Shown piece by piece: positions 1-64,000 of a DNA stretch of 64,000 nt. Below the pieces are notes generated by a model. It searched no databases, was not told the origin of the DNA, and saw only the letters and a list, made by a program, of their open reading frames with translations. Source of the DNA: Agromyces flavus. Its GTDB lineage: Bacteria; Actinomycetota; Actinomycetes; Actinomycetales; Microbacteriaceae. Location of the stretch: assembly GCF_900104685.1 (NCBI RefSeq), contig NZ_LT629755.1, positions 2,542,001 through 2,606,000 of the forward strand, read 5' to 3'. Position 1 is the stretch's first letter, and each line of letters begins with the position of its first letter. Both the position numbers and the translations under genes were made by a program.

Positions 1-94
1 CGGTGCCGGACGAGTGCGTCTCGACCCAGATGCTGGCGGAGGTCTCGTCGACGTGCCGCAGCATCGGGCCGAGCACGAGCGGCGATTCGGCCAT
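1..94 (-). CDS. PhoD-like phosphatase, N-terminal fragment (cut by window edge)
   Basis: Only the first 31 codons are inside the window; the ATG is at 94-92 on the minus strand and the gene continues past position 1. The peptide begins MAESPLVLGPMLRHVDE and goes on TSASIWVETHSSGT. This is the typical opening of the Ig-like N-terminal domain found ahead of PhoD-type alkaline phosphatase domains in actinobacteria (motif LGPMLR-DETSA-WVET). The metallophosphatase part itself is not visible, so function rests on recognising this short N-terminus. It lies on the same strand as the HxlR gene, 87 bases downstream of it. Confidence 0.7.
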   Translation of the reverse strand, partial: MAESPLVLGPMLRHVDETSASIWVETHSSGT

Positions 95-181
95 GCGATT
101 GTTCTACCGCGTCCGGGCGCAGCGTGCCATGGGTTGCGGGTCGCGGGATTCCCCCGCAGCGGCCGGGTGACCGGGTGCCGA

Positions 182-943
182 TCAGGTGACGGATGCCGCC
201 GAGCCGCCGGCCTCGGACGCGGACGCCGTGCCCGCGCCATCCGCCGCCGCCCCCGCCGCACCGGCGATCGGCTCGATGCGGAATGTCTGCACGAAGTGCC
301 CGACCGACGTCGCCTCGCCCGCGAGGACCCGGACCGCGCCCGGCCCGAGCCGCCCCGCGAGCAGGTCGCGGAACTCCGTCGGCTCGAGCGCGAGCTCGAC
401 GCTCGCCTCGACAGCCGGCTCGGGCCGCTCGCGCCGCGGTTGCGGCAGGGCGCCCGGGCCGATCGGCACCACGTCGAGCGCGCCGCCCGCGACGACGGCG
501 GAGACCGACGCCTCGGCCACGTGGAGCACGTACCGGGTGGGCGGCGTGCCGGCCGCGCCATCCGCTCGGAAGGCGGCGCGCAGCGCCGTGATGAGAGCCT
601 CGCGCGTGACCGTCTCGCCCTCGGCCGGCTCGCCGAGGGACGACCAGCCCCAGCGCTCGAGCCCGGCCACGACCGGGGCCAGCTCGCGCCCGAGCGCGGT
701 GAGCTCGTACCCGCCGCGCACGGTCGGGACCCTGCGGATGACGCCCGACTCCTGCAACTCCTTGAGGCGGTCGGCCAGGATGTTGGTCGGGATGCGCGGC
801 AGGGCCGTCTTGAGATCGCCGTACCGGTGCGGGCCGGTGAGCAGGTCGCGCACGATGAGCAGCGCCCATCGCTCGCCGACCCGCTCGATCGCCCGGGCCA
901 CGCCGTCGTACTGGCCGAAGCCGCGCGCGGCGCGCGTCGCCAC
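182..943 (-). CDS. HxlR-family transcriptional regulator with C-terminal SCP2-like domain
   Basis: 253 aa. Residues 10-100 are a winged helix of the HxlR type (GERWALLIVRDLLTGPHRY, then PRIPTNILADRLKELQESGV and a wing ending YELTALGRELAP). The remaining part (about 110-230) resembles the SCP2/sterol-carrier-like domain seen in longer HxlR proteins, and the tail is Ala/Gly-rich. HxlR proteins are small cytoplasmic DNA-binding regulators of redox or aldehyde stress and detoxification genes. It follows the VOC gene by 11 bases on the same strand, so both are probably one transcript. Two palindromes at 1461-1494, upstream of the VOC gene, are the likely operator. The ligand is unknown. Confidence 0.88.
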   Translation of the reverse strand: MATRAARGFGQYDGVARAIERVGERWALLIVRDLLTGPHRYGDLKTALPRIPTNILADRLKELQESGVIRRVPTVRGGYELTALGRELAPVVAGLERWGWSSLGEPAEGETVTREALITALRAAFRADGAAGTPPTRYVLHVAEASVSAVVAGGALDVVPIGPGALPQPRRERPEPAVEASVELALEPTEFRDLLAGRLGPGAVRVLAGEATSVGHFVQTFRIEPIAGAAGAAADGAGTASASEAGGSAASVT

Positions 944-954
944 GGCTCGGCCCG

Positions 955-1413
955 TCAGGCCGTGCCGGAGTCGCCGGCGCCCTGCTGTGCCATGTAGGCC
1001 TCGGGCCCCATTTCGGCGGCGGCGGGCTCCATGAACAGGAAGGAGAGGTTGTTGCCGTCGGGGTCGTCGAGGTCGCGCGAGTACATGAACCCGTAGTCCT
1101 GCGCCTCGCGCGGTTCGCTGCCGCCCGCGGCGAGACCCTTGGCGAGCACGTCATCGACCGCCTCGCGTGAGTCGCGGGTGAGGGCGATGGACACCTGCGC
1201 CTGCGACTTCGGGTCGATGATCTGCTTGTCGGTGAACGTCTGGAGGTACTCGCGCGTCAGCACCATGAAGTAGATGGTGTCGCTGAGCACGACGCACGCG
1301 GCGTTCTCGTCGGTGAAGTTGGGGTTGATCGTGAAGCCCAGCGCCTCGTAGAAGGCCTTGGAGCGCTCGAGGTCGGTGCTCGGGATGTTCACGAAGATGC
1401 TCGTGGCGGTCAT
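955..1413 (-). CDS. VOC-family (glyoxalase/bleomycin resistance fold) protein
   Basis: 152 aa, one full VOC unit: N-terminal IFVNIPSTDLERSKAFYEALGF, C-terminal DLDDPDGNNLSFLFMEP. The C-terminal glutamate of NLSFLFME lies where a metal ligand often sits; the first ligand position is N or S rather than H, so metal binding is unsure. It may be a glyoxalase-like enzyme or a binding protein. First gene of a two-gene transcript with the HxlR regulator. VOC-HxlR pairs are common, which suggests the regulator controls this protein. Substrate not deducible. Confidence 0.85.
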   Translation of the reverse strand: MTATSIFVNIPSTDLERSKAFYEALGFTINPNFTDENAACVVLSDTIYFMVLTREYLQTFTDKQIIDPKSQAQVSIALTRDSREAVDDVLAKGLAAGGSEPREAQDYGFMYSRDLDDPDGNNLSFLFMEPAAAEMGPEAYMAQQGAGDSGTA

Positions 1414-1460
1414 GGTGTCCTCCGATGGTGGATGTCTCGGCTGCTGCCTGATGCGCCCAG

Positions 1461-1494
1461 CTTGCTCTTTGCAAGTGAACTTGTCAATAGCAAG
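1461..1494 (-). promoter_or_regulatory. Double palindromic operator and -35 element upstream of VOC-HxlR
   Basis: Two related inverted repeats lie in tandem: CTTGC-N5-GCAAG at 1461-1475 and CTTG-tcaata-GCAAG at 1480-1494, centres 19 bp apart (about two helical turns). On the minus strand a perfect TTGACA hexamer (1487-1482) lies inside the second palindrome, so binding there should block RNA polymerase. No good -10 is seen. The stretch is AT-rich compared with the surroundings. By position this is the likely HxlR binding site. Confidence 0.6.
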
Positions 1495-1518
1495 TAAACG
1501 GATCGGCGAGCCGGCGTG

Positions 1519-3219
1519 CTACCGCGTGGCGCTGCGCCGCACGAGCAGCGCGAGATGGAGCGCCGTGAGCGTCTCGCCGTCGTCGAGGTCGACGTCGAGC
1601 AGGTCCCCGATGAGCGCGAGGCGCTGATAGAAGACCGACCGCGACAGGTGGCTCGCCTGCGCCGCCGCCGTGCGGTTGCCGGGGTGGGCGAGCATCGCGC
1701 CGAGCACGTCGAGCAGGTCGCCGCCGCGCGCGAGGTCGTGCTCGATGAGCGGCGCGAGCATGTGCTCGCCGAGCTCCTGCAGGCGGTGGTCGTCGCGCAA
1801 CGACGTGACGAGGCGCACGAGCGGGCGATCCTGCGACCGGCGGACGACCGGACCTCGCGCCTTCGCCGGGAGCGGCGTGCGGGCGAGGTCGAGCGCCTCC
1901 TGCACCGAGACCAGCAGCCCGTCGAGGTCGTGCGCCTGCCGGCCGATCGCGAGCGCCACGCCCGCGGCATCCGCACCGCCCGCATCGGACCCGGCGAGCG
2001 CCGCCGCGAACCCGCGTGCCGCGGCATCGTCGAAGCGCGTGCCGGCCGGCAGCGACAGCAGCAGCACCCGAGCGGATGCCGGTGCGCCGCCCGCCTGCGG
2101 ACGGCCCTCGAGCGCGCGCCCTCCGAGCCGCCTCGCCGCCTCGTCGACCGTGCCGTCGGCGACCCGGCCCGACGCGACGACGCCGTACAGGTCGGCGCCC
2201 GTGAGCGCGAAGCCCGCCGACGCAAGCCGGGCCGAGGCTCCCCCGGCGGTGCCGAACCGCCCGGTGAGCAGGTGCTCGACGAGCCGCTGGCGGCCGATGC
2301 GAGCCCACGTGTCGTCGTCGGCGTCGGCGAGCCGGCCGAGCGCGAGCGCGATCGCCCCCTGCTCGAGCACGCTCGTGCGGCCGGCGGGGTGCGCCGGGCC
2401 GGGCATCGCGATGACGTGCCCCCAGCGGATGCCGCGGGCCTCGACGGGCACGATCAGCCAGGCGTCGGGCCGGGCCGCCGCCACCATTGCACCGCCGCCC
2501 AGGCTCGCGCGCCGATGCGCGTCGCGCGAGCGAAGCTGCCATCCGCCGAGCAGCTCCTCCTCGGCCTCGGGCGGCAGGTCGGCCGCGACGACCTCGTGCG
2601 CGAGGTTCTCGAGCACGACCGGCGCGCCGAGCGTGCGCGCGAGCTGCTGCACGATGTGGTCGGCCGGCGCACCGCGCAGCGCCAGCGCGGTGAAGCGCTC
2701 GCGCACCTCGTCGCGCGCGTGCAGCGCGGCCGTCTGCTCGGAGATGATCCGGCGGTGCACCGCCTCGGTGAGGGCGACGAACTTCACCTCGCGGTGCAGT
2801 GCTGCGAGGGCGAGGCCGTGCTCGGCCGCGGCGTCGACGACCACGGCGGGCACGTAGCGGTAGTGCGCGCCGAGCTCGAGGACCAGGCCCGCGATTCCCG
2901 CCTCGACCAGGCCGGCGAGGAGCGCACGGAGCTCGGCCGGTTCGGCCGGCCAGCCCGACCCCGTCGAGAGCAGCAGCTCACCGCCGTTGAGGAGCCGGGC
3001 GACGCCGGCACTGTCGGAGACATGCAACCACCGCACGCGCGCGTCGAGCGCCGGACCGCCCACGAGCACCTCGGGGACGCCGGCCGCCACGGCGTCGAGA
3101 GCGAGGATCTCTCCCACGGTGGGCAGGCTCTCGTCGGCGGCGGCAGTCGCCGCGCCGTAAGCCGCGCCGTATGCCGGACGATCCGTCCGGATGTCGGACG
3201 CTTCGCGACGATATGGCAC
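1519..3219 (-). CDS. PucR-family transcriptional regulator
   Basis: 566 aa from a GTG at 3219. N-terminal PucR domain (about 32-150: LPTVGEILALDAVAAGVPEV, later GELLLSTGSGWP, AGIAGLVLELG), a variable centre, and a C-terminal PucR helix-turn-helix (about 485-560: LLDVLGAMLAHPGNRTAAAQ, SHLSRSVFYQRLALIGDLL). Members of this family regulate purine, amine and amino acid catabolism. It is divergent from mmsA and the aminotransferase, its probable targets. Start choice: 3219 is the first GTG upstream of the conserved LPTV; an alternative GTG at 3117 would remove part of the domain. A longer reading to 3435 would run into mmsA and is unlikely. Confidence 0.85.
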   Translation of the reverse strand: MPYRREASDIRTDRPAYGAAYGAATAAADESLPTVGEILALDAVAAGVPEVLVGGPALDARVRWLHVSDSAGVARLLNGGELLLSTGSGWPAEPAELRALLAGLVEAGIAGLVLELGAHYRYVPAVVVDAAAEHGLALAALHREVKFVALTEAVHRRIISEQTAALHARDEVRERFTALALRGAPADHIVQQLARTLGAPVVLENLAHEVVAADLPPEAEEELLGGWQLRSRDAHRRASLGGGAMVAAARPDAWLIVPVEARGIRWGHVIAMPGPAHPAGRTSVLEQGAIALALGRLADADDDTWARIGRQRLVEHLLTGRFGTAGGASARLASAGFALTGADLYGVVASGRVADGTVDEAARRLGGRALEGRPQAGGAPASARVLLLSLPAGTRFDDAAARGFAAALAGSDAGGADAAGVALAIGRQAHDLDGLLVSVQEALDLARTPLPAKARGPVVRRSQDRPLVRLVTSLRDDHRLQELGEHMLAPLIEHDLARGGDLLDVLGAMLAHPGNRTAAAQASHLSRSVFYQRLALIGDLLDVDLDDGETLTALHLALLVRRSATR

Positions 3220-3331
3220 CAGGCCCGCCTCGCTCTCTCTGTCAGACTGGGGAAACGCCAGCCTAGACGATGCCGGTCGATTTGTCCGGATTCCGCGTCT
3301 GCACGGCACCGCCACCCACCGAAGGACTGCA
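3174..3331. promoter_or_regulatory. Divergent pucR/mmsA control region with GTCCGGAT sites
   Basis: A 7-bp inverted repeat CCGGACG-atc-CGTCCGG lies at 3174-3190. The octamer GTCCGGAT occurs at 3185-3192 and again at 3284-3291, 99 bp apart, flanking the region where both promoters must be. The first site falls inside the annotated start of pucR, which is one reason to keep that start tentative. AAGGA at 3322-3326 is the ribosome-binding site of mmsA. Sites for the PucR protein are inferred from position and symmetry only. Confidence 0.4.
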
Positions 3332-4897
3332 ATGAGCCTCACCGAGACCGCCACCTCGCCCGCCGCGATCACCGACGTGCCGCACATCGGGCACTGGATC
3401 GACGGCGCGCTTCGTGCGTCGACGTCCGGACGCACCGCCCCCGTCTACAACCCCGCCACCGGTGCCGTCCGGGCCGAGGTCGCCCTCGCCGAACAGGCCG
3501 AGATCGACGAGGCGATCGCCTCCGCGCAGCGCGGGTACGAGGTCTGGAGCCGCTACTCGATCGCCAAGCGCCAGAGCGTGCTCTTCGCGTTCCGCGAGCT
3601 CCTGAACGCCAAGAAGGGCGAGCTCGCCGCGATCATCACCGCCGAGCACGGCAAGGTGCTCTCCGACGCGATTGGCGAGATCCTGCGCGGACAGGAGGTC
3701 GTCGAGCTCGCGACCGGGTTCCCCCACCTGATCAAGGGCGCGTTCTCCGAGAACGCCTCGACCGGCGTCGACGTCTACTCGCTCAAGCAGCCGCTCGGCG
3801 TGGTCGGCGTCATCAGCCCCTTCAACTTCCCCGCGATGGTCCCCATGTGGTTCTTCCCCATCGCGATCGCCGCGGGCAACGCCGTCGTGCTCAAGCCCAG
3901 CGAGAAGGACCCGTCGGCCGCGCTCTGGCTCGCCGAGCTCTGGAAGGAGGCCGGCCTGCCCGACGGCGTGTTCACGGTCCTGCAGGGCGACAAGCTCGCG
4001 GTCGACGGCCTGCTCACCTCGCCCGTCGTGCAGTCGATCTCGTTCGTCGGCTCGACGCCGATCGCGCAGTACATCTACGAGACGGCGTCGAAGCACGGCA
4101 AGCGCGTCCAGGCCTTGGGCGGCGCGAAGAACCACATGCTAGTGCTGCCCGACGCCGATCTCGACCTGGTCGCCGACTCGGCCGTCAACGCCGGCTACGG
4201 CGCCGCGGGCGAGCGCTGCATGGCGATCTCGGTCGTGCTCGCCGTCGAGCCCGTCGCCGACGACCTCATCGCGAAGATCTCCGAGCGCATCGCGAAGCTG
4301 AAGATCGGCAACGGCGCCGGCGTCGAGGCCGGTGACGGCACGCTCCGTGAGCCCGACATGGGTCCGCTCATCACCGACGTGCACCGCGACAAGGTGTCCT
4401 CGTACGTCGACATCGCCGAGGCCGACGGCGCGACGGTCGTCGTCGACGGCCGCGGCTTCACGGTCGACGGCCACGAGGACGGCTTCTTCTTCGGCCCCAC
4501 CCTGCTCGACCGCGTGCCCACCACGTCGCGCGCCTACACCGAGGAGATCTTCGGGCCCGTGCTCTCGGTCGTGCGCGTCGCGTCGTACGACGAGGGCCTC
4601 GACCTCATCAACTCGGGCGAGTTCGGCAACGGCACCGCGATCTTCACCAACGACGGCGGCGCCGCGCGCCGTTTCCAGAACGAGGTCGAGGTCGGCATGA
4701 TCGGCATCAACGTGCCGATCCCGGTGCCGGTCGCCTACCACTCGTTCGGCGGCTGGAAGAAGTCGCTCTTCGGCGACAGCAAGGCCTACGGCGTGCACGG
4801 CTTCGACTTCTTCACGCGCGAGAAGGCCGTCACGAGCCGCTGGCTCGACCCGGCCACCCACGGCGGCATCAACCTCGGCTTCCCCCAGAACCACTGA
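3332..4897 (+). CDS. mmsA: CoA-acylating methylmalonate-semialdehyde dehydrogenase
   Basis: 521 aa, the usual length. Oxidises methylmalonate or malonate semialdehyde to propionyl- or acetyl-CoA using NAD and CoA. Typical features: HWIDGALRASTSGRTAPVYN at the start, GVISPFNFPAMVPMWFFPIA (about 159-178), LGGAKNH at 262-268 in place of the ELGG of ordinary aldehyde dehydrogenases (diagnostic of the CoA-acylating type), catalytic Cys296 in GERCMA, and the C-terminal FGGWKKSLFGD. ATG at 3332 has AAGGA upstream. Followed 93 bases later by a class III aminotransferase on the same strand, which together suggest beta-alanine (or valine/beta-aminoisobutyrate) breakdown under the divergent PucR. Confidence 0.92.
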   Translation: MSLTETATSPAAITDVPHIGHWIDGALRASTSGRTAPVYNPATGAVRAEVALAEQAEIDEAIASAQRGYEVWSRYSIAKRQSVLFAFRELLNAKKGELAAIITAEHGKVLSDAIGEILRGQEVVELATGFPHLIKGAFSENASTGVDVYSLKQPLGVVGVISPFNFPAMVPMWFFPIAIAAGNAVVLKPSEKDPSAALWLAELWKEAGLPDGVFTVLQGDKLAVDGLLTSPVVQSISFVGSTPIAQYIYETASKHGKRVQALGGAKNHMLVLPDADLDLVADSAVNAGYGAAGERCMAISVVLAVEPVADDLIAKISERIAKLKIGNGAGVEAGDGTLREPDMGPLITDVHRDKVSSYVDIAEADGATVVVDGRGFTVDGHEDGFFFGPTLLDRVPTTSRAYTEEIFGPVLSVVRVASYDEGLDLINSGEFGNGTAIFTNDGGAARRFQNEVEVGMIGINVPIPVPVAYHSFGGWKKSLFGDSKAYGVHGFDFFTREKAVTSRWLDPATHGGINLGFPQNH

Positions 4898-4916
4898 CCC
4901 CACTGATTCCTCCGCC

Positions 4917-4965
4917 GACGTGACGCGAACGGTCGACGGTTCCCGATGGAACGACGGTTCACGTC
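4917..4965. repeat. Nested inverted repeats between mmsA and aminotransferase
   Basis: Outer arms GACGTGA (4917-4923) and TCACGTC (4959-4965) enclose a second hairpin GTTCC-cgat-GGAAC (4939-4952). There is no T-tract, so it is more likely an RNA-processing or stability element, or a DNA-binding site, than an intrinsic terminator. Confidence 0.4.
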
Positions 4966-4990
4966 ACCTCACCGGTCGAAAGGACTTCGC

Positions 4991-6421
4991 ATGACCGACA
5001 CACTCATCCCCGAAGCGACGACGGATGCCGCGCCCGCGGCGTCGTACGTCGACCGGCGCGGGACGCGCCATCCGCTGCCCGACACCGCCGCCGAGGCGCG
5101 GGTGCGCGCCGACGACCGGGCCCACGTGTTCCACTCGTGGAGCGCGCAGGCGCTCATCGACCCGGTGCCCGTCGCCGCGGGCGAGGGCTCGACGTTCTGG
5201 GACTACCAGGGCAACGGCTACCTCGATTTCTCGTCGCAGCTGGTGAACCTGAACCTCGGACACCAGCACCCCGACCTCGTCGCGGCGATCCAGGAACAGG
5301 CCGGACGCCTCGCGACCATCCAGCCGGCCCTCGCCAACGACGTGCGCGGCGAGCTCGCGCGCCGCATCGCCGACGTGGCGCCGGGCGACCTCGACAAGGT
5401 GTTCTTCACGAACGGCGGGGCCGACGCGAACGAGCACGCGGTGCGGATGGCACGCGCCGTGACCGGCCGCCGCAAGGTGCTGTCGATGTACCGCAGCTAC
5501 CACGGCGGCACCGCGACCGCGATCTCGCTCACGGGCGACCCGCGCCGCTGGGCGAACGAGCCGAGCGACGGCGGCGTCGTGCACTTCCTCGGGCCGTACC
5601 CGTACCGGTCGTCGTTCCACGCCGCGACCGAGGCCGAGGAGACCGAGCGCGCGCTCGCGCACCTCGAGCAGGTCATCACGCTCGAGGGCGCCAACACCAT
5701 CGCCGCGATCATCATCGAGACGGTCGTGGGCACCAACGGCGTGCTCGTGCCGCCGCCTGGCTACCTCGAGGGCGTGCGCCGCATCTCCGACAAGTTCGGC
5801 ATCGTCTACATCGCCGACGAGGTCATGGTCGGCTTCGGCCGCGTCGGCGAGTGGTTCGCCGTGAACCACTTCGGCGTGACGCCCGACCTCATCACCTTCG
5901 CGAAGGGCGTGAACTCGGGCTACGTGCCGCTGGGCGGCGTGGTCATCTCGCAGCGCATCGCGTCGCACTTCGACACCGTGTCGTTCCAGGGCGGCCTGAC
6001 GTACTCGGGCCACCCGCTCGCGTGTGCGGCGGGAGTGGCGACGTTCGAGGTGTTCGAGCGCGACGGCATCCTCGAGCGCGTGCGCGACCTCGGCACGCGC
6101 GTCGTCGAGCCGCGCCTCCGGGCGATCGCCGAGCGGCATCCGTCGGTCGGCGAGGTTCGCGGGCTCGGCCTGTTCTGGGCGATCGAGCTCGTGCGCGACC
6201 GCGAGACGCGCGAGCCGCTCGTGCCGTTCAACGCGTCGGGGGCGGATGCCGCGCCGATGGCGCGGGTCGCGGCCGCCTGCAAGCAGGCCGGGCTCTGGCC
6301 GTTCATCCACTTCAACCGGATGCACGTCGCGCCGCCGCTCGTGATCACCGAGGAGGAGCTGATCCGCGGCCTCGACATCATCGACGAGGCGCTCGACCTC
6401 GCCGACGCCGAGCTCGCCTGA
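4991..6421 (+). CDS. Class III (omega) aminotransferase, aspartate aminotransferase family
   Basis: 476 aa. PLP-dependent transfer of an amino group from an omega-amino acid or amine to a keto acid. Seen: FFTNGGADANEHAVRMAR (PLP phosphate site, about 138-155), YIADEV with Asp276, and the PLP lysine Lys305 in ITFAKGVNSGY, followed by PLGGVVIS and SHPLACAAG-like GHPLACAAGVATFEV. ATG at 4991 is preceded by AAGGA at 4980-4984; the upstream ATG at 4946 has no good site. Paired with mmsA, the best guess is beta-alanine or taurine-type:pyruvate transamination giving malonate semialdehyde for mmsA. The exact substrate is not shown by sequence. Confidence 0.88.
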   Translation: MTDTLIPEATTDAAPAASYVDRRGTRHPLPDTAAEARVRADDRAHVFHSWSAQALIDPVPVAAGEGSTFWDYQGNGYLDFSSQLVNLNLGHQHPDLVAAIQEQAGRLATIQPALANDVRGELARRIADVAPGDLDKVFFTNGGADANEHAVRMARAVTGRRKVLSMYRSYHGGTATAISLTGDPRRWANEPSDGGVVHFLGPYPYRSSFHAATEAEETERALAHLEQVITLEGANTIAAIIIETVVGTNGVLVPPPGYLEGVRRISDKFGIVYIADEVMVGFGRVGEWFAVNHFGVTPDLITFAKGVNSGYVPLGGVVISQRIASHFDTVSFQGGLTYSGHPLACAAGVATFEVFERDGILERVRDLGTRVVEPRLRAIAERHPSVGEVRGLGLFWAIELVRDRETREPLVPFNASGADAAPMARVAAACKQAGLWPFIHFNRMHVAPPLVITEEELIRGLDIIDEALDLADAELA

Positions 6422-6425
6422 TCGG

Positions 6426-6486
6426 AACGCAGGAGAATCCGGGTGACGGGCCGCCAGGGCGCCCGGATCCCGGATTCTCCTGCGTT
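6426..6486. repeat. Long perfect inverted repeat (18-bp arms)
   Basis: Arms 6426-6443 and 6469-6486 are exactly complementary (left arm reads AACGCAGGAGAATCCGGG), separated by 25 nt that are themselves GC-rich and partly self-complementary. It begins five bases after the aminotransferase stop. It could serve as a transcript end, but lacks a T-run and is much longer than needed; it looks like a REP/palindromic-unit type element. Confidence 0.65.
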
Positions 6487-6567
6487 TCCGCGCAGTGCGG
6501 GGCCGGACGCACGCAGGGGCAGGACGCCCGCCGAGCGGCGACGGGCCGAGCGGCTAGCCTGAGGCAC

Positions 6568-8052
6568 ATGGACGCACGGGGCCCGGCCGGGGGGATGCCG
6601 CGACGCGCGTTCCTCGCCGCGGCGCTCGGCGGCCTCGCCGCCGTGTCCCTGAGCTCGTGCACCGACGGTCGGCCCGAACCCACGTCCCCGCCGCCCATCC
6701 CGACACCCGACGGCAGCCCCTCGCCCACTCCCGGCGGCGTCCCACGGCCGCTCGCCTTCCGGCGCTCGCGCTGGAGCGCCGACCCGTTCGTGCGCGGCGC
6801 GGTGAGCTTCGACTCGGTCGGCGCGACGCCCGACCTGCGCCGCGAGCTCGGCCGACCGGTCGAGGACCGGCTCGTGATCGCCGGCGAAGCGACGTCCCCC
6901 GAGGCATCCGGCACGGTGCACGGCGCCTACGCCGAGGGCCTGCGGGCCGCACGCGGGATCGCCGCGCTGGCCGAGCCCGACGATCGCATCGCCGTGATCG
7001 GCGCGGGCATCACGGGGCTGGCGGCCGCGCGCACGCTCGTCGACGAGGGCTTCGAGGTCGTCGTCATCGAGGCGAGCGACCACCTCGGCGGTCGCCTGCT
7101 CACGGTCGAGGATCGGGGCTTCGACGACCCGGTCGTGCTCGGCAGCCCGTTCGTCGCCGACGGCGGGTCGATGCGGTCGGTGCTCGCCGACGCCGGCGTC
7201 GCCACGCGACCCTTCGCGCCGGTCGTCGGCCCGCGCACTCCCGATGGCGTCGCGGCTGCGCCATCCACCGCCGGCTGGGACGTCATCGCCTCCGCCCAGG
7301 CATGGGCCGTCGGCCAGTCCAGCGACGTCGCCCTCGCCACGGCGCTCGTCCGGTCCGGGGCCGTGCCGACCTCCGACGAAGCGGGCGCCGACGGGCTCAG
7401 CACGCAGGACTGGTTCGTCAACGCACTGACGAGCGGGGTGGAGCCGACGACCGGGGCGAGCGCGACCCGGGTCTCGGCGAAGCGGTTCGATCCCGACCTG
7501 GTCTGGCGGCCGACGTCGCAGGTGACGAGCGGATGGACCGGCCTCATCGAGCAGCTGGCCGACGGCCTCGACATCGCCGGCGCGAGCGCCGTGACCGGCA
7601 TCGCCGTCGACGACGAGGGCGTGAGCCTGCGCCTCGACAGCGGGGAGTCGCTGCGCACGCACCGCCTCGTCGTCACCGCGTCGATCGGCGTGCTGCGCAC
7701 CGACACGATCACGTTCGACCCGCCGCTTCCGCTGCTCCACCAGCGCGCGATCTCGACGATCGGCATGGGCGCGCTCGACGTGGTGTGGCTGGCGTTCGAC
7801 GAGGCCTTCTGGCGGTCGACGCCGGATGGCTCGGCCGAGGGCGAGCCGAACGTGCTCACCCTCGTCGGCGCGACGCCGACGGTCGCCGCCTGGCTCGACC
7901 TCGGCGTGGACCCGCGGCGACCGGTGCTCGTCGGGCTCCTCGCGGCCGAGCACGCGCGACGCGTGGCGGAGCTCGACGATGAGGCGGCTCTCGAGGTCGT
8001 GCTCGAGGGACTCCAGCCGTTCGTGGTCGAGTTCGGGCCGGCTGCCGACTAG
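6568..8052 (+). CDS. Tat-exported lipoprotein, circularly permuted flavin amine oxidase
   Basis: 494 aa. Signal: twin arginine in MPRRAFLAAAL and lipobox LSSC with Cys31, then a Pro/Ser/Thr-rich linker (32-60). Residues 66-130 (RSRWSADPFVRGAVSF, RLVIAGEATSP at 101-111, GTVHGAYAEGLRAARGI) match the C-terminal end of flavin monoamine oxidases. Only after this comes the FAD Rossmann motif IAVIGAGITGLAAARTL (141-157) with EASDHLGGRL, which is normally at the N-terminus; the protein then ends at the helix AAEHARRVAELDDEAALEVV that normally precedes the W-x-DP segment. So the fold appears complete but permuted. TAGCCT lies 7 nt before the ATG (leaderless). Its stop interlocks (CTAG) with the convergent Pr6Pr gene. 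Substrate unknown; extracytoplasmic amine or related oxidation is inferred. Confidence 0.85.
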   Translation: MDARGPAGGMPRRAFLAAALGGLAAVSLSSCTDGRPEPTSPPPIPTPDGSPSPTPGGVPRPLAFRRSRWSADPFVRGAVSFDSVGATPDLRRELGRPVEDRLVIAGEATSPEASGTVHGAYAEGLRAARGIAALAEPDDRIAVIGAGITGLAAARTLVDEGFEVVVIEASDHLGGRLLTVEDRGFDDPVVLGSPFVADGGSMRSVLADAGVATRPFAPVVGPRTPDGVAAAPSTAGWDVIASAQAWAVGQSSDVALATALVRSGAVPTSDEAGADGLSTQDWFVNALTSGVEPTTGASATRVSAKRFDPDLVWRPTSQVTSGWTGLIEQLADGLDIAGASAVTGIAVDDEGVSLRLDSGESLRTHRLVVTASIGVLRTDTITFDPPLPLLHQRAISTIGMGALDVVWLAFDEAFWRSTPDGSAEGEPNVLTLVGATPTVAAWLDLGVDPRRPVLVGLLAAEHARRVAELDDEAALEVVLEGLQPFVVEFGPAAD

Positions 8053-8810
8053 TACCGCGCCGGCCGTCGCAGCGCGCTCCGCGCGAGCCGCCGATGCACG
8101 GCCACGAGCAGCGCCGTGAGCGCCACGAAGATGAGCAGCACGAGCACGCAGTACGCCGCGACCCCCGGATAGCCGCCGACCTGCGTCGCGTCGAGGAAGA
8201 AGTAGGGATACCAGCCGACGTCCGCGCCGCGCACGAGTGTGTAGACGAGCCAGGCCGAGGGCAGCACGAGCACGATCCCGACCGTCGCCCATGGCACCGG
8301 CGGATTCACCGCCATGACGGCGTCGACGGTCCACGCGATGAGGGCGAGCAGTGGCACGACGAAGTGCAGCACGGTGTCCGACCACGGCACCTCGACCCGG
8401 TAGTCGCGCGTCGAGGCCTGCACGACGATGAGCGCGAACACGATGCCCGAGACGAGCAGGTACACGGTCACCATCGTCCGGAACGCGCCGAGCAGCGGCG
8501 GGTCCACGGGGCGCAGCAACGCGTACGCGGCGGCGACGAGCAGCGTGACGACCGCGAGCATCGCCGACTGGATGGTGAAGTAGCTGAAGAAGTTCACCGA
8601 GGCGAAGAGCGGGAACCGCAGCACGTACTGGAAGTTGCCGATGAGCGCGATGACCTGGACGATCGCGATGGCCAACCGGAAGACGCCCAGCGCCCGCCGG
8701 GCGTTCACGCTGCCGTGCGGCCCAGGCCCCGGCCCCGGCTCCCGCCCCGCGGCATCCGCGCTCGTCACCGCTGCGGCGGAGCCGGTGACGGTCGCGGGCA
8801 TGTCCACCAC
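8049..8810 (-). CDS. Pr6Pr-family membrane protein
   Basis: 253 aa with about six hydrophobic segments (near residues 45-65, 72-98, 110-130, 145-165, 172-190, 212-235). The motifs SYFTIQSAMLAVVTLL and WSDTVLHFVVPLLALIAW, then GWYPYFFLDATQVGGYPG, are those of the Pr6Pr (FAR-17a/AIG1-like) six-helix family. Function of bacterial members is unknown; eukaryotic relatives hydrolyse lipid esters of hydroxy fatty acids. Convergent with the permuted amine oxidase and overlapping it by CTAG at 8049-8052; transcribed separately from the ABC operon below it. Confidence 0.8.
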   Translation of the reverse strand: MVDMPATVTGSAAAVTSADAAGREPGPGPGPHGSVNARRALGVFRLAIAIVQVIALIGNFQYVLRFPLFASVNFFSYFTIQSAMLAVVTLLVAAAYALLRPVDPPLLGAFRTMVTVYLLVSGIVFALIVVQASTRDYRVEVPWSDTVLHFVVPLLALIAWTVDAVMAVNPPVPWATVGIVLVLPSAWLVYTLVRGADVGWYPYFFLDATQVGGYPGVAAYCVLVLLIFVALTALLVAVHRRLARSALRRPARY

Positions 8811-8836
8811 GCTAGCGGCGCCGCCTCCGACGATCC

Positions 8837-9679
8837 TCAGTCCATGGGTCGCAGGATCCGGTCGAGGAACCTGCGGGTGCGCTCCTCGCGCGGGTTGGTG
8901 AAGATCTGGCCGGGCGCCCCGCGCTCGACGATCACGCCCCCGTCCATGAACAGCACCTCGTGCGCCGCCTGCCGCGCGAACGCGAGCTCGTGCGTGACCA
9001 CGACCATCGTCCAGCCCTCGTCGGCGAGCTCCTTGATGACGTGCAGCACCTCGCCGACCAGCTCGGGATCGAGCGCGCTCGTCGGCTCGTCGAACAGCAG
9101 CAGGTCGGGCTTGAGCGCGAGCGCGCGCACGATGCCGACGCGCTGCTGCTGTCCGCCCGAGAGCTCGAACGGGTAGGCGTCGCGCTTTTCGGCGAGGCCC
9201 ACGCGATCGAGCAGTGCGGATGCCTCGGCGAGCGCCTGCGCCTTCGGCACGCGCTGCACGCGGATCGGCCCCTCGACGACGTTCTCGATCACGGTCATGT
9301 GCGGGAAGAGGTTGTGCTGCTGGAACACCATCGCGGACCGGTCGCGCATCGCGATCCGGTCGGCCTTGGCGAGCGGACGCGAGAAGTCGATCGTCGGCCC
9401 GCCGTCGAACGCGAGCTCGCCGCCATCCGGGGTCTCGAGGCCGTTGAGCGAGCGCAGCACGGTCGTCTTGCCCGACCCGCTGGGACCGATGAGCGTCACG
9501 ACCTCGCCGCGTCGCACCGAGAAGTCGATGCCGCGCAGCACCTCGTTGGTGCCGAACGACTTGCGGATGCCGCGTGCCGACAGCAGCACCGAGGCATCCG
9601 TCGACCCGGTCTGCGGTGGGGCGAGCGGGTCGCCGCCGGACGGCGGCACCGGCGGCTGGGGCGGTTCAGTGCGCGACAT
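8837..9679 (-). CDS. Polar amino acid (cystine-type) ABC transporter ATP-binding protein
   Basis: 280 aa. Walker [10 protein letters not shown] (65-73), Q-loop [14 protein letters not shown], signature LSGGQQQR, Walker [15 protein letters not shown]-loop VVVTHEL: a complete importer ATPase of the GlnQ/TcyC class. The start is set at ATG 9679, which overlaps the permease end by 14 bases; an upstream ATG at 9715 would extend further into the permease gene. The first 30 residues are a Pro-rich tail not typical of the family. Last gene of a substrate-binding protein, permease, ATPase operon on the minus strand. Confidence 0.92.
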
Positions 9680-10331
9680 AGCGGTCCAACCTCTTCTCCA
9701 GCGCGGACTGCCCACCCGAGAGGGCCAGGCAGATGACCCAGTAGATCAGGGCGGCCTCGAGGTACACCAGCAGGAACTCGGTGCTGAACGCCGCGATCTC
9801 CTGCGCGACGCGGAACATCTCGGTCACGAGGATGAGCGACGCGAGCGACGTGTCCTTCACGAGTGAGATGAAGGTGTTCGAGAGCGGCGGCACCGACACC
9901 CGCGCGGCCTGCGGCAGGATGACGCGACGCAGCGTCGTCGCGCTGGACATGCCGATCGTGTACCCCGCCTCCCACTGCCCCTTCGGAACCGAGAGGATGG
10001 CGGCCCGGATGATCTCGGCCGCGTAGCCGCCGACGTTGAGCGAGAACGCGGCGATCGCGCTCGGCCATGGGTCGATCGTGATGCCGATCGAGGGCATGCC
10101 GTAGAAGATCACGAAGAGCTGCACGAGCAGCGGCGTCCCGCGGATGACCGACACGTAGAACCGGGCGATGTTCGACACGATCCGGTTCTTCGAGAGGCGC
10201 ATGAGCGCGACGGCCAGGGCGAGCACGAGCCCGATGGCGAACGACGCGAGCGCGAGCGGGATGGTGCCCGTGACCGCGCCGAGGACCAGGGGCCCGACCG
10301 ATTCGAGCAGGAGCTGCAGGTTCTCGTTCAC
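9666..10331 (-). CDS. Polar amino acid (cystine-type) ABC transporter permease
   Basis: 221 aa from GTG at 10331, chosen because GGAGG lies 9 nt upstream; an ATG at 10394 gives a 21-residue longer, non-hydrophobic N-terminus. Several membrane spans with the His/Glu/Arg permease loop [20 protein letters not shown] that docks on the ATPase. [17 protein letters not shown] is typical of the HisM/TcyB class. Together with the neighbouring binding protein and ATPase it forms an importer; one permease gene suggests a homodimeric channel. Confidence 0.92.
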
Positions 10332-10443
10332 GAGCTCACGTCCCTCCGGGCGCACGGATGCCGCGTCCGCGGACCCTGCGCCCCATGTTGCCATCCGCGG
10401 CGTGGCCGACGGTCATGGCGCGGCAACCGGTGCGAACGGACGA

Positions 10444-10477
10444 CGGCGGTGCCGCACGCGATCACGCGGCACCGCCG
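10444..10477 (-). promoter_or_regulatory. Intercistronic hairpin between binding protein and permease genes
   Basis: Perfect 12-bp stem (10444-10455 with 10466-10477) and a 10-nt loop, directly after the binding-protein stop codon and 113 bases before the permease start. No T-tract follows. Such hairpins commonly protect the upstream message, giving more binding protein than permease; that role is inferred. Confidence 0.6.
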
Positions 10478-10490
10478 GAACCGGTGCGGA

Positions 10491-11309
10491 CTACTGCGAG
10501 ACGTCGGCGCCGAAGTACTTCTCGCCGATCTCGGCGAGCACGCCCTCGTCGCGCAGCTCGGCGAGCGCCTCGTCGACGGCCTCGACGAGCGCCTCCTTGT
10601 CCTTCGTGAACGCGAATGCGCTCTCGGAGGTCTCGTCGGTCTCGGCGGCGACCTCGATCGGGGCGTCCGGCGTGGTGGTCAGGTAGTCGAGGAACGTCAG
10701 CTCGTCGTTGATGGTCGCGTCGACGCGGCCCTGCTCGAGCAGCGCGACGGCCTGGGCCCAGCCCTCGACCGCCTCGACCTTCGCCCCCGACTCGGTCGCG
10801 AGCTCGTACCAGTTGCTCGTGAGCGACTGCGCGGTGGTCTTGCCGTCGAGGTCGTCGAACGACGAGATCGACGAGTCGCCCTCGTTCACGACGATGACGC
10901 CGCGCGAGACGGTGTACGGCTCGCTGAAGAGGTACTGCTCCTCGCGCTCGGGCGTGATCGAGACCTGGTTGCCGATCACGTCGAAGCGGCCCGCGTCGAG
11001 GCCCGCGAAGATCGCGTCCCACTGGGTCTCCTGGAACTCGACCTCGAGGCCGAGCTTGTCGGCGACCGCCTCGGCGATCTCGACGTCGTAGCCCACCAGT
11101 TCGCCCGAGCCGTCCTCATGGAAGCTGAACGGCCGGTACGTGCCCTCGGTGGCGACGGTGAGCGTGCCGTCCGACACCAGCCCGTAGTCGTCGGCCGCGC
11201 CGCTCGCCTCGCCGGAACCGGAGCCGGAGTCACCGCTCGAGCACGCGGCGAGCGCGAGGACGGCGGCGGACGCGGCGGCGACGCCGAGGATGGTGCGGGT
11301 TCGTGACAT
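10491..11309 (-). CDS. Amino acid ABC transporter substrate-binding lipoprotein, cystine-type
   Basis: 272 aa. Lipoprotein signal with lipobox LAAC (Cys23), a Gly/Ser linker, then a periplasmic-binding fold of family 3: GTLTVATEGTYRPFSFHED, GELVGYDVEIAEAVADKLG, FDVIGNQVSITPEREEQYLF, DLDGKTTAQSLTSNWYELA. The GNQV/TPER pattern and the TSNW segment resemble L-cystine binding proteins (FliY/TcyA) more than glutamine or arginine ones. First gene of the importer operon; it would capture substrate at the outer face of the membrane. Cystine specificity is a family-based guess. Confidence 0.88.
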   Translation of the reverse strand: MSRTRTILGVAAASAAVLALAACSSGDSGSGSGEASGAADDYGLVSDGTLTVATEGTYRPFSFHEDGSGELVGYDVEIAEAVADKLGLEVEFQETQWDAIFAGLDAGRFDVIGNQVSITPEREEQYLFSEPYTVSRGVIVVNEGDSSISSFDDLDGKTTAQSLTSNWYELATESGAKVEAVEGWAQAVALLEQGRVDATINDELTFLDYLTTTPDAPIEVAAETDETSESAFAFTKDKEALVEAVDEALAELRDEGVLAEIGEKYFGADVSQ

Positions 11310-11612
11310 GGGGGGTGCTCCGTTCGTGACGTTCGGGGAGTGCGCATCGGGCGCGAGGCGGTGGCTCGGTGGGCCTCCGGCATGACGAGTCCATCACGGC
11401 CGCGGCCACGGGGTGAAACCGGATGACGCCCCGTTTCCATTCCCGATCAGCCGGGATTCGGCCGGGATCCGTCGACATGCGCGGGCGGGCATACACGTTC
11501 GGCGCGTCGTTTCGCAACCGTCGACGGCGCGGATCGCGTCGCCGCTACGCTGGCGCCGTCGAGGGACCGGATCCCTCGTCGCGGTGACCCCACACCAACC
11601 CGAAGGAATCCC
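11310..11612. other. Intergenic region with divergent promoters
   Basis: Separates the ABC importer (minus) from a small membrane protein (plus). A TACGCT hexamer at 11546-11551 could be the -10 of the plus-strand gene. CGAGGGA (11560-11566) and TCCCTCG (11572-11578) form a 7-bp hairpin in that gene's leader. AAGGAA at 11603-11608 is its ribosome-binding site. I see no gene or known riboswitch here. Confidence 0.4.
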
Positions 11613-11942
11613 ATGATCACTCTGACCTGGCTCCTCCTCATCGCTCTCGCGGCCGGCGTGCTCGGACTCGTCGACGGAATCTGGCGTCTGCGGGCGCGCG
11701 GCGGCTCGACCGTCGTCGGCATCATCGAGATCGTCGTCGCGGCCTTGTTCCTGCTCTCCCTGTTCCTGCCCGGCATCCCGTTCGGCTCGCTCGCGCTCGG
11801 CATCGCGCTGCTCATCGTGCTCGCCGTGGCGATGTTCGCCGGCGGCCGCACCGGCCGGACGCTGACGATCATCGCGCTCGTGCTGACGGCCATCTGGCTC
11901 GTGCTGACGCTCGGATGGGTCGTGATCCCCGGCGTCAACTGA
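11613..11942 (+). CDS. Small integral membrane protein of unknown function
   Basis: 109 aa, almost entirely hydrophobic: four predicted membrane spans (about 3-22, 35-55, 58-78, 85-105) joined by short loops such as WRLRARGGS and AGGRTGR. Not assignable to a named family by eye; similar small four-helix proteins are widespread in actinobacteria. Good ribosome-binding site (AAGGAA) 5 nt before the ATG. Single-gene transcript ending at the hairpin that follows immediately. Confidence 0.8.
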   Translation: MITLTWLLLIALAAGVLGLVDGIWRLRARGGSTVVGIIEIVVAALFLLSLFLPGIPFGSLALGIALLIVLAVAMFAGGRTGRTLTIIALVLTAIWLVLTLGWVVIPGVN

Positions 11943-11960
11943 CGCGCCGCGCTCCGACCG

Positions 11961-11993
11961 AGAGGCCGGCACCCGTCGCGGGTGCCGGCCTCT
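11961..11993. terminator. Bidirectional hairpin terminator
   Basis: 15-bp perfect stem (11961-11975 with 11979-11993) and a 3-nt loop, between the convergent ends of the small membrane protein (11942) and the GNAT gene (12011). No long T-run, as is usual in GC-rich actinobacteria; position and strength support termination on both strands. Confidence 0.75.
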
Positions 11994-12010
11994 CGCGTCC
12001 GTGCTCGGCG

Positions 12011-12658
12011 CTACTCGAGTCCGAGTTCGTCCCGCGCCGCACCGGCGCCGTCGACCTCGAGCGTCCAGTCAGGTCGCACGAGCCACCCGGGTTCGAGGCG
12101 GAATCGCACGTCGATCGAGACCTCACCGGGGCGGGTCTCCAATCGGCTCACGCCGTTCTCGCGGTACCCGAGCGACTTCGTCACGCCCAATGAGGCACCG
12201 TTCCAGTCGGCCGCGCTCGTCTCGGCGACCTCGGCGCCGAGGTGGTCGAACGCCCAGATCAGCACGGCGGCGCGCATCTCCTTCCCGAGCCCGAGTCCCT
12301 GCTTCGAGGCGGTCAGCCATGAGCCGGTGGAGATCGTCCGCCGTGCGGGGAACCGGTGGCCGCGCACGTCCTGCAGGCCGACGGGCACGCCGTCGTGCAG
12401 CACCGCGAAGAGCAGGGTCCACTCGTCGCGCTCGAGCGCCGCACGCTGCCGCCAGACGTGCTGCGCGAGACCGCGCCGTTGCACATCGGGCTCCGCATCG
12501 GTCCACGGCGCGGCGAACGGCATGACCGACGGGTCGTGGATGCCGGCGAGCGCCGCGTCGACGAGGGGTCCGAGGTCCTCGTCGCGCGCGAGCCGCAGTT
12601 CGAGCCGGGGCGTTCGCAGGCGGAGGCGGAACAGCGGCCAGACGTCCTCGAGATCCAT
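12011..12658 (-). CDS. GNAT-family N-acetyltransferase (RimJ/RimL type)
   Basis: 215 aa. Begins with the family opening LRTPRLELRLARDEDLGPLV; the acetyl-CoA loop is seen as TASKQGLGLGKEMRAAVLIW, followed by SAADWNGASLGVTKSLGYREN, the usual beta6-alpha4 segment of RimJ-like enzymes. Transfers an acetyl group from acetyl-CoA to a protein N-terminus or small amine; the target is unknown. Convergent with the gene to its left, divergent from the GntR gene to its right. Not in an operon. Confidence 0.85.
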   Translation of the reverse strand: MDLEDVWPLFRLRLRTPRLELRLARDEDLGPLVDAALAGIHDPSVMPFAAPWTDAEPDVQRRGLAQHVWRQRAALERDEWTLLFAVLHDGVPVGLQDVRGHRFPARRTISTGSWLTASKQGLGLGKEMRAAVLIWAFDHLGAEVAETSAADWNGASLGVTKSLGYRENGVSRLETRPGEVSIDVRFRLEPGWLVRPDWTLEVDGAGAARDELGLE

Positions 12659-12718
12659 CGCACGACCCTATCGGCCGCAGCATCCGCTCACGCGCCCGCC
12701 TCGCACCCCGCGGCGAGG

Positions 12719-12804
12719 GTATGCCGAACCACGCCGTACCGCGCCCGTTCCCGTCGTTCGGCATACTCTCGCGGAAGCAGGAATTCCTCCTAAAGCGAAT
12801 GATT
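12719..12804. promoter_or_regulatory. Inverted repeat and half-site upstream of GntR gene
   Basis: GTATGCCGAAC (12719-12729) is repeated exactly inverted at 12756-12766 with 26 nt between. Closer to the gene, the minus strand of 12796-12804 reads AATCATTCG, 8 of 9 the same as the left half of the 27-nt boxes ahead of the dehydrogenase and permease genes, and is followed by CTTTAG as in one of them. Autoregulation by the GntR protein is inferred. Confidence 0.4.
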
Positions 12805-12854
12805 CTGCGGCGGGGCGCGGTTCGGCCCCGATCCGCTCGACTAGCCTGAGTCGC

Positions 12855-13625
12855 ATGGAGACGAGGGTGGGTCCGGGGGCGCGCGAAGCCGTCTTCGCCC
12901 AGCTCGCCGACGCCGGCCGCGCCGAGCAGGTCGCCCAGCGCCTCACCGACGGCATCGTGCTCGGCGTGCTCCACGCCGGCGAGCGCCTGCCGAGCGAACC
13001 CGAGCTCGCCCGACGCTTCGGCGTCGCGCTCATCACCGTGCGCGAGGGGCTCGGCATCCTGCGGGAGTCCGGTCTCGTCGAGACGCGGCGCGGGCGGGAC
13101 GGCGGCAGCTTCGTCGTCGAGGACGAGGGCGGACACCGCTCGCTCCTCACCGCACGCCTGCGAGGGCTCGCGCAGGTCGAGCTCAGCGACATGGCCGTGT
13201 ACTTCGGCGCCATCCTCGCAGGGTCGGCCGAACGCGCCGCCGAGCGTGCGGCGGACGCCGACGGCGAGCGCCTGGGCGCCTGGCTCGCCGCCGCCGACTT
13301 CGGCACCGCGGCATCCGCCCGCACCAATCAGGGCGGGTTCTTCCTCGAGGTCGCCGTGCTCAGCCAGTCGGCGCGGCTCGTGCGCGAGCAGATCCGGCTG
13401 CAGGCCGAATTCGGTCCGCTCCTGCTCCTCGGCCTCGACGACGACGCGGCCCGGTCCGAGGTGGTCGCTCACGACCGCGCGATCGTCCGGGCCATCGCCG
13501 CGCGCCGTCCGGCGCGGGCCCGCGAGGCCGCGGGCGCGCTCGTGCGCGGCCTGTCCGAGCAGCTGCTCTCCGCCAAGGCGCGCATCGAGCGAGGGGGTGC
13601 ACTCGATGAGCCGCTCGGCGCCTGA
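12855..13625 (+). CDS. FadR-type GntR-family transcriptional regulator
   Basis: 256 aa. N-terminal winged helix (about 22-90): QVAQRLTDGIVLGVLHAGER, LPSEPELARRFGVALITVRE, GLGILRESGLVETRRGRDGG. The rest is an all-helical FadR C-terminal domain. TAGCCT lies 7 nt before the ATG, so the mRNA is probably leaderless. The next gene, a Cache-domain protein, overlaps it by 20 bases, so the two are made together. Likely controls the downstream succinate-semialdehyde dehydrogenase and APC permease through the two 27-nt boxes; ligand perhaps an amine or omega-amino acid (inference from context). Confidence 0.88.
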   Translation: METRVGPGAREAVFAQLADAGRAEQVAQRLTDGIVLGVLHAGERLPSEPELARRFGVALITVREGLGILRESGLVETRRGRDGGSFVVEDEGGHRSLLTARLRGLAQVELSDMAVYFGAILAGSAERAAERAADADGERLGAWLAAADFGTAASARTNQGGFFLEVAVLSQSARLVREQIRLQAEFGPLLLLGLDDDAARSEVVAHDRAIVRAIAARRPARAREAAGALVRGLSEQLLSAKARIERGGALDEPLGA

Positions 13626-14352
13626 GGTCGCCGCGGCGGTGACGCGCGTGTTCACGACCGTCTTCGACCAGCTCGCCGCGTGGCGCACGCCCATCGAGCA
13701 GCTGATCGCGCACTCCCCCGAGATGCGCCCCGCCGAGCTCGACTCGGCCGTCGCCGACCTCGTGCTCCCGCACCTCGTCGAGGACGACCCGCTGCTCGTC
13801 GGCGCAGGCGTCATCGCCGACGGCGAGATCGTGCGCGGCCGCGACGTGCACTTCGCGTGGTGGCTCGGACCCCTCGAGGCCAACCCCGTGCTCGGCTCCA
13901 CGACCGAGCCCACGCGCCTCGACCTCTCCACGCGGGGCTACACCGAGTACCTCCGCGACTTCCGCGCCCTCGAGTGGTACCGCATCCCCGCCACCACGCG
14001 GCACGCCCATGTGACCGGCCCCTACGTCGACCACCTCTGCACGTGCGACTACATCCTCACGCTGACGATGCCCGTGCACGCCCGCGGCGCCGGCGCCGCT
14101 GACGATGACGTCCGCATGGTGGGCGTCGTCGGGGCGGATGTCGCGGTGCGCCGCCTGGAGCACGAGCTGCTCTCCGCGTTCCTCGACGTTCCCGAGCCGC
14201 TCGCCCTCGTGAACGAGGACGGCCGAGTCGTGCTCTCGACCGAGCCGACGCTCCAGGTCGGACAGATCGCCGTCGAATGGGCGGCCGCCGAGCCGTGCTC
14301 CGGGACACCCTTCCGCGTGCTCACAGGCCCCGCAGCATCCGCCTCGAAATAA
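13606..14352 (+). CDS. Standalone cytoplasmic Cache-domain sensor protein
   Basis: 248 aa, no signal peptide or membrane span. The sequence looks like a Cache/PAS-like extracellular sensor fold without its membrane helices: helix VAAAVTRVFTTVFDQLAAW, then GAGVIADGEIVRGRDVHFAW, LDLSTRGYTEYLRDFRALEW and VVGVVGADVAVRRLEHELL, as in ligand-binding domains of chemoreceptors and kinases. ATG with GAGGGGG upstream, placed 20 bases inside the end of the GntR gene, implying translational coupling and possible physical partnership with GntR. The gene ends inside the first 27-nt box. A small-molecule sensor for the amine or semialdehyde pathway is my inference. Confidence 0.75.
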   Translation: MSRSAPEVAAAVTRVFTTVFDQLAAWRTPIEQLIAHSPEMRPAELDSAVADLVLPHLVEDDPLLVGAGVIADGEIVRGRDVHFAWWLGPLEANPVLGSTTEPTRLDLSTRGYTEYLRDFRALEWYRIPATTRHAHVTGPYVDHLCTCDYILTLTMPVHARGAGAADDDVRMVGVVGADVAVRRLEHELLSAFLDVPEPLALVNEDGRVVLSTEPTLQVGQIAVEWAAAEPCSGTPFRVLTGPAASASK

Positions 14353-14373
14353 ATCATGCGCTGATATATCTTT
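14347..14373 (+). promoter_or_regulatory. 27-nt regulatory/promoter box, copy 1 (before succinate-semialdehyde dehydrogenase)
   Basis: This AT-rich segment matches 15893-15919 at 22 of 27 positions. It holds a dyad ATCA-tgcgc-TGAT (14353-14365) that fits a FadR/GntR site and a TATATC that may be the -10. It overlaps the stop codon of the Cache gene and lies 87 bases before the dehydrogenase ATG. Confidence 0.6.
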
Positions 14374-14459
14374 GAACGACGAGCGTATGCACCGCGGCAG
14401 ACGACCCTTCGACCTGCCCGGGTGGCCAACGGCGCGGTGCACCGAGAAGGAGAAACCCC

Positions 14460-15824
14460 ATGAGCTATGCCGTGACCAACCCTGCGACGGGCGAGGTCCT
14501 CACGACCTACCCGACGATCACCGACGACGAGCTGCAGGCGGCGATCGCCTCGGCCGCCGAGGCGCACCGCACCTGGGCGAAGTCGACCACCGTCGAGGAG
14601 CGCGCGGCGCTCATCCGGCGCGTCGGCGAGCTGCACGTCGAGCGGCGCCAGGAACTCGCCGAGATCATCGTGCGCGAGATGGGCAAGCCGATCGAGCAGG
14701 CCCTCGCCGAGGCCGATTTCGCGGGCGACATCTACACGTACTACGCCGACCACTCGGCCGACTTCCTCAAGGACGAGCCGGTCAGCCTCCTCGCGGGCGA
14801 CGGTTCCGCCGTCATCCGCCGCAGCTCGCTCGGCGTGCTCCTCGGCGTCATGCCGTGGAACTTCCCGTACTACCAGGTGGCGCGCTTCGCCGGTCCCAAC
14901 CTGATCATCGGCAACACCATCCTGCTCAAGCACGCCGAGCAGTGCCCCGAGTCGGCCGCGGCCATCGCGAAGATCTTCGCCGACGCCGGTTTCCCCGAGG
15001 GCGCGTACGTCAACATCTACGCCTCGCACGCGCAGATCGAGACCGTCATCGCCGACCCGCGCGTGCAGGGCGTCTCGCTCACCGGCTCGGAGCGTGCCGG
15101 CGCCGCGGTCGCCGAGATCGCGGGCCGTCACCTCAAGAAGGTCGTGCTCGAGCTCGGCGGATCCGACCCGTTCATCCTGCTCTCGACCGACGACCTCGAC
15201 ACCGCCGTGCAGAACGCGGTCGACGCGCGACTCGACAACAGCGGCCAGTCGTGCAACGCGGCCAAGCGCTTCATCGTCGTCGACGAGCTGTACGAGCCGT
15301 TCCTCGAGAAGTTCACGGCGAAGATCGCCGAGGTCGAGGCATCCGACCCGACCTCGTCCGACTCGGCGCTCGGGCCGCTGTCCTCGCTCAAGGCGGCCGA
15401 GGGCCTCGAGGAGCAGGTCAAGCGCGCGGTCGAGCACGGTGCCAAGCTCGTGCACGGCGGCACGCGCGACGGCGCGTTCTTCCAGACGACGGTGCTGACG
15501 GATGTCGCGTCCGACAACCCCGCGTCGAAGGAGGAGTTCTTCGGCCCGGTCGCGCAGGTCTACCGCGCCACCGACGAGGACGACGCGGTGCGCATCGCCA
15601 ACGACATCCCGTTCGGCCTGGGCTCGTACGTCTACACGACCGACCCCGAGCAGGCCGACCGCGTCGCGAACGGCATCGAGGCCGGCATGGTGTTCGTCAA
15701 CGTCGTGCTGGCGGATGGCGCGGAGCTGCCCTTCGGCGGCGTGAAGCGCTCGGGCTCGGGCCGCGAGCTCGGCCGGTTCGGCGCCGACGAGTTCGTGAAC
15801 AAGAAGCTCATCCGCGTCGGCTGA
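14460..15824 (+). CDS. NAD(P)-dependent succinate-semialdehyde dehydrogenase-type aldehyde dehydrogenase
   Basis: 454 aa, the shorter class of bacterial succinate-semialdehyde dehydrogenases. Seen: VMPWNFPYYQVARFAGPNLI, ELGGSDPF with general base Glu231, catalytic Cys265 in SGQSCNAAKR, EEFFGPVAQVYRA, and LPFGGVKRSGSGRELG. Oxidises succinate semialdehyde (or a close aldehyde) to succinate. Ribosome-binding site AAGGAG at 14447-14452. Preceded by box 1 and followed by a strong hairpin, so it is its own transcript controlled in parallel with the permease gene. A second, longer dehydrogenase of the same general type lies at 51702-53168. Confidence 0.88.
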   Translation: MSYAVTNPATGEVLTTYPTITDDELQAAIASAAEAHRTWAKSTTVEERAALIRRVGELHVERRQELAEIIVREMGKPIEQALAEADFAGDIYTYYADHSADFLKDEPVSLLAGDGSAVIRRSSLGVLLGVMPWNFPYYQVARFAGPNLIIGNTILLKHAEQCPESAAAIAKIFADAGFPEGAYVNIYASHAQIETVIADPRVQGVSLTGSERAGAAVAEIAGRHLKKVVLELGGSDPFILLSTDDLDTAVQNAVDARLDNSGQSCNAAKRFIVVDELYEPFLEKFTAKIAEVEASDPTSSDSALGPLSSLKAAEGLEEQVKRAVEHGAKLVHGGTRDGAFFQTTVLTDVASDNPASKEEFFGPVAQVYRATDEDDAVRIANDIPFGLGSYVYTTDPEQADRVANGIEAGMVFVNVVLADGAELPFGGVKRSGSGRELGRFGADEFVNKKLIRVG

Positions 15825-15836
15825 CGACTGCAGCGC

Positions 15837-15870
15837 ACGAGCCCTCGGACCGTACGGTCCGGGGGCTCGT
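15837..15870 (+). terminator. Hairpin terminator after succinate-semialdehyde dehydrogenase
   Basis: Arms 15837-15851 and 15856-15870 pair over 15 positions with one G-T, with a 4-nt loop; the loop and adjoining bases make the palindrome CCGTACGG. It begins 12 bases after the stop codon and ends before box 2. Confidence 0.7.
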
Positions 15871-15892
15871 CGCATGCCAGGGGTGCGGGCGG

Positions 15893-15919
15893 AAATCAAT
15901 CATCCGGTGCTATAGCTTT
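15893..15919 (+). promoter_or_regulatory. 27-nt regulatory/promoter box, copy 2 (before APC permease)
   Basis: Same element as 14347-14373 (22 of 27 identical). The dyad is ATCA-tccgg-TGCT (15899-15911) and TATAGC may be the -10. It lies 82 bases before the permease ATG, about the same distance as copy 1 from its gene, supporting a shared regulator. Confidence 0.6.
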
Positions 15920-16001
15920 AGTGCCGAAGGTATGGCAAGCTGGCGACCGGCGCCCGGGGTGGGAGGGCGCGATCAACGACGATCACCCCCGAAAGGCAGA
16001 C

Positions 16002-17522
16002 ATGTCCGAACCCGCGAAGCCGGCCGAACTCGGCGACGGCGAACACCTCCAGGTCCTCGGCTACGAGGACTCGTTCAACCGCTCCATGAGCCTCTGGGCG
16101 AACTTCGCCCTCGGCTTCACCTACCTCTCCCCGCTCGTGGGGGTGTACTCGCTGTTCGCGCTCGCGCTCACCGTCGGCGGACCGCCGTCCATCTGGTGGA
16201 TCGTCATCGTCGGGGCCGGACAGCTGCTGGTCTCGCTCGTGTTCGGCGAGGTGGTCTCGCAGTACCCGATCCACGGCGGCATCTACCCGTGGGCACGGCG
16301 CCTCTGGGGTCGCCGATACGCCTGGATTGCGGCCTGGGTCTACATCTGGGCCATGATCGTCACGATCACCGCGGTCGCCGAATACGGGTCCGGGTTCGCC
16401 GCGAGCCTGTTCGGCGTCGAGCACACCGCCGACACGACGCTGTGGATCACGCTCGGGCTCCTGCTGATCGCCCTCGTGATCAACCTGTCCGGCACGAAGT
16501 GGCTCGCCCGCGTCGCGCGCATCGGCCTGGCCGCCGAGCTCATCGGCGTCATCGGCCTCGGCCTCTACCTGCTGATCTTCCAGCGCAAGCAGGAGTTCAG
16601 CGTGTTCTTCGACACCATGGGCGTCGAGGGCGACGGGAGCTACCTGACGGCCTTCATGGGCGCGGCGCTCGCGGGCCTGTTCCTCTTCTACGGCTTCGAG
16701 GCGTGCGGCGACGTCGCCGAAGAGGTCGAGAACCCGGCCCGCCGCATCCCGCGGGCAATGATGCTGACGATCCTCGTCGGCGGTGTCTCGGCGCTGTTCT
16801 CGTTCGGCGGGTACGTGCTCGCCGCACCCGACCTGCAGTCCATCGTCGCGGGCGAGGACGCAGACCCGATCCCCGCCATCCTCGAGTCCACGCTCGGGCC
16901 GGTCGGCGCGAAGCTGTTCCTCGTCGTCGCCATCACGGCGTTCCTCTCCTGCGTGCTGAGCCTCCAGGCGGCCGCGAGCCGACTGCTCTTCTCGTTCGCG
17001 CGCGACGGCATGATCCCCGCCCACCGCTGGCTCTCCAAGGTCACCGAGGGCAGCAAGGTCCCCGCCAACGCGCTCATCGTCGCTTGCACGGTGCCCGCAC
17101 TCATCGCGGTGCTGGTGTGGCTGAACGCCGACCTGCTGTACCCGGTGACCGCCTTCGCGGTGCTCGGCATCTACGTCGCGTTCCAGATGGTCGTGCTCGC
17201 CTCGCTCCGGCAGCGGTTCCGCGGGTGGAAGCCCGCCGGTCCGTTCTCGCTCGGCCGCTGGGGCATGGTCGTCAACATCGCCGCACTGGCGTACGGCGTG
17301 TTCGCGATGATCCTGCTCGCGACGCCGGGCACCTCGGGCGAGCCGGTCGCCGACTGGATCGTGCTCATCGGACTCGGCGTGGTGCTCGGCACCGGCCTGG
17401 TCTACCTGCTGGTCGCCCGGCCCGACCGGCTCTCCGATGCCCCGGCCGGAGACGCGATCGAGGTCGCCGATCGGCTGCGGGCGCACCATGGCCGGCGCGC
17501 GGAGGAGGCGGCGGTCCGCTAG
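16002..17522 (+). CDS. APC-family amino acid / GABA-type permease
   Basis: 506 aa with about twelve membrane spans. Family motifs include NRSMSLWANFALGFTYLSPL (first span), FGEVVSQYPIHGGIYPWARR (consensus gating loop of APC carriers) and GLFLFYGFEACGDVAEEVEN (span 6 with the amine-binding region). Closest by pattern to GABA/choline-type permeases of the BAT1-like group. ATG at 16002 has AAAGG 9 nt upstream; the upstream ATG at 15951 and others lack one. Likely imports the amino compound that feeds the dehydrogenase at 14460. Its TAG stop interlocks with the next gene (CTAG). Confidence 0.88.
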   Translation: MSEPAKPAELGDGEHLQVLGYEDSFNRSMSLWANFALGFTYLSPLVGVYSLFALALTVGGPPSIWWIVIVGAGQLLVSLVFGEVVSQYPIHGGIYPWARRLWGRRYAWIAAWVYIWAMIVTITAVAEYGSGFAASLFGVEHTADTTLWITLGLLLIALVINLSGTKWLARVARIGLAAELIGVIGLGLYLLIFQRKQEFSVFFDTMGVEGDGSYLTAFMGAALAGLFLFYGFEACGDVAEEVENPARRIPRAMMLTILVGGVSALFSFGGYVLAAPDLQSIVAGEDADPIPAILESTLGPVGAKLFLVVAITAFLSCVLSLQAAASRLLFSFARDGMIPAHRWLSKVTEGSKVPANALIVACTVPALIAVLVWLNADLLYPVTAFAVLGIYVAFQMVVLASLRQRFRGWKPAGPFSLGRWGMVVNIAALAYGVFAMILLATPGTSGEPVADWIVLIGLGVVLGTGLVYLLVARPDRLSDAPAGDAIEVADRLRAHHGRRAEEAAVR

Positions 17523-17890
17523 GCGGAGACGCCGGTCGCGGCGACGCCCCGGTGCCCACGGGTGCCGGGGCGTCGCCGTGCGCGGCGGGGCGAGTCGTCG
17601 ATCGGACGGTGCTCGGTCGCGCGGCGTGCGGCGGCCCGCCGCTGCGCCACGCAGAGGGCGAGCATGATCGCGCACGAGACGACGTAGAACGTGTGGAGCG
17701 CCCAGATCGGACCGACCGGCAGGGTGAAGACGTAGAGCGAGTACAGGCCGTTCGCGGCGTTGATCATCGCGAGGCTCGCGACGCTGTACGACGAGACATC
17801 CCGCGTGTGCAGCGCCTTGCGTACCATCGGCAGGTTGCTGACCGCGAACACGACGGTCGCGACCGTTCCTGCGATCATCGGGATGTCCAT
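17519..17890 (-). CDS. SemiSWEET/PQ-loop-like small membrane protein
   Basis: 123 aa from ATG 17890. Three membrane spans (about 5-22, 38-56, 62-82): IAGTVATVVFAVSNLPMVRK, SSYSVASLAMINAANGLYSL, ALHTFYVVSCAIMLALCV. The NLPMVRKALHTRDVSSYS segment is the P-Q-type loop of the SemiSWEET/MtN3 group, though the Pro-Gln is Pro-Met here. The last 40 residues are Arg-rich and cytoplasmic. SemiSWEETs dimerise and move sugars or small solutes; the substrate is unknown. Convergent CTAG overlap with the APC permease. Confidence 0.72.
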   Translation of the reverse strand: MDIPMIAGTVATVVFAVSNLPMVRKALHTRDVSSYSVASLAMINAANGLYSLYVFTLPVGPIWALHTFYVVSCAIMLALCVAQRRAAARRATEHRPIDDSPRRARRRPGTRGHRGVAATGVSA

Positions 17891-18007
17891 GACCCCAAGG
17901 TAGGAGCGCGGCCCGCGCGCCGCGTCGGGCGTACGCCCCATCTTCGGTCCGAGCGCGGCATGGGTAATCCTACGCAGACGGTCCCGAGGGGGCCCGACCT
18001 GGAGCCG

Positions 18008-19633
18008 TCACACGAGCCCGTTCTCGTACGCGTACGCCGTGGCGGCCGCGCGCGTCGACAGGCCGAGCTTGCCGAAGATGTTGCTGAGATGCCGGGCCAC
18101 GGTCTTCTCGCTGAGCGAGAGCCGCTCGCCGATCGCCCGATTGGTGAGCCCGGTCGAGACGAGCCGCAGCACCTCGACCTCGCGGCCGGTGAGCAGGGAT
18201 CCCCTCCGTTCGCCGGCGGCACTCGACAGCTCGGCGAGCGCGGGATCGGCGCCGAGCTCCAGGAAGACGGCTCGGGCCGCGTCGAACTCGGCGCGGGCTC
18301 GCGTCGGCTCTCCGAGCACGTGCAGCGCTCGGCCGGCGAGCACTCGGCTGCGCGCCGTCTCGTGCGGGGCGCCGATGCGGCGCCACGCGTCGGCGGCCGC
18401 CCGCGCCGCCTCGAGTGCTCCGGTTCCGTCGCCCTCTGCGAGCAGGACCTGCGCTTCGGCGTGGCTACGAACGGCGGCGAACATGGGCGTCGACGCCGAG
18501 GCGCCCAGTCGAAGCAGGTCGCGGAGGGCAGCTCGTGCCGCGCCGGTCTCACCCGCCGCCACCTCGATCTCGACGACCGCCGGGAGCAGGTGTCGACGGG
18601 CGAAGTCGCCGACCGCGGAGGCGGTGCGCCGGATCTCGTCGCGCGCACGCGACACCCTCCCCTCGGCGAGGTCGAGGAGGGCGGAGCCCGGTTGCGGGTC
18701 CCACGCCGTCGCGCCGGCTCGCCGATACGACTCCGCGGCCGAGTGGAACGCCCCGAGCAGGCGCTGGACCTCCCCGAACCAGTACGGCGCCCCGAACGCC
18801 GCACGGTAGTCGCCCGCTCGGAGGCGCGCCATCGCGAGCTCCGCGGCGGCGGCGGCCTCCGCCCACGCCCCCTGCAGGAGCAGGAGCGCCGCCCGGAGCG
18901 CGTGCCGTTGGCCGCTGTACGCCACGAGCTCGGGCTGGTCTCGGCACCAGTCGTCGAGCACCTTCGTCCACCCGATGGCTCGCGTCAGGTCGAATGCGGT
19001 GTGGGCGACCGAGACGACCGTGCTGAGGATGATGCCCGAGCCGACCGGCGAGACCTTCCCGTCGGAGACGGCCGCCGCCGCCGCGTCGAGGCAGGCCATT
19101 CCCTCCGCCTCGCCGTCGTCGATCTCGGTCAGGCACATGCCGCGACCGAAGAGCGCCAGGGCGGCGAGGGCGGGATCCTGCGTCCGATCGGCGATGTCGC
19201 CGATCTCGCGGAAGCGCGCCTCGGCCCCGACCGGATCGCCGCTGGCGAGCTGCGCGATCGCCGGCGGGAGCCGGACGAGGCCGATCACGGAGCTCGAATC
19301 GCGGACGGCTGCGGCGAGTCGGAGACCGCGAGGCACCCACTCGAAGTTGTGCGAGAGGTCGCCGAGCTCGATCTGGTAGAGGGCCAGCCAGGCGGCCGTG
19401 CGGGCGGCACCTTCGGCGTCGTCCGCGGAGGCGAAGGCGGCGTGGGCCCGCGTGAGCACCGAGACGCACTCCTCGCCCCGTCCGCGGAGGAACGCCGCCG
19501 TCGCGAGGAGCTCGAGGTCCGCGGGACTGATCCCGCCCGCCGAATCCGCCTCTGCGAGCCGTTCGTGCGCCTCCGCCCAACGTCGTTCGGCGAATGCGGC
19601 GCGGCCGGTGTCGAGCGCGTCGGATGCCGTCAT
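18008..19633 (-). CDS. LuxR-type regulator with TPR-like helical repeats (paralogue B)
   Basis: 541 aa. Residues 1-470 are helical TPR-like repeats typical of the C-terminal half of large LAL regulators, but the AAA ATPase is absent. The end (about 475-541) is a GerE/LuxR helix-turn-helix: [61 protein letters not shown] close paralogue lies immediately upstream on the same strand (19683-21311) with matching segments such as LDDWCRDQPELVAYSGQRHA. ATG at 19633, 49 bases after the upstream copy ends; probably co-transcribed. Targets unknown. Confidence 0.87.
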   Translation of the reverse strand: MTASDALDTGRAAFAERRWAEAHERLAEADSAGGISPADLELLATAAFLRGRGEECVSVLTRAHAAFASADDAEGAARTAAWLALYQIELGDLSHNFEWVPRGLRLAAAVRDSSSVIGLVRLPPAIAQLASGDPVGAEARFREIGDIADRTQDPALAALALFGRGMCLTEIDDGEAEGMACLDAAAAAVSDGKVSPVGSGIILSTVVSVAHTAFDLTRAIGWTKVLDDWCRDQPELVAYSGQRHALRAALLLLQGAWAEAAAAAELAMARLRAGDYRAAFGAPYWFGEVQRLLGAFHSAAESYRRAGATAWDPQPGSALLDLAEGRVSRARDEIRRTASAVGDFARRHLLPAVVEIEVAAGETGAARAALRDLLRLGASASTPMFAAVRSHAEAQVLLAEGDGTGALEAARAAADAWRRIGAPHETARSRVLAGRALHVLGEPTRARAEFDAARAVFLELGADPALAELSSAAGERRGSLLTGREVEVLRLVSTGLTNRAIGERLSLSEKTVARHLSNIFGKLGLSTRAAATAYAYENGLV

Positions 19634-19682
19634 CGCGGGCCGCCGCCGTCGCGCGAGCCTGGGCGACACCCTATGCGGCCGC

Positions 19683-21311
19683 TCACACGAGGCCGTTCTC
19701 GTAGGCGTAGGCCGTCGCTCCGGCGCGGCTCGACAAGCCGAGCTTGGCGAAGATGTTGCTGAGATGCCGTGCCACGGTCTTCTCGCTGAGCGAGAGGCGC
19801 TCGGCGATCGCCCGGTTGGTGAGACCGGTCGACACGAGGCGGAGCACCTCCAACTCCCGGTCGGTGAGGGCGCCGCTGCCCCGCCCGGAACCCATGATCC
19901 GGTCGAGTTCGACGAGCGCAGGCACGGCGCCGAGCTCGGTGAATCCCGCGCGCGCCGCTTCGAACTCGGCGCGCGCCCGTTCTGCCTCGCCGAGCGCCCG
20001 GAGGGCCCGCCCGAGGAGCACGCGACTCCGAGCCAGTTCGTAGGGCACGCCGAGTTCGCGCCATCCGCTGCCCGCCTCGCCCCCCGCGACGAGCGCCTCG
20101 GCGGCATCGCCCTCGGCGAGCCGCACTTGCGCCGTCGCGAACGCGATCACGGTCGCGAGCATCGGCGACGGGGTCGAGCCGGCCCGCACGCGCAGTTCGG
20201 CGAGCGCCCGACGCGACGCCTCGAGGTCTCCGGCCGCGATCTCGATCTCGACCATGGCGGGGAGCCGGTACCGCCGCATGAAGCGGTCCGCGTCGGCAGC
20301 GCTGCGCCGGATCTGCTCCTGCGCGCGCTCGACCTTCCCCTCGGTGAGCAGGAGCATGGCGGCACCCGGATGCGGATCCCAGGCGGCTTCACCCGCCCGC
20401 CGGAACGACTCCGCGGCCGAGTGCAATGCGCCGCGGAGCCGCTGGAGCTCGCCGTACCAGTACGGCGCCCCCCACATGGCGCGGTAGTCGCCCGCCCGGA
20501 AACGCGACATCCCGAGCTCCGCCTCGGTCGACGCCTCGTCCCACGCGCCCTGCAACCGGAGGAGCGCGGAACGCAGGGCATGCCGCTGCCCGTCGTACGC
20601 CACGAGCTCCGGCTGGCCCCGGCACCAGTCGTCGAGGACCGCGGTCCATGCGACGACTCGCGCGAGGTCGAACCCGATATGCGCCATGCCCACCGCGGTG
20701 CACAGGATGAAGCCGGAGAAGACCGGGGACGTCGCGCGGTGCTCGACCGCGGCGACCGCTCGGTCCATGTGCGCAAAGCCCGCGCCGTCGTCGCCGAGTT
20801 CGAGCACGCAGTAGCCGCGCAGGAAGGCTCCCATGGCCGCGAGGTCGAGGTCCCGGAACCGCTCGGCGATCTCCTCGATCTCGATGGCCTGACGCTCGGC
20901 GCCGAGGTGGTCTCCGCTCGCGATCGATGCGACCGTGGTGGGCACCATCGCGAGACCCACGACCGACGTCGACGGTTCGGCGAGCGAGGTCAGGAGCCGG
21001 CGAGCCCTCGGGATCCACTCGAAGCTGTGCGAGAACTCGCCGAGCTCGATCTGGTAGACGGCGATCCACGCCGCCGCTCGGGCTCCGCTCTCGACGTCGC
21101 CGTGCACGACGTACGCTTCGTGGGCCCTCGTCATCACGTCGAGCGCGGCGTGGCCCTCGCCGCGGAGCAGGGCCGCGGTCGCGAGCACCTCGAGGTCGGG
21201 CGGCGCGAGACCGCCGTCGGCGTCGGCGATGGACAGTCGCTCGTACGCCTCCGCCCAGCGCAGCTCCGTCGCGGCGGCGCGGCCCGACTCGATGGTGCTG
21301 GACTGGATCAT
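19683..21311 (-). CDS. LuxR-type regulator with TPR-like helical repeats (paralogue A)
   Basis: 542 aa, one residue longer than its neighbour and alignable along the full length, for example [24 protein letters not shown] segments and the helix-turn-helix [20 protein letters not shown] plus [16 protein letters not shown]. The C-terminal ending AYAYENGLV is the same in both. Tandem duplication is the simplest explanation. No sensor or ATPase domain; activity is presumably set by binding of a partner or ligand to the helical repeats. First gene of the pair; start ATG 21311. Confidence 0.87.
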
Positions 21312-21334
21312 CTCGCTCCGCCGGTCGGGCCTCT

Positions 21335-21691
21335 TCAGCGGGCGGATGCCGCGTCGATCTCGTCGCGGCGCAGGGCCACGATCCGATCGACGAGCCCATC
21401 GGGCAGGGGATGGTCGGCGGTGAAGCGGATGGTGCCCTTCGAGAAGGAGTACCCGCCGAGCTCGCCGGAGACGGCATCCACGACGGCGGGACTGAAGGGG
21501 TAGAGGCCGATGTGGCCCTTGGCCTGCATCACCGAGAGCAGCGGTCGATCGCGGTAGCGCAAGGCGGGCATCCCGTAGCTCACGCCCTCGACCGCCTCGG
21601 GCACGAGATCGAGCGCCGCACGCTGCACCTCGGCCATCGCCGAGCGGTCGGGCTCGTCGAGGCCCGCGATGTAGTCCGTCATCTCCCCCAT
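21335..21691 (-). CDS. DUF1801-domain protein (iron-chaperone-like)
   Basis: 118 aa from ATG 21691 (alternatives 21700 and 21682; none has a clear ribosome-binding site). Family features: [78 protein letters not shown]1801 proteins are small YdhG/frataxin-like fold proteins; some act in intracellular iron handling, most are uncharacterised. Its end is 23 bases before the LuxR paralogue A start, so it may head that transcript. It is divergent from acylphosphatase. Confidence 0.82.
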
Positions 21692-21776
21692 GCGCGTCAT
21701 GGTACGCGCGCGCGGCACGCCGCGGCATCCGTGCGCCGCCCCCGCATGCGGTCTACCCTCATCACGAGGGGGTCGC

Positions 21777-22046
21777 ATGATCCGGCAGCGCGTCATCGTC
21801 CACGGCCGCGTGCAGGCGGTCGGATTCCGCTACAGCGCGCTCCTCGAGGCCAAGCGCCTCGGCGTGGCCGGGTGGATCCGCAACCGGTCCGACGGTGCGG
21901 TCGAGGCCGAGATCGAGGGCGACGAGTCCTCGGTCGACGCCATGCTGGGATGGCTCGACGACGGTCCGCCGGGGGCGGACGTCACGTCCATCAGCACGAC
22001 CGATCTCGAGCCGACGGGCGAGCGTGGATTTCGCGTGACGGGATGA
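21777..22046 (+). CDS. acyP: Acylphosphatase
   Basis: 89 aa, the normal size. Hydrolyses acylphosphates such as carbamoyl- or 1,3-bisphosphoglycerate. Catalytic Arg and Asn lie in IVHGRVQAVGFRYSAL and GVAGWIRNRSDGAVEAEIEG. ATG at 21777 has GAGGGGG 5 nt before it. Followed after 57 bases by a cluster of very small genes on the same strand; a shared transcript is possible. Confidence 0.93.
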   Translation: MIRQRVIVHGRVQAVGFRYSALLEAKRLGVAGWIRNRSDGAVEAEIEGDESSVDAMLGWLDDGPPGADVTSISTTDLEPTGERGFRVTG

Positions 22047-22103
22047 CGGATGGCGCGGCGGCCCGAGCGCCGCGCGGCGGCTCGACCAACGGAAGGAGCA
22101 CCC

Positions 22104-22319
22104 ATGAGCGACGCCTGGGGCGACGACCCCGCCGGTGAGGACGAGGAGCTGTGGCGCGAGCAGGTGGTCAACGACGCGGTTGCGGGCGAGCACGTGCTCA
22201 CCGACGAGGAGTTGGACCTCGACGCGCTCGAGCGCGAGGGGCTCTCCGAAGTCGACGAGGAGGACGAGGACACGGTCGACGAGGACGACTTCGGCGACGT
22301 CCTCGACGACGACCGCTGA
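22104..22319 (+). CDS. Small acidic protein with NDAVAGE motif
   Basis: 71 aa, extremely acidic (long runs of Asp/Glu, such as EVDEEDEDTVDEDDFGDVLD at the end) and so soluble and probably unstructured. Strong ribosome-binding site GGAAGGAG at 22091-22098. The segment VVNDAVAGEHVL recurs as TVTNDAVAGETVL in the small protein at 22766-22999, so the two are related over about 15 residues. No known family recognised. Codon use matches the host. Confidence 0.75.
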   Translation: MSDAWGDDPAGEDEELWREQVVNDAVAGEHVLTDEELDLDALEREGLSEVDEEDEDTVDEDDFGDVLDDDR

Positions 22320-22436
22320 TCCTGACCGCCGAACGGCGTGCTGTCAACGACTGTCGCCGAGCCCCGCACCGGCGTTGACTGGCCTCTCGGGTCGCGCGCG
22401 ATCGCTGCGGGCCCGAGGGAAGGACGGTGCGGACCG

Positions 22437-22769
22437 ATGGCCGACGGCGATGTGGAGACCATTTCCAAGCGGGGACAGTGGGTGAACCGAGTGGTGGGCG
22501 AGCCGGAGCGCTCGCAGAGCTACCGGACGAAGGAGGAGGCGATCGACGCGGGCCGCGAGCTCGCAGCCCTGCACGGCACCGCCCACCGCGTCATCGACGC
22601 CGACGAGACCGGTGCCATCACCGACGAGGACGAGGCGGTCGAGATCGACCAGGACGCCGGGTCGCCGGTGGACCCGGCCGACCCGGGCGACGGCACCCGG
22701 CCGGAGCGTGCCGCCGGGGTACCCCAAGACGGCCCGATCGAGGCACGAGCGGAGGACGCGGGAGCATGA
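22437..22769 (+). CDS. DUF2188-domain protein
   Basis: 110 aa. The first 65 residues form a DUF2188 unit (VETISKRGQWVNRVVGEPER, SQSYRTKEEAIDAGRELAAL, GTAHRVIDADETGAI), a small alpha-beta domain of unknown function often found in stress-related small proteins. The tail is acidic and Pro/Gly-rich. AAGGA lies at 22420-22424, somewhat far from the ATG. The stop overlaps the next start (ATGA at 22766-22769), so both proteins should be co-translated. Confidence 0.8.
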   Translation: MADGDVETISKRGQWVNRVVGEPERSQSYRTKEEAIDAGRELAALHGTAHRVIDADETGAITDEDEAVEIDQDAGSPVDPADPGDGTRPERAAGVPQDGPIEARAEDAGA

Positions 22770-22999
22770 GCGACGCACGCGACGCATTCACGGGAGACGA
22801 CGTCATCGAGGGTGACCTCGAGGCGAAGCAGACGGTGACCAACGACGCCGTGGCCGGCGAGACGGTGCTTCCGGGGCCCGGCGACGGCAACGACGGCCCG
22901 ACGGGCGGCATGCCGCGGGAGCAGGAGCCGGTCTACGCCGAGAACGACCTCGCCGGCGAGGAAGTCGACCTCGACGACGAGCCCGAAGGGGAGGGCTGA
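22766..22999 (+). CDS. Small acidic protein with NDAVAGE motif (second copy)
   Basis: 77 aa, acidic, with no hydrophobic segment. Starts inside the stop codon of the DUF2188 gene. Shares TNDAVAGETVL with the 71-aa protein at 22104; the rest is Gly/Pro/Glu-rich (PGPGDGNDGPTGGMPREQEP). Could be a partner or a decoy-like disordered protein; no function can be assigned. Last gene before the terminator at 23040. Confidence 0.75.
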   Translation: MSDARDAFTGDDVIEGDLEAKQTVTNDAVAGETVLPGPGDGNDGPTGGMPREQEPVYAENDLAGEEVDLDDEPEGEG

Positions 23000-23039
23000 C
23001 GCTCACGAGCGCGAGCCCGTCGGCTCGAGCAGGACGACG

Positions 23040-23069
23040 AAGGGCCCGCCGGCGAACCGGCGGGCCCTT
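23040..23069. terminator. Convergent hairpin terminator
   Basis: 13-bp perfect stem (23040-23052 with 23057-23069) and a 4-nt loop, ending in TT on both strands. It lies between the small acidic gene (ends 22999) and rplA (ends 23090), so it can stop transcription from both sides. Confidence 0.8.
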
Positions 23070-23089
23070 CAGGTCTCGGTGGACCGAGA

Positions 23090-23779
23090 TCAGATGGAGT
23101 TGACGTCCAGCGGGATGCCCGGGCCGAACGTGGTCGACACGGCGCCCTTCTGAATGTAGCGGCCCTTGGCGCTCGACGGCTTGAGGCGCACGACCTCCTC
23201 GAGGGCGGTCTTGAGGTTCTCGTCGAGCTGCTCCTGCGAGAACGACGCCTTGCCGACGACGAAGTGCACGTTGGCGTGCTTGTCGACGCGGAACTCGATC
23301 TTGCCGCCCTTGATGTCTTCCACGGCCTTGGCCGGGTTGGGGGTCACGGTGCCGGTCTTGGGGTTCGGCATGAGGCCGCGCGGGCCGAGCACCTTGCCGA
23401 GACGACCGACCTGGCCCATCAGCTCGGGCGTGGCGACGGCCGCGTCGAACGCGGTGTAGCCGCCGGCGACCTTCTCGATGAGCTCGGCGCCGCCGACCTC
23501 GTCAGCGCCCGCGGCGATCGCGGCCTCGGCGGCCGGGCCGGTAGCGAACACGATGACGCGCGCGGTCTTGCCGGTGCCGTGCGGCAGGATGACGGTGCCG
23601 CGCACCATCTGGTCGGCCTTGCGGGGGTCGACGCCGAGCTTCAGCGCGACCTCGACGGTCGAGTCGAACTTCGCCGAGCCGGTCTGCTTCGCGAGGGCGA
23701 CCGCGTCGGTGGGGGTGTAGTACTTGCCGGCCTCGATCTTCTCGGCCGCGGCCCGGTAGGCCTTGGACTTCTGTGCCAT
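23090..23779 (-). CDS. rplA: 50S ribosomal protein L1
   Basis: 229 aa, full length. Builds the L1 stalk near the ribosomal E site. Clear signature [40 protein letters not shown], and [23 protein letters not shown] 23779 has AAGGAG 8 nt upstream. Last gene of secE-nusG-rplK-rplA. In other bacteria L1 represses translation of the rplKA message by binding its leader; I did not find a convincing L1-site copy by eye. Confidence 0.98.
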
Positions 23780-23876
23780 GTTGGTTCTCCTTGAGAGAGT
23801 GTGGTCATCGCGCCTGGCGGGCGCTGCCACGGATGAGAGTTCTGTGGTGACGGATGCCGCGGCATCCGCTCGGGCC

Positions 23877-24305
23877 TTATTCGACCGTGATGCCCATCGA
23901 GCGAGCGGTGCCGGCGATGATCTTCGACGCGGCGTCGATGTCGTTGGCGTTGAGGTCGACCATCTTGGACTCGGCGATCTCGCGGACCTGGGCCTGCGTG
24001 ATCTTGCCCACCTTGGTGGTGTGCGGGACGCCCGAGCCCTTGGCGACGCCGGCGGCCTTCTTGATGAGCTCGGCGGCGGGCGGGGTCTTCAGGACGAACG
24101 TGAACGAGCGGTCCTCGTAGACGGTGATCTCGACCGGGATGACGTTGCCGCGCTGGGCCTCGGTCGCGGCGTTGTACGCCTTGCAGAACTCCATGATGTT
24201 GACGCCGTGCTGACCCAGCGCCGGACCGATCGGCGGGGCGGGGTTGGCGGCGCCGGCCTTGATCTGAAGCTTGATCAGACCAGTGACCTTCTTCTTCGGT
24301 GCCAT
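23877..24305 (-). CDS. rplK: 50S ribosomal protein L11
   Basis: 142 aa. Binds 23S rRNA at the GTPase centre; the N-terminal Pro-rich arm ([20 protein letters not shown]) is the classical L11 motif, as is the C-terminal [20 protein letters not shown]. Followed by rplA after 97 bases on the same strand. ATG 24305 has AGGAAG upstream. Confidence 0.98.
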
Positions 24306-24428
24306 GATTTCTCTCTTCCTGTGTCGAACGCCCGGTCGAATGGGCCGGGGCACTCTCCCGCAGTTCCGGCGGATCCGGGCTGCGGTGGTCTGTGTGCTGT
24401 TGATCCAGTACTGCCTGGACGCAGCACA

Positions 24429-24451
24429 ACCCTCCGATGATACCGGAGGGT
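24429..24451 (-). promoter_or_regulatory. Hairpin between nusG and rplK
   Basis: 8-bp stem (24429-24436 with 24444-24451) and 7-nt loop in the 170-base nusG-rplK gap. It may be a weak terminator or attenuator separating nusG from the ribosomal genes; no T-tract follows on the minus strand. Confidence 0.4.
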
Positions 24452-24475
24452 CGCTGCGCGCTGGCTGTATGCGGT

Positions 24476-25399
24476 TTAGAGCTTGGTGACCTGGTCGAAG
24501 CTGAGCTCGACCGGGGTCTCGCGCTCGAACAGCGAGACCAGCACGGTGAGCTTGCCGCTCTCGGGCTTGATCTCGTTGATCGTGCCGGGCAGGCCCGCGA
24601 ACGAGCCGTCCTTGATCGTGATGGTCTCGCCGATCTCGAAGTCGACCTCGGCGGGGATCTGGCGGGCGGCCCCGCCGGCGGCGGCGCCCTTCGCACCCTT
24701 GGCGGGCGCGACGTCCTTGATGTCGACGAGGCTCTTCAGCATGTTGAAGGCCTCTTCGAAGCGCAGCGGCGTCGGGTTGTGGGCGTTGCCAACGAAGCCG
24801 GTGACGCCCGGAGTGTGGCGGATGACCGACCAGCTCTCCTCGTTGAGGTCCATGCGGACGAGCACGTAGCCGGGCACGCGCACGCGCGTGACCATCTTGC
24901 GCTGGCCGTTCTTGATCTCGACGACGTCCTCCATGGGGACCTCGACCTGGTGGATGAAGTCGGCCATCGCCATGGTCTCGCGACGCTGCTCGATGTTCGC
25001 CTTCACGCGGCGCTCGAATCCGGCGTAGGAGTGGACGACGTACCACTTGCCCGGGAGGAACCGCAGCTCGTTCCGGAACGCGTCGTACGGGTCGTGCTCC
25101 TCGTCTTCTTCGACGACCGCCTCGAAGGCGGCCTCGGCCTCTTCGGCGGAGTCGATCTCGAGGGCGTCGTCGACGACGGCGTCGGCCTCGGGGTCGGTCG
25201 CCTCAGCGAGCGAGTCGAGTACGGCGTCGAGGTCGATGTCGTTGCCCTCGTCGTCGACGACGTGCACCGCACGGTGCTCGGCCGGCTCGACCGAGTCCTC
25301 GTCGTGCTCCTGGGTGCCGCCCTCCTGGGCCTCTTCGACCTCGGACGACTGCTCAGCGGCGGTGGCCCAGTCGACGTCCTCGCGCTCGTTCCTGGTCAC
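24476..25399 (-). CDS. nusG: Transcription termination/antitermination factor NusG
   Basis: 307 aa from GTG 25399. The NGN domain starts near residue 117 ([53 protein letters not shown]) and the KOW domain is at the C-terminus ([33 protein letters not shown]). The first 110 residues are a very acidic extension, as in many actinobacterial NusG proteins. Between the two domains there is an Ala/Gly/Lys linker. Binds RNA polymerase and links it to Rho or the ribosome. 66 bases after secE. Confidence 0.97.
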
Positions 25400-25465
25400 T
25401 GTTCCTCAATCCTTCTCTGCTGCCGTGCCGCGGGTTCGCGCGGCGGGTGCGGGCCGACGGCCCGA

Positions 25466-25741
25466 TCAGACCCCCGGCGTACCGAAGACGTACACGACCA
25501 GGAGGCTGAACAGCTGGTCGAGGCCGTAGACGATCGCCATCATGATGACGACGAAGACCAGGACCACCGTGGTGAAACTGAACAGCTCCCGGCGGGTGGG
25601 CGTGACGACCTTCTTCAGCTCGCCGAAGACCTGCCGGATGAACAGGGCGATCCTGGCGAAGGGGTTGCGCCGTGCCGCGCGCTCGCGCTTGGCATTGGCG
25701 ACGACGTCCTCGCTGGGCTCGTCGAGTACTTTCCGGGCCAC
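25466..25741 (-). CDS. secE: Preprotein translocase subunit SecE
   Basis: 91 aa. One membrane span (about 57-80, FTTVVLVFVVIMMAIVYGLD) behind the amphipathic helix NPFARIALFIRQVFGELKKV, then VTPTRREL: the usual single-span SecE. GTG 25741 is chosen because AAAGG lies 8 nt upstream and gives VARKVLDEPSED, the usual start in relatives; GTG 25750 is possible. Stabilises SecY in the membrane. Lies between tRNA-Trp and nusG. Confidence 0.93.
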   Translation of the reverse strand: MARKVLDEPSEDVVANAKRERAARRNPFARIALFIRQVFGELKKVVTPTRRELFSFTTVVLVFVVIMMAIVYGLDQLFSLLVVYVFGTPGV

Positions 25742-25782
25742 CTCGTACACCTTTCATGGGCCGGCCATCGCCGGCCGACTCG

Positions 25783-25855
25783 CAGGGCGGACAGGACTCG
25801 AACCTGCAACCTGCGGTTTTGGAGACCGCTGCTCTACCAATTGAGCCACCGCCCT
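25783..25855 (-). tRNA. tRNA-Trp (anticodon CCA)
   Basis: 73-nt cloverleaf: acceptor AGGGCGG/CCGCCCT with discriminator G, D-arm GCTC/GAGC, anticodon loop CTCCAAA with CCA, T-arm with TTCGAGT. CCA end not encoded. It lies 41 bases upstream of secE, the usual actinobacterial arrangement; a 7-bp hairpin at 25759-25776 separates them and may help processing. Confidence 0.98.
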
Positions 25856-25919
25856 ATGCGACCCGGCGGCGCCGGATCACAGGGTCGAAGCCACCTGCCG
25901 GACGCCCGTTCCGCGAGGT

Positions 25920-28900
25920 TCACCCCGCCGGAAGGCGCGATCGATCTTGGTCGACTTCAACAACCTCACCAAGTGTATGCGACGCCGTGGGGTGCGCCAA
26001 ACCGGGCCGGCTCCCCCGCGCACGCCCGCGGAAGAGGAGCATCGCGAGGCCGCCGAGGGCGCCGATCGCGCCCGCCGCCGCGATCCACCACGGCGCATCC
26101 GCGGGAATGTCGAGGTACACCGTGATGCCGAGGATGCGCGACAGGCCCCAGGGCAGGAGCGCCATCTGGTCGTTCCACGCGGTCAGCGCGCGCTCGAGGC
26201 CGATGGCGCCGACGAGGGTCGCGATCGACGCGAGCGCGCTGCCGGCGGCGAGGGCGACCGCCCCGATGGCACGTCGCGTGCCGACCTGGGCGGCGAGCGC
26301 CCATGCACCGGCCACGAGCACCCACGCGAACAGGGCGAAGGCCACGGTCACGTAGGCCGACCGCGCCGCGGGATCGGTCCAGAAGCCGAACCAGTACCCG
26401 CCCGGACCGCTCGGCACGAGCACCGCCGAGAGGAGTGCGACGCGCAGCAGCGCCGCCCCGCCGACCGCAGCGGCGAGCGGCGTCCACGGCACTCGCGCGA
26501 CCGCCGCCACGACCGCGAGCACCACGGCGAACACGACCCACGCCCCGAGCGTGGCCACCAGGTGCGCCGGTGCCGCGAACCAGGTCAGGATTGCACGGCT
26601 CAGCACGAGCGCGAGCGCAGGCACCGCGACGAGCAGCACCCGGTCGCTCGCCCGGAGCGACACGGCGACCTCCGCCGCCCGCCACGGACGCGTCCCGCCG
26701 ATCCACAGCGCCCGCGCCGCGCGAGCCCCCGGCCAGCGGGCGATCCGCGGGGCGCGCGCCGTGGCGCCGAAGGCCAGCCATGCGACCACGACGGCGAGCA
26801 GCGCCCCGGAGGCCCACGCCATCCCGGGGTCCCGCTCGGCGCGGTCGAGCCCGAGCCGGGCGGCCGTCAGGTTGTAGGCGGGCAGGTAGGGGTCGTTCGC
26901 GTACGCCGCCTCGTGAGACTCGGCGCGCTCGAGGAACGCCGCGCGCGCGGCATCCCACGCGGCGAACGCCTCGGGCGAGCGAGTGTCGTGCCACTGCGCC
27001 TTCCGCAGCACCATCTCGCGGTACTCGGCGAGCATGCCGAGCGTCGATGCCTCGTAGTCGAGCGTGTCGAGCAAGGCCCGGTGCAGTGCGGGATCCCGCC
27101 AGGTCGCGGCATCCGTCGCGGCGATGCCCTCGCGCATGCGGCCGACCGCGTCGAGTGCGCGGTCGCCGCCCGCGATCGCCTCGTCGAGGTCGTCGCGCGA
27201 GATCTCGTAGATCACGTCGAGCGAGGCGCTGTCGCCCGTGAGGATGTCCCACTCGAAGATCCACATCATGGGCGGCGGCTCGAGGCCGATCGCGAACACG
27301 CGCCGGTCGGCGAACGGACCGATGTAGAGCCCGTCCGTGATCGCCTCGCGCGACGACGCCATGGCCGCCGAGATCGCGCGAACGGTGTCCGGGTCGTCCG
27401 AGAACCAGCGCCTGGCCCAGTCGGCGGTGATCGCCGCCGGGTCCAGTGAGGGATCGCGCGCGAGCCGGACCGCGAGCTCGGTGTTGAGCTCGGCGAGCTG
27501 CCAGAGGCCCGCCTTGAGCTCGAGCGAGAGCGGTCCGGCCCGCCACGGCCCGCCGTCCTGGGTCCAGGTCCAGATGCCTTCGATGTGTGGGTTGGCCGCG
27601 AGCAGGCGGTCGAACGCGTGCGCGTAGAGCGGGCCGAGGTCGTTCGGGAACGCGCCGAAGTTCTCGAACTCGCGACGGCTCTGGAACTCGATGATGCGGC
27701 GGTGGTCGCCGATCTCGAGCGTGTCGTTGATCGGCAGGTGGCTGTAGAAATCGCCGAGCGAGTACTTGGTCGACACGATGAGGCGGTCGGAGTCGATGCC
27801 GTCGAGCACCGCCCGGTAGGAGTCGGGGTTCGTGTGCATGTCGCCGACGGCGCCGACGCCCACGCTCCAGGTGCGGAAGATGAGCTCGCGATCGGCCCGT
27901 TCGGCCTGGGCGAGCAGCGTCGTGAGCATCGCACGCACGGCGTCGACGGTTGTGACGGCCAGTTCGCTGCGGTAGTCCCATTCGGGCAGGTCGTACACCT
28001 GCCCGGCTTCGCCGATCCGGATGAGCACGCCATCGAGGTAGGGCATCTCGCGGTAGAGCTCGTCGAGTCCGGCCGCGTAGACGCCCCAGAACTCCGGGTC
28101 GTCTGTGGCGAGACCGCCGAACCGCTCCTCGAGGTACTCCTCGAGCGGCGTGGTGACCACGAGCATGTCGGTGCGGAGGAAGACCTGCAGACCGGCGTCG
28201 TGCGCCGACTCCCACATCGGGCCGAACGCCTCGCGCATCGCGAGCGCCCGGGCGACGTGCTCGTCGTCGGACCCGTACACCTCGCTGCCGTCGCCGACGT
28301 CGGAGAACGTGAGGTACTCGAGCAGCCCCGGCACGGTGACCGCGGTGTAGCCCTCGGCGAGCAGGTGCGCGACGTACGCGTCGAACTCGTCGCGTGCGAC
28401 CGCGAGCGCGCCCTCGTCGATGTAGGGCGCGTCCGGCAGGATGACGTCCTCGAACGCTTTCGAGTTGTGCGAGTAGTCGTCGCCCGCCGCCCAGGCCGCC
28501 TCGTCGACGGCGACCCCGACCGCGCCGAGGTCGGCCATGCGGAAGGGCAGTCGCGACTCGACGGTGTCGCCGAGTCGCTCGGCGACCGGGCGGCCGTCGC
28601 GCACCGCGGCCGCGAGGTCGTAGACGCCGCGCACGGCGCCCGCCTCGCTCGCGGCGAGGATCTCCAGCGCGTCGGGCGTTCCCCTTAGCACGTACGACTC
28701 GTCGGTCGGATCGGCCGGGTCGGAGGGCGTCGGCTCAGGAGCCAACCGGACTCGGAGCGTCGCACTGCCCGCGGTCCCGGACGCGGCGGCGACTGCCGCT
28801 TCCAGTTCGTCGACCGCTGCGTGCACGCGCGGGAGTTCGGGCGCATCGATTTCGGTGAACCGAGGCGGCAGGGCGGTCGGCGCCACCTCCGCGACGGACG

Positions 28901-29039
28901 CGGTCTCGGCCGGGACGTCGGCGGATTCGGACCGGATGCCGAGCGCATCGGTGAGCAGTACGGCGAGGCCCGCGCCGAGCGCGAGCAGGACCAGGATCGC
29001 GACCCCGACGCGCAGGGGCCGTCGCCGGGGGTGCGTCAT
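25920..29039 (-). CDS. Membrane-anchored GH67-like (alpha-glucuronidase-type) glycosidase with C-terminal multi-span domain
   Basis: 1039 aa. One N-terminal span (about 11-31) after an Arg-rich start, then a small domain ending EILAASEAGAVRGVYDLAAA (the usual N-terminal domain of GH67/GH20-type glycosidases), then a long alpha/beta-barrel-like region (about 170-640; GVLIRIGEAGQVYDLPEWDY, LIFRTWSVGVGAVGDMHTNP, EGIWTWTQDGGPWRAGPLSL). After a helical region the last ~300 residues hold about seven membrane spans. Family membership is by resemblance; catalytic residues are not proven. Such a two-part layout is unusual. A LacI-type operator lies just upstream at 29061-29080. ATG 29039 is weakly supported by RBS. 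Likely acts on a polysaccharide or glycoconjugate outside the membrane. Confidence 0.6.
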   Translation of the reverse strand: MTHPRRRPLRVGVAILVLLALGAGLAVLLTDALGIRSESADVPAETASVAEVAPTALPPRFTEIDAPELPRVHAAVDELEAAVAAASGTAGSATLRVRLAPEPTPSDPADPTDESYVLRGTPDALEILAASEAGAVRGVYDLAAAVRDGRPVAERLGDTVESRLPFRMADLGAVGVAVDEAAWAAGDDYSHNSKAFEDVILPDAPYIDEGALAVARDEFDAYVAHLLAEGYTAVTVPGLLEYLTFSDVGDGSEVYGSDDEHVARALAMREAFGPMWESAHDAGLQVFLRTDMLVVTTPLEEYLEERFGGLATDDPEFWGVYAAGLDELYREMPYLDGVLIRIGEAGQVYDLPEWDYRSELAVTTVDAVRAMLTTLLAQAERADRELIFRTWSVGVGAVGDMHTNPDSYRAVLDGIDSDRLIVSTKYSLGDFYSHLPINDTLEIGDHRRIIEFQSRREFENFGAFPNDLGPLYAHAFDRLLAANPHIEGIWTWTQDGGPWRAGPLSLELKAGLWQLAELNTELAVRLARDPSLDPAAITADWARRWFSDDPDTVRAISAAMASSREAITDGLYIGPFADRRVFAIGLEPPPMMWIFEWDILTGDSASLDVIYEISRDDLDEAIAGGDRALDAVGRMREGIAATDAATWRDPALHRALLDTLDYEASTLGMLAEYREMVLRKAQWHDTRSPEAFAAWDAARAAFLERAESHEAAYANDPYLPAYNLTAARLGLDRAERDPGMAWASGALLAVVVAWLAFGATARAPRIARWPGARAARALWIGGTRPWRAAEVAVSLRASDRVLLVAVPALALVLSRAILTWFAAPAHLVATLGAWVVFAVVLAVVAAVARVPWTPLAAAVGGAALLRVALLSAVLVPSGPGGYWFGFWTDPAARSAYVTVAFALFAWVLVAGAWALAAQVGTRRAIGAVALAAGSALASIATLVGAIGLERALTAWNDQMALLPWGLSRILGITVYLDIPADAPWWIAAAGAIGALGGLAMLLFRGRARGSRPGLAHPTASHTLGEVVEVDQDRSRLPAG

Positions 29040-29060
29040 CACGCGGCGCAGCGTAACACG

Positions 29061-29080
29061 AGTGGGACGATCGTCCCACT
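29061..29080 (-). promoter_or_regulatory. LacI-type palindromic operator
   Basis: Perfect 20-bp palindrome with core TGGGACGATCGTCCCA, the shape of LacI/GalR-family sites (outer TGGGA/TCCCA, central CG). It starts 22 bases upstream of the glycosidase ATG, so a bound repressor would block its expression. No LacI gene is in the window. Confidence 0.65.
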
Positions 29081-29212
29081 TCGGGCGGCACCGCGCGTCG
29101 GATGCACGGGACGTATGGCCCACCCCGCGCTCTCCGCCAGGCGTACCGTGTGCGCCATCGGCAGGGTCGTCGCGCCCCGCAGCGGCCGCCGCAGAGAGAG
29201 GAGCACCGCCAC

Positions 29213-29626
29213 ATGACGACTGAGACTCCCCGCGTGACCGGATGGGTCGGCTGGGGCTGGTTCGCCGGCACCATCCTGATCATCGCCGGCGCCATCGACG
29301 CGATCTACGGCCTCATCGCGATCCTGCAGCCGGGGAGCGCGTACTTCGTGGCGACGGAGGAGGGCCTGTTCCTCTTCGACGTCTCGGGCTGGGGATGGTG
29401 GCACCTGATCTTCGGCATCGTGCTGATCCTGGTCGCGCTCGCGTTGTTCACGGGTGCGACGTGGGCACGCGTGGTGGCGGTCATCCTCGCGGGCATCAAT
29501 GCCGTCAGCCATCTCTTCCTCCTGACGGAGCAGCCCTGGTGGTCGCTCATCGTCATCACGCTCGACATCCTCGTCATCTATGCATTGACGGTGCACGGCA
29601 AGGAGCTCGCAGTCAGGGACGCCTGA
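29213..29626 (+). CDS. DUF7144-type four-span membrane protein
   Basis: 137 aa. Four membrane spans (about 15-37, 60-82, 86-104, 110-130) with the family pattern WVGWGWFAGTILIIAGAIDA, then GWGWWHLIFGIVLILVALAL and TGATWARVVAVILAGINAVS. Common in actinobacteria; function unknown. GAGGAG 9 nt before the ATG. Monocistronic, ending at a hairpin. Confidence 0.85.
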   Translation: MTTETPRVTGWVGWGWFAGTILIIAGAIDAIYGLIAILQPGSAYFVATEEGLFLFDVSGWGWWHLIFGIVLILVALALFTGATWARVVAVILAGINAVSHLFLLTEQPWWSLIVITLDILVIYALTVHGKELAVRDA

Positions 29627-29657
29627 CGACGAGGGCGCGCCCGTGGGGGCGGGCGCC

Positions 29658-29689
29658 GGCGCCGCGGCCTGGGGAACCGCCGCGGCGCC
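29658..29689 (+). terminator. Hairpin terminator after DUF7144 gene
   Basis: 10-bp perfect GC stem (29658-29667 with 29680-29689) and a 12-nt loop, 31 bases after the stop codon. No T-run. Confidence 0.55.
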
Positions 29690-29830
29690 CTTCCGTGCTT
29701 TCGAGCGCGCGCCGGGTGCCCGGCCACCGTCGGCTCCCTCGATCGCACCTCGGACGATCCGTACGATTCCGAGCGATGTCGCGAATCGCGCGACTGACAC
29801 GCTGGGATGCCGCGTCCTAGGCTGGAGGCC

Positions 29831-31048
29831 GTGACCGATCAGCGCCGTCTCTCCGCCCGCATCTCCGCCATCGCCGAGTCCGCGACCCTGAAGGTCGATG
29901 CCAAGGCGAAGTCCCTCCAGGCCGGGGGCCGGCCGGTCATCTCGTACGCCGCGGGCGAGCCCGACTTCCCCACGCCGCAGCACATCGTCGAGGCAGCGCT
30001 CGAGGCGGTCCGCGACCCGAAGAACCACCGCTACACCCCGGCCGCCGGCCTGCCCGAGCTGCGCGAGGCGATCGCCGCGAAGACGCTGCGCGACTCCGGC
30101 CTCGAGGTCGGCGCCGGCCAGGTCGTCGTCACGAACGGCGGCAAGCAGGCCGTCTACCAGGCGTTCCAGGTGCTGCTCGACGACGGCGACGAGGTGCTCG
30201 TGCCCACGCCGTACTGGACCACCTACCCCGAGGCGATCAAGCTCGCGGGCGGTCGCCAGGTCGACGTGTTCGCGGGCAGCGACCAGGGCTACCTCGTCAC
30301 CGTCGAGCAGCTCGAGGCCGCACGCACCGAGCGCACCCGGGCCCTGCTGTTCGTCTCGCCGTCCAACCCGACGGGCGCGGTCTATCCGCCCGAGCAGGTG
30401 AAGGCGATCGGAGAATGGGCGCTCGAGCACGGCATCTGGGTGATCTCCGACGAGATCTACCAGAACCTCACCTACGCCGACGACGAGTCGGCCGCCCCGC
30501 CGCGCGCACTGTCGATCGTCGAGGCGGTGCCCGGGCTGGCCGAGCAGGCGATCCTCGTCAACGGCGTCGCGAAGACCTACGCGATGACCGGATGGCGCCT
30601 CGGCTGGATGGTGGGCCCGGCCGACGTGATCAAGGGCGCCGCGAATCTGCAGTCGCACCTCTCGTCGAACGTGTCGAACATCTCGCAGCGCGCCGGCATC
30701 GCCGCGCTCACGGGACCGCAGGACGCCGTCGAGGAGATGCGCCGGGCGTTCGACCGCCGCCGTCGCACGATCGTCGCCGAGCTGTCGAAGATCGACGGCA
30801 TGTCGGTTCCGGTTCCGCAGGGCGCCTTCTACGTGTACCCGGATGTCTCGGGGCTGCTCGGTCGCGAGTGGGGCGGCGTCACTCCGACCACCTCGCTCCA
30901 GCTCGCCGACCTCATGCTCGAGCAGGCCGAGGTCGCGGCGGTGCCCGGCGAGGCGTTCGGCCCGAGCGGGTTCCTGCGCTTCAGCTACGCGCTCGGCGAC
31001 GCGCCCCTGCTCGAGGGTGTCCAGCGCCTGCAGCGCCTGTTCGCCTGA
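29831..31048 (+). CDS. Pyridoxal-phosphate aminotransferase class I (aspartate type)
   Basis: 405 aa from GTG 29831. Class I/II fold: [64 protein letters not shown], and PLP lysine in [19 protein letters not shown]. Fits prokaryotic aspartate aminotransferases of the AspB group, which link aspartate, oxaloacetate and glutamate. The start has TAGGCT 7 nt upstream (-10) and GGAGG overlapping that spacer. Such an enzyme often sits near secE-nusG in actinobacteria. Next gene dgt follows after 14 bases, so they are likely co-transcribed. Confidence 0.9.
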
Positions 31049-31062
31049 TCGGGAGCCCGCGC

Positions 31063-32574
31063 ATGGATCGCGCGTCCCGCGTGGTGCACGAGCCGCGCAG
31101 CAGCGCCGACGTCATCGGCGAGCACTCGCAGTTCCGCCTCGACCTCGAGCGCATCCGCTTCTCGCCGTACTTCTCGCGGTTGTCGGCCGTGACGCAGGTG
31201 ATCGCGCAACCCGGCGCGGGGCCGCTCATCCACAATCGACTGACGCACTCGATCAAGGTCACGGCGGTCGCACGCGCGATCGCCGTGTCGCTCACCGATG
31301 CCGCGTCGCCGCACCGGGAGTTCGCCCTCCGGAACGGGTGCGATGCGGTGGTCGTGCAGGCGGCGGCGAGCGCGCACGACCTCGGCCACCCGCCGTTCGG
31401 GCATCTCGGCGAGCGCGTGCTCGACCGGCTCGCGCGCGACACCCTCGGCCTGAGCGACGGCTTCGAGGGCAATGCGCAGAGCTACCGGATCATCACCGCG
31501 CTCGACGTCAGCGAGGCCGCGCCGCGCGGGCTCAACCTCACGGCGGCGGTCCGCACGGCGGTGGCGAAGTACCCGTGGACGAGGTACCTCGACATCGACG
31601 CGCTCGGCGACGGGCCCCTTCCCCGCGGACTGCGCCGCACGGCCGAGGGCATCGAGGTGCCCAAGTACTCGGCCTACGGCATCGACGCGGCCGACCTCGA
31701 GGAGGCGCGCCGCGGTCACCCGCCGCTGCGGCAGTCGCTCGAGTGCTCGGTCATGGATATCGCGGACGACATCGCCTACTCGATCCACGACGTCGACGAC
31801 TTCCACCGCGCGGGCCTGCTCAGCCAGGGCGCGGTCGCCCGCGAGTTCCGCGGATGGATCGAGTCGAGCCTGCAGCTCGGCGAGCTCGCGCCCGATGAGC
31901 TCATCGGGCGGTCGGCGCCACCCGGCAGTGCGCTCGAGACGCTCCGCCGCAAGCTCACGTCGAGCGACCCGTGGATGGCCGACGACGAGACGTTCCGTGC
32001 GGCCGTCGGCGTGGTCGCCGACGACCTGGTCGACGGCCTGCTCGCGAGCCCGTTCGACGGCTCGATCGCGTCCGAGCGCGCACTGTCGTCGTTCACGAAC
32101 CGGTGGATCACGCACCTGCAGTCCTCGGTCGTCCCGACACCCGACGGGGTCGTCCGTGCCGGACTCGTGACGCTCGACGGGCTCGCCTGGCACGAGGTCG
32201 AGATCCTCAAGTTCGTGCACCGGCACTTCATCCTCGATCGCTCCGACATCGTGATGTACCAGCGCGGCCTGAGCCGCGTGCTGACGCGCGCCGTCAAGGG
32301 ACTGACCGCCTGGATCCGCGACGAGGACGACCGCGACCGCGTGCCGCAGCGCCTCAAGGAGCTCGTCGAGATCGCGAGTGCCGGGTACGAGCAGCTGCGC
32401 GTAGAAGCTCCCGACGGCGTGCCGGTGCCGGGTCGGCACGAGGTGCGCGCGCTGGGCGTGGGTCGCGGCGTGATCGACTACGTCGCGTCGCTCTCCGACG
32501 ACCAGGCGCTCGCCGTATCGGAGGCGATCGACGGCCGCCCCGACCGCCTCTGGGACATCGGGCAGAATCTCTAG
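31063..32574 (+). CDS. dgt: dGTPase-like deoxynucleoside triphosphate triphosphohydrolase
   Basis: 503 aa. HD-domain hydrolase: LIHNRLTHSIKVTAVARAIA (His62), then AHDLGHPPFGHLGE with the His105-Asp106 metal pair, NAQSYRIITALD, and SVMDIADDIAYSIHDVDDFH with the distal Asp. Splits dNTPs to nucleoside plus triphosphate, helping set dNTP pools. GGGAG 8 nt before the ATG. The TAG stop interlocks by CTAG with the convergent lysG. Confidence 0.92.
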   Translation: MDRASRVVHEPRSSADVIGEHSQFRLDLERIRFSPYFSRLSAVTQVIAQPGAGPLIHNRLTHSIKVTAVARAIAVSLTDAASPHREFALRNGCDAVVVQAAASAHDLGHPPFGHLGERVLDRLARDTLGLSDGFEGNAQSYRIITALDVSEAAPRGLNLTAAVRTAVAKYPWTRYLDIDALGDGPLPRGLRRTAEGIEVPKYSAYGIDAADLEEARRGHPPLRQSLECSVMDIADDIAYSIHDVDDFHRAGLLSQGAVAREFRGWIESSLQLGELAPDELIGRSAPPGSALETLRRKLTSSDPWMADDETFRAAVGVVADDLVDGLLASPFDGSIASERALSSFTNRWITHLQSSVVPTPDGVVRAGLVTLDGLAWHEVEILKFVHRHFILDRSDIVMYQRGLSRVLTRAVKGLTAWIRDEDDRDRVPQRLKELVEIASAGYEQLRVEAPDGVPVPGRHEVRALGVGRGVIDYVASLSDDQALAVSEAIDGRPDRLWDIGQNL

Positions 32575-33470
32575 GCCGCCGGCGCGAGCGCCGAGCGCGC
32601 GTCGCGCGTGATGCCGTCGGCGATCGCGTCGAGCAGTGGCGAGCCGAGGTTCCACTGCTGCCAGTAGAGCGGCACGTCGACCGGTGGCCCGCCGAGCGGC
32701 ACCAGCTCGCCGCGCGCGAGCTCCGCGTCGGACTGGAACCCGGGAAGGAGTCCCCAGCCGAGCCCGAGCTTGACGGCGGTCGCGAAGTCGTTCGACGCCG
32801 GGACGTAGTGACGCGGCGGCTCCGCGCCATCCACGCCGAGACGCCGGAGGTATTCGGCCTGCAGGTCGTCGCGCCGGTCGAAGTCGACGCGCGGCGCGAC
32901 CGCGAGCGCGTCCACGTCTACGCCGCCGGCACACCAGCGGGCGACCCAGCCCGGCGTCGCGACCGCCGTGTAGCGCATCACCCCGAGCGGGCGCACGAGG
33001 CAACCGGCGACCGGCGTCGCCTGCGAGGTGACGGCGCCCATGACCGAGCCCGACTCGAGCAGCTCGGCGGTGAAGTCCTGGTCGTGGCGGTGCAGGTCGA
33101 ACACCACCGGGTGCCGCTCGGTGATCCGGGCGAGCGCGGGTAGGAACCACGTGCCGAGCGAATCCGCGTTGACGGCGAGCGGCACGGTCGTGGGGCGAGC
33201 GGATGTCGCGTCGCCGCCGCCGAACGCGGCGAGCGCGTCGTGCTCGAGCAGCGCGAGCTGGCGCGCCAGCCGGACTACCGCCGCGCCCGCCTCCGTGACC
33301 CGGACGGGCTTCGACCGCACCACGAGGACGCGGCCCAGTCGCTGCTCGAGCTGCTTGACGCGCTGCGACACCGCCGAGGGAGTCACGCTGAGGTCGGCGG
33401 CCGCCGCCTCGAACGTGCCGGCGTCGACGACCGCCGCAAGGGTGCGGGCGAGGTCGAGCGGGATCTTCAT
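32571..33470 (-). CDS. lysG: LysR-family regulator LysG/ArgP
   Basis: 299 aa. N-terminal LysR helix-turn-helix (LARTLAAVVDAGTFEAAAAD, LSVTPSAVSQRVKQLEQRLG), and an effector domain with ADSLGTWFLPALARI and FDLHRHDQDFTAELLESGSV, as in LysG/ArgP proteins. Activates lysE when basic amino acids are high. Divergent from lysE with a 70-base shared promoter region (33471-33540) where its binding site must lie. CTAG overlap with dgt. Confidence 0.93.
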   Translation of the reverse strand: MKIPLDLARTLAAVVDAGTFEAAAADLSVTPSAVSQRVKQLEQRLGRVLVVRSKPVRVTEAGAAVVRLARQLALLEHDALAAFGGGDATSARPTTVPLAVNADSLGTWFLPALARITERHPVVFDLHRHDQDFTAELLESGSVMGAVTSQATPVAGCLVRPLGVMRYTAVATPGWVARWCAGGVDVDALAVAPRVDFDRRDDLQAEYLRRLGVDGAEPPRHYVPASNDFATAVKLGLGWGLLPGFQSDAELARGELVPLGGPPVDVPLYWQQWNLGSPLLDAIADGITRDARSALAPAA

Positions 33471-33540
33471 GAAGTGATGCTAATGCCGATGAAGAATCCT
33501 GAGCTGGAATTCATGATCCGCGCTGCCTAGCCTCGATCGC

Positions 33541-34281
33541 ATGGACCTCACCGTGCTCGTCGCCGGCCTCGGCCTCGGCTTCTCGCTGATCGTCGCGATC
33601 GGCGCGCAGAACGTGTTCGTGCTGCGCCAGGGCATCCGGCGCGAGCATGTGCTCGTCGTCGCGGCGATCTGCGCGGTCTCCGACGCGGTGCTCATCGCCG
33701 CGGGTGTCGGCGGAATGGGCGCGGCGCTGCAGGCAGCGCCGTGGCTGGTCGGCGTCGCGCGCTGGGCCGGCGCGGCGTTCCTCGTGGGATACGGACTGCT
33801 CGCGGCGCGGCGTGCGGTTCGAGGGGGCGAGTCGGGCCTGCGAGTCGACGCCGACGAGCCTGGCGGTCGAGGAGCGCCGAAGGCGCGCCTCGAGACCCCG
33901 GTGCCGGTCGCTGCGGGTCGAGGTGAATCCGTGGCGCGGCTCGAGACGTCGACCGATGGGGTTTCGAGACGCCGCTTCGCGGCTCCTCGACCCGCACTTC
34001 TTCCCGTGGTGCTCACCTGCCTCGCGCTCACGTGGCTCAACCCGCACGTGTACCTCGACACGGTGATCCTGCTCGGGTCGGTCGGCGCCACGCACGGCGA
34101 CCAGCGCTGGGTCTTCGCCGCGGGGGCGATGCTCGCGAGCGTCGCCTGGTTCTTCTCGCTGGCGTACGGCGCCCGGCTGCTCGGCGGCGTGCTGGCGAGC
34201 CCCCGCGCGTGGCGCGTCCTCGACGGCATCATCGCGGTCGTCATGGTGGCGATCGCCGTCTCGCTCGTACTGCCCGCCTGA
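33541..34281 (+). CDS. lysE: LysE-family basic amino acid exporter with internal repeat insertion
   Basis: 246 aa, about 40 longer than usual LysE. Six membrane spans; family signature FSLIVAIGAQNVFVLRQGIR and TCLALTWLNPHVYLDTVILL with GS after. Between span 3 and span 4 (about residues 98-155) is a hydrophilic stretch, GESGLRVDADEPGGRGAPKA and onwards, encoded by palindromic repeats (33865-33992) that resemble intergenic elements at 35609-35681. The reading frame is kept open. TAGCCT 7 nt before the ATG shows a leaderless promoter. Exports lysine/arginine; partner of lysG. Confidence 0.9.
   Translation: MDLTVLVAGLGLGFSLIVAIGAQNVFVLRQGIRREHVLVVAAICAVSDAVLIAAGVGGMGAALQAAPWLVGVARWAGAAFLVGYGLLAARRAVRGGESGLRVDADEPGGRGAPKARLETPVPVAAGRGESVARLETSTDGVSRRRFAAPRPALLPVVLTCLALTWLNPHVYLDTVILLGSVGATHGDQRWVFAAGAMLASVAWFFSLAYGARLLGGVLASPRAWRVLDGIIAVVMVAIAVSLVLPA
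33865..33992. repeat. Palindromic repeats inside lysE
   Basis: Element A at 33865-33897 runs from GGTCGAGGAGCGCC to CTCGAGACC. Element B at 33960-33992 is the same type in reverse orientation: GGTTTCGAGACGCC to GGCTCCTCGACC. A weaker third copy lies near 33915-33952 (GGGTCGAGG to CGAGACGTCGACC). Related copies appear at 35609-35640 and 35649-35681 outside genes. Confidence 0.65.
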
Positions 34282-34347
34282 CCCGAGGGTGCCGCCCGAA
34301 CTGGGGTTTCGGATGCCGCGCCCGCGCGTGCTAGCGTGTGCGTCATC

Positions 34348-34383
34348 GTGAGCACCATCACCTGTCGCTGCTGTCGCCGCTAG
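34348..34383 (+). CDS. Cysteine-codon leader peptide (11 aa)
   Basis: GTG start then Ser-Thr-Ile-Thr-Cys-Arg-Cys-Cys-Arg-Arg and TAG: three Cys codons in four positions within an 11-codon reading frame. A TAGCGT hexamer at 34332-34337 would place the transcript start within a few nt of the GTG. Immediately after the stop is a 7-bp hairpin. Polycysteine leaders are known in actinobacteria to couple cysteine supply to expression of downstream sulfur genes. Here the downstream gene is a 2-oxoglutarate oxygenase, 212 bases later. Confidence 0.7.
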   Translation: MSTITCRCCRR

Positions 34384-34595
34384 GCGATCGTCTCCCCGAC
34401 GATCCCAGGGCGCGATTCCTCACGCGCCGCCGACCGCAGCCCCTGGCTCACGCCGCATCCGACGCGTCCGCGTCAGCTCCGCACCATCCGCATCGAGACA
34501 TCTGTCGAATCGGATGGCACGCAGCCGACGTTCACGGATGCCGGGGCCGCCGCACCGTCGGCGCACCATCCCGGCACCCTCGAAAGGACCAGCAC
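34384..34595 (+). promoter_or_regulatory. Leader region with two hairpins (putative cysteine attenuator)
   Basis: Hairpin 1: GATCGTC (34386-34392) with GACGATC (34398-34404), touching the leader-peptide stop. Hairpin 2: CCATCCG-cat-CGA (34484-34496) pairs with TCG-aat-CGGATGG (34505-34517). AAAGGA at 34583-34588 is the ribosome-binding site of the oxygenase gene. Together with the leader peptide these fill the 314-base gap 34282-34595. Confidence 0.5.
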
Positions 34596-35600
34596 ATGTC
34601 CGGCATCCCCGTCCTCGACCTCTCCCTCCTCAACGGCACCGCCGAACAGCAGGCGCAGTTCCGCGACGACCTGCGGCGCGCGACCCATGAGGTGGGCTTC
34701 TTCTCGCTGATCGGCCACGGCGTCCCGGCCGAGCTCGTCGAGCGCGCGTACGCGGCGGCCCGCGCCTTCTTCGCGCTGCCCGAGTCGCACAAGGTCGCGA
34801 TCGAGAACGTGAAGAGCCCGCACTTCCGGGGCTACACGCGCATGGGCGGCGAGCGCACGCTCGGCCGCGTCGACATCCGCGAGCAGATCGACATCGGCGC
34901 CGAGCGCCCCGCCGTGCCGATGGGCGTCGGCACCCCCGACTACTGGGTCCTGCAGGGCCCGAACCTGTGGCCGGCGGCGCTGCCCGAGCTTCGCGAGGTC
35001 GCCGAGGAGTGGATCGCGCGCCTCGACGAGGTCGGCACGCGCCTGCTTCGCGCCTGGGCCGAGGCGCTCGGCGCGCCATCCGACACCTTCGACGCCGCGT
35101 TCGCGGAGCCGTCACCGTACATGAAGATCGTGCGATACCCGGGGGTCGCGTCGGAGCAGCCCGCACAGGGCGTCGGCGCGCACAAGGACCTCGGCGTGCT
35201 CACGCTGCTCTCGGTCGAAGACGGCAAGGCCGGCCTGCAGGTCGAGAAGGACGGCGAGTGGATCGACGTCGTCGCGCCCTCGGGCGCGTTCATCGTGAAC
35301 ATCGGCGAGCTGCTCGAGATCGCCACGAACGGGTACCTCAAGGCGACGCTGCACCGCGTCGTCTCCCCCGACCCCGGCACCGAGCGCATCTCGATCCCGT
35401 ACTTCCATGGTCCGGCGCTCGACGCGACGGTCCCGACCATCGACCTGCCGCCGGCCCTCGCGGCCGAGGCACCGGGCGTCACCCAGGATCCGGCGAACCC
35501 GCTGCACGCCGTCTTCGGCGAGAACTGGCTGAAGAGCCGGCTGCGCGCGCACCCCAACGTCGTCGAGGCGCAGCACCCTCGCCTGCTCGTCGGCGCCTGA
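34596..35600 (+). CDS. 2-oxoglutarate/Fe(II)-dependent oxygenase, isopenicillin-N-synthase family
   Basis: 334 aa. N-terminal non-haem dioxygenase domain (VGFFSLIGHGVPAELVERAY) and C-terminal jelly roll with His196-x-Asp198 (GVGAHKDLGVLTLLS), His253 (ATLHRVVSP) and the Arg264-x-Ser266 pair of ERISIPYF that binds 2-oxoglutarate. So all metal and cosubstrate residues are there. Substrate unknown; the cysteine leader upstream suggests a role linked to sulfur supply, e.g. oxidation of an organosulfur compound (inference). GAAAGGACC precedes the ATG. Confidence 0.88.
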   Translation: MSGIPVLDLSLLNGTAEQQAQFRDDLRRATHEVGFFSLIGHGVPAELVERAYAAARAFFALPESHKVAIENVKSPHFRGYTRMGGERTLGRVDIREQIDIGAERPAVPMGVGTPDYWVLQGPNLWPAALPELREVAEEWIARLDEVGTRLLRAWAEALGAPSDTFDAAFAEPSPYMKIVRYPGVASEQPAQGVGAHKDLGVLTLLSVEDGKAGLQVEKDGEWIDVVAPSGAFIVNIGELLEIATNGYLKATLHRVVSPDPGTERISIPYFHGPALDATVPTIDLPPALAAEAPGVTQDPANPLHAVFGENWLKSRLRAHPNVVEAQHPRLLVGA

Positions 35601-35608
35601 GCATCGGT

Positions 35609-35814
35609 GGTCGAGGAGCGCCGCAGACGCGTACTGAGACAAGGATGAGGTCTCGACGCGCCACCTCACGGACCCTCGACCGCCCGACTTTGCCTCGTGG
35701 CCACTCGACCGCCGCGGCATTCACCCGTCTCGACTCGGCATCCTGTCGCAGAACCGGTGGAAAGGTATCCGGCGGATTCCTTTCCACCCGATTCGCGAAG
35801 GAGATTCCGTCTCC
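35609..35814. repeat. Cluster of palindromic intergenic repeats
   Basis: The 299 bases between the oxygenase and YCII genes hold no gene. 35609-35640 (GGTCGAGGAGCGCCGC to ACTGAGAC) and 35649-35681 (GGTCTCGACGCGCC to CCCTCGACC) are an inverted pair of the repeat also found inside lysE. At 35756-35788 is a 33-nt near-perfect palindrome (GGTGGAAAGG outer arm, ATCCG-g-CGGAT centre). GGAGA-ttccg-TCTCC follows at 35800-35814. The rest up to 35899 holds a TAGCGT (-10-like) and an AAGGA before the next ATG. Confidence 0.6.
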
Positions 35815-35899
35815 CGATCACATGCGGGCTTCCGAGTGTCGAAATCGGGTTTCCCCGTTCGTCGTACCTGCGTAGCGTGACCGAGAGGAAGGATTCCCC

Positions 35900-36736
35900 A
35901 TGGAATACGTGCTGTTCTACGCGCAGGGCGACGACGCACTCCCCTACGTGCCCGGCGACGACCACATCGGCGACTGGGTCGACGACGTCGAGGCTCGTGG
36001 CGTCTACGAATACGGCGAACGGCTGCGTCCCGAGCAGGACGCCACGACCGTCCGCGTCCGCGGCGGCGAGGTGCTCGTCGTCGACGGGCCCTTCTCCGAG
36101 GCGAAGGAGGCGATCGGCGGCTTCGACATCATCGACGCGCGCGACCTCGACGAGGCCATCGACATCGCGTCGAGGCATCCGGTGGCCTCGTTCGGACGCG
36201 TCGAGATCCGGCCGTTCGTGCAGTGGCCGGACGCCGAGCCCGGCGCGCGGGTCGTGCCGGCGGACTTCACCGAGCGACCGGTGCGCGCGCGGCGGTACCT
36301 CATGCTCGTCGTCGCCGAACCGGCGGGCGCGCGTCCCCCGGCCGCGGCCGAAGCGTCCGAGGACGACGATCCCGAGGCGTGGGTGCAGGAGATGGACGGT
36401 CGCGGCGTCCGGCAGTTCGGCGAGGTGCTGCGCCGCCCGGGCGACGCAACGTTCGTCCGCCGGCGCCACGGCGAGGTGCTCGTGACCGACGGCGGGTTCG
36501 CCGAGGCCAAGGAGTGGGTCGCCGGGTTCGACCTCATCGAGGTCGAGGACCTCGCGGAGGCGATCGAGGTCGCGGCGAAGCATCCGATGGCCCGTGGCGG
36601 GGCGATCGAACTGCGACCGCTCTGGCCGTTCGACGTGCACGAGGACCAGGTGGCACGAGCCGAGCGCGAGTCGGCCGACCGGGGCGTCCGCCTCGAGCCG
36701 GTGGCCGCCGAAGCACTGGCTGGGGCCGCCCTCTGA
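35900..36736 (+). CDS. Double-YCII-domain protein
   Basis: 278 aa with two YCII units: residues 1-110 (YVLFYAQGDDALPYV, RGGEVLVVDGPFSEAKEAIG, GFDIIDARDLDEAIDIASRH) and 130-245 (RYLMLVVAEPAGA, RHGEVLVTDGGFAEAKEWVA, GFDLIEVEDLAEAIEVAAKH). Each ends in HPV or HPM then an acidic strand. YCII (DUF1330-like, alpha-beta barrel) proteins are the usual partners of ECF42 sigma factors. AAGGA 7 nt before the ATG. The stop TGA overlaps the presumed CTG start of the sigma gene. Confidence 0.88.
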   Translation: MEYVLFYAQGDDALPYVPGDDHIGDWVDDVEARGVYEYGERLRPEQDATTVRVRGGEVLVVDGPFSEAKEAIGGFDIIDARDLDEAIDIASRHPVASFGRVEIRPFVQWPDAEPGARVVPADFTERPVRARRYLMLVVAEPAGARPPAAAEASEDDDPEAWVQEMDGRGVRQFGEVLRRPGDATFVRRRHGEVLVTDGGFAEAKEWVAGFDLIEVEDLAEAIEVAAKHPMARGGAIELRPLWPFDVHEDQVARAERESADRGVRLEPVAAEALAGAAL

Positions 36737-38073
36737 CGATCGACGGGGATGGCGCGACGCCGGGTGCGGGCGGGTCGGCCCCGCTCGCGCCCGAGGTCGC
36801 CGCCGCGCTCCGGGAGTCGCACCGGTCCGAGTGGGCGCGCGTCGTCGCGACGCTCATCCGGGTCACGGGCGACTGGGACGTCGCCGAGGAGGCCGCCGCC
36901 GCCGCGTTCGAGCGAGCCGCGCACACGTGGCCGCGCGACGGCGTGCCGCGCAATCCGGGCGCCTGGCTCACGACGGCCGCGCGCAACCTCGCGCTCGATC
37001 GGCTGCGCCGCCGCGGCGTCGAGGCCGAGAAGGTCAGGGAGTGGATGGCGATGGAGGACGTCTCCGGCCGGGCGCACGGTCCCTCGGACCCGGCCGACGT
37101 GGTCGCCGAGGACGGTCTCGACCGCGATGATCGACTCCGGCTGATCTTCACATGCGCGCACCCGGCGCTGCCCCTGGAGTCGCGCGTGGCCCTGACGCTT
37201 CGCACGGTCGGTGGGCTGGACACCGGCGAGATCGCGCGCGCGTTCCTCGTGCCGGAAGCGACCATGGGGCAGCGCATCTCACGGGCCAAGCGGAAGATCC
37301 GGCACGCCGGCATCCCCTACCGGGTGCCGACCCCCGACCTGCTGCCCGAGCGTCTCGACGGCGTGCTCGCCGTGCTGTACCTCATCGCCAACGAGGGGTA
37401 CCTCGCGTCGCGCGGCGACACGCTGCAGCGCCTCGACCTCGCCGCCGAGGCGATCCGGCTGACCCGCCTGGTCGTCGCGCTCCTCCCGGACGCCGACGAG
37501 GCGAGGGCGCTGCTCGCCATGCTGCTCCTGCAGCATGCGCGCTCAGCCGCCCGCGCCGACGCGTCGGGCGACCTCGTGCCGCTTCCGGAACAGGACCGCT
37601 CGCGGTGGGATGCCGCCGAGGTCGCCGAGGGGCTCGCCCTCCTCGACCGACGCGGCGGCGCTCAGCCCGGCGGCGAGCCGCCCGGCCCGTACCGCCTGCA
37701 GGCCGAGATCCAGGCCGTCCACGCCCGCGCCCGCACCGCCGACGACACCGACTGGCCCGCGATCGCCGCGCGGTACGACGCGCTCGCGATGCTCGCCGAC
37801 TCGCCGTTCGTCGCCCTGAACCGCGCGATCGCGCACGGCATGGCCTTCGGCCCGCGACACGGCCTCGACGAGCTCGCGCTGGTCGAGGCATCCGGCCGGC
37901 TCGACGGCTACCACCTGCTGCCCGCCGCTCAGGCCGACCTGCACCGGCGGCTGGGCGAGACGGATGCCGCGGCCGCCCGCTACCGCAAGGCGATCGCGCT
38001 CGCGCCCACCACCCCCGAGCGCCGCTTCCTCGAGCGCCGTCTCGCCGAGCTCGCGCCCCCGCCCGGCCGGTAG
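36733..38073 (+). CDS. ECF42-type RNA polymerase sigma factor (DUF6596 domain)
   Basis: About 446 aa. Sigma-2 region (VVATLIRVTGDWDVAEEAAA, then GAWLTTAARNLALDRLRRRG), sigma-4 (SRVALTLRTVGGLDTGEIAR, ATMGQRISRAKRKIRHAGIP), and the long C-terminal DUF6596/TPR-like part (DGVLAVLYLIANEGYLASRG to the end) that marks ECF42. No in-frame ATG, GTG or TTG exists between the YCII stop and conserved region 2; the best start is CTG 36733 overlapping the YCII TGA (CTGA), with GGGG upstream. YCII-ECF42 pairs have no classical anti-sigma factor; control is thought to use the C-terminal domain. Confidence 0.85.
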   Translation: MTIDGDGATPGAGGSAPLAPEVAAALRESHRSEWARVVATLIRVTGDWDVAEEAAAAAFERAAHTWPRDGVPRNPGAWLTTAARNLALDRLRRRGVEAEKVREWMAMEDVSGRAHGPSDPADVVAEDGLDRDDRLRLIFTCAHPALPLESRVALTLRTVGGLDTGEIARAFLVPEATMGQRISRAKRKIRHAGIPYRVPTPDLLPERLDGVLAVLYLIANEGYLASRGDTLQRLDLAAEAIRLTRLVVALLPDADEARALLAMLLLQHARSAARADASGDLVPLPEQDRSRWDAAEVAEGLALLDRRGGAQPGGEPPGPYRLQAEIQAVHARARTADDTDWPAIAARYDALAMLADSPFVALNRAIAHGMAFGPRHGLDELALVEASGRLDGYHLLPAAQADLHRRLGETDAAAARYRKAIALAPTTPERRFLERRLAELAPPPGR

Positions 38074-38090
38074 CTGCACCGTCCGCGCCA

Positions 38091-38106
38091 TCCACCGATC
38101 GGTGGA
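38091..38106. promoter_or_regulatory. Perfect 16-bp palindrome upstream of ABC-2 transporter
   Basis: TCCACCGATCGGTGGA at 38091-38106 reads the same on both strands. It lies 48 bases before the CAGGCT that precedes the leaderless ATG of the transporter ATPase, a normal place for an activator or repressor site. The response regulator at 41222 is one candidate binder. Confidence 0.5.
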
Positions 38107-38166
38107 GGCGGAAATCGACCGGACCACGGCTGCCGCGAGCGCTCGCCGAGGGGCAGGCTGTGTGGC

Positions 38167-39066
38167 ATGGACGACATCACTTCCGACGCGGCGCCGGCGG
38201 TCCGCATCCGCGGGCTCCGCAAGGACTACGGCGACACGGCCGCGGTCGACGACATCGACCTCGACATCGAGCGCGGCGAGACCTTCGCACTGCTCGGCCC
38301 GAACGGGGCGGGCAAGTCGACGGCGATCGAGATCCTAGAGGGCTACCGGATGCGAACCGGCGGCGAGGTCACGGTACTCGGCGTCGATCCCGCACGCGGC
38401 GGACTCGACTGGAAGGCGCGGCTCGGCATCGTGCTGCAGTCGGCGTCCGAGCCCGGGCAGTACACGGTTCGGGAGCAGCTCGCGCACTTCGCGCGGTTCT
38501 ACCCGGATCCGCGCGGCGTCGACGAGGTGATCGCGGCCGTCGGCCTCGAGTCCAAGGCACGCACGCGCATCGCCAAGCTGTCGGGCGGCCAGCGCCGGCG
38601 GGTGGACGTCGCGCTCGGCATCATCGGCCGTCCGGAGCTGCTGTTCCTCGACGAGCCCACGACGGGCTTCGACCCGGAGGCGCGGCGCGAGTTCTGGCAC
38701 CTGATCCGTTCGCTGAAGCACGAGGGCACCACCATCCTTCTCACGACCCACTACCTCGACGAGGCGGCGCAGCTCGGCGACCGCGCGGGCGTGATCGTCG
38801 GCGGACGCCTCGTCGACGTGGCGCCGATCGACGAGCTCGGCGGCGCCGACGCGCGCATCCCGCTCGTGCGCTGGCGCGACGCCGACGGCACCCCGCGCGA
38901 GGCGCGCACCGAACGGCCCGCGGGGTTCGTGGCATCCGTCGCCCGCGACCTCGGCGGCGAACCGGACGGGCTCGAGGTCATCCGCCCGAGCCTCGAGGAC
39001 ATCTACCTGGACCTGGTGGGCGCGGCCGGAGCCGTCGCCCCCGACGAGAAGGAGGCGCTCGCATGA
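38167..39066 (+). CDS. ABC-2 type transporter ATP-binding protein
   Basis: 299 aa. Walker A LLGPNGAGKSTAIEILEG, signature LSGGQRRRVDVALGIIGRP, Walker B LLFLDEPTTGFDPEARREFW, H-loop LLTTHYLDEAAQLGDR, and the C-terminal domain of drug/antibiotic exporters. CAGGCT lies 7 nt before the ATG (leaderless). Coupled by ATGA to the permease, and followed by a kinase and response regulator, a common arrangement for antibiotic- or envelope-stress-responsive exporters. Confidence 0.93.
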   Translation: MDDITSDAAPAVRIRGLRKDYGDTAAVDDIDLDIERGETFALLGPNGAGKSTAIEILEGYRMRTGGEVTVLGVDPARGGLDWKARLGIVLQSASEPGQYTVREQLAHFARFYPDPRGVDEVIAAVGLESKARTRIAKLSGGQRRRVDVALGIIGRPELLFLDEPTTGFDPEARREFWHLIRSLKHEGTTILLTTHYLDEAAQLGDRAGVIVGGRLVDVAPIDELGGADARIPLVRWRDADGTPREARTERPAGFVASVARDLGGEPDGLEVIRPSLEDIYLDLVGAAGAVAPDEKEALA

Positions 39067-39950
39067 GCACCACGACGACTACCGCCGCGAGCGCGCGACG
39101 CGACATCCGCTCGCCCCGCACCGGAGCGGGCGCCGCCCGGCCCGGCCGCCTCGCCGTGGGACTCGCCCGCATCGGACACGAGGTGCGCGGCTACTTCCGC
39201 TCGGCCGACACCGTGTTCTTCACGTTCCTCTTCCCGCTCATCATGCTGGGCATCTTCACCGCCGCGTTCAGCGCAGCCGGCGAGATCTCGGCCGGACCGG
39301 GAACGGAGTCGATCTCGGTCGGCGCCTACTACCTGCCGGGCATGCTCGCCGCGGGCATGCTGCTCTCGGGCGTGCAGAACCTCGCCGTCGACATCGCCGG
39401 CGAGAAGTCGGACGGCACGCTCAAGCGCCTGGGCGGCACGCCGCTCTCACCGGTGTCGTACTTCCTCGGCAAGATCGGGCAGGTGTTCGTCACGGGCACG
39501 TTCCAGGCGGCGCTCCTGCTGCTCGCGGCCGGCACCGTGTTCGGCATCGCCCTGCCGACCGAGCCCGAGGCCTGGATGACCTTCGCGTGGGTGTTCGTCC
39601 TCGGCATCGGCACCTCCGCGCTGCTCGGCATCGCGCTGTCGTCGGTGCCGCGCTCGGGCAAGTCGGCGAGCGCCGTGGTCGTGCCGATCATGCTCGTGCT
39701 GCAGTTCATCTCGGGCGTGTACCTGCAGTTCTACGCGCTGCCCGACTGGATGCAGAACATCGCGAGCCTCTTCCCCCTGAAATGGATGGCGCAGGGCATG
39801 CGCTCGGTGTTCCTGCCCGAGGACTTCGCGGTGCTCGAGCAGCACGAGGCGTGGAACCTCGGCTGGGTCGCGGTCGTGCTGATCGCGTGGCTCGTCATCG
39901 GGCTCGTCGTCAGCCGGCTCACGTTCCGCTGGATCCGGCGCGACGCGTGA
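39063..39950 (+). CDS. ABC-2 type transporter permease
   Basis: 295 aa. Six membrane spans, beginning with GHEVRGYFRSADTVFFTFLF PLIMLG-type segment and containing GTLKRLGGTPLSPVSYFLGK, the coupling helix region of ABC-2 permeases, and ending VLIAWLVIGLVVSRLTFRWI. Starts inside the stop of the ATPase gene (ATGA). Exports an unknown compound with the ATPase at 38167. Confidence 0.9.
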   Translation: MSTTTTTAASARRDIRSPRTGAGAARPGRLAVGLARIGHEVRGYFRSADTVFFTFLFPLIMLGIFTAAFSAAGEISAGPGTESISVGAYYLPGMLAAGMLLSGVQNLAVDIAGEKSDGTLKRLGGTPLSPVSYFLGKIGQVFVTGTFQAALLLLAAGTVFGIALPTEPEAWMTFAWVFVLGIGTSALLGIALSSVPRSGKSASAVVVPIMLVLQFISGVYLQFYALPDWMQNIASLFPLKWMAQGMRSVFLPEDFAVLEQHEAWNLGWVAVVLIAWLVIGLVVSRLTFRWIRRDA

Positions 39951-39986
39951 GCGCCGTCGGGGCGGGCGCTGTGGGAGCCTGACACC

Positions 39987-41225
39987 ATGCAGAACGTGCG
40001 GTGGTGGGATGCCGCGGCGATCACGGTCTCGGCCGTGATCGTCGCGCTCTCGCTCATCGAGCCCCCGTACGGGCCGCGCGACGTCGGCGCGTGGATCGTC
40101 GCCGGCGTGTTCCTGCTCGTGCACCTGCTCTGGGGCCGCCGGTGCGTGCCCGTGGTCCCCCCGGGGCAGCACCTGGCGATCTCGGTCGCGTACGCGGTGC
40201 TGCTCGCGGTCGGGACGTCGATCGATCCGACGTTCTCGATCCTCCAGGCATTCCTCTACCCGTTCGTGTGGTCGACCGCCCCGTCGGTGCGCAGCGCGAT
40301 CGTCGCCAACGTGCTCGTCGCGGTCGCCATCGTGGTCGGCTACACCGTGCGCTTCGGCTGGGAGGGGCTCGCCACCGGCGCGGCCGTGGCCGCCCTGTCG
40401 GTCGTGTTCAGCATCGCGCTGGGCCTCTGGATCACGCGCATCGCCGAGTACGGCGAGGAACGCGCGAGGCTGCTCGCCGACCTCCAGGCCGCGCAGGGGC
40501 AGCTCGCGGCGATGCATCGCGACGCCGGCGTCGCCGCCGAGCGCGGCCGGCTCGCGCGCGAGATCCACGACACCATCGCGCAGAGCCTGACCGGGCTCGT
40601 GATGGTGGCCCAGCGCACGGGCCGGCGACTCGCCTCGGTCGAGGGCGAGGCTGCGGCATCCGCTCGGGGCGATGTCGAGCTCATGGAGCAGATGGCGCGC
40701 GAGGCGCTCACCGAGGCACGCGGCCTCGTGGCCTCGCTCGCGCCGGTCGACGCGTCGGCGGGACTCGCCGACGCGCTGCAGCGGCTTGCGACCGGGTTCG
40801 AACGCGAGACCGGCGTGCGCGTGTCGGTCGACGCCGACGCAGCAGGGCTCGACCGCGAGCTCGAGGTGGTGCTGCTGCGCTGCGCGCAGGAGGCGCTCGC
40901 GAACGTGCGCAAGCACGCGCGCGCCTCGGCGGCGACGGTCTCGGTGTCGGCGACCGGTGACGAGGTCGTGCTCGAGGTCCGCGACGACGGGGTCGGGCCG
41001 GGAGACGCCGCGCCCGGCGACGGCGGGTTCGGCTTGGCCGGAATGCGCGATCGCGTGGCGCTCGTCGGCGGACGGCTCGAGTTCGGCCCCGGCGAACCCG
41101 CCGGCGCCGCGCTGCGCGTGATCGTGCCGGCGACGCGAGCGGATGCCGCAGCCCGAGCGGATGCCGCAGCCCGAGCGGATGGCGGGACCAGCGCCACGAC
41201 GGAGACGGAAGCGAGCGACGCATGA
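39987..41225 (+). CDS. NarL-type sensor histidine kinase
   Basis: 412 aa. N-terminal five or six membrane spans (1-150), a short coiled-coil (EERARLLADLQAAQGQLAAM), HisKA_3 box with His194 in LAREIHDTIAQSLTGLVMVA, and a HATPase domain (RCAQEALANVRKHARA, VRDDGVGPG, GFGLAGMRDRVALVGGRLE). The end carries a short tandem repeat of RADAA units made by an 18-bp DNA repeat at about 41138-41185. Coupled by ATGA to the response regulator. With the ABC-2 genes it forms a four-gene system. Confidence 0.93.
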   Translation: MQNVRWWDAAAITVSAVIVALSLIEPPYGPRDVGAWIVAGVFLLVHLLWGRRCVPVVPPGQHLAISVAYAVLLAVGTSIDPTFSILQAFLYPFVWSTAPSVRSAIVANVLVAVAIVVGYTVRFGWEGLATGAAVAALSVVFSIALGLWITRIAEYGEERARLLADLQAAQGQLAAMHRDAGVAAERGRLAREIHDTIAQSLTGLVMVAQRTGRRLASVEGEAAASARGDVELMEQMAREALTEARGLVASLAPVDASAGLADALQRLATGFERETGVRVSVDADAAGLDRELEVVLLRCAQEALANVRKHARASAATVSVSATGDEVVLEVRDDGVGPGDAAPGDGGFGLAGMRDRVALVGGRLEFGPGEPAGAALRVIVPATRADAAARADAAARADGGTSATTETEASDA

Positions 41226-41881
41226 GTGGACCCATCCGCGTGGTGGTCGCCGACGACCACCCGATCGTGCGCGCCGGCATCGTCGGGCTGCTCGATGCGG
41301 AGCCCGGAATCGAGGTGGTCGGCGAGGCGGTCGACGGCGCCGAGGCCGTCGCGCTCGCCGCGGAGCTGCGGCCCGACCTCGTGCTCATGGACCTGCGCAT
41401 GCCCGTGCTGGACGGCGCGGAGGCGACCGAGCGCATCCTGGCCGCCGGGGGTGGCTCGGCGGGCGGGGCGGGCGGCCCGCGCGTGCTCGTGCTCACGACC
41501 TACGAGACCGACGACCACATCCTCGCGGCGATCGAGGCGGGTGCGAGCGGCTACCTGCTGAAGGCCGCCCCGCAGGAGGAGATCCTCGCGGGCATCCGAT
41601 CGGTCGCCGCAGGCGAGACGGTGCTCGCGCCGTCGATCGCCGCGAAACTCGTGCGCCGCGTGCGTGCCGAAGCGACGGCACCGGTCGCTCCGTCGCTTTC
41701 GCCACGCGAGCTCGAGGTGCTGCGCCTGGTCGCCGACGGCCGGTCCAACCCCGAGATCGCGCGCATGCTGCACATCGGCGAGGCGACCGTGAAGACGCAC
41801 CTCATCCACGTGTTCGAGAAGCTCGAGGTCGGCGATCGCACGCGCGCCGTGACACGCGCGATGGAGCTCGGGCTCCTCTGA
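41222..41881 (+). CDS. NarL/LuxR-type response regulator
   Basis: 219 aa. Receiver domain with Asp11-Asp12, phospho-acceptor Asp57 in VLMDLRMPVLDG, conserved Thr (VLVLTTYETDDH) and Lys (GYLLKAAPQEE). C-terminal LuxR helix-turn-helix [40 protein letters not shown]. Partner of the kinase by a 4-base overlap; likely controls the adjoining transporter. Confidence 0.95.
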   Translation: MSGPIRVVVADDHPIVRAGIVGLLDAEPGIEVVGEAVDGAEAVALAAELRPDLVLMDLRMPVLDGAEATERILAAGGGSAGGAGGPRVLVLTTYETDDHILAAIEAGASGYLLKAAPQEEILAGIRSVAAGETVLAPSIAAKLVRRVRAEATAPVAPSLSPRELEVLRLVADGRSNPEIARMLHIGEATVKTHLIHVFEKLEVGDRTRAVTRAMELGLL

Positions 41882-41914
41882 CCCCAGGCGGCCGCCGCAC
41901 CGTACGCTGGGCGG

Positions 41915-43525
41915 ATGGGTGTCGTCGCCGGGGTACGCGTCGCGGCACGTCGCGCGCGCCTGCTCCCGCCGTGGGTCAAGCGAGCGGATGCCGCGGCCAC
42001 GCGCCGGATCAACGGATGGCACTCGCATCCGCACGTCGACCAGTTCTGGTGGCGGTTCACGGGCTTCGCCGACAAGGGCGTGCTGTGGTTCACCGCGGCC
42101 GGCGTGCTCGCCGTCGTCGGGCACCGGCGCGCGGCGGCCCGGGGACTCCTGTCGCTCATCACGGCGAGCGCCGTCACGAACCTCATCGCGAAGCGCGTGT
42201 TCGGCGGCGATCGGCCCGCACTCGAGGACGTGCCCATCGGACGTCGGCTGCCGATCCAGCCGTCCAGTCGCACGTTCCCGTCGGGGCACTCGGCGAGCGC
42301 GGCGGCGTTCACCGCGGGCGTCGCGCTCGAGTCGCCGCGCGTCGGCGCCGCACTCGCGCCGGTCGCCCTGGGCGTCGCCTACTCGCGGCTGCACACGGGC
42401 GTGCACTGGTTGTCCGACGTGATCGGCGGCCTCGCGATCGGCGTCGGCGTCGCCGCCGCGGGTGCGGCGATCGTGCGTCCGCGGCCCGGCCCTCCCCCGC
42501 CGCCCGTGCCGCCCGGAGCCGACCGGACGCTGCCCGCCGCCCCCGACGGCGAGGGCGTGTTCATCGCCGTGAACCGCTCGGCGGGCACGAGCGTCGTGCG
42601 CGCCGACCCCATCGACGTGCTCGCCGAACGCCTCCCTCGCGCCGAGCTGCAGGTGCTCGAGTCCGACGAGGATCCCGGCCGGGCGATCGCCGCGGCGCTC
42701 GCACGCCCGGTGCCGCCCCGGATCGTCGGGATCTGCGGCGGCGACGGCTCGGTCGCGTGCGTCGCCGACGAGGCCCGGCGAGCCGGCGTGCCGCTGCTCA
42801 TCATCCCGGCCGGCACGTTCAACCACTTCGCGCGCACGGCCGGCCTCGCATCGGTGGACGCCGCCGTCGACGCGGTGCAGCGCGGCGAGGGCGTGCGCGT
42901 CGACCTCGCCGAGCTGACCTTCGGCGCGCACGAGCCGATCACCGTGACGAACGTCGCGTCGGTCGGCGTCTATCCCGACTTCGTCGCCGAGCGCGAACAG
43001 GTGCAGCGGCGCGTCGGGAACAAGTGGCTGGCGGCGGTGGTCGCCGCCGCTCGCGTGCTGCGCCGGTCGGATCCGGTCACGGTCGTGGTCGACGGGCGCC
43101 GCGCCGAGGTCTGGACGCTGTTCGTGGGCGTCGGGCGCAACGAGCGCGACCTGCCCGCGCCGCTGCAGCGACGCACGCTCGACGATGGACTGCTCGACGT
43201 CCGCGCGCTGCACGCCGGCTCGCGCGCGGGTGCGATCGCGTCACTCGCGTTCGGACGCCGGACCGCGGCGGTGGTGCGAGCGCTCCGACTCGTCCCCGAA
43301 CGCGTCGAGGCGTTCACGACGACGAAACTCACGGTCGACGTGCGACCGCGTGGCGGTCAGCCGCCCGGTTTCGCCCACGACGGCGAGGTCGCGCTCGACG
43401 AACCGGCCGCGGCATCCGCTCACCTGTCGGCCCCCGGCTACCGCACGCGGATCCGGATCCTGCCCGGTGCGCTCGACGTGTACCGCCCGGCCACGACCGA
43501 CGAGGGCCGACCCGCGTCGGACTAG
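41915..43525 (+). CDS. PAP2 phosphatase / diacylglycerol kinase fusion protein
   Basis: 536 aa. Residues 15-190: PAP2 lipid phosphatase with the three motifs KRVFGGDRP, FPSGHSA and SRLHTGVHWLSD, plus membrane spans. After a Pro-rich linker (about 192-210) comes a diacylglycerol/sphingosine-kinase-like domain (RIVGICGGDGSVACVADEAR, LLIIPAGTFNHFARTAG, LDDGLLDVRALHA, FAHDGEVALDEP). The two halves have opposite chemistry on lipid phosphates. ATG follows TACGCT by 6 nt. Its TAG stop interlocks with murB (CTAG). Confidence 0.9.
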   Translation: MGVVAGVRVAARRARLLPPWVKRADAAATRRINGWHSHPHVDQFWWRFTGFADKGVLWFTAAGVLAVVGHRRAAARGLLSLITASAVTNLIAKRVFGGDRPALEDVPIGRRLPIQPSSRTFPSGHSASAAAFTAGVALESPRVGAALAPVALGVAYSRLHTGVHWLSDVIGGLAIGVGVAAAGAAIVRPRPGPPPPPVPPGADRTLPAAPDGEGVFIAVNRSAGTSVVRADPIDVLAERLPRAELQVLESDEDPGRAIAAALARPVPPRIVGICGGDGSVACVADEARRAGVPLLIIPAGTFNHFARTAGLASVDAAVDAVQRGEGVRVDLAELTFGAHEPITVTNVASVGVYPDFVAEREQVQRRVGNKWLAAVVAAARVLRRSDPVTVVVDGRRAEVWTLFVGVGRNERDLPAPLQRRTLDDGLLDVRALHAGSRAGAIASLAFGRRTAAVVRALRLVPERVEAFTTTKLTVDVRPRGGQPPGFAHDGEVALDEPAAASAHLSAPGYRTRIRILPGALDVYRPATTDEGRPASD

Positions 43526-44760
43526 AGTTCGACGCCCACGACCGTTGGCTCGGGATGCAGCACGATGCCGAACTCGGCCTGGACGCGCTGCTGCACGAAG
43601 CGCGCGAGCTGTGCCACCTCTTCAGCCGAGGCGCCGCCGCGGTTCGTGAGCGCGAGCGTGTGCTTCGTCGAGATCCCGGCGCGAGAGCCCGGCAGGGCGA
43701 ACCCGCGGTGGATGCCGCTGCGCTCGATGAGCCAGGCCGCCGAGAGCTTCACGAGCGGCGGCGTCGACGCGCCATCCGACGCATGCTCCTCGACCTGCTC
43801 GAGCTCGGCCTGGTGGGCGAGGAACGCGTCGAGCGGCGACTCGGCGGCGAGCTCGGCGAGCGGCGTGACCTCGTCGGGCTCCTCGGGCTCGACGTACCAG
43901 CGCGGCGCGTCCCCGGGGAGCGTCCGCGCCACGCGCTCGGGCACGATCGGGTTGGTGAAGAACGACCCGGCGCTGACCGAGTCGACGTCGTCGGGATCGA
44001 GCACCATGCCCTTGCCGGCGCGCAGGGCGAGGACGGCCTCGCGGACGCGTGCGAGCGGCACCCGGTCGCCCAGCTGCACGCCGAGGGCGTTCGCCAGCTG
44101 TGCGTACGCGACCGGCGTGCCGAGCGCCTCGCCGAGCACCTCGCGCTCGGCGGTCGTGTCGTGCAGGACGAGGTCGACCGAGACGACGACACCGCGGAGC
44201 CCCTGTTTGAGCACCGAGGTGCGGTAGCCGAGCTCGAGCTCGTCGGCCGACATGACGCGGGGCTCGGACTCGCCCTCGCCGAGGAACTCGATGCCGAGCA
44301 GCGCGCTCGAGAGCTCCTGCCCGTAGGCGCCGATGTTCTGCACGGGCGACGCGCCGACCGAACCCGGGATGCCCGCGAGCGCCTCGAGGCCGGCGAACCC
44401 GCGCTCGACCGTGAAGGCCACGAGCTCGTCCCAGTTCTCGCCCGCCTGCACCCGCAGGTGCACCGTGCCGTCCTCGTCACCGGGTCGCACGTCGATGCCG
44501 CGCGTCGCGATGCGGATCACGGTGCCGTCGAAGCCGTCGTCGCCGACGAGCACGTTCGACCCGCCGCCGAGCACCATCCACGGCTCGCCCGACGCCTCGG
44601 CCTCGTGCACGAGCTCGACGAGCTCGTCGGGCGTCGTCGCGGTGACGAGGCGAGCGACAGGGCCGCCCACGCGCAATGTCGTGAGATCGGCGAAGCGGAT
44701 GGCGCGTGCCTCGCGCTCCTCGGCCGCGTGCGTCGTCTCGGGCGTTCCGGACTCGGTCAT
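43522..44760 (-). CDS. murB: UDP-N-acetylmuramate dehydrogenase
   Basis: 412 aa. Reduces UDP-N-acetylenolpyruvylglucosamine to UDP-MurNAc with FAD and NADPH. FAD domain (WMVLGGGSNVLVGDDGFDGT), GIPGSVGASPVQNIGAYGQE, catalytic Ser in VSAGSFFTNPIVP, KLSAAWLIERSGI and final Glu region LHPEPTVVGVEL. Starts one base after the stop of the MaoC gene, so all three genes 45651-43522 likely form one transcript. Confidence 0.95.
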   Translation of the reverse strand: MTESGTPETTHAAEEREARAIRFADLTTLRVGGPVARLVTATTPDELVELVHEAEASGEPWMVLGGGSNVLVGDDGFDGTVIRIATRGIDVRPGDEDGTVHLRVQAGENWDELVAFTVERGFAGLEALAGIPGSVGASPVQNIGAYGQELSSALLGIEFLGEGESEPRVMSADELELGYRTSVLKQGLRGVVVSVDLVLHDTTAEREVLGEALGTPVAYAQLANALGVQLGDRVPLARVREAVLALRAGKGMVLDPDDVDSVSAGSFFTNPIVPERVARTLPGDAPRWYVEPEEPDEVTPLAELAAESPLDAFLAHQAELEQVEEHASDGASTPPLVKLSAAWLIERSGIHRGFALPGSRAGISTKHTLALTNRGGASAEEVAQLARFVQQRVQAEFGIVLHPEPTVVGVEL

Positions 44761-44761
44761 C

Positions 44762-45205
44762 TCAGGCGAGCACCACCCGCACCTGCGCCTTGCCGAGCAC
44801 GGTCGCGCCCTCGAAGGTGACGGTGAGGTCGATGCGGGCCGCACGCGCCTCGGCGTCGAGCTGGCCGACCTTCGCGGTGACCGAGACATCCGCCCCGGCC
44901 TCGGGGTCGACGACGACGGGTCGCGTGAACTTCGTCTGGTAGTCGACGACCCGGGCCGGGTCGCCCGCCCAGTCGACGACCGGCTGCACGGCGAGGCCCA
45001 TCGTGAGCATGCCGTGCGCGAGCACGCCCGGCAGGCCGACCGACGCGGCGGCGTCGTCGCGGTAGTGGATCGGGTTGAAGTCGCCCGAGGCGCCGGCGTA
45101 GCGCACGAGCGAGTCGCGCGTGAGGTGGACGTCGCGCTCGGCGACGACGTCGCCCACGGCGAGCGAGTCGAAGTCGGGAGCGGCGGTGGCGGTCGTCTCG
45201 GGCAT
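44762..45205 (-). CDS. MaoC-family hot-dog dehydratase (HadB-like)
   Basis: 147 aa. MaoC hydratase signature YAGASGDFNPIHYRDDAAAS with the Asp-x5-His pair, then GLPGVLAHGMLTMGLAVQPV. Together with the preceding subunit it should make a heterodimeric (R)-3-hydroxyacyl-ACP dehydratase, as HadAB does in mycobacteria. In an organism without mycolic acids its fatty-acid role is unclear. ATG overlaps the stop of the upstream gene by one base (TGATG-like). Confidence 0.88.
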   Translation of the reverse strand: MPETTATAAPDFDSLAVGDVVAERDVHLTRDSLVRYAGASGDFNPIHYRDDAAASVGLPGVLAHGMLTMGLAVQPVVDWAGDPARVVDYQTKFTRPVVVDPEAGADVSVTAKVGQLDAEARAARIDLTVTFEGATVLGKAQVRVVLA

Positions 45206-45651
45206 CAGTCGTCTCCTCGTACGACGAGCGTGGAGATGGCGGTCACGACGTGCTCGCCCGCGGCGTCGGTGACGACCGACTCGGCGGTGACCATCGCGTG
45301 CGCGCCGAGCGTCTTCACGCTCGAGACGGTCAGGGTCGCGGTGAGCTCGTCGCCCGCGACGATGGCGCGCGACGACGTGAAGCGCTGGTCGCCGTGCACG
45401 ACCCGCGAGAAGTCGATTCCGGCATCGGGCTCGGCGAGGAGCTGCGCGAGCGTGCGCTCCTGGATGACGACCGCGAAGGTCGGCGGCGCGACGATGTCGG
45501 CGTGGCCGGCCGCGCGTGCGGCGTCGACGTCGAGGTTGATCGGGTCGGTCGCGAACACCGCGCGCGCGAACTCGCGCACCTTCTCACGACCCACGAGGTA
45601 CGGCTCGGTGGGCGCGAACACGCGGCCCTGCAGCTCGGGGTTCACTGGCAC
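45205..45651 (-). CDS. FAS1-like hot-dog dehydratase subunit (HadA-like)
   Basis: 148 aa from GTG 45651. MaoC N-terminal dehydratase fold without the catalytic motif: LVGREKVREFARAVFATDPI, VAPPTFAVVIQERTLAQLL, HGDQRFTSSRAIVAGDELTA. This is the substrate-binding half that partners the 44762 protein. The palindrome CTGGCAC-c-GTGCCAG (45645-45659) overlaps the start codon and could be an operator. First gene of the dehydratase-murB transcript. Confidence 0.87.
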   Translation of the reverse strand: MPVNPELQGRVFAPTEPYLVGREKVREFARAVFATDPINLDVDAARAAGHADIVAPPTFAVVIQERTLAQLLAEPDAGIDFSRVVHGDQRFTSSRAIVAGDELTATLTVSSVKTLGAHAMVTAESVVTDAAGEHVVTAISTLVVRGDD

Positions 45652-45684
45652 CGTGCCAGTCTACGCAGCGGCCGGCGCGACGCC

Positions 45685-46272
45685 TCAGCGCTTGCCGCCG
45701 CCGAGCAGCCCGCCGAGCAGGTCGCCGAGGCCGCCGAGCATGCCGCCGGTTCCACCGCCGGTCGAGCCGCCGCCCCCGCCGCCGAGCAGGCCGCCGAGGA
45801 TGTCGCCGATGCCGCCGCCTCCGCCGCTGCCGCCGCCCGAGGCATCCGCCTGCGCGGTGCCACCGCCCTGCTGCCGCTTCGAGAACTGGGCCGCGAGGAA
45901 GCTCAGCACGATCGGCGCGAGGATCGGGAGCAGCTTCTGGATGAGCCCTTGGCCGCCGCCGCCGGAGTCGCCGAGCTTCTGCACGACCTGGTCGGTGTTC
46001 GAGCCGAAGACGTTGTGGACGATCTTGTCGCCGTCGCCCTGGTCGACCTCGTCGAGGTTCACGCCGCCCTCGAACAACTGCGGCGAGTGGTGCTCGACCG
46101 CGCGCTCGAGCGAGGCGGCGCCCGCCGGGTCCTGCGCATTGGCGCCCATGCCGCCGAGCAGCGCGGGCAGCGCCTGGTCGACGGCCGACCGCGCGGTCGC
46201 CTCGTCGACCCCGAGCCGCGCGGCCAGGTCGGAGATCGGGATGTTGGCGATGATGTCGTCGTACGAGGTCAT
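45685..46272 (-). CDS. DUF937-domain protein with Gly-rich tail
   Basis: 195 aa. Residues 1-125 form a DUF937 unit (MTSYDDIIANIPISDLAARL, QALPALLGGMGANAQDPAGA, KIVHNVFGSNTDQVVQKLGD, then LLPILAPIVLSFLAAQF). The last 65 residues are Gly repeats (SGGGGGIGDILGGLLGGGGG). DUF937 proteins (YidB-like) are of unknown function; the fold is all-helical. AAGGGGG before the ATG and TAGCGT on the minus strand at 46324-46319 give a clear promoter and start. Confidence 0.88.
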   Translation of the reverse strand: MTSYDDIIANIPISDLAARLGVDEATARSAVDQALPALLGGMGANAQDPAGAASLERAVEHHSPQLFEGGVNLDEVDQGDGDKIVHNVFGSNTDQVVQKLGDSGGGGQGLIQKLLPILAPIVLSFLAAQFSKRQQGGGTAQADASGGGSGGGGGIGDILGGLLGGGGGGSTGGGTGGMLGGLGDLLGGLLGGGKR

Positions 46273-46437
46273 GCGGATGTTCCCCCTTCGCGCCGCCCGC
46301 CGTCGGGCGCCACGGATCACGCTACCGGCGCGATGGTCCGGCGGTCGAGGGCGTTGCGCGTGACCGTCGGAGGCGTCACTCGTCCTCGCGCAGGCGGCCG
46401 CCCCCACCCACGCACTCACCCGCCTCGCAGGTCGAGC

Positions 46438-46566
46438 GGTCGCGGATGGCGCGTTCCGCTCGCCATCCTCGACCTCTCGATTCGAGGATCCCCGTGCTCA
46501 GCCGCGCCTCCCGACGCGAAAGGTCGCGGATGGTGCGTCCCGGTCGCCATCAGCGACGTCTCGATT
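46438..46566. repeat. Pair of 45-bp direct repeats
   Basis: 46438-46482 and 46522-46566 match at 39 of 45 positions; both begin GGTCGCGGATGG and end TCTCGATT. The first holds an inner palindrome (GGATGGCG with CGCCATCC, 9 nt apart). They make up most of the 360-base gap 46273-46632, whose remainder is the DUF937 promoter and the ArsR promoter. Confidence 0.6.
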
Positions 46567-46597
46567 GTCGGAATCATGGATGGTCATAGATTTAGGC

Positions 46598-46632
46598 TTG
46601 ACTTATATAAGTCTGAGATGAAGAATAGCCGC
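46598..46632 (+). promoter_or_regulatory. Promoter and 14-bp operator of the arsR-SRPBCC operon
   Basis: TTGACT (46598-46603), 17 bases, then AAGAAT (46621-46626) and six bases to ATG 46633: a -35/-10 pair for a leaderless mRNA. The perfect palindrome GACTTATATAAGTC (46600-46613) overlaps the -35, as expected for self-repression by an ArsR dimer. The local sequence is strikingly AT-rich. Confidence 0.65.
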
Positions 46633-46992
46633 ATGCACGCGCTCGACATCCTCGGCGACCCCGTCCGGCGGCGGATCGTGGAACTCCTCGCCGACGGCGA
46701 GCAGGCTGCGGGCGAGGTCGGTCGCGTCGTGCAGGCCGAGTTCGGCATCAGCCAGCCGGCCGTGTCGCAGCATCTCCGCGTGCTGCGCGAGTCCGGGTTC
46801 GCCACGGTGCGCGCCGCGGGCACGCGGCGGCTGTACGCGCTCGATCCCGAGCCCATCCACGCGGCCGCCGAATGGTTCACGCCGTTCGAGCGGTTCTGGC
46901 GCCCGCACCTCGACGCACTCGGCACCGAACTCGCGAGGTCGGCGCGCGCGCGCCGGCTCGCGACATCCGATTCACCCGCGAAGGAGCACTGA
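46633..46992 (+). CDS. ArsR-family transcriptional repressor
   Basis: 119 aa from ATG 46633. Winged helix: MHALDILGDPVRRRIVELLA, EFGISQPAVSQHLRVLRESG, ATVRAAGTRRLYALDPEPIH, and WFTPFERFWRPHLDALGTEL. No Cys metal site, so it is the non-metal type usually found beside SRPBCC/AHSA1 genes. The ATG 15 bases upstream (46618) is less likely because the inferred transcript start is at 46633. One base separates it from the SRPBCC gene. Confidence 0.9.
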   Translation: MHALDILGDPVRRRIVELLADGEQAAGEVGRVVQAEFGISQPAVSQHLRVLRESGFATVRAAGTRRLYALDPEPIHAAAEWFTPFERFWRPHLDALGTELARSARARRLATSDSPAKEH

Positions 46993-46993
46993 C

Positions 46994-47647
46994 ATGGACA
47001 TCGAGGCACAGATCGACGCGGTCGACCGCACCCTCACCTCGGGTGAGCGCGACGGCGCCGGCACCCACGTGCAGACGATCGCCCAGACCTACCGCGCCCC
47101 GATCGACGACGTGTGGGACGCGTTCACGTCGGTCGAGCGCATCCCGCGCTGGTTCCTGCCCGTGAGCGGCGACCTGCGCCTGGGCGGCCGCTACGCGATC
47201 GAGGGCAACGCGAGCGGCACGGTCGAGTCGTGCGACGCGCCCCGGTCGTTCGGCGTGACCTGGGAGTACGGCGGCGGCGTGACATGGGTCACGGTGCGCC
47301 TCGACGAGGTCGACGCCGAGCACACGCGCGTCGAGCTCGAGCACGTGGCGCTCGCCGACGAGATCGGGGCCGAGATGTGGGAGCAGTTCGGGCCCGGCGC
47401 GACCGGCGTCGGCTGGGACGGCGCGATGCTCGGGCTCGCGCAGCACTTCACGACGGGCGAGGTCCGGCCCGACAACTCCGCCGAGTGGCTGCAGTCCGAT
47501 GAGGGCGTGCGCTTCACGCGCCTCAGCGCCGATCGCTGGGCCGACGCGCACATCGAGAGTGGGGCGGATGCCGCGACCGCTCGCCGCGCGGCCGACACGA
47601 CGTTCGCCGCCTACACGGGCGCCGAGCCGGCCGCGGCCGCCGACTGA
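46994..47647 (+). CDS. SRPBCC (AHSA1-like) domain protein
   Basis: 217 aa. START-like ligand-binding fold: TYRAPIDDVWDAFTSVERIP, RWFLPVSGDLRLGGRYAIEG, ASGTVESCDAPRSFGVTWEY, HTRVELEHVALADEIGAEMW. Proteins of this type bind hydrophobic small molecules; the enzyme role, if any, is unknown. Behind ArsR with AAGGAG in the overlap region; ArsR-SRPBCC pairs are common. An Ala-rich tail ends the protein. Confidence 0.9.
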   Translation: MDIEAQIDAVDRTLTSGERDGAGTHVQTIAQTYRAPIDDVWDAFTSVERIPRWFLPVSGDLRLGGRYAIEGNASGTVESCDAPRSFGVTWEYGGGVTWVTVRLDEVDAEHTRVELEHVALADEIGAEMWEQFGPGATGVGWDGAMLGLAQHFTTGEVRPDNSAEWLQSDEGVRFTRLSADRWADAHIESGADAATARRAADTTFAAYTGAEPAAAAD

Positions 47648-47682
47648 CCGCGCGTCTCGACCGCCCGGTGGCACACGACGAA

Positions 47683-47712
47683 CCGCCCCGCCGGGTGTCG
47701 CCGGCGGGGCGG
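47683..47712. terminator. Convergent hairpin terminator
   Basis: 12-bp perfect GC stem (47683-47694 with 47701-47712), 6-nt loop, between the SRPBCC gene (ends 47647) and the APC permease (ends 47763). Serves both directions by position. Confidence 0.7.
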
Positions 47713-47762
47713 ATCGGGGTGCGCGCTCGGTCCCGCCGTACGCGGCGAACCCGAGTGCGGTC

Positions 47763-49322
47763 TCAGTCGGCCGAGGCGCGCGAGAGCGTCTCGCCGCGGA
47801 AGAAGGCGGGCCGCTTGATGGCCTGCCAGATCATGATGACGATGCCGGTGAGCAGCACCACCATGCCGAGGATGAACACGAGTCCGAGCCCGAACAGGTG
47901 CGAGCCCGAGCCGTAGTCGGGGTCCATGCTGTCGATGAGCGTCGTGAAGAACAGCACGGCGAGGATGACGCCGCCGACGAGCGGGAACAGCAGCGTGAAG
48001 AAGAACTCGCGCACCGAGCGGAACCAGGTCTTCCGGAAGTACCACACCGCCGCGAAGGCGGTCAGTCCGTAGTAGAAGCAGATCATCATGCCGAGCGTGG
48101 TGATGGTGTCCCAGAGCACGTTCTCGCTGACGAAGCGCATGACGGTGTAGAAGACGGATGCCACGACCGCCGACACGATGGTCGCGTACCCGGGCGTGAA
48201 GAACCGGGGGCTCACCTTCGCGAACTTCTCGGGCAGCGCGCCGTAGTGCCCCATCGCGAGCAGGGTGCGCGCGGGCGAGACGAAGGTCGACTGCAGCGAC
48301 GCTGCCGACGAGGACAGCACCGCGATCGAGACGAGCACGGCGAGCGGGCCGAGGACCGGGCCGGCGAGCGCGAAGAAGACGTTGTCCTGGATGTCGGGGT
48401 TGCCGAGCCCGAACTCGCCCGTCCCGACGCCGGCGAACGCGATGAGCGACACCGAGATGAGCAGGTAGAGCGCCACGATGATGACGACCGTGAGCGTCGC
48501 GGCGCGACCGGGCGTCGTCTCGGCGCCCTTCGTCTCCTCGTTCATCGTGAGCGTGACATCCCAGCCCCAGAAGATGAAGATCGACAGCGACAGGCCGGCC
48601 GCGAGCGCGCTGAAGTCGCTCACCGCGAACGGGTTGAACCAGCTGAGCTCGATCGGCGTCGCGTCGAACGCGGTGCCGTTGGCGACGCCCACCAGCGCCG
48701 CGACCGAGAACAGCACCAGCACGACGACCTGGAAGCCGACCAGCCAGTACTGCACCTTCTGCGTGGTCTGCATGTCGCGGTACGAGATCCACGTGGCGCC
48801 GAGCATGAAGAGGAGGCACACGACGACGTTGATGAACGGGTTCGCCGCGAGGTCGGCGATCTCGGGATTGGCGGCGACCTGCGAGATGAGCAGGAACAGG
48901 AAGTCCACCGCGATTCCGGCGAGGTTCGAGAGCACGAGGATGGTGGCCGCGATGAGCCCCCAGCCCGCGAGCCACCCGATCCACGGTCCGAACGCACGGC
49001 TCGCCCATGTGAACGACGTGCCCGAGTCGGGCATGCGGCGGTTGAGCTCGCGATAGCCGAACGCGACGAGCAGCATGGGGATGAAGCCGAGCAGGATGAT
49101 CGCCGGCACCTGCGTGCCGACCTCGGACACGGTCGGGCCGAGGGCCGCCGTGAGCGTGTAGGCCGGTGCGATGCACGAGATGCCGATGACGATCGCGCCG
49201 ATGAGGCCGACCGACCCGGCCGAGAGGCCTTTGCGGGTGATACCGCCCTGGGGCGCGTCGACCGCGCGCGTCGCCTCGGTGAGGGGCGCGCCGGACTGGG
49301 ACTGCTGCGGTTCGTGCGTCAT
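47763..49322 (-). CDS. APC-family permease, probable putrescine/amine importer
   Basis: 519 aa, about twelve spans. Family motifs: GSVGLIGAIVIGISCIAPAY, FGYRELNRRMPDSGTSFTWA, RAFGPWIGWLAGWGLIAAT, IFIFWGWDVTLTMNEETKGA. Matches the PuuP/YfnA-like amine and amino acid carriers. Last gene of the amine operon; its ATG overlaps the stop of the universal stress gene (ATGA). Context with putrescine oxidase suggests putrescine import, but selectivity cannot be read from sequence. Confidence 0.87.
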   Translation of the reverse strand: MTHEPQQSQSGAPLTEATRAVDAPQGGITRKGLSAGSVGLIGAIVIGISCIAPAYTLTAALGPTVSEVGTQVPAIILLGFIPMLLVAFGYRELNRRMPDSGTSFTWASRAFGPWIGWLAGWGLIAATILVLSNLAGIAVDFLFLLISQVAANPEIADLAANPFINVVVCLLFMLGATWISYRDMQTTQKVQYWLVGFQVVVLVLFSVAALVGVANGTAFDATPIELSWFNPFAVSDFSALAAGLSLSIFIFWGWDVTLTMNEETKGAETTPGRAATLTVVIIVALYLLISVSLIAFAGVGTGEFGLGNPDIQDNVFFALAGPVLGPLAVLVSIAVLSSSAASLQSTFVSPARTLLAMGHYGALPEKFAKVSPRFFTPGYATIVSAVVASVFYTVMRFVSENVLWDTITTLGMMICFYYGLTAFAAVWYFRKTWFRSVREFFFTLLFPLVGGVILAVLFFTTLIDSMDPDYGSGSHLFGLGLVFILGMVVLLTGIVIMIWQAIKRPAFFRGETLSRASAD

Positions 49323-50206
49323 TGCGATGTCTTTCCGTGGGTGGTGCGCGGTACCACGATCATGGGTACCGGGAGCTCGCGCAGCACCTTCGCCGCGGTC
49401 GAGCCGAGGAAGAGTCGGCGGGGCGCCGCGAGCCGGCTCGAGCCGACGAGCACGAGCTCGCCGTCGTGCCAGTCGAGGGCGTGCACGGCGTCCTCGATGG
49501 TGGACCCGCGGGCGATCTCGACGGTCGCCTCGATGCCGTCGGGCAGCGCGCGGTGCGCGTCGTGCAGCACCTGTTCGGCGTGGGTGGAGCTCGTGAGCTC
49601 GGCGAGGTGGGTGTCGAGGCCGGCGGGCAGATCGATGGGCACGAGCGAGAGCAGGCGCAGAGGTGCGCGCGTCGCGCGGGCGAGCGCGGTCGCCGCCTCG
49701 AGCTGCTCGTCGGCACCCGGCCGCGTGCCGATGCACGCGGTGATGCGGGTGACGCCCAGGCCGGCCGTGATCTCGCGGGCACCCGGCGGAGCGAGCGCGA
49801 CGGGAACGTCGGACGAGTGCAGCAGCTCGTTCGCGACCGAGCCGACGCGCGCGTGCGCGCGGCGTCCGCCGCCGGCCGCACCGACGACGATGAGGTTCGC
49901 GTCGAACTCGTGCGCGGCGTCGATCAGGCCCTCGGCGAACGACTCCGCGTAGCGGATGTGCAGCTTCGACGCGACATCCGCCCCCAGGTGCGTGGACGCC
50001 TCGGTGAGCCACTCGCGCGACTGCTCGCGCAGGTAGCGGAGGTAGCCCTGGTCGACGGGCACGCGCGCGTTGTGCGCCTCGGAGGGCAGCACCATGACGA
50101 CCTCGAGGACGCCCTCGGCGGCGCTCGCCACGCGGTTCGCGAGGGCGAGGGCGTCGGCGCCGGACTCGTTGGCCGTGTAGCCGACGACGATCCGGAGGTC
50201 GCTCAT
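49319..50206 (-). CDS. Universal stress protein, two tandem domains
   Basis: 295 aa. Two USP domains: 1-145 (RIVVGYTANESGADALALAN, ANLIVVGAAGGGRRAHARVG, SVANELLHSSDVPVALAPPG) and 150-290 (TACIGTRPGADEQLEAATAL, ELVLVGSSRLAAPRRLFLGS, TAAKVLRELPVPMIVVP). The G-x2-G-x9-G(S/T) ATP-binding pattern is seen in both. It lies between putrescine oxidase and the permease, overlapping each by four bases (ATGA), so it is tightly bound to amine use rather than being a free stress gene. Confidence 0.92.
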   Translation of the reverse strand: MSDLRIVVGYTANESGADALALANRVASAAEGVLEVVMVLPSEAHNARVPVDQGYLRYLREQSREWLTEASTHLGADVASKLHIRYAESFAEGLIDAAHEFDANLIVVGAAGGGRRAHARVGSVANELLHSSDVPVALAPPGAREITAGLGVTRITACIGTRPGADEQLEAATALARATRAPLRLLSLVPIDLPAGLDTHLAELTSSTHAEQVLHDAHRALPDGIEATVEIARGSTIEDAVHALDWHDGELVLVGSSRLAAPRRLFLGSTAAKVLRELPVPMIVVPRTTHGKTSQ

Positions 50207-51603
50207 CGCGCGGTCGCCTCGACCGGCTCGGCCTCGAGGATCTGCGCGGCGACGAGTCGACCCATCCGGATGGCGCCGTCGACGTGCTGGTAGCCCTTGC
50301 CGGCCATGTCGGAGCACGCGAATCGGATGGGACCGACCGGCGTGCGCAGGTCGGCGCCGTAGCGCGCGAGGCCGCCCATGTCGAAGCTCGCCGCGTACGC
50401 GCCGCGGGTCCACTCCTCGGAGCCCCAGTCGCTCTCGTAGTACACGACCGGGTGCTTGGCCTGCTCGCCGTAGTAGTGCGACATCGACTCGAGGATCGCG
50501 GCCTTGCGCTCCTCGGCCGAGAGCTGGAACACGCCGTCGGCGGCCTCGTCGGCGACGAAGCCCACGAGCGTGCCGCGCGGGTCGCCGTGGTTCGAGTTGT
50601 CGTACGCCTCGTGCACGAGCTCCCACGGGCTGAACGCGGTGCCCGACAGGCCCTGCTCGCGCCAGAACGGCGTGTCGTAGACGGCGTGCACCTTGATCAC
50701 GAAGCCCATCGAGAGGTGCTGGTGCAGCTGGTGCTGGCGGCGCGGGAGCGGCGGCTCGTACGAGATGCGGTTGACGAGCACCGGCGGGATGGCGAGGATC
50801 GCCTGCCGCGCGTGGACCTCGAGCTCGTCGGTGACCGCGACGACCGCGGAAGCGCCGTCGGCGCCATCCGTCGGCTCGATCGACCAGCGGAGCGTGCGCA
50901 CCGGCTGGCCGAGGCGGACCCGGTCGCCGAGGCGCTCGGCGAGTCCGAGCGGCACGAGCTGCAGGCCGCCGACCACGCGGCGGTCGAGGATGAAGTCGGC
51001 GTCGACGAGGTTCGAGAACGAACCCGCCGAGGCCGCCATGAGCAGCGCCTGCAGCGCCGAGAAGGCGTGCGCGGGCTTGGTGAGCATCGCGCCGGCGATG
51101 AACATGCCGACGTTCTCGCGCGCCTCGTCGTCGTCGGTCTGCGTCTCGAGCCAGCGTGCGAATGAGATCTCGTCGAGGTCCTTCGCCTGCGGGTGCGCCC
51201 ACGGCTCCTCGGGGTCGATCTCGGCGACGAGCGCGTCGAGCTTCTCGATGAGCGTGACGATCTCCTGCTCGGTCGCCGGCGGCACCGGGAAGATGTCGCC
51301 CTCGAACTTCTTCAGCTCTCCGCCCGGTCCGATGTAGACGTTCACGCCGTCGCGGTAGCGAGGGTAGGTCTCGAGGCCGAGCTCGTCGAGGGTCTCGATG
51401 AGCGCGTCCTGGTCGGGAGAGACCCACTGGCCGCCGATCTCGAGCATCGCGCCGTCCACGTCGCCGGTCCAGAGGCGGCCGCCGACGCGGTCGCGCGCCT
51501 CGAGCACGACGACGTCGCGCCCGGCCTTGACGAGTTCGGTGGCCGCGGTCAGGCCCGCGGCGCCGGCGCCGACGATGACGACATCGGTGTCGATCCGTTG
51601 CAT
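50203..51603 (-). CDS. puo: Flavin monoamine oxidase, probable putrescine oxidase
   Basis: 466 aa. Normal domain order: FAD Rossmann VVIVGAGAAGLTAATELVKA (8-27), EARDRVGGRLWTG, substrate domain, and C-terminal FAD part WGSEEWTRGAYAASFDMGGL ... GYQHVDGAIRMGRLVAAQI. Similar to Rhodococcus/Kocuria putrescine oxidases, which turn putrescine into 4-aminobutanal with H2O2. Next genes upstream and downstream handle the aldehyde and GABA. Its normal order is a useful contrast with the permuted protein at 6568. Confidence 0.9.
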   Translation of the reverse strand: MQRIDTDVVIVGAGAAGLTAATELVKAGRDVVVLEARDRVGGRLWTGDVDGAMLEIGGQWVSPDQDALIETLDELGLETYPRYRDGVNVYIGPGGELKKFEGDIFPVPPATEQEIVTLIEKLDALVAEIDPEEPWAHPQAKDLDEISFARWLETQTDDDEARENVGMFIAGAMLTKPAHAFSALQALLMAASAGSFSNLVDADFILDRRVVGGLQLVPLGLAERLGDRVRLGQPVRTLRWSIEPTDGADGASAVVAVTDELEVHARQAILAIPPVLVNRISYEPPLPRRQHQLHQHLSMGFVIKVHAVYDTPFWREQGLSGTAFSPWELVHEAYDNSNHGDPRGTLVGFVADEAADGVFQLSAEERKAAILESMSHYYGEQAKHPVVYYESDWGSEEWTRGAYAASFDMGGLARYGADLRTPVGPIRFACSDMAGKGYQHVDGAIRMGRLVAAQILEAEPVEATAR

Positions 51604-51701
51604 GGTGAATCAGGCTTTCGTGTGGTGATGCGTGTGATGGCGAGCGGATGTCGCGGCAAGCGACGCGGGGACGCGGTGCCGCGACATCCGCTCGACCCGG
51701 C

Positions 51702-53168
51702 CTACGCCGGGATCAGGGTGTACTTCGTGTCGAGGAACTCGTGGATGCCCTCGAAGCCGCCCTCGCGGCCGATGCCCGACTGCTTGACGCCGCCGAAGGG
51801 GGCGGCCGCGTTCGACACGAGGCCGGTGTTGAGGCCCATCATGCCGGTGTCGAGGCGGTCGATCATGCGGTGGCCGCGCGCGAGGTCCTGCGTGAACACG
51901 TAGGAGATGAGGCCGTACTCGGTGGCGTTCGCCAGCCGCACCGCCTCGTCCTCGTCGCCGAACGTCGTGATCCCGAGCACCGGTCCGAAGATCTCCTCGC
52001 GCAGCAGGCGCGCGTCGGCCGACACGTCGCCGAGCACGGTCGGCGCGTAGAACGAGCCGGTGCCGTCGATCGGCGAGCCGCCGGCGAGCACCGTGGCGCC
52101 CTTCGAGACCGCGTCCTGCACGAGCTCGTCGGTCGAGGCGACGGCGTCGTCGTCGATGAGCGGGCCGATCGCGACGCCGTCCTCGGTTCCGCGCCCGACG
52201 CGCATACCCGAGACGCGCTCGGTCACGCGGCGGGCGAACTCGCCGGCGACCGACTCGTGCACGATGAACCGGTTCGCGGCCGTGCACGCCTGGCCGATGT
52301 TGCGGAACTTCGCGACGAGCGCGCCCTCCACGGCCTTGTCGAGATCGGCGTCCTCGAAGACGACGAACGGCGCGTTGCCGCCGAGCTCCATCGAGGTGCG
52401 CAGGATGCCCTGGGCGGACTGCTCGATGAGCTTGCGGCCGACCTCGGTCGAACCGGTGAACGACAGCTTGCGGAGGCGCGGATCGGCGATGATCGGACCC
52501 GAGACCTTCGACGAGCTCGTGGTGGTGACCACGTTCACGACGCCCTTCGGCAGGCCGACCTCTTCGAGCAGCTGCACGAACGCGACGGTCGTGAGCGGCG
52601 TGAGCGCGGCGGGCTTGACGACCACCGTGCAGCCCGCGGCGAGCGCCGGCGCGATCTTGCGGGTGGCCATCGCGAGCGGGAAGTTCCACGGCGTGATGAA
52701 GTACGACGGGCCGACCGGGCGCTGCGCGACGACGATGCGGCCGGTGCCCTCGGGGTTCCAGCCGTAGCGGCCGGTGATGCGCACGGCCTCCTCGCTGAAC
52801 CAGCGGAGGAACTCGCCGCCGTAGTTCACCTCGCCGCGCGCCTCGGCGAGCGGCTTGCCCATCTCGAGCGTCATGAGCAGCGCGAAGTCCTCGCGACGCT
52901 CCATGAGGAGATCGAACGCGCGCCGGAGGATCTCGCCGCGCTCGCGCGGAGCGGTCTTGGCCCACGCGTCCTGCGCGGCCACGGCCGCGTCGAGGGCGCG
53001 GATGCCGTCGGCCGCCGACGCGTCGGCGATCTCCTTGAGCACCTCGCCCGTGGACGGGTCGCGCACCTCGAAGGTCGTGCCGCCCTCGGCGGCGACCCAC
53101 TCGCCGCCGATGAACAGGCCGTCGGCGACGCGGTCGAGGAGGGCGGATTCCTGCGTTGCAGTGGTCAT
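51702..53168 (-). CDS. gabD: Aldehyde dehydrogenase, succinate-semialdehyde/aminobutyraldehyde type
   Basis: 488 aa. ITPWNFPLAMATRKIAPALA (cofactor site), SMELGGNAPFVVFEDADLDK with Glu261, catalytic Cys295 in NIGQACTAANRFIVH, REEIFGPVLGITTF and APFGGVKQSGIGREGG, typical GabD. It could oxidise 4-aminobutanal to GABA, succinate semialdehyde to succinate, or both, completing the route between putrescine oxidase and the TCA cycle. ATG 53168. Lies 38 bases after the dehydrogenase gene upstream. Confidence 0.92.
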   Translation of the reverse strand: MTTATQESALLDRVADGLFIGGEWVAAEGGTTFEVRDPSTGEVLKEIADASAADGIRALDAAVAAQDAWAKTAPRERGEILRRAFDLLMERREDFALLMTLEMGKPLAEARGEVNYGGEFLRWFSEEAVRITGRYGWNPEGTGRIVVAQRPVGPSYFITPWNFPLAMATRKIAPALAAGCTVVVKPAALTPLTTVAFVQLLEEVGLPKGVVNVVTTTSSSKVSGPIIADPRLRKLSFTGSTEVGRKLIEQSAQGILRTSMELGGNAPFVVFEDADLDKAVEGALVAKFRNIGQACTAANRFIVHESVAGEFARRVTERVSGMRVGRGTEDGVAIGPLIDDDAVASTDELVQDAVSKGATVLAGGSPIDGTGSFYAPTVLGDVSADARLLREEIFGPVLGITTFGDEDEAVRLANATEYGLISYVFTQDLARGHRMIDRLDTGMMGLNTGLVSNAAAPFGGVKQSGIGREGGFEGIHEFLDTKYTLIPA

Positions 53169-53206
53169 GGGATGTCCGTTCCGTGTCGTGCGCGGGTCTC
53201 GCGCGA

Positions 53207-54508
53207 TCAGGGGTAGAGGCCGCGGAGGCGGTGCGCCTCGGCGACGCGTTCGACGGCGAGCGCCGTGGCGGCGGTGCGGAGCGAGAGGTCGCGGGCCTCG
53301 GCGTAGCCGAGCACGTGACGCCACGCGTTCAGCATCCGCTCCTCCAGTCTGCTCTCGACCTCGTCGGCCCGCCACCAGTACGCCTGGTTGGCCTGGACCC
53401 ATTCGAAGTACGAGACGATGACGCCGCCCGCGTTGGCGAGGATGTCGGGCACCACGAGCACGCCGCGCTCGCGCAGGATCGCGTCGGCCGCGGGCGTCGT
53501 CGGGCCGTTGGCGCCCTCGACCACGACGCTGGCCTTCACGGCCCCGGCGTTGGCCTGGTTGAGCACGCCTTCGACGGCGGCCGGCACGAGCAGGTCGACG
53601 TCCTGCGTGAGCAGTTCGTCGCGGTCGAGCTCGTCGGCACCGGCGAAGCCGACGACCGAGCCGGTCGCCCGCACGTGGTCGGAGAGCACCTCGATGTCGA
53701 GCCCGCGGTCGTTGCGGATGGCGCCGTACTGGTCGCTGACGGCCTTGACCTTAACTCCCGCCTCGGCGAGGAACCGTGCGGCATCCGCACCGACCTTGCC
53801 GAAGCCCTGCACGGCCGCGGACGAGCGGGCCGGCTCGAGGCCCGCGTGGCGCAGCGCCGCGAGCGCGATGTGCGTGACGCCGCGGCTGGTCGCCGACGCG
53901 CGGCCGAGCGAGCCGCCGAGCGAGATCGGCTTGCCGGTCACGATGCCGGGCACCGTGTAGCCGGAGTTCACCGAATAGGTGTCCATGATCCACGCCATGG
54001 TGCGCTCGTCGGTCCCGATGTCGGGCGCCGGGATGTCGCGCTCCGGGCCGATGATCGGCAGGATCTCGCTCGTGTACCGACGGGTCACGCGCTCGAGCTC
54101 GGCGACCGAGTGCTCGCGCGGATCGATCGCGAGCCCGCCCTTCGCGCCGCCGTACGGCACGTCGAGCAGGGCGCACTTCCACGTCATCCACATCGCGAGC
54201 GCGCGGACCTCGTCGAGGTTCACGTTGGGCGCGTAGCGGAGGCCGCCCTTGGCGGGACCGCGCGAGAAGTTGTGCTGCACGCGGTAGCCGAGGTAGAGCC
54301 GGCTCTCGCCGGAGTCGAGTCGGAGCGGCACGGCCACGGCCATCTCGCGGCGCGGGGTCGCGAGCATCTGGTGGAGTCCGTCGCCCAGGCCCAGCAGGTC
54401 GACCGCCTCGGCGAGCTGGGCGCGCGCGTCGGCGAGCGGGGTCGGTTCGAGCGTGACGGATGCCGCGGCATCCGTCGGCGACATCGTCGGCGCCGTCACG
54501 GGGTTCAT
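53207..54508 (-). CDS. Glu/Leu/Phe/Val dehydrogenase (glutamate dehydrogenase type)
   Basis: 433 aa. NAD(P)-dependent amino acid dehydrogenase: HNFSRGPAKGGLRYAPNVNL with Lys87, WMTWKCALLDVPYGGAKGGL with Lys111 and Lys123, PAPDIGTDERTMAWIMDTYS, and Rossmann VQGFGKVGADAARFLAEAGV. In this operon it can recycle the glutamate formed by GabT back to 2-oxoglutarate, releasing ammonium. ATG 54508 overlaps the gabT stop by four bases. Confidence 0.92.
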   Translation of the reverse strand: MNPVTAPTMSPTDAAASVTLEPTPLADARAQLAEAVDLLGLGDGLHQMLATPRREMAVAVPLRLDSGESRLYLGYRVQHNFSRGPAKGGLRYAPNVNLDEVRALAMWMTWKCALLDVPYGGAKGGLAIDPREHSVAELERVTRRYTSEILPIIGPERDIPAPDIGTDERTMAWIMDTYSVNSGYTVPGIVTGKPISLGGSLGRASATSRGVTHIALAALRHAGLEPARSSAAVQGFGKVGADAARFLAEAGVKVKAVSDQYGAIRNDRGLDIEVLSDHVRATGSVVGFAGADELDRDELLTQDVDLLVPAAVEGVLNQANAGAVKASVVVEGANGPTTPAADAILRERGVLVVPDILANAGGVIVSYFEWVQANQAYWWRADEVESRLEERMLNAWRHVLGYAEARDLSLRTAATALAVERVAEAHRLRGLYP

Positions 54509-55866
54509 GCCTGCTTCAGCCCCTCGGCGAGGACGTCGAGCGCCTCGACGAGCAGGTCGTCGCCGATGGTCAGCGGCGGGAGGAACCGGATGACGTTGCC
54601 GTACGTGCCGCACGTGAGCACCAGCACGCCGTGGTCGGCGGCGTACGCGGCGAGCTTGCCGGTGAGCGTCGCGTCGGGCGCGCCGGTCTCGGGGTCGACG
54701 AGTTCGATCGCGACCATGGCGCCGCGGCCGCGGACGTCGCCGATGCGCGCGTCGGCGGTGCGGAGCGCGTTGAGACGGCCGATGAGCACCGAGCCGATCT
54801 CGCGCGCGCGCTCGATGAGCCCGTCCTCTTCATACGACTCGATCGCGGCGAGGGCCGCGACGCACGCGATCGGGCTGCCGGCGTACGTGCCGCCGAGGCC
54901 GCCGGCCATGGCGGAGTCCATGATCTCGGCCCGTCCGGTGACGGCCGAGAGCGGCAGGCCGCCTGCGATCCCCTTGGCGGTGACGATGACGTCGGGCACG
55001 ATGCCCTCGTGCTCGCTCGCGAACCAGGCGCCCGTGCGGCCGAAGCCGGTCTGGACCTCGTCGGCGATGAAGACCACGTCGTTCTCGTTCGCCCACTTCA
55101 CGAGCGCGGGCAGGAAGCCCGGAGCCGGGACGATGAAGCCGCCCTCGCCCTGGATGGGCTCGATGATGATGGCGGCGAGGTTCTCGGCGCCGATCTGCTT
55201 CTCGATCTGCAGGATGGCGCGGGCCGCCGCCTCGGCGCCCGACAGGCCGCCGTCGCGGAAGGGGTAGCTGAGCGGCGCGCGGTACACCTCGGGCGCGAAC
55301 GGACCGAAGCCGTGCTTGTACGGGATGTTCTTCGCCGTGAGCCCCATGGTGAGGTTGGTGCGACCGTGGTAGGCGTGGTCGAACGCGACGACCGCCTGCT
55401 TCCTGGTGTGGTGGCGCGCGATCTTGATCGCGTTCTCGACGGCCTCGGCGCCCGAGTTGAACAGCGCCGAGCGCTTCTCGTGGTCGCCGGGGGTGAGCTC
55501 GTTGAGCTTCTCGGCGACGGCGACGTACGACTCGTAGGGCGCGACCGTGAAGCACGTGTGCGTGAAGGCGTTCACCTGCGCGGTGACCGCGTCGACGACG
55601 CGCGGGTTCGCGTTGCCGACGCCGGTGACGGCGATGCCCGACCCCAGGTCGATGATCGAGTTGCCGTCGGCGTCGATGATGACGCCGCCCCCGGCCGCGA
55701 CGACCGCGACGGGGATGGTGGTGCCGACGCCCTTGGCGACGGCCTGCGCCTTCCGAGCCATGAGCTCCTGTGAGCGCGGGCCGGGGATGCTGGTGACGAG
55801 GCGGCGCTCCTGCGGGAGGGCGGGGCCGCCGACGGCGGCGGTGGCCGGGGATTCGACGAGGGTCAT
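54505..55866 (-). CDS. gabT: 4-aminobutyrate (GABA) aminotransferase
   Basis: 453 aa. Class III PLP enzyme converting GABA and 2-oxoglutarate to succinate semialdehyde and glutamate. FNSGAEAVENAIKIARHHT, IIIEPIQGEGGFIVPAPGFL, FIADEVQTGFGRTGAWFASE, and PLP Lys298 in VTAKGIAGGLPLSAVTGRAE; VIRFLPPLTIGDDLL near the end. First gene of the putrescine/GABA operon; GGAG precedes ATG 55866. Divergent from the PucR gene. Confidence 0.95.
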   Translation of the reverse strand: MTLVESPATAAVGGPALPQERRLVTSIPGPRSQELMARKAQAVAKGVGTTIPVAVVAAGGGVIIDADGNSIIDLGSGIAVTGVGNANPRVVDAVTAQVNAFTHTCFTVAPYESYVAVAEKLNELTPGDHEKRSALFNSGAEAVENAIKIARHHTRKQAVVAFDHAYHGRTNLTMGLTAKNIPYKHGFGPFAPEVYRAPLSYPFRDGGLSGAEAAARAILQIEKQIGAENLAAIIIEPIQGEGGFIVPAPGFLPALVKWANENDVVFIADEVQTGFGRTGAWFASEHEGIVPDVIVTAKGIAGGLPLSAVTGRAEIMDSAMAGGLGGTYAGSPIACVAALAAIESYEEDGLIERAREIGSVLIGRLNALRTADARIGDVRGRGAMVAIELVDPETGAPDATLTGKLAAYAADHGVLVLTCGTYGNVIRFLPPLTIGDDLLVEALDVLAEGLKQA

Positions 55867-55898
55867 GGGTTGCTCCGATGCAATGACGGCGGTGGCGG

Positions 55899-55997
55899 GG
55901 AGGCGTGACCTCCGAGGCGATGGTAGGCACGGTCGAGCGAATGCCACCCCCTCCCCGATGTACACTCGTGGCACCTCTGCTCGACGCCGCGTACATC
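55899..55997. promoter_or_regulatory. Divergent gabT/pucR control region
   Basis: GATGTAC (55957-55963) and its exact inverse GTACATC (55991-55997) flank the TACACT (55961-55966) that looks like the -10 of pucR. Nearer gabT is GGAGG-cgtga-CCTCC (55899-55913). Both are candidate PucR sites. The GTG of pucR at 56008 has GGAG 7 nt upstream. Confidence 0.45.
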
Positions 55998-56007
55998 TGG
56001 AGATCCC

Positions 56008-57558
56008 GTGAAGCCCACCGTGCGGACCCTGCTCGACCGGGACGACCTCGCACTCACCCTGCGGACGGACGCGGCGTCGCTGCCCGACGGAGCGCTCGAC
56101 ACCGCGGTGCCGTGGGTGCACAGCTCCGACCTCGACGATCCGGCGCCGTTCCTCGAGCGCGGGCAGGTGCTCCTCACTACGGGCACCCAGTTCGGCACCG
56201 ATGCCGGCCGCGACGATCCCGCGGCGTTCGACGCGTACGTCGCCCGGCTCCGCGAGGCCGGCATCGCCGCGCTCGGCTTCGGCACCGAGGTCGTCCGGGC
56301 CACGCCCGAGCTCCTCGTCGAGGCGTGCGCGCGGCACGGACTCCCTCTGCTCGAGGTGCCGTATCGCGTGCCCTTCATCCGCGTCGCGCGCACGATCGCC
56401 GACCTCAACGCGGCCGACGCGAACGCGCGGCAGGCGTGGGCATTGCAGGCGCAGCGTGCGATCTCGCTCGCGGCGCTCCGGCCCGACGGGCTCGGTGCGA
56501 CGCTCACCGAGCTGAGCCGACGGCTCGACACGTGGGTCGGGCTCGTCGACGCGGCGGGCGCGCTCGACCGCGAGGCCCCGGTGGGCGGCCTCGGGCAACC
56601 GGCCCTCGGCGAGGTGGTCGGCGAGGCGCGGTCCATGCTGCGACGCGGCCAGCGCGCGAGCCGCACGCTCGAGGCCGGCACGTCGGTCGGGCGGTCGCAG
56701 CGGATGACGCTGCAGACGCTCGGGGCGGGCGGCGCGCTGCGCGGCGTGCTGGTCATCGGCGACTCCGCCGAGCTCGACGCGGCGGGACGCGAGGTCGTCA
56801 CGGCGGTGATCGCGCTCGCGGGCCTCGCGCTCGAGCAGAACCGCGACCTCGACCGGGCGCGCGGGCACCTGCGATCCGGACTGCTGCGCTCCATGCTCGC
56901 GGGCGACCTCGAACTGGCCGCCGGCGTCTCCGCCGAGATGTGGGGCCCGTTGCCGCAGGACCCGGTGCGCGTCGCGATCTCCGACCTGCCGGCCGAGCAC
57001 GACGACCGGATGGCCGAGTTCCTCGAGCTCCGCGCCGACGAGAAGCAGGGCCGGCTGTTCTTCGGGCGCGCCGGCGAGCAGGTCGTCGTCATCGCCGAGG
57101 ACGCCGACCAGGGCGTCGCCGGCGAGCTCGCGACCGAGTTCGACGTGCCGGTGGGCGTCTCGGACGCGGCATCCGTCGCCGACCTGGCGCGCCTGCACGA
57201 GCAGGCGACGCGGGCCCTCGAACGGTCGCGCGAGACCGGGACCGGCGTCACCTGGTTCGACGACATCAGCCGGCAGGGCGTGCTCGCGTTCCTCGCCCGC
57301 ACCGACGCCCGTGCCGTCGCCCGTGCGACGCTCGAGCCGCTCATCGACTACGACCGCGCCAACGGTACCGGCCTGCTGGAGACCACGCGCACCTGGCTCG
57401 AGCACGGCGGCCAATTCGACGCGACCGCGCAGGAGCTCGGCGTGCACCGGCACACCGTGCGCAGCCGCATCGCGCTCGCCGAGAAGCTGCTCGGCCGCGA
57501 CCTCTCGGGCTTCCACGCGCGCGCCGACCTGTGGGCGGCCCTGCTCGCCACGGAGTAG
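56008..57558 (+). CDS. PucR-family transcriptional regulator of the putrescine/GABA operon
   Basis: 516 aa from GTG 56008. N-terminal PucR domain (TVRTLLDRDDLALTLRTDAA, VHSSDLDDPAPFLERGQVLL, TTGTQFG), a GAF-like middle (about 170-290), and C-terminal helix-turn-helix (LLETTRTWLEHGGQFDATAQ, ELGVHRHTVRSRIALAEKLL). Divergent from gabT, so probably its activator or repressor with GABA, putrescine or an aldehyde as signal. Second PucR gene in the window; they are not close copies. Confidence 0.9.
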   Translation: MKPTVRTLLDRDDLALTLRTDAASLPDGALDTAVPWVHSSDLDDPAPFLERGQVLLTTGTQFGTDAGRDDPAAFDAYVARLREAGIAALGFGTEVVRATPELLVEACARHGLPLLEVPYRVPFIRVARTIADLNAADANARQAWALQAQRAISLAALRPDGLGATLTELSRRLDTWVGLVDAAGALDREAPVGGLGQPALGEVVGEARSMLRRGQRASRTLEAGTSVGRSQRMTLQTLGAGGALRGVLVIGDSAELDAAGREVVTAVIALAGLALEQNRDLDRARGHLRSGLLRSMLAGDLELAAGVSAEMWGPLPQDPVRVAISDLPAEHDDRMAEFLELRADEKQGRLFFGRAGEQVVVIAEDADQGVAGELATEFDVPVGVSDAASVADLARLHEQATRALERSRETGTGVTWFDDISRQGVLAFLARTDARAVARATLEPLIDYDRANGTGLLETTRTWLEHGGQFDATAQELGVHRHTVRSRIALAEKLLGRDLSGFHARADLWAALLATE

Positions 57559-57653
57559 GGGCCTCCCCTTCGCGCGATCTCCTCCCTTCCCAGCGCGCCG
57601 ATCGCGGGCGTACGGTGGGACGAGGGACGGTTCTCGCGACGAGGGGGTACCCG

Positions 57654-57842
57654 ATGCAGGCGACGGTCGGCGATCGGCTGGTCATCCACGGCAAGGCCGT
57701 GGGCAATGCGGAACGGCACGGCGAGGTCCTCGAGGTGCGCGGTGCGGACGGCAGCCCGCCGTACCTCGTGCGCTTCGACGACGGGCACGAGGCGCTGCTG
57801 TACCCGGGCAGCGACTGCGAACTGGAGCACGCGGCGCACTGA
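57654..57842 (+). CDS. DUF1918-domain protein
   Basis: 62 aa. Single SH3-like DUF1918 domain (ATVGDRLVIHGKAVGNAERH, GEVLEVRGADGSPPYLVRFD, DGHEALLYPGSDC). Such proteins are common and uncharacterised in actinobacteria. GAGGGGG 7 nt before the ATG. Single small gene between pucR and the SGNH hydrolase. Confidence 0.88.
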   Translation: MQATVGDRLVIHGKAVGNAERHGEVLEVRGADGSPPYLVRFDDGHEALLYPGSDCELEHAAH

Positions 57843-57929
57843 GGCTCACCGAGAGGTCCGCCGCGGCACGACGAGCGCATGTCGGTCAAGGCGGGATGCC
57901 GCTCAGGCGCGCACGATAGCGTGGAACGC

Positions 57930-58712
57930 ATGCTCTTCCACTCGTACGCGGCGATCGGCGACAGCTTCACCGAGGGCGTGGGCGACGAACTGCCCGACGG
58001 CAGTACCCGCGGGTGGGCCGACTTCGTGGCGCTCGGGCTGGCGCGGGCGGCCGCACCCGACCCGGTGCGCTACGCGAACCTCGCGATCCGGGGCCGCAAG
58101 CTCGGCCCCATCATCGACGAGCAGCTCGAGGCGGCGATCGCCCTCGGGCCCGAGGTCATCAGCTTCAACGGCGGCGGCAACGACATGCTCCGCCCCCGCA
58201 TGCCCGAAGAGGTCGTGGCCGAGCGTTTCCGCCAGGCGATCCACCGCATCCGCGACGAGGGCATCCACGTGCTCATGCTGAGCGGCGCGAACCCGACCGA
58301 CCACCTCCCGCTCGGCAGGGTGTTCGACGCGCGCGGTGGGCGGCTGACGCACCAGCTCCGCGACCTCGCGCAGCTCGACGGCGTGACGTTCGTCGACAAC
58401 TTCGGCGACCGGACGCTCCGCGACATCCGCTACTGGTCGCCCGACAAGCTGCACCTCAACTCGCTCGGCCACGCCAAGGTCGCGTCGAACGTGCTCACCG
58501 CGCTCGGCGTGCCGGTGCCCGACGAATGGGGCGTCGCCGAGGTCGCGGCCGCTCCCGCGGGTCCGCGCAGCCGCAACACCGCCACCTACTACCGCGAGTA
58601 CGTGCTGCCGTGGGTGGGTCGCCGCCTCACCGGCCGCTCGTCGGGGGACGGACGCACGGCGAAGCGCCCCGCGCTCGAGCCCGTCGCGCTCGACGCGCCG
58701 GTCGGCGAGTAG
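57930..58712 (+). CDS. SGNH/GDSL-family hydrolase
   Basis: 260 aa, no signal peptide. Block I AIGDSFTEGVGDE with nucleophile Ser12, block II AIRGRKLGPI with Gly, block III SFNGGGNDML with Asn, and block V SPDKLHLNSLGH with the Asp and His of the triad. Cytoplasmic esterase or lipase-like enzyme; substrate unknown. TAGCGT 7 nt before the ATG (leaderless). Ends in TAG, facing the FBP gene. Confidence 0.9.
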   Translation: MLFHSYAAIGDSFTEGVGDELPDGSTRGWADFVALGLARAAAPDPVRYANLAIRGRKLGPIIDEQLEAAIALGPEVISFNGGGNDMLRPRMPEEVVAERFRQAIHRIRDEGIHVLMLSGANPTDHLPLGRVFDARGGRLTHQLRDLAQLDGVTFVDNFGDRTLRDIRYWSPDKLHLNSLGHAKVASNVLTALGVPVPDEWGVAEVAAAPAGPRSRNTATYYREYVLPWVGRRLTGRSSGDGRTAKRPALEPVALDAPVGE

Positions 58713-58742
58713 CGGCGCAGCCGCGCACTGGGGCGGATCGCG

Positions 58743-59237
58743 TCAGTCGGCGAGCACGCCCTCGACGAACGCACGCGTGCGTCGGGCGAGGCCGTCGATG
58801 CGCGACCACGCGTGCGAGCCGCTGCGCACCTCGGCGGGCGCGAGCGGTGCGTGCAGGCGCACGTTCTCCTGGCACGACAGGTCGCTGCAGAGATAGGTGC
58901 CGATGGTGTTGCCGTTGCGACCGGCCTCGCCCGCGCGGCGCGCAGAGAACATGGTGACCTGGTTCGCGGGCTGCTGCGTGTGGCAGAGGTTGCACATGCC
59001 GGCGCGGAACCGCGAGGCGGGAGGGTCGGCCGCGCGCAGCACCACGCCGACCGGCTCGTCGTCGATGAGCGTGACGAGGTAGCCCCGGCGACTCGCCTTG
59101 CGGTCGCGCCACGCGAGCGCGTCGACCCGATCCCACTCGACGAGCAGGTACTCCAGCGGCAGCTCGAGCTCCTCGAGCTCGCGATCGGTCGCATTCACGA
59201 ACGACGACCGGAGCTCGTCTTCGCTGATGGGACGCAT
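58743..59237 (-). CDS. FBP zinc-finger (treble-clef) domain protein
   Basis: 164 aa. N-terminal helical part (DELRSSFVNATDRELEELEL) and a C-terminal FBP-type zinc knuckle with pairs CNLCHTQQ and CSDLSCQENVRLH. Similar to the C-terminal domain of fusidic-acid-resistance FusB/FBP proteins that bind EF-G. Helps rescue EF-G in staphylococci; in actinobacteria the role is not proven. AAAGGGGG before ATG 59237. Confidence 0.85.
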   Translation of the reverse strand: MRPISEDELRSSFVNATDRELEELELPLEYLLVEWDRVDALAWRDRKASRRGYLVTLIDDEPVGVVLRAADPPASRFRAGMCNLCHTQQPANQVTMFSARRAGEAGRNGNTIGTYLCSDLSCQENVRLHAPLAPAEVRSGSHAWSRIDGLARRTRAFVEGVLAD

Positions 59238-59337
59238 CCGACCCCCTTTCGACCCGAACCAGTGTAGGCGGGTCGACCGCGAGCGCCACCGCACGGGCCG
59301 CGGTCGGCGGCCGCCGTCCGTCGTCCCTCCTCCGCGC

Positions 59338-60654
59338 TCAGGCGAAGCTCGGACGCGGGCGGTCGTCGACGCGCGGACACCAGCCCGCGGGCGTGCGGTC
59401 GTACTCGTGCGACGGGCCGTTCGCGACCAGCCGCTTGAGCGCGTCGACGAAGCGCTCGACGTCGTCGGCGGAGGACCCGGCGCCGAGCGAGGCGCGCAGC
59501 CCGTTCGCCCGACTCGCGACACGGTCGAAGAAGGGGTGGGCGCAGAACCGTCCGGCTCGCACCGACACGCCGTGCTCGGCCGCCAGTGCCGCGGCCACGA
59601 GACCGACCGACCCGCGCTCGAGCTCGATGGTGGCGATGCCGAGGCGGTCGTCGGCGTCGTCGAAGCCGCGGATGACGCGCACGCCGGCGATTCGGGCCAG
59701 ACCCGAATGCAGCTGCGACGTGAGGGCGTCCTCGTGGTCGCGGCGGGCCCGCTCCCCCAGGCGCTCCAGCTCGACGAGGGCCCGCGCGAGCGCCGCGATG
59801 CCGAGCACGTTGGGCGTGCCCGCCTCGTGCCGCTCGGCGCCGGTCTTCCACGTCGCGCCGTCCACGCGCACCGACTCGACGGCGCCGCCGCCCTGCAGGT
59901 GGGCGGGCCCGTCGTCGAGCCAGTCCGCCCGGCCGACGAGCGCTCCCGCCCCGTACGGCGCGTAGGCCTTGTGCCCCGAGAAGGCGAGGTAGTCGATGCC
60001 GGATGCCGCGATGTCGACGCGACGGTGCGGCAGCAGCTGCGCGGCATCCACCGCCAGGCGCGCGCCGTGCTCGTGCGCAAGGGCGGCGATCGCGGCGACG
60101 GGCAGCACCTCGCCGGTGACGTTGGACGCGCCGGTCACCGAGACCAGGGCAGCCGGCCTGCGACGCAACTCCGCGGCGAGCGCGCCGAGCGTCGCCGCGA
60201 TGGTCGGCGAGGCCACGACGACGCGACGCCCGCGGCGCTCCCACGGCAGGAGATTGGCGTGGTGCTCCAGGTCGAGCACGACGGTCTCGCCGGGGACGAC
60301 ACCCGCCAGCAGGTTCAGCGCCTCGGTCGTGTTGCGCGTGAACACGACGACGTCGTCGAGGCGCGCCCCGACGTGGCGGGCGACCACCGCACGCGCGTCG
60401 TCGACCAGCGCGGTCGACGCCTGCGACGGATAGCCCGTGCCGCGATGCACGCTCGAGTAGTACGGCAGCACGCTCGCGACGTGCGCGCTCACCGCCGAGA
60501 GGGCCGGGGCGGATGCCGCGACGTCGAGGTTGACGTGCCGCACGCGCCGCCCGCCGAGCACGGGCACCTCGAGGCCGGCGTCGTCGAGCACCGCGAGCGG
60601 TCCGATGTCGCGGGTCGGGGCGCCGACCGACACGGCGGTCGCAGAACCGGACAT
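59338..60654 (-). CDS. Class V aminotransferase, cysteine desulfurase-like
   Basis: 438 aa. PLP fold: NLDVAASAPALSAVSAHVAS, VHRGTGYPSQASTALVDDAR, SVTGASNVTGEVLPVAAIAA, DAAQLLPHRRVDIAASGIDY, PLP lysine in SGHKAYAPYGAGAL, and a Cys in VSVRAGRFCAHPFFDR at the place of the SufS active-site cysteine. Related to SufS/CsdA but without suf genes nearby, so it may act on selenocysteine, cysteine sulfinate or another substrate. Single gene. Confidence 0.85.
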   Translation of the reverse strand: MSGSATAVSVGAPTRDIGPLAVLDDAGLEVPVLGGRRVRHVNLDVAASAPALSAVSAHVASVLPYYSSVHRGTGYPSQASTALVDDARAVVARHVGARLDDVVVFTRNTTEALNLLAGVVPGETVVLDLEHHANLLPWERRGRRVVVASPTIAATLGALAAELRRRPAALVSVTGASNVTGEVLPVAAIAALAHEHGARLAVDAAQLLPHRRVDIAASGIDYLAFSGHKAYAPYGAGALVGRADWLDDGPAHLQGGGAVESVRVDGATWKTGAERHEAGTPNVLGIAALARALVELERLGERARRDHEDALTSQLHSGLARIAGVRVIRGFDDADDRLGIATIELERGSVGLVAAALAAEHGVSVRAGRFCAHPFFDRVASRANGLRASLGAGSSADDVERFVDALKRLVANGPSHEYDRTPAGWCPRVDDRPRPSFA

Positions 60655-60846
60655 GGCGCCTCCTCGGACGTGGTTCGCACGAGGCTACGGACGCCGCCTC
60701 GGCCGCCTCAACCATGGGCGTCACCGTGCGTCACGTCGGGAAACGGGGCGCAACATGCAACCCCGTTCGCGCCATCCGGACCGGCCGTACGATTGGAGCA
60801 CCCGGCACCCGTCGCCGATTCCCCCTACCCCGGAGCACCCCACGAC

Positions 60847-62589
60847 GTGACGACCCACGAGACCGACCAGTTCCCCGACGACCGCACGGCCGCGAACGGA
60901 GACGCCTTCCGCCGGCCCGTGCCCGATCCGGGTCGCGGGCTGCAGCTGAGCGACGTCCCCGAGCTGGTCCTCGTCTCCCCGAACACCCCGCACGCCCGGT
61001 TCGACCGTGACGACCTGGTCGTCCGCAAGGGGCAGTACGCGCTCGCGAACGGGCACGCGACGCCCGACGAGTCGATGGTCGAGGACCTGCTCGCCGTGGC
61101 ATCCGCCCTCGACGACGCCGGCATCGAGTACCTGCTCGTGCGCCGCGATGGCGGCCGGCCCGTGATCGCCGTCGACCGCGCCGAGCGCAAGCGGGTCGTG
61201 CGCGCACTCACCCGCGCCTTCGCCGACGAGCCGTTCTACTCCGCGACGATCGTTCCCGAGAAAGCGGCCGACGTCCCGCACGTGCTCGTCGCCGACGGAA
61301 TGCTGTCATCGCACCGCAAGCCGCGCGCCATCCGGCTGTACCGACCGCGCATCGAGCCGGTCGGCCGCCTGCGGTACGGCGCGGAGTCCGCGGTGCAACT
61401 GGAGTTCTGGCGGTTCGGCGAGGAGATCATCGAGGCGCCGTGCGAGAACGCCCTCATGCGGCGCACCCTCCCGCGCTCCGAGGCGATCGAGGACACCGTG
61501 CACCTGCACGGGCGCGACTGGCGCACGATCGAGCACATGTGGGCGCCGCTCGCCAGCGACATCGACTTCGAGATCGACATGGTGTTCTCATGGGTCGACG
61601 GCTCCGACACCGACTTCCTGCGCGAGCGGGCGCGCCGGATGCAGACCTACGTGGTCGGCGAGGGCGACGAGTCCGAGGCGCGCTACCGCCAGATCGACGA
61701 GTTGAAGTACGCGCTGCGATCGGTGCACCTCTTCGCACCGTGGGTGCGCCGAATCTTCATCTGCACCGACTCGCCCGCGCCGAAGTGGCTGGCCAAGCAC
61801 CCGAAGGTCACCATCGTGCGCAGCGAGGAGATGTTCGCCGACCTCTCGGTGCTGCCGACCTACAACTCGCACGCGGTCGAGAGCCAGCTGCACCGCATCG
61901 AGGGGCTCGCCGAGCACTTCCTGTACTCCAACGACGACATGTTCTTCGGTCGCCCGGTCTCGCCCGACCTGTTCTTCTCGCCCGGCGGGGTCACGAAGTT
62001 CGTCGAGGCGACGACCCGCATCGGGCTCGGCGAGACCGATCCGAGCCGATCGGGCTTCGAGAACGCGGCCCGCGTGAACCGTGCCCTCCTCCGCGAGCGC
62101 TTCGGCAAGGTCACGACCCGCCACCTCGAGCACTGCGCGGCGCCGCTGCGCAAGAGCGTGATGGCCGAGCTCCAGGCCGCCTTCCCCGACGAGTTCCGCC
62201 GGACCGCGGCGAGCCGGTTCCGGTCGGCGACGGACATCTCGGTGACCAACTCGCTGTACCACTACTACGCGCTGCTCACGGGCCGCGCGGTCGTGCAGAC
62301 CGATGCGAGGGTCAAGTACGTCGAAACCACGCTGCGGCGTGCCCTGCCCGCCATGAAGCGCCTGCTCAAACGTCGCGACATGGACATGTTCTGCCTCAAC
62401 GACGGCAGCTTCCCCGAGATCTCGATCGAGGAGCGCACGAGCGCCGTCATCGACTTCCTCGACCGGTACTTCCCGTTCCCGGCGCCATGGGAGAAGGACG
62501 CGGCGGATGCCGCGCCCGCCGTGTCGGCGACGGGCGACGTGCCCTCGCTCGACGAGCTGCGTCGCGCCGCCGGCGACCTCTCGGCCTGA
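60847..62589 (+). CDS. Stealth-family (capsule-type) sugar-phosphate transferase
   Basis: 580 aa from GTG 60847. Stealth conserved regions: CR1 about 240 (DFEIDMVFSWVDGSDTDF), CR2 RYRQIDELKYALRSVHLFAP with FICTDSPAPKW, CR3 HRIEGLAEHFLYSNDDMFFG, and CR4 near the end (MFCLNDGSFPEISIEERTSA). These enzymes move hexose-1-phosphate onto capsule or wall polysaccharides, as does GlcNAc-1-phosphotransferase. The first ~230 residues are variable. TACGAT at 60788-60793 may be the -10. No capsule cluster is visible nearby. Confidence 0.92.
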   Translation: MTTHETDQFPDDRTAANGDAFRRPVPDPGRGLQLSDVPELVLVSPNTPHARFDRDDLVVRKGQYALANGHATPDESMVEDLLAVASALDDAGIEYLLVRRDGGRPVIAVDRAERKRVVRALTRAFADEPFYSATIVPEKAADVPHVLVADGMLSSHRKPRAIRLYRPRIEPVGRLRYGAESAVQLEFWRFGEEIIEAPCENALMRRTLPRSEAIEDTVHLHGRDWRTIEHMWAPLASDIDFEIDMVFSWVDGSDTDFLRERARRMQTYVVGEGDESEARYRQIDELKYALRSVHLFAPWVRRIFICTDSPAPKWLAKHPKVTIVRSEEMFADLSVLPTYNSHAVESQLHRIEGLAEHFLYSNDDMFFGRPVSPDLFFSPGGVTKFVEATTRIGLGETDPSRSGFENAARVNRALLRERFGKVTTRHLEHCAAPLRKSVMAELQAAFPDEFRRTAASRFRSATDISVTNSLYHYYALLTGRAVVQTDARVKYVETTLRRALPAMKRLLKRRDMDMFCLNDGSFPEISIEERTSAVIDFLDRYFPFPAPWEKDAADAAPAVSATGDVPSLDELRRAAGDLSA

Positions 62590-62627
62590 CGCCGCGGCCC
62601 CGAGCCGCCGCTGCTCCAGGCGAGGCG

Positions 62628-63575
62628 CTAGGCGAGCACCGGGATCGGCTCGGTGAACGGCGGTTCGGCCGTCCGCAGGATCGCCGGTGCCGTGGCATCC
62701 GGGATCACCACACCGCCGGCGGAGAGCCGTCGCGCGGACTCGTCGGCGTCGATCCAGTCGAGCGCGGGGTGCTCGCCGAGCGGCACGACCGAATGCAGCA
62801 CCGTGTCGGGGTAGACGTGCACGAGGTTGAACGCCCGGGCGCCGTCGCGTCCGCGCGTGCCGCCGACCGGCACAGTGAGGTCCTGCGTGTAGCAGCTCGC
62901 CGAGGCGACCGACACGGGCACGCCCGCGAACATCGCCGTCGACGAGTAGTGCAGGTGCCCGCCGATGATCGAGCGGATGTCGCTGCCCGCGACGACCTCG
63001 GCGAGTCCGGCCTGGTCGCGCAGCTCGACCGACACCGCGAGGTCGAGCACGCTCGGCACGGGCGGATGGTGCATCGCGAGGATCGTGCCGTCGGGCGCGG
63101 GGATCGACAGCTCCTCGGCCAGCCAGTCGAGCTGGTCGCCCGTGAGCTCGCCGTGGTGGTGACCCGGAACCGACGTGTCGATGGTGATCACGCGGAGACC
63201 GCCGACGTCGTAGACGCGGTCCACGGGCCGGTGTCCGCCCGCGACGTCGCCGAGCAGCCCGCGCCGGAACGCATCGCGATCGTCGTGGTTGCCCATGACC
63301 CAGACCACCTGCGCGCCGAGCCGGGCAGCGGCGGGCTCGACGATCTCGCGGAGCAGCTCGTACGCCTCGGGCTCGCCGCGATCGGCCAGGTCGCCCGTGA
63401 AGACGATCGCCTCGGGGCGGGCACCGGATGCCTCGAACTGCGCGAACAGGTCGCGGAGATGCGCATCGGAGGCGACCCGGTCGTAGAGTCGGCGTCCGCC
63501 TCCCAGCAGGTGCGTGTCGCTGATGTGCAGGAGGAAGTGCGACGGCCGCGGATACTCGGCCCTCCGGATATTCAC
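62628..63575 (-). CDS. Calcineurin-like metallophosphoesterase (CpdA type)
   Basis: 315 aa from GTG 63575. Five metal-site motifs: [52 protein letters not shown]. This is the cAMP phosphodiesterase CpdA / Rv0805-like class of cytoplasmic phosphoesterases; the substrate may be cAMP or another phosphodiester. Convergent with the Stealth gene, 38 bases apart. The 374 bases upstream hold no gene but much secondary structure. Confidence 0.88.
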
Positions 63576-63755
63576 GAAATGCTCCGTCTCGTCGACTCTG
63601 CGGGTCGTCCGGGTGTGACGAACCTAGCGCAGCAGTCGCAACCGAACGTGCAGTGAATGCGGGGTGTGACGAAGCTGAACGTGTCGACGTGACCCACGTT
63701 CGAGGGTCGCTGTCAAGGCCCTCCCGCGAGAAACACCGACCCCCGAGACTCACTT

Positions 63756-63916
63756 ACGAGGTGTTCGTCACCTCGTGGCAGGCCGGTCGGGAGAGCCGAA
63801 GACCGTTCCCGTCCCCCGGGAGTCTTCTCCGGCCGGCCTGCCGTTCGCCCGCCGGATGAGTCCCCCTGGGCCGGGAACGTGCACCCGGTCCCCCGGCGGG
63901 CGGAACCGTTCGCCCG
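63756..63916. other. Highly structured intergenic region (multi-hairpin)
   Basis: The gap 63576-63949 has no gene. Between 63756 and 63916 many arms pair: ACGAGGTG/CACCTCGT (63756-63763, 63769-63776); GGCAGGCCGG/CCGGCCTGCC (63777-63786, 63833-63842) with inner arms of GGAGA/TCTCC and GAAGAC/GTCTTC; CGCCCGCCGG/CCGGCGGGCG (63846-63855, 63893-63902) enclosing CCGGG/CCCGG (63871-63875, 63884-63888); and CGGGCG/CGCCCG (63897-63902, 63911-63916). It could be a terminator array for the gene ending at 63950, or a structured RNA; no known family recognised. Confidence 0.5.
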
Positions 63917-63949
63917 AGACCGGGCGGTGCCGGGTCGGATCGAGCGTCC

Positions 63950-64000
63950 TCAGCCCTTGGGCTTGTCGGGGCGGTTGGTCGCGCCGGGCGGATCCGGCCG
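63950..64000 (-). CDS. C-terminal end of an unidentified protein (cut by window edge)
   Basis: An open minus-strand frame enters from the window edge and ends at TGA 63952-63950. The visible 16 residues are RPDPPGATNRPDKPKG, a Pro/Lys-rich tail like many cytoplasmic protein ends. Too short to identify. A non-coding explanation cannot be excluded. Confidence 0.3.
   Translation of the reverse strand, partial: RPDPPGATNRPDKPKG

Follow-up and report, generated by a model that had tools for sequence, protein, structure and literature searches.

A naturally permuted flavin amine oxidase fold in a likely Tat lipoprotein of Agromyces flavus, encoded tail to tail with a Pr6Pr family membrane protein

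Flavin amine oxidases of the PF01593 family normally follow one order of segments, i.e., a Rossmann element, a substrate domain, and a last segment with the W-x2-DP strand, the GEAT motif, and the GA helix. In LSD1, the K661A change abolishes activity, and the matching lysine change slows maize polyamine oxidase 1400-fold (both cited in PMC3184146). As for rearranged flavoproteins, PMC11334425 describes the circularly permuted double FMN-bind1 proteins, extracytosolic flavoproteins for which a natural permutation is predicted; these have another domain and covalent FMN and are a precedent only, the nearest that we met. Within the open-access literature searched, no description of a permuted flavin amine oxidase was found.

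Here, we analyzed a window of 64,000 nucleotides of Agromyces flavus DNA encoding a protein which, by fold, belongs to the amine oxidase superfamily, with LSD1/LSD2 and polyamine oxidase as the nearest solved structures. The gene, its parts, and the gene that meets it at the 3' end are as follows.

6568 to 8052, + strand: gene for the permuted flavin amine-oxidase-fold protein, a likely lipoprotein of 494 aa (ATG at 6568-6570, TAG at 8050-8052)
6568 to 6660, + strand: residues 1-31, twin-arginine signal (R12 R13 x F15 L16) and lipobox LSSC ending at C31 (translation, alignment)
6661 to 6738, + strand: residues 32-57, Pro/Thr/Ser-rich linker after the putative lipid anchor (translation; pLDDT low)
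6739 to 6972, + strand: residues 58-135, transposed C-terminal segment with W69-x2-DP, GEAT, and the GTVHGA helix (phmmer, segment profiles, pLDDT)
6982 to 7167, + strand: residues 139-200, FAD Rossmann element with GAGITGL, E168, and GGR at 174-176 (Pfam, phmmer, alignment)
7168 to 8025, + strand: residues 201-486, substrate domain and remaining FAD domain (phmmer, segment profiles, AlphaFold2, fold search)
7780 to 7782, + strand: codon for V405, which stands where LSD1, LSD2, and polyamine oxidase have their catalytic lysine (LSD2 alignment, site counts)
8049 to 8052, either strand: CTAG, the interlocked stop codons of two convergent genes, TAG on each strand (sequence)
8049 to 8810, - strand: Pr6Pr family membrane protein gene, 253 aa, GTG start (NF038065, 112.9 bits against a cut-off of 30)

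A sequence-only reading of the window had placed the terminal segment of flavin amine oxidases ahead of the Rossmann motif, and this was borne out by the translation, the Pfam stretches, and the comparison with LSD2. W69-x2-D72-P73, AGEATSP (residues 105-111), and GTVHGAY (115-121) all precede GAGITGL (145-151), residues 201-486 end in the helix which, in standard order, the W-x2-DP segment follows, and the C-terminus ends LEVVLEGLQPFVVEFGPAAD. The PF01593 match to the protein fell into three stretches and scored 164.7 bits, the cut-off being 19.8. In a phmmer search against solved structures, query residues 58-133 aligned with residues 700-775 of LSD2 (4gu0; i-Evalue 4.5e-6), residues 140-188 with 338-384 (3.7e-4), and residues 289-482 with 495-691 (7.5e-14). 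This order of segments on LSD2 indicates a circular permutation and excludes chance, and with its last segment placed first the protein departs from the PF01593 order, so that it is a permuted variant of the family and not a standard member. The amine oxidase at 50203-51603 (- strand) has the standard order that had been read for it, with a single PF01593 stretch over residues 16-456.

An assembly rearrangement or a frameshift was ruled out as the source of this order, because the identical order is found in homologues and in named-genome loci, hundreds of independent sequences in all. The permutation is practically certain at the sequence level. When its structure was predicted, the check that the earlier reading had proposed, AlphaFold2 gave one confident domain, first segment included (pLDDT 89.6, pTM 0.86), with block means of pLDDT of 88-98 from residue 61 onward and 81 for residues 51-60. 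According to this model, the transposed segment very likely completes one FAD fold, the argument from pTM being an estimate. A fold search with the permuted model matched over about residues 136-490; being sequential, the aligners are silent on the packing of residues 58-135.

The distribution of the architecture was studied in protein-collection searches with the window protein (298 found), the Pseudomonas protein L070 (566), and the Acidimicrobiaceae protein L083 (3538), from each of which 120 matches were examined and scored for order with three segment profiles built from 40 aligned relatives. The search for the same order in other bacteria was rewarded: among the 360 listed homologues, 335 were permuted, spanning Microbacteriaceae, Acidimicrobiia, and Pseudomonas, while 17 (all from the L083 search) had the standard order and 8 were partial. 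In named genomes, 49 of the 80 loci among the matches listed were permuted. Of these, 38 belong to Microbacteriaceae, with genera such as Agromyces, Cryobacterium, Leifsonia, Herbiconiux, Microbacterium, Rathayibacter, Frigoribacterium, Microcella, and Naasia; the remaining 11 include Acidimicrobiia, Candidatus Microthrix, unplaced Actinomycetota, and one Pseudomonas. A scan of 299 family genomes gave 99 permuted genes, 98 matching near the full model and one over positions 4-311; many other matches in these genomes span the core alone, like standard-order proteins. Across 296 phylum-wide genomes, 7 of the 10 matches at E ≤1e-50 ran over the full permuted length. In databases, the permuted proteins are named "flavin monoamine oxidase family protein" or "FAD-dependent oxidoreductase."

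In all three groups the chain starts, past any signal, just before the W-x2-DP strand and ends shortly past the helix leading into that strand, with medians of 4, 10, and 5 residues after the core model and a joint of 3, 1, and 2 residues between the transposed helix and the Rossmann strand. Free trees of the rotated sequences scattered the permuted proteins, with 7 changes for 112 rows (at least 3 of them forced by starred branches) and 4 changes for a reduced set of 102 rows; several origins or reversions are thus possible. Repeated emergence of this permutation at a permissive site, as opposed to a single event, would account for these 4 to 7 changes, and on the full row set the tree constrained to a single permuted clade was 21 log-likelihood units worse. 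We nevertheless consider repeated origin unlikely: a single clade was rejected neither on the full set (AU p 0.30) nor on the reduced set (AU p 0.69), where the constrained tree was 13 units better, the cut point is identical across the groups, and an intermediate with the segment at both ends was found in 0 of the 360 listed proteins. Since a single clade is unrejected and the cut point is common to the groups, one origin followed by transfer is favored, though neither rejected nor shown.

Among 82 aligned Microbacteriaceae-type sequences, taken from the 120 listed relatives of the window protein with N-terminally truncated rows left out, R12, R13, F15, and C31 of the export signal are invariant, as are the FAD motif residues G145, G147, G150, E168, G174-G175-R176, and G106-E107. 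An RR followed by a lipobox within the first 70 residues was present in 111 of 118 listed matches of the Microbacteriaceae type, 64 of 99 of the Acidimicrobiia type, and 1 of 118 of the Pseudomonas type. Judged by these counts, the Microbacteriaceae-type protein is likely a Tat lipoprotein and the Pseudomonas-type protein looks cytosolic. The twin-arginine and lipobox signals noted from the letters alone therefore hold for the window's own type and for part of the Acidimicrobiia type, but not for the Pseudomonas type.

The label of amine oxidase, also given by the sequence-only reading, stands for the fold and is doubtful for the activity. V405 faces the LSD1 K661 place in the LSD2 alignment, so "amine oxidase" here names a fold and not a shown activity. 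Lysine occupies this place in 62 of 63 standard-order relatives and, among the listed matches, in 117 of 118 permuted proteins of the Pseudomonas type and 89 of 99 of the Acidimicrobiia type, with arginine in 9 of the remaining 10. In the list from the window-protein search, which is rich in Agromyces, lysine was found in 8 of 118 listed matches and threonine, leucine, and valine prevail. None of 23 other loci of the window's genus has the lysine; 12 of the 38 named Microbacteriaceae loci do, 10 of these being Cryobacterium (10 of 10 Cryobacterium loci), and the 30 loci from the 299-genome scan have lysine in 10 and arginine in 4. Lysine loss is complete in the loci examined from the window's genus and patchy across the family. 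Since Cryobacterium, nearly all proteins of the Pseudomonas type, and most of the Acidimicrobiia type retain the lysine, an active oxidase is the probable permuted ancestor. Oxidase chemistry was likely lost or changed in the window's genus.

Other active-site positions were also compared. V79 lies at the place of a cage aromatic, which we take to be Y761 in LSD1 numbering, and 87 of 118 sequences in the window-protein list have F there and 16 have Y. Among the listed matches of the Microbacteriaceae type, R66 (118 of 118) and W407 (114 of 118) are conserved at places where these residues are rare in the other groups, and W69 and W415 are likewise fixed or nearly so in this type.

The Pr6Pr family gene converges on the permuted gene, and this layout recurs. 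A convergent Pr6Pr gene was found at 34 of the 38 named Microbacteriaceae loci (28 within 200 nt), at 23 of 23 loci of a second genome set, and at 30 of 30 loci from the 299-genome scan, this last set including the window itself and three genomes of the 23-locus set. The exceptions among the 38 were L051 (1.8 kb seen), L055 (match in an unclear position), L071 (second permuted type, with lysine), and L081 (contig ends). Outside the Microbacteriaceae loci it was found at 1 of 11, in a MAG placed with Microbacterium by the tree. For the 99 permuted genes of the 299 family genomes, a Pr6Pr match was convergent within 3 kb in at least 93 and within 300 nt in at least 85. Six had no listed convergent match: G213 lies 165 nt from a contig end, G083 has its Pr6Pr on a different contig, at the edge, and the matches listed included no Pr6Pr place for G077, G324, G242, and G286; three of these four (read as L156-L158) keep the lysine and have no Pr6Pr within 0.3-0.7 kb. 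As a separate observation, L156, L157, L158, and L071 represent a second permuted type in Microbacteriaceae that keeps the lysine; the draft genomes that hold L156-L158 are about 1.3-1.8 Mb in size, and the short flanks covered at these four loci show no Pr6Pr. A second, weaker Pr6Pr match was seen on the other side of the permuted gene at G064:C2 and G140:C4.

Some Pr6Pr at E 1e-15 was present in 234 of the 299 family genomes. Each of the 89 listed closest matches to the window's Pr6Pr (E ≤5e-37, own included) came from a genome that has a permuted gene, and 88 of them adjoin it. At 19 of the 38, 17 of the 23, and 20 of the 30 loci, the two open frames share sequence at the 3' ends, overlapping by a few to about 180 nt and most commonly by 98 nt, and a convergent layout with such an overlap could preserve synteny without joint function. 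Because Cryobacterium permuted genes that keep the lysine are also paired with Pr6Pr, the pairing does not depend on lysine loss. The pairing is a new observation, and it is plausible that the two proteins work jointly.

The Pr6Pr protein was modeled with six long helices (pLDDT 84.5), and T79, H149, W200, P202, and Y203 are invariant among 42 aligned sequences. A Foldseek search of this model against the PDB gave no match at E ≤0.001, the listed rows being at E ≥0.08 and mostly GPCR structures, and among solved structures a profile search returned a single match, which looks like chance (E 0.72). PF04750 (FAR-17a/AIG1-like) matched weakly in 2 of 20 Pr6Pr members (best E 0.07), the window's own not among them. 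The NF038065 model name records no function, and the name Pr6Pr was absent from the open-access literature searched.

Directly upstream of the permuted gene, the window carries an MMSDH-type aldehyde dehydrogenase gene (3191-4897, + strand) and a class III aminotransferase gene of the PRK06062 subfamily (4946-6421, + strand; 744 bits). Relatives of the former lie near a permuted gene in only 4 of 28 loci (L031, L034, L066, and L072) and of the latter in only 3 of 28 (L031, L034, and L066), so the upstream genes were not taken as partners; both kinds of relative occur together in the Agromyces loci L031 and L034 and in the Candidatus Microthrix locus L066. At 8837-11309 (- strand) lie ABC transporter genes for an ATPase, a permease, and a family 3 solute-binding protein. 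In L061, from an actinomycete MAG, a glycolipid-binding domain gene (PF06475; 7297-7872) is directly downstream of the permuted gene, and L064 has a related gene.

With fair confidence, we regard the protein as a natural permutant of an LSD1/polyamine-oxidase-type enzyme that is here lipid-anchored and probably a non-oxidase FAD enzyme working with Pr6Pr. The old C-terminal segment was set before the Rossmann strand via a short linker, and the new ends fall in the loop that connects the final helix of the substrate domain with the W-x2-DP strand. We infer that the protein would fold with FAD in the cytoplasm and then undergo Tat export and lipid anchoring on the outer face of the membrane. Its ancestor was probably an active oxidase; the lysine was lost in the window's genus, and across Microbacteriaceae the gene is locked tail to tail to one Pr6Pr orthologue. 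The present protein may no longer be a fast O2-using amine oxidase and may, with Pr6Pr, oxidize another envelope substrate or pass electrons elsewhere.

The same permuted fold could still be an ordinary envelope amine or polyamine oxidase making H2O2, with another residue in place of the lysine. Such an enzyme would agree with Pfam and structure matches to amine oxidases, with the lysine kept in Pseudomonas-type, Acidimicrobiia-type, and Cryobacterium members, and with the amine-catabolism-like aminotransferase and aldehyde dehydrogenase upstream in the window. We find it quite unlikely, however, given that the lysine is absent here and in all 23 other loci of the genus, that valine takes the LSD1 Y761 place, and that relatives of the two upstream genes so seldom lie near a permuted gene (4 and 3 of 28 loci). 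Less probable still is an envelope protein that binds FAD but has no catalytic activity, its role being structural, sensory, or flavin-carrying. In its favor, the FAD motifs are invariant and the catalytic lysine and one cage aromatic are lost. Against it, the protein has not drifted freely, as the Microbacteriaceae type keeps R66, W69, W407, and W415 fixed or nearly so, and a flavoprotein that lacks this lysine can still act as a dehydrogenase.

A broader reading of the preferred non-oxidase enzyme is possible, if rather doubtful: one ancient permutation may have founded a separate, widespread branch, which in Microbacteriaceae became a two-protein envelope enzyme, consisting of a dedicated Pr6Pr and an FAD protein that carries a lipid anchor and, in several genera including the window's, lacks the lysine, and acting on a non-amine substrate, perhaps a lipid or quinone. 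If that were true, the permutation would attach the lipid anchor to the W-x2-DP strand instead of the Rossmann strand and thereby set how the active site faces the membrane. More generally, the hundreds of sequences with a natural circular permutation inside one of the best-studied flavoenzyme folds offer a natural test both of the tolerance of a two-part FAD domain for new ends and of the purpose of the conserved flavin lysine, and the pairing points to a possible function for the Pr6Pr family.

Closest in architecture are the Pseudomonas-type proteins named "flavin monoamine oxidase family protein," which have the same permutation (118 of 120 listed, 2 partial) and the same cut point. Unlike the window protein, 117 of 118 lack a Tat/lipobox signal and 117 of 118 keep the lysine, and the single Pseudomonas locus has LysR and APH-aminotransferase III neighbors instead of Pr6Pr. 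At that locus, the permuted oxidase (L070:5995-7251, without signal peptide) is flanked by a divergent LysR regulator on one side; on the other lies a convergent ORF of 976 aa that combines APH kinase and aminotransferase III domains. Some proteins in the Pseudomonas-type list are named tryptophan 2-monooxygenase, and the list includes proteins named Acidimicrobiales and Actinomycetota. From the LSD1/LSD2 (KDM1A/KDM1B) domain, the permuted protein differs in segment order, in its Tat/lipobox N-terminus, and in V405 at the K661 place, and the SWIRM and tower parts of LSD1 have no counterpart in its 494 residues. With maize polyamine oxidase (1b37), bacterial MAO (8p84), and PF01593, it has in common the FAD motifs, W-x2-DP, GEAT, the GA helix, and the fold over about residues 138-490, whereas the order of segments differs, the lysine is missing here, and V79 replaces the cage aromatic.
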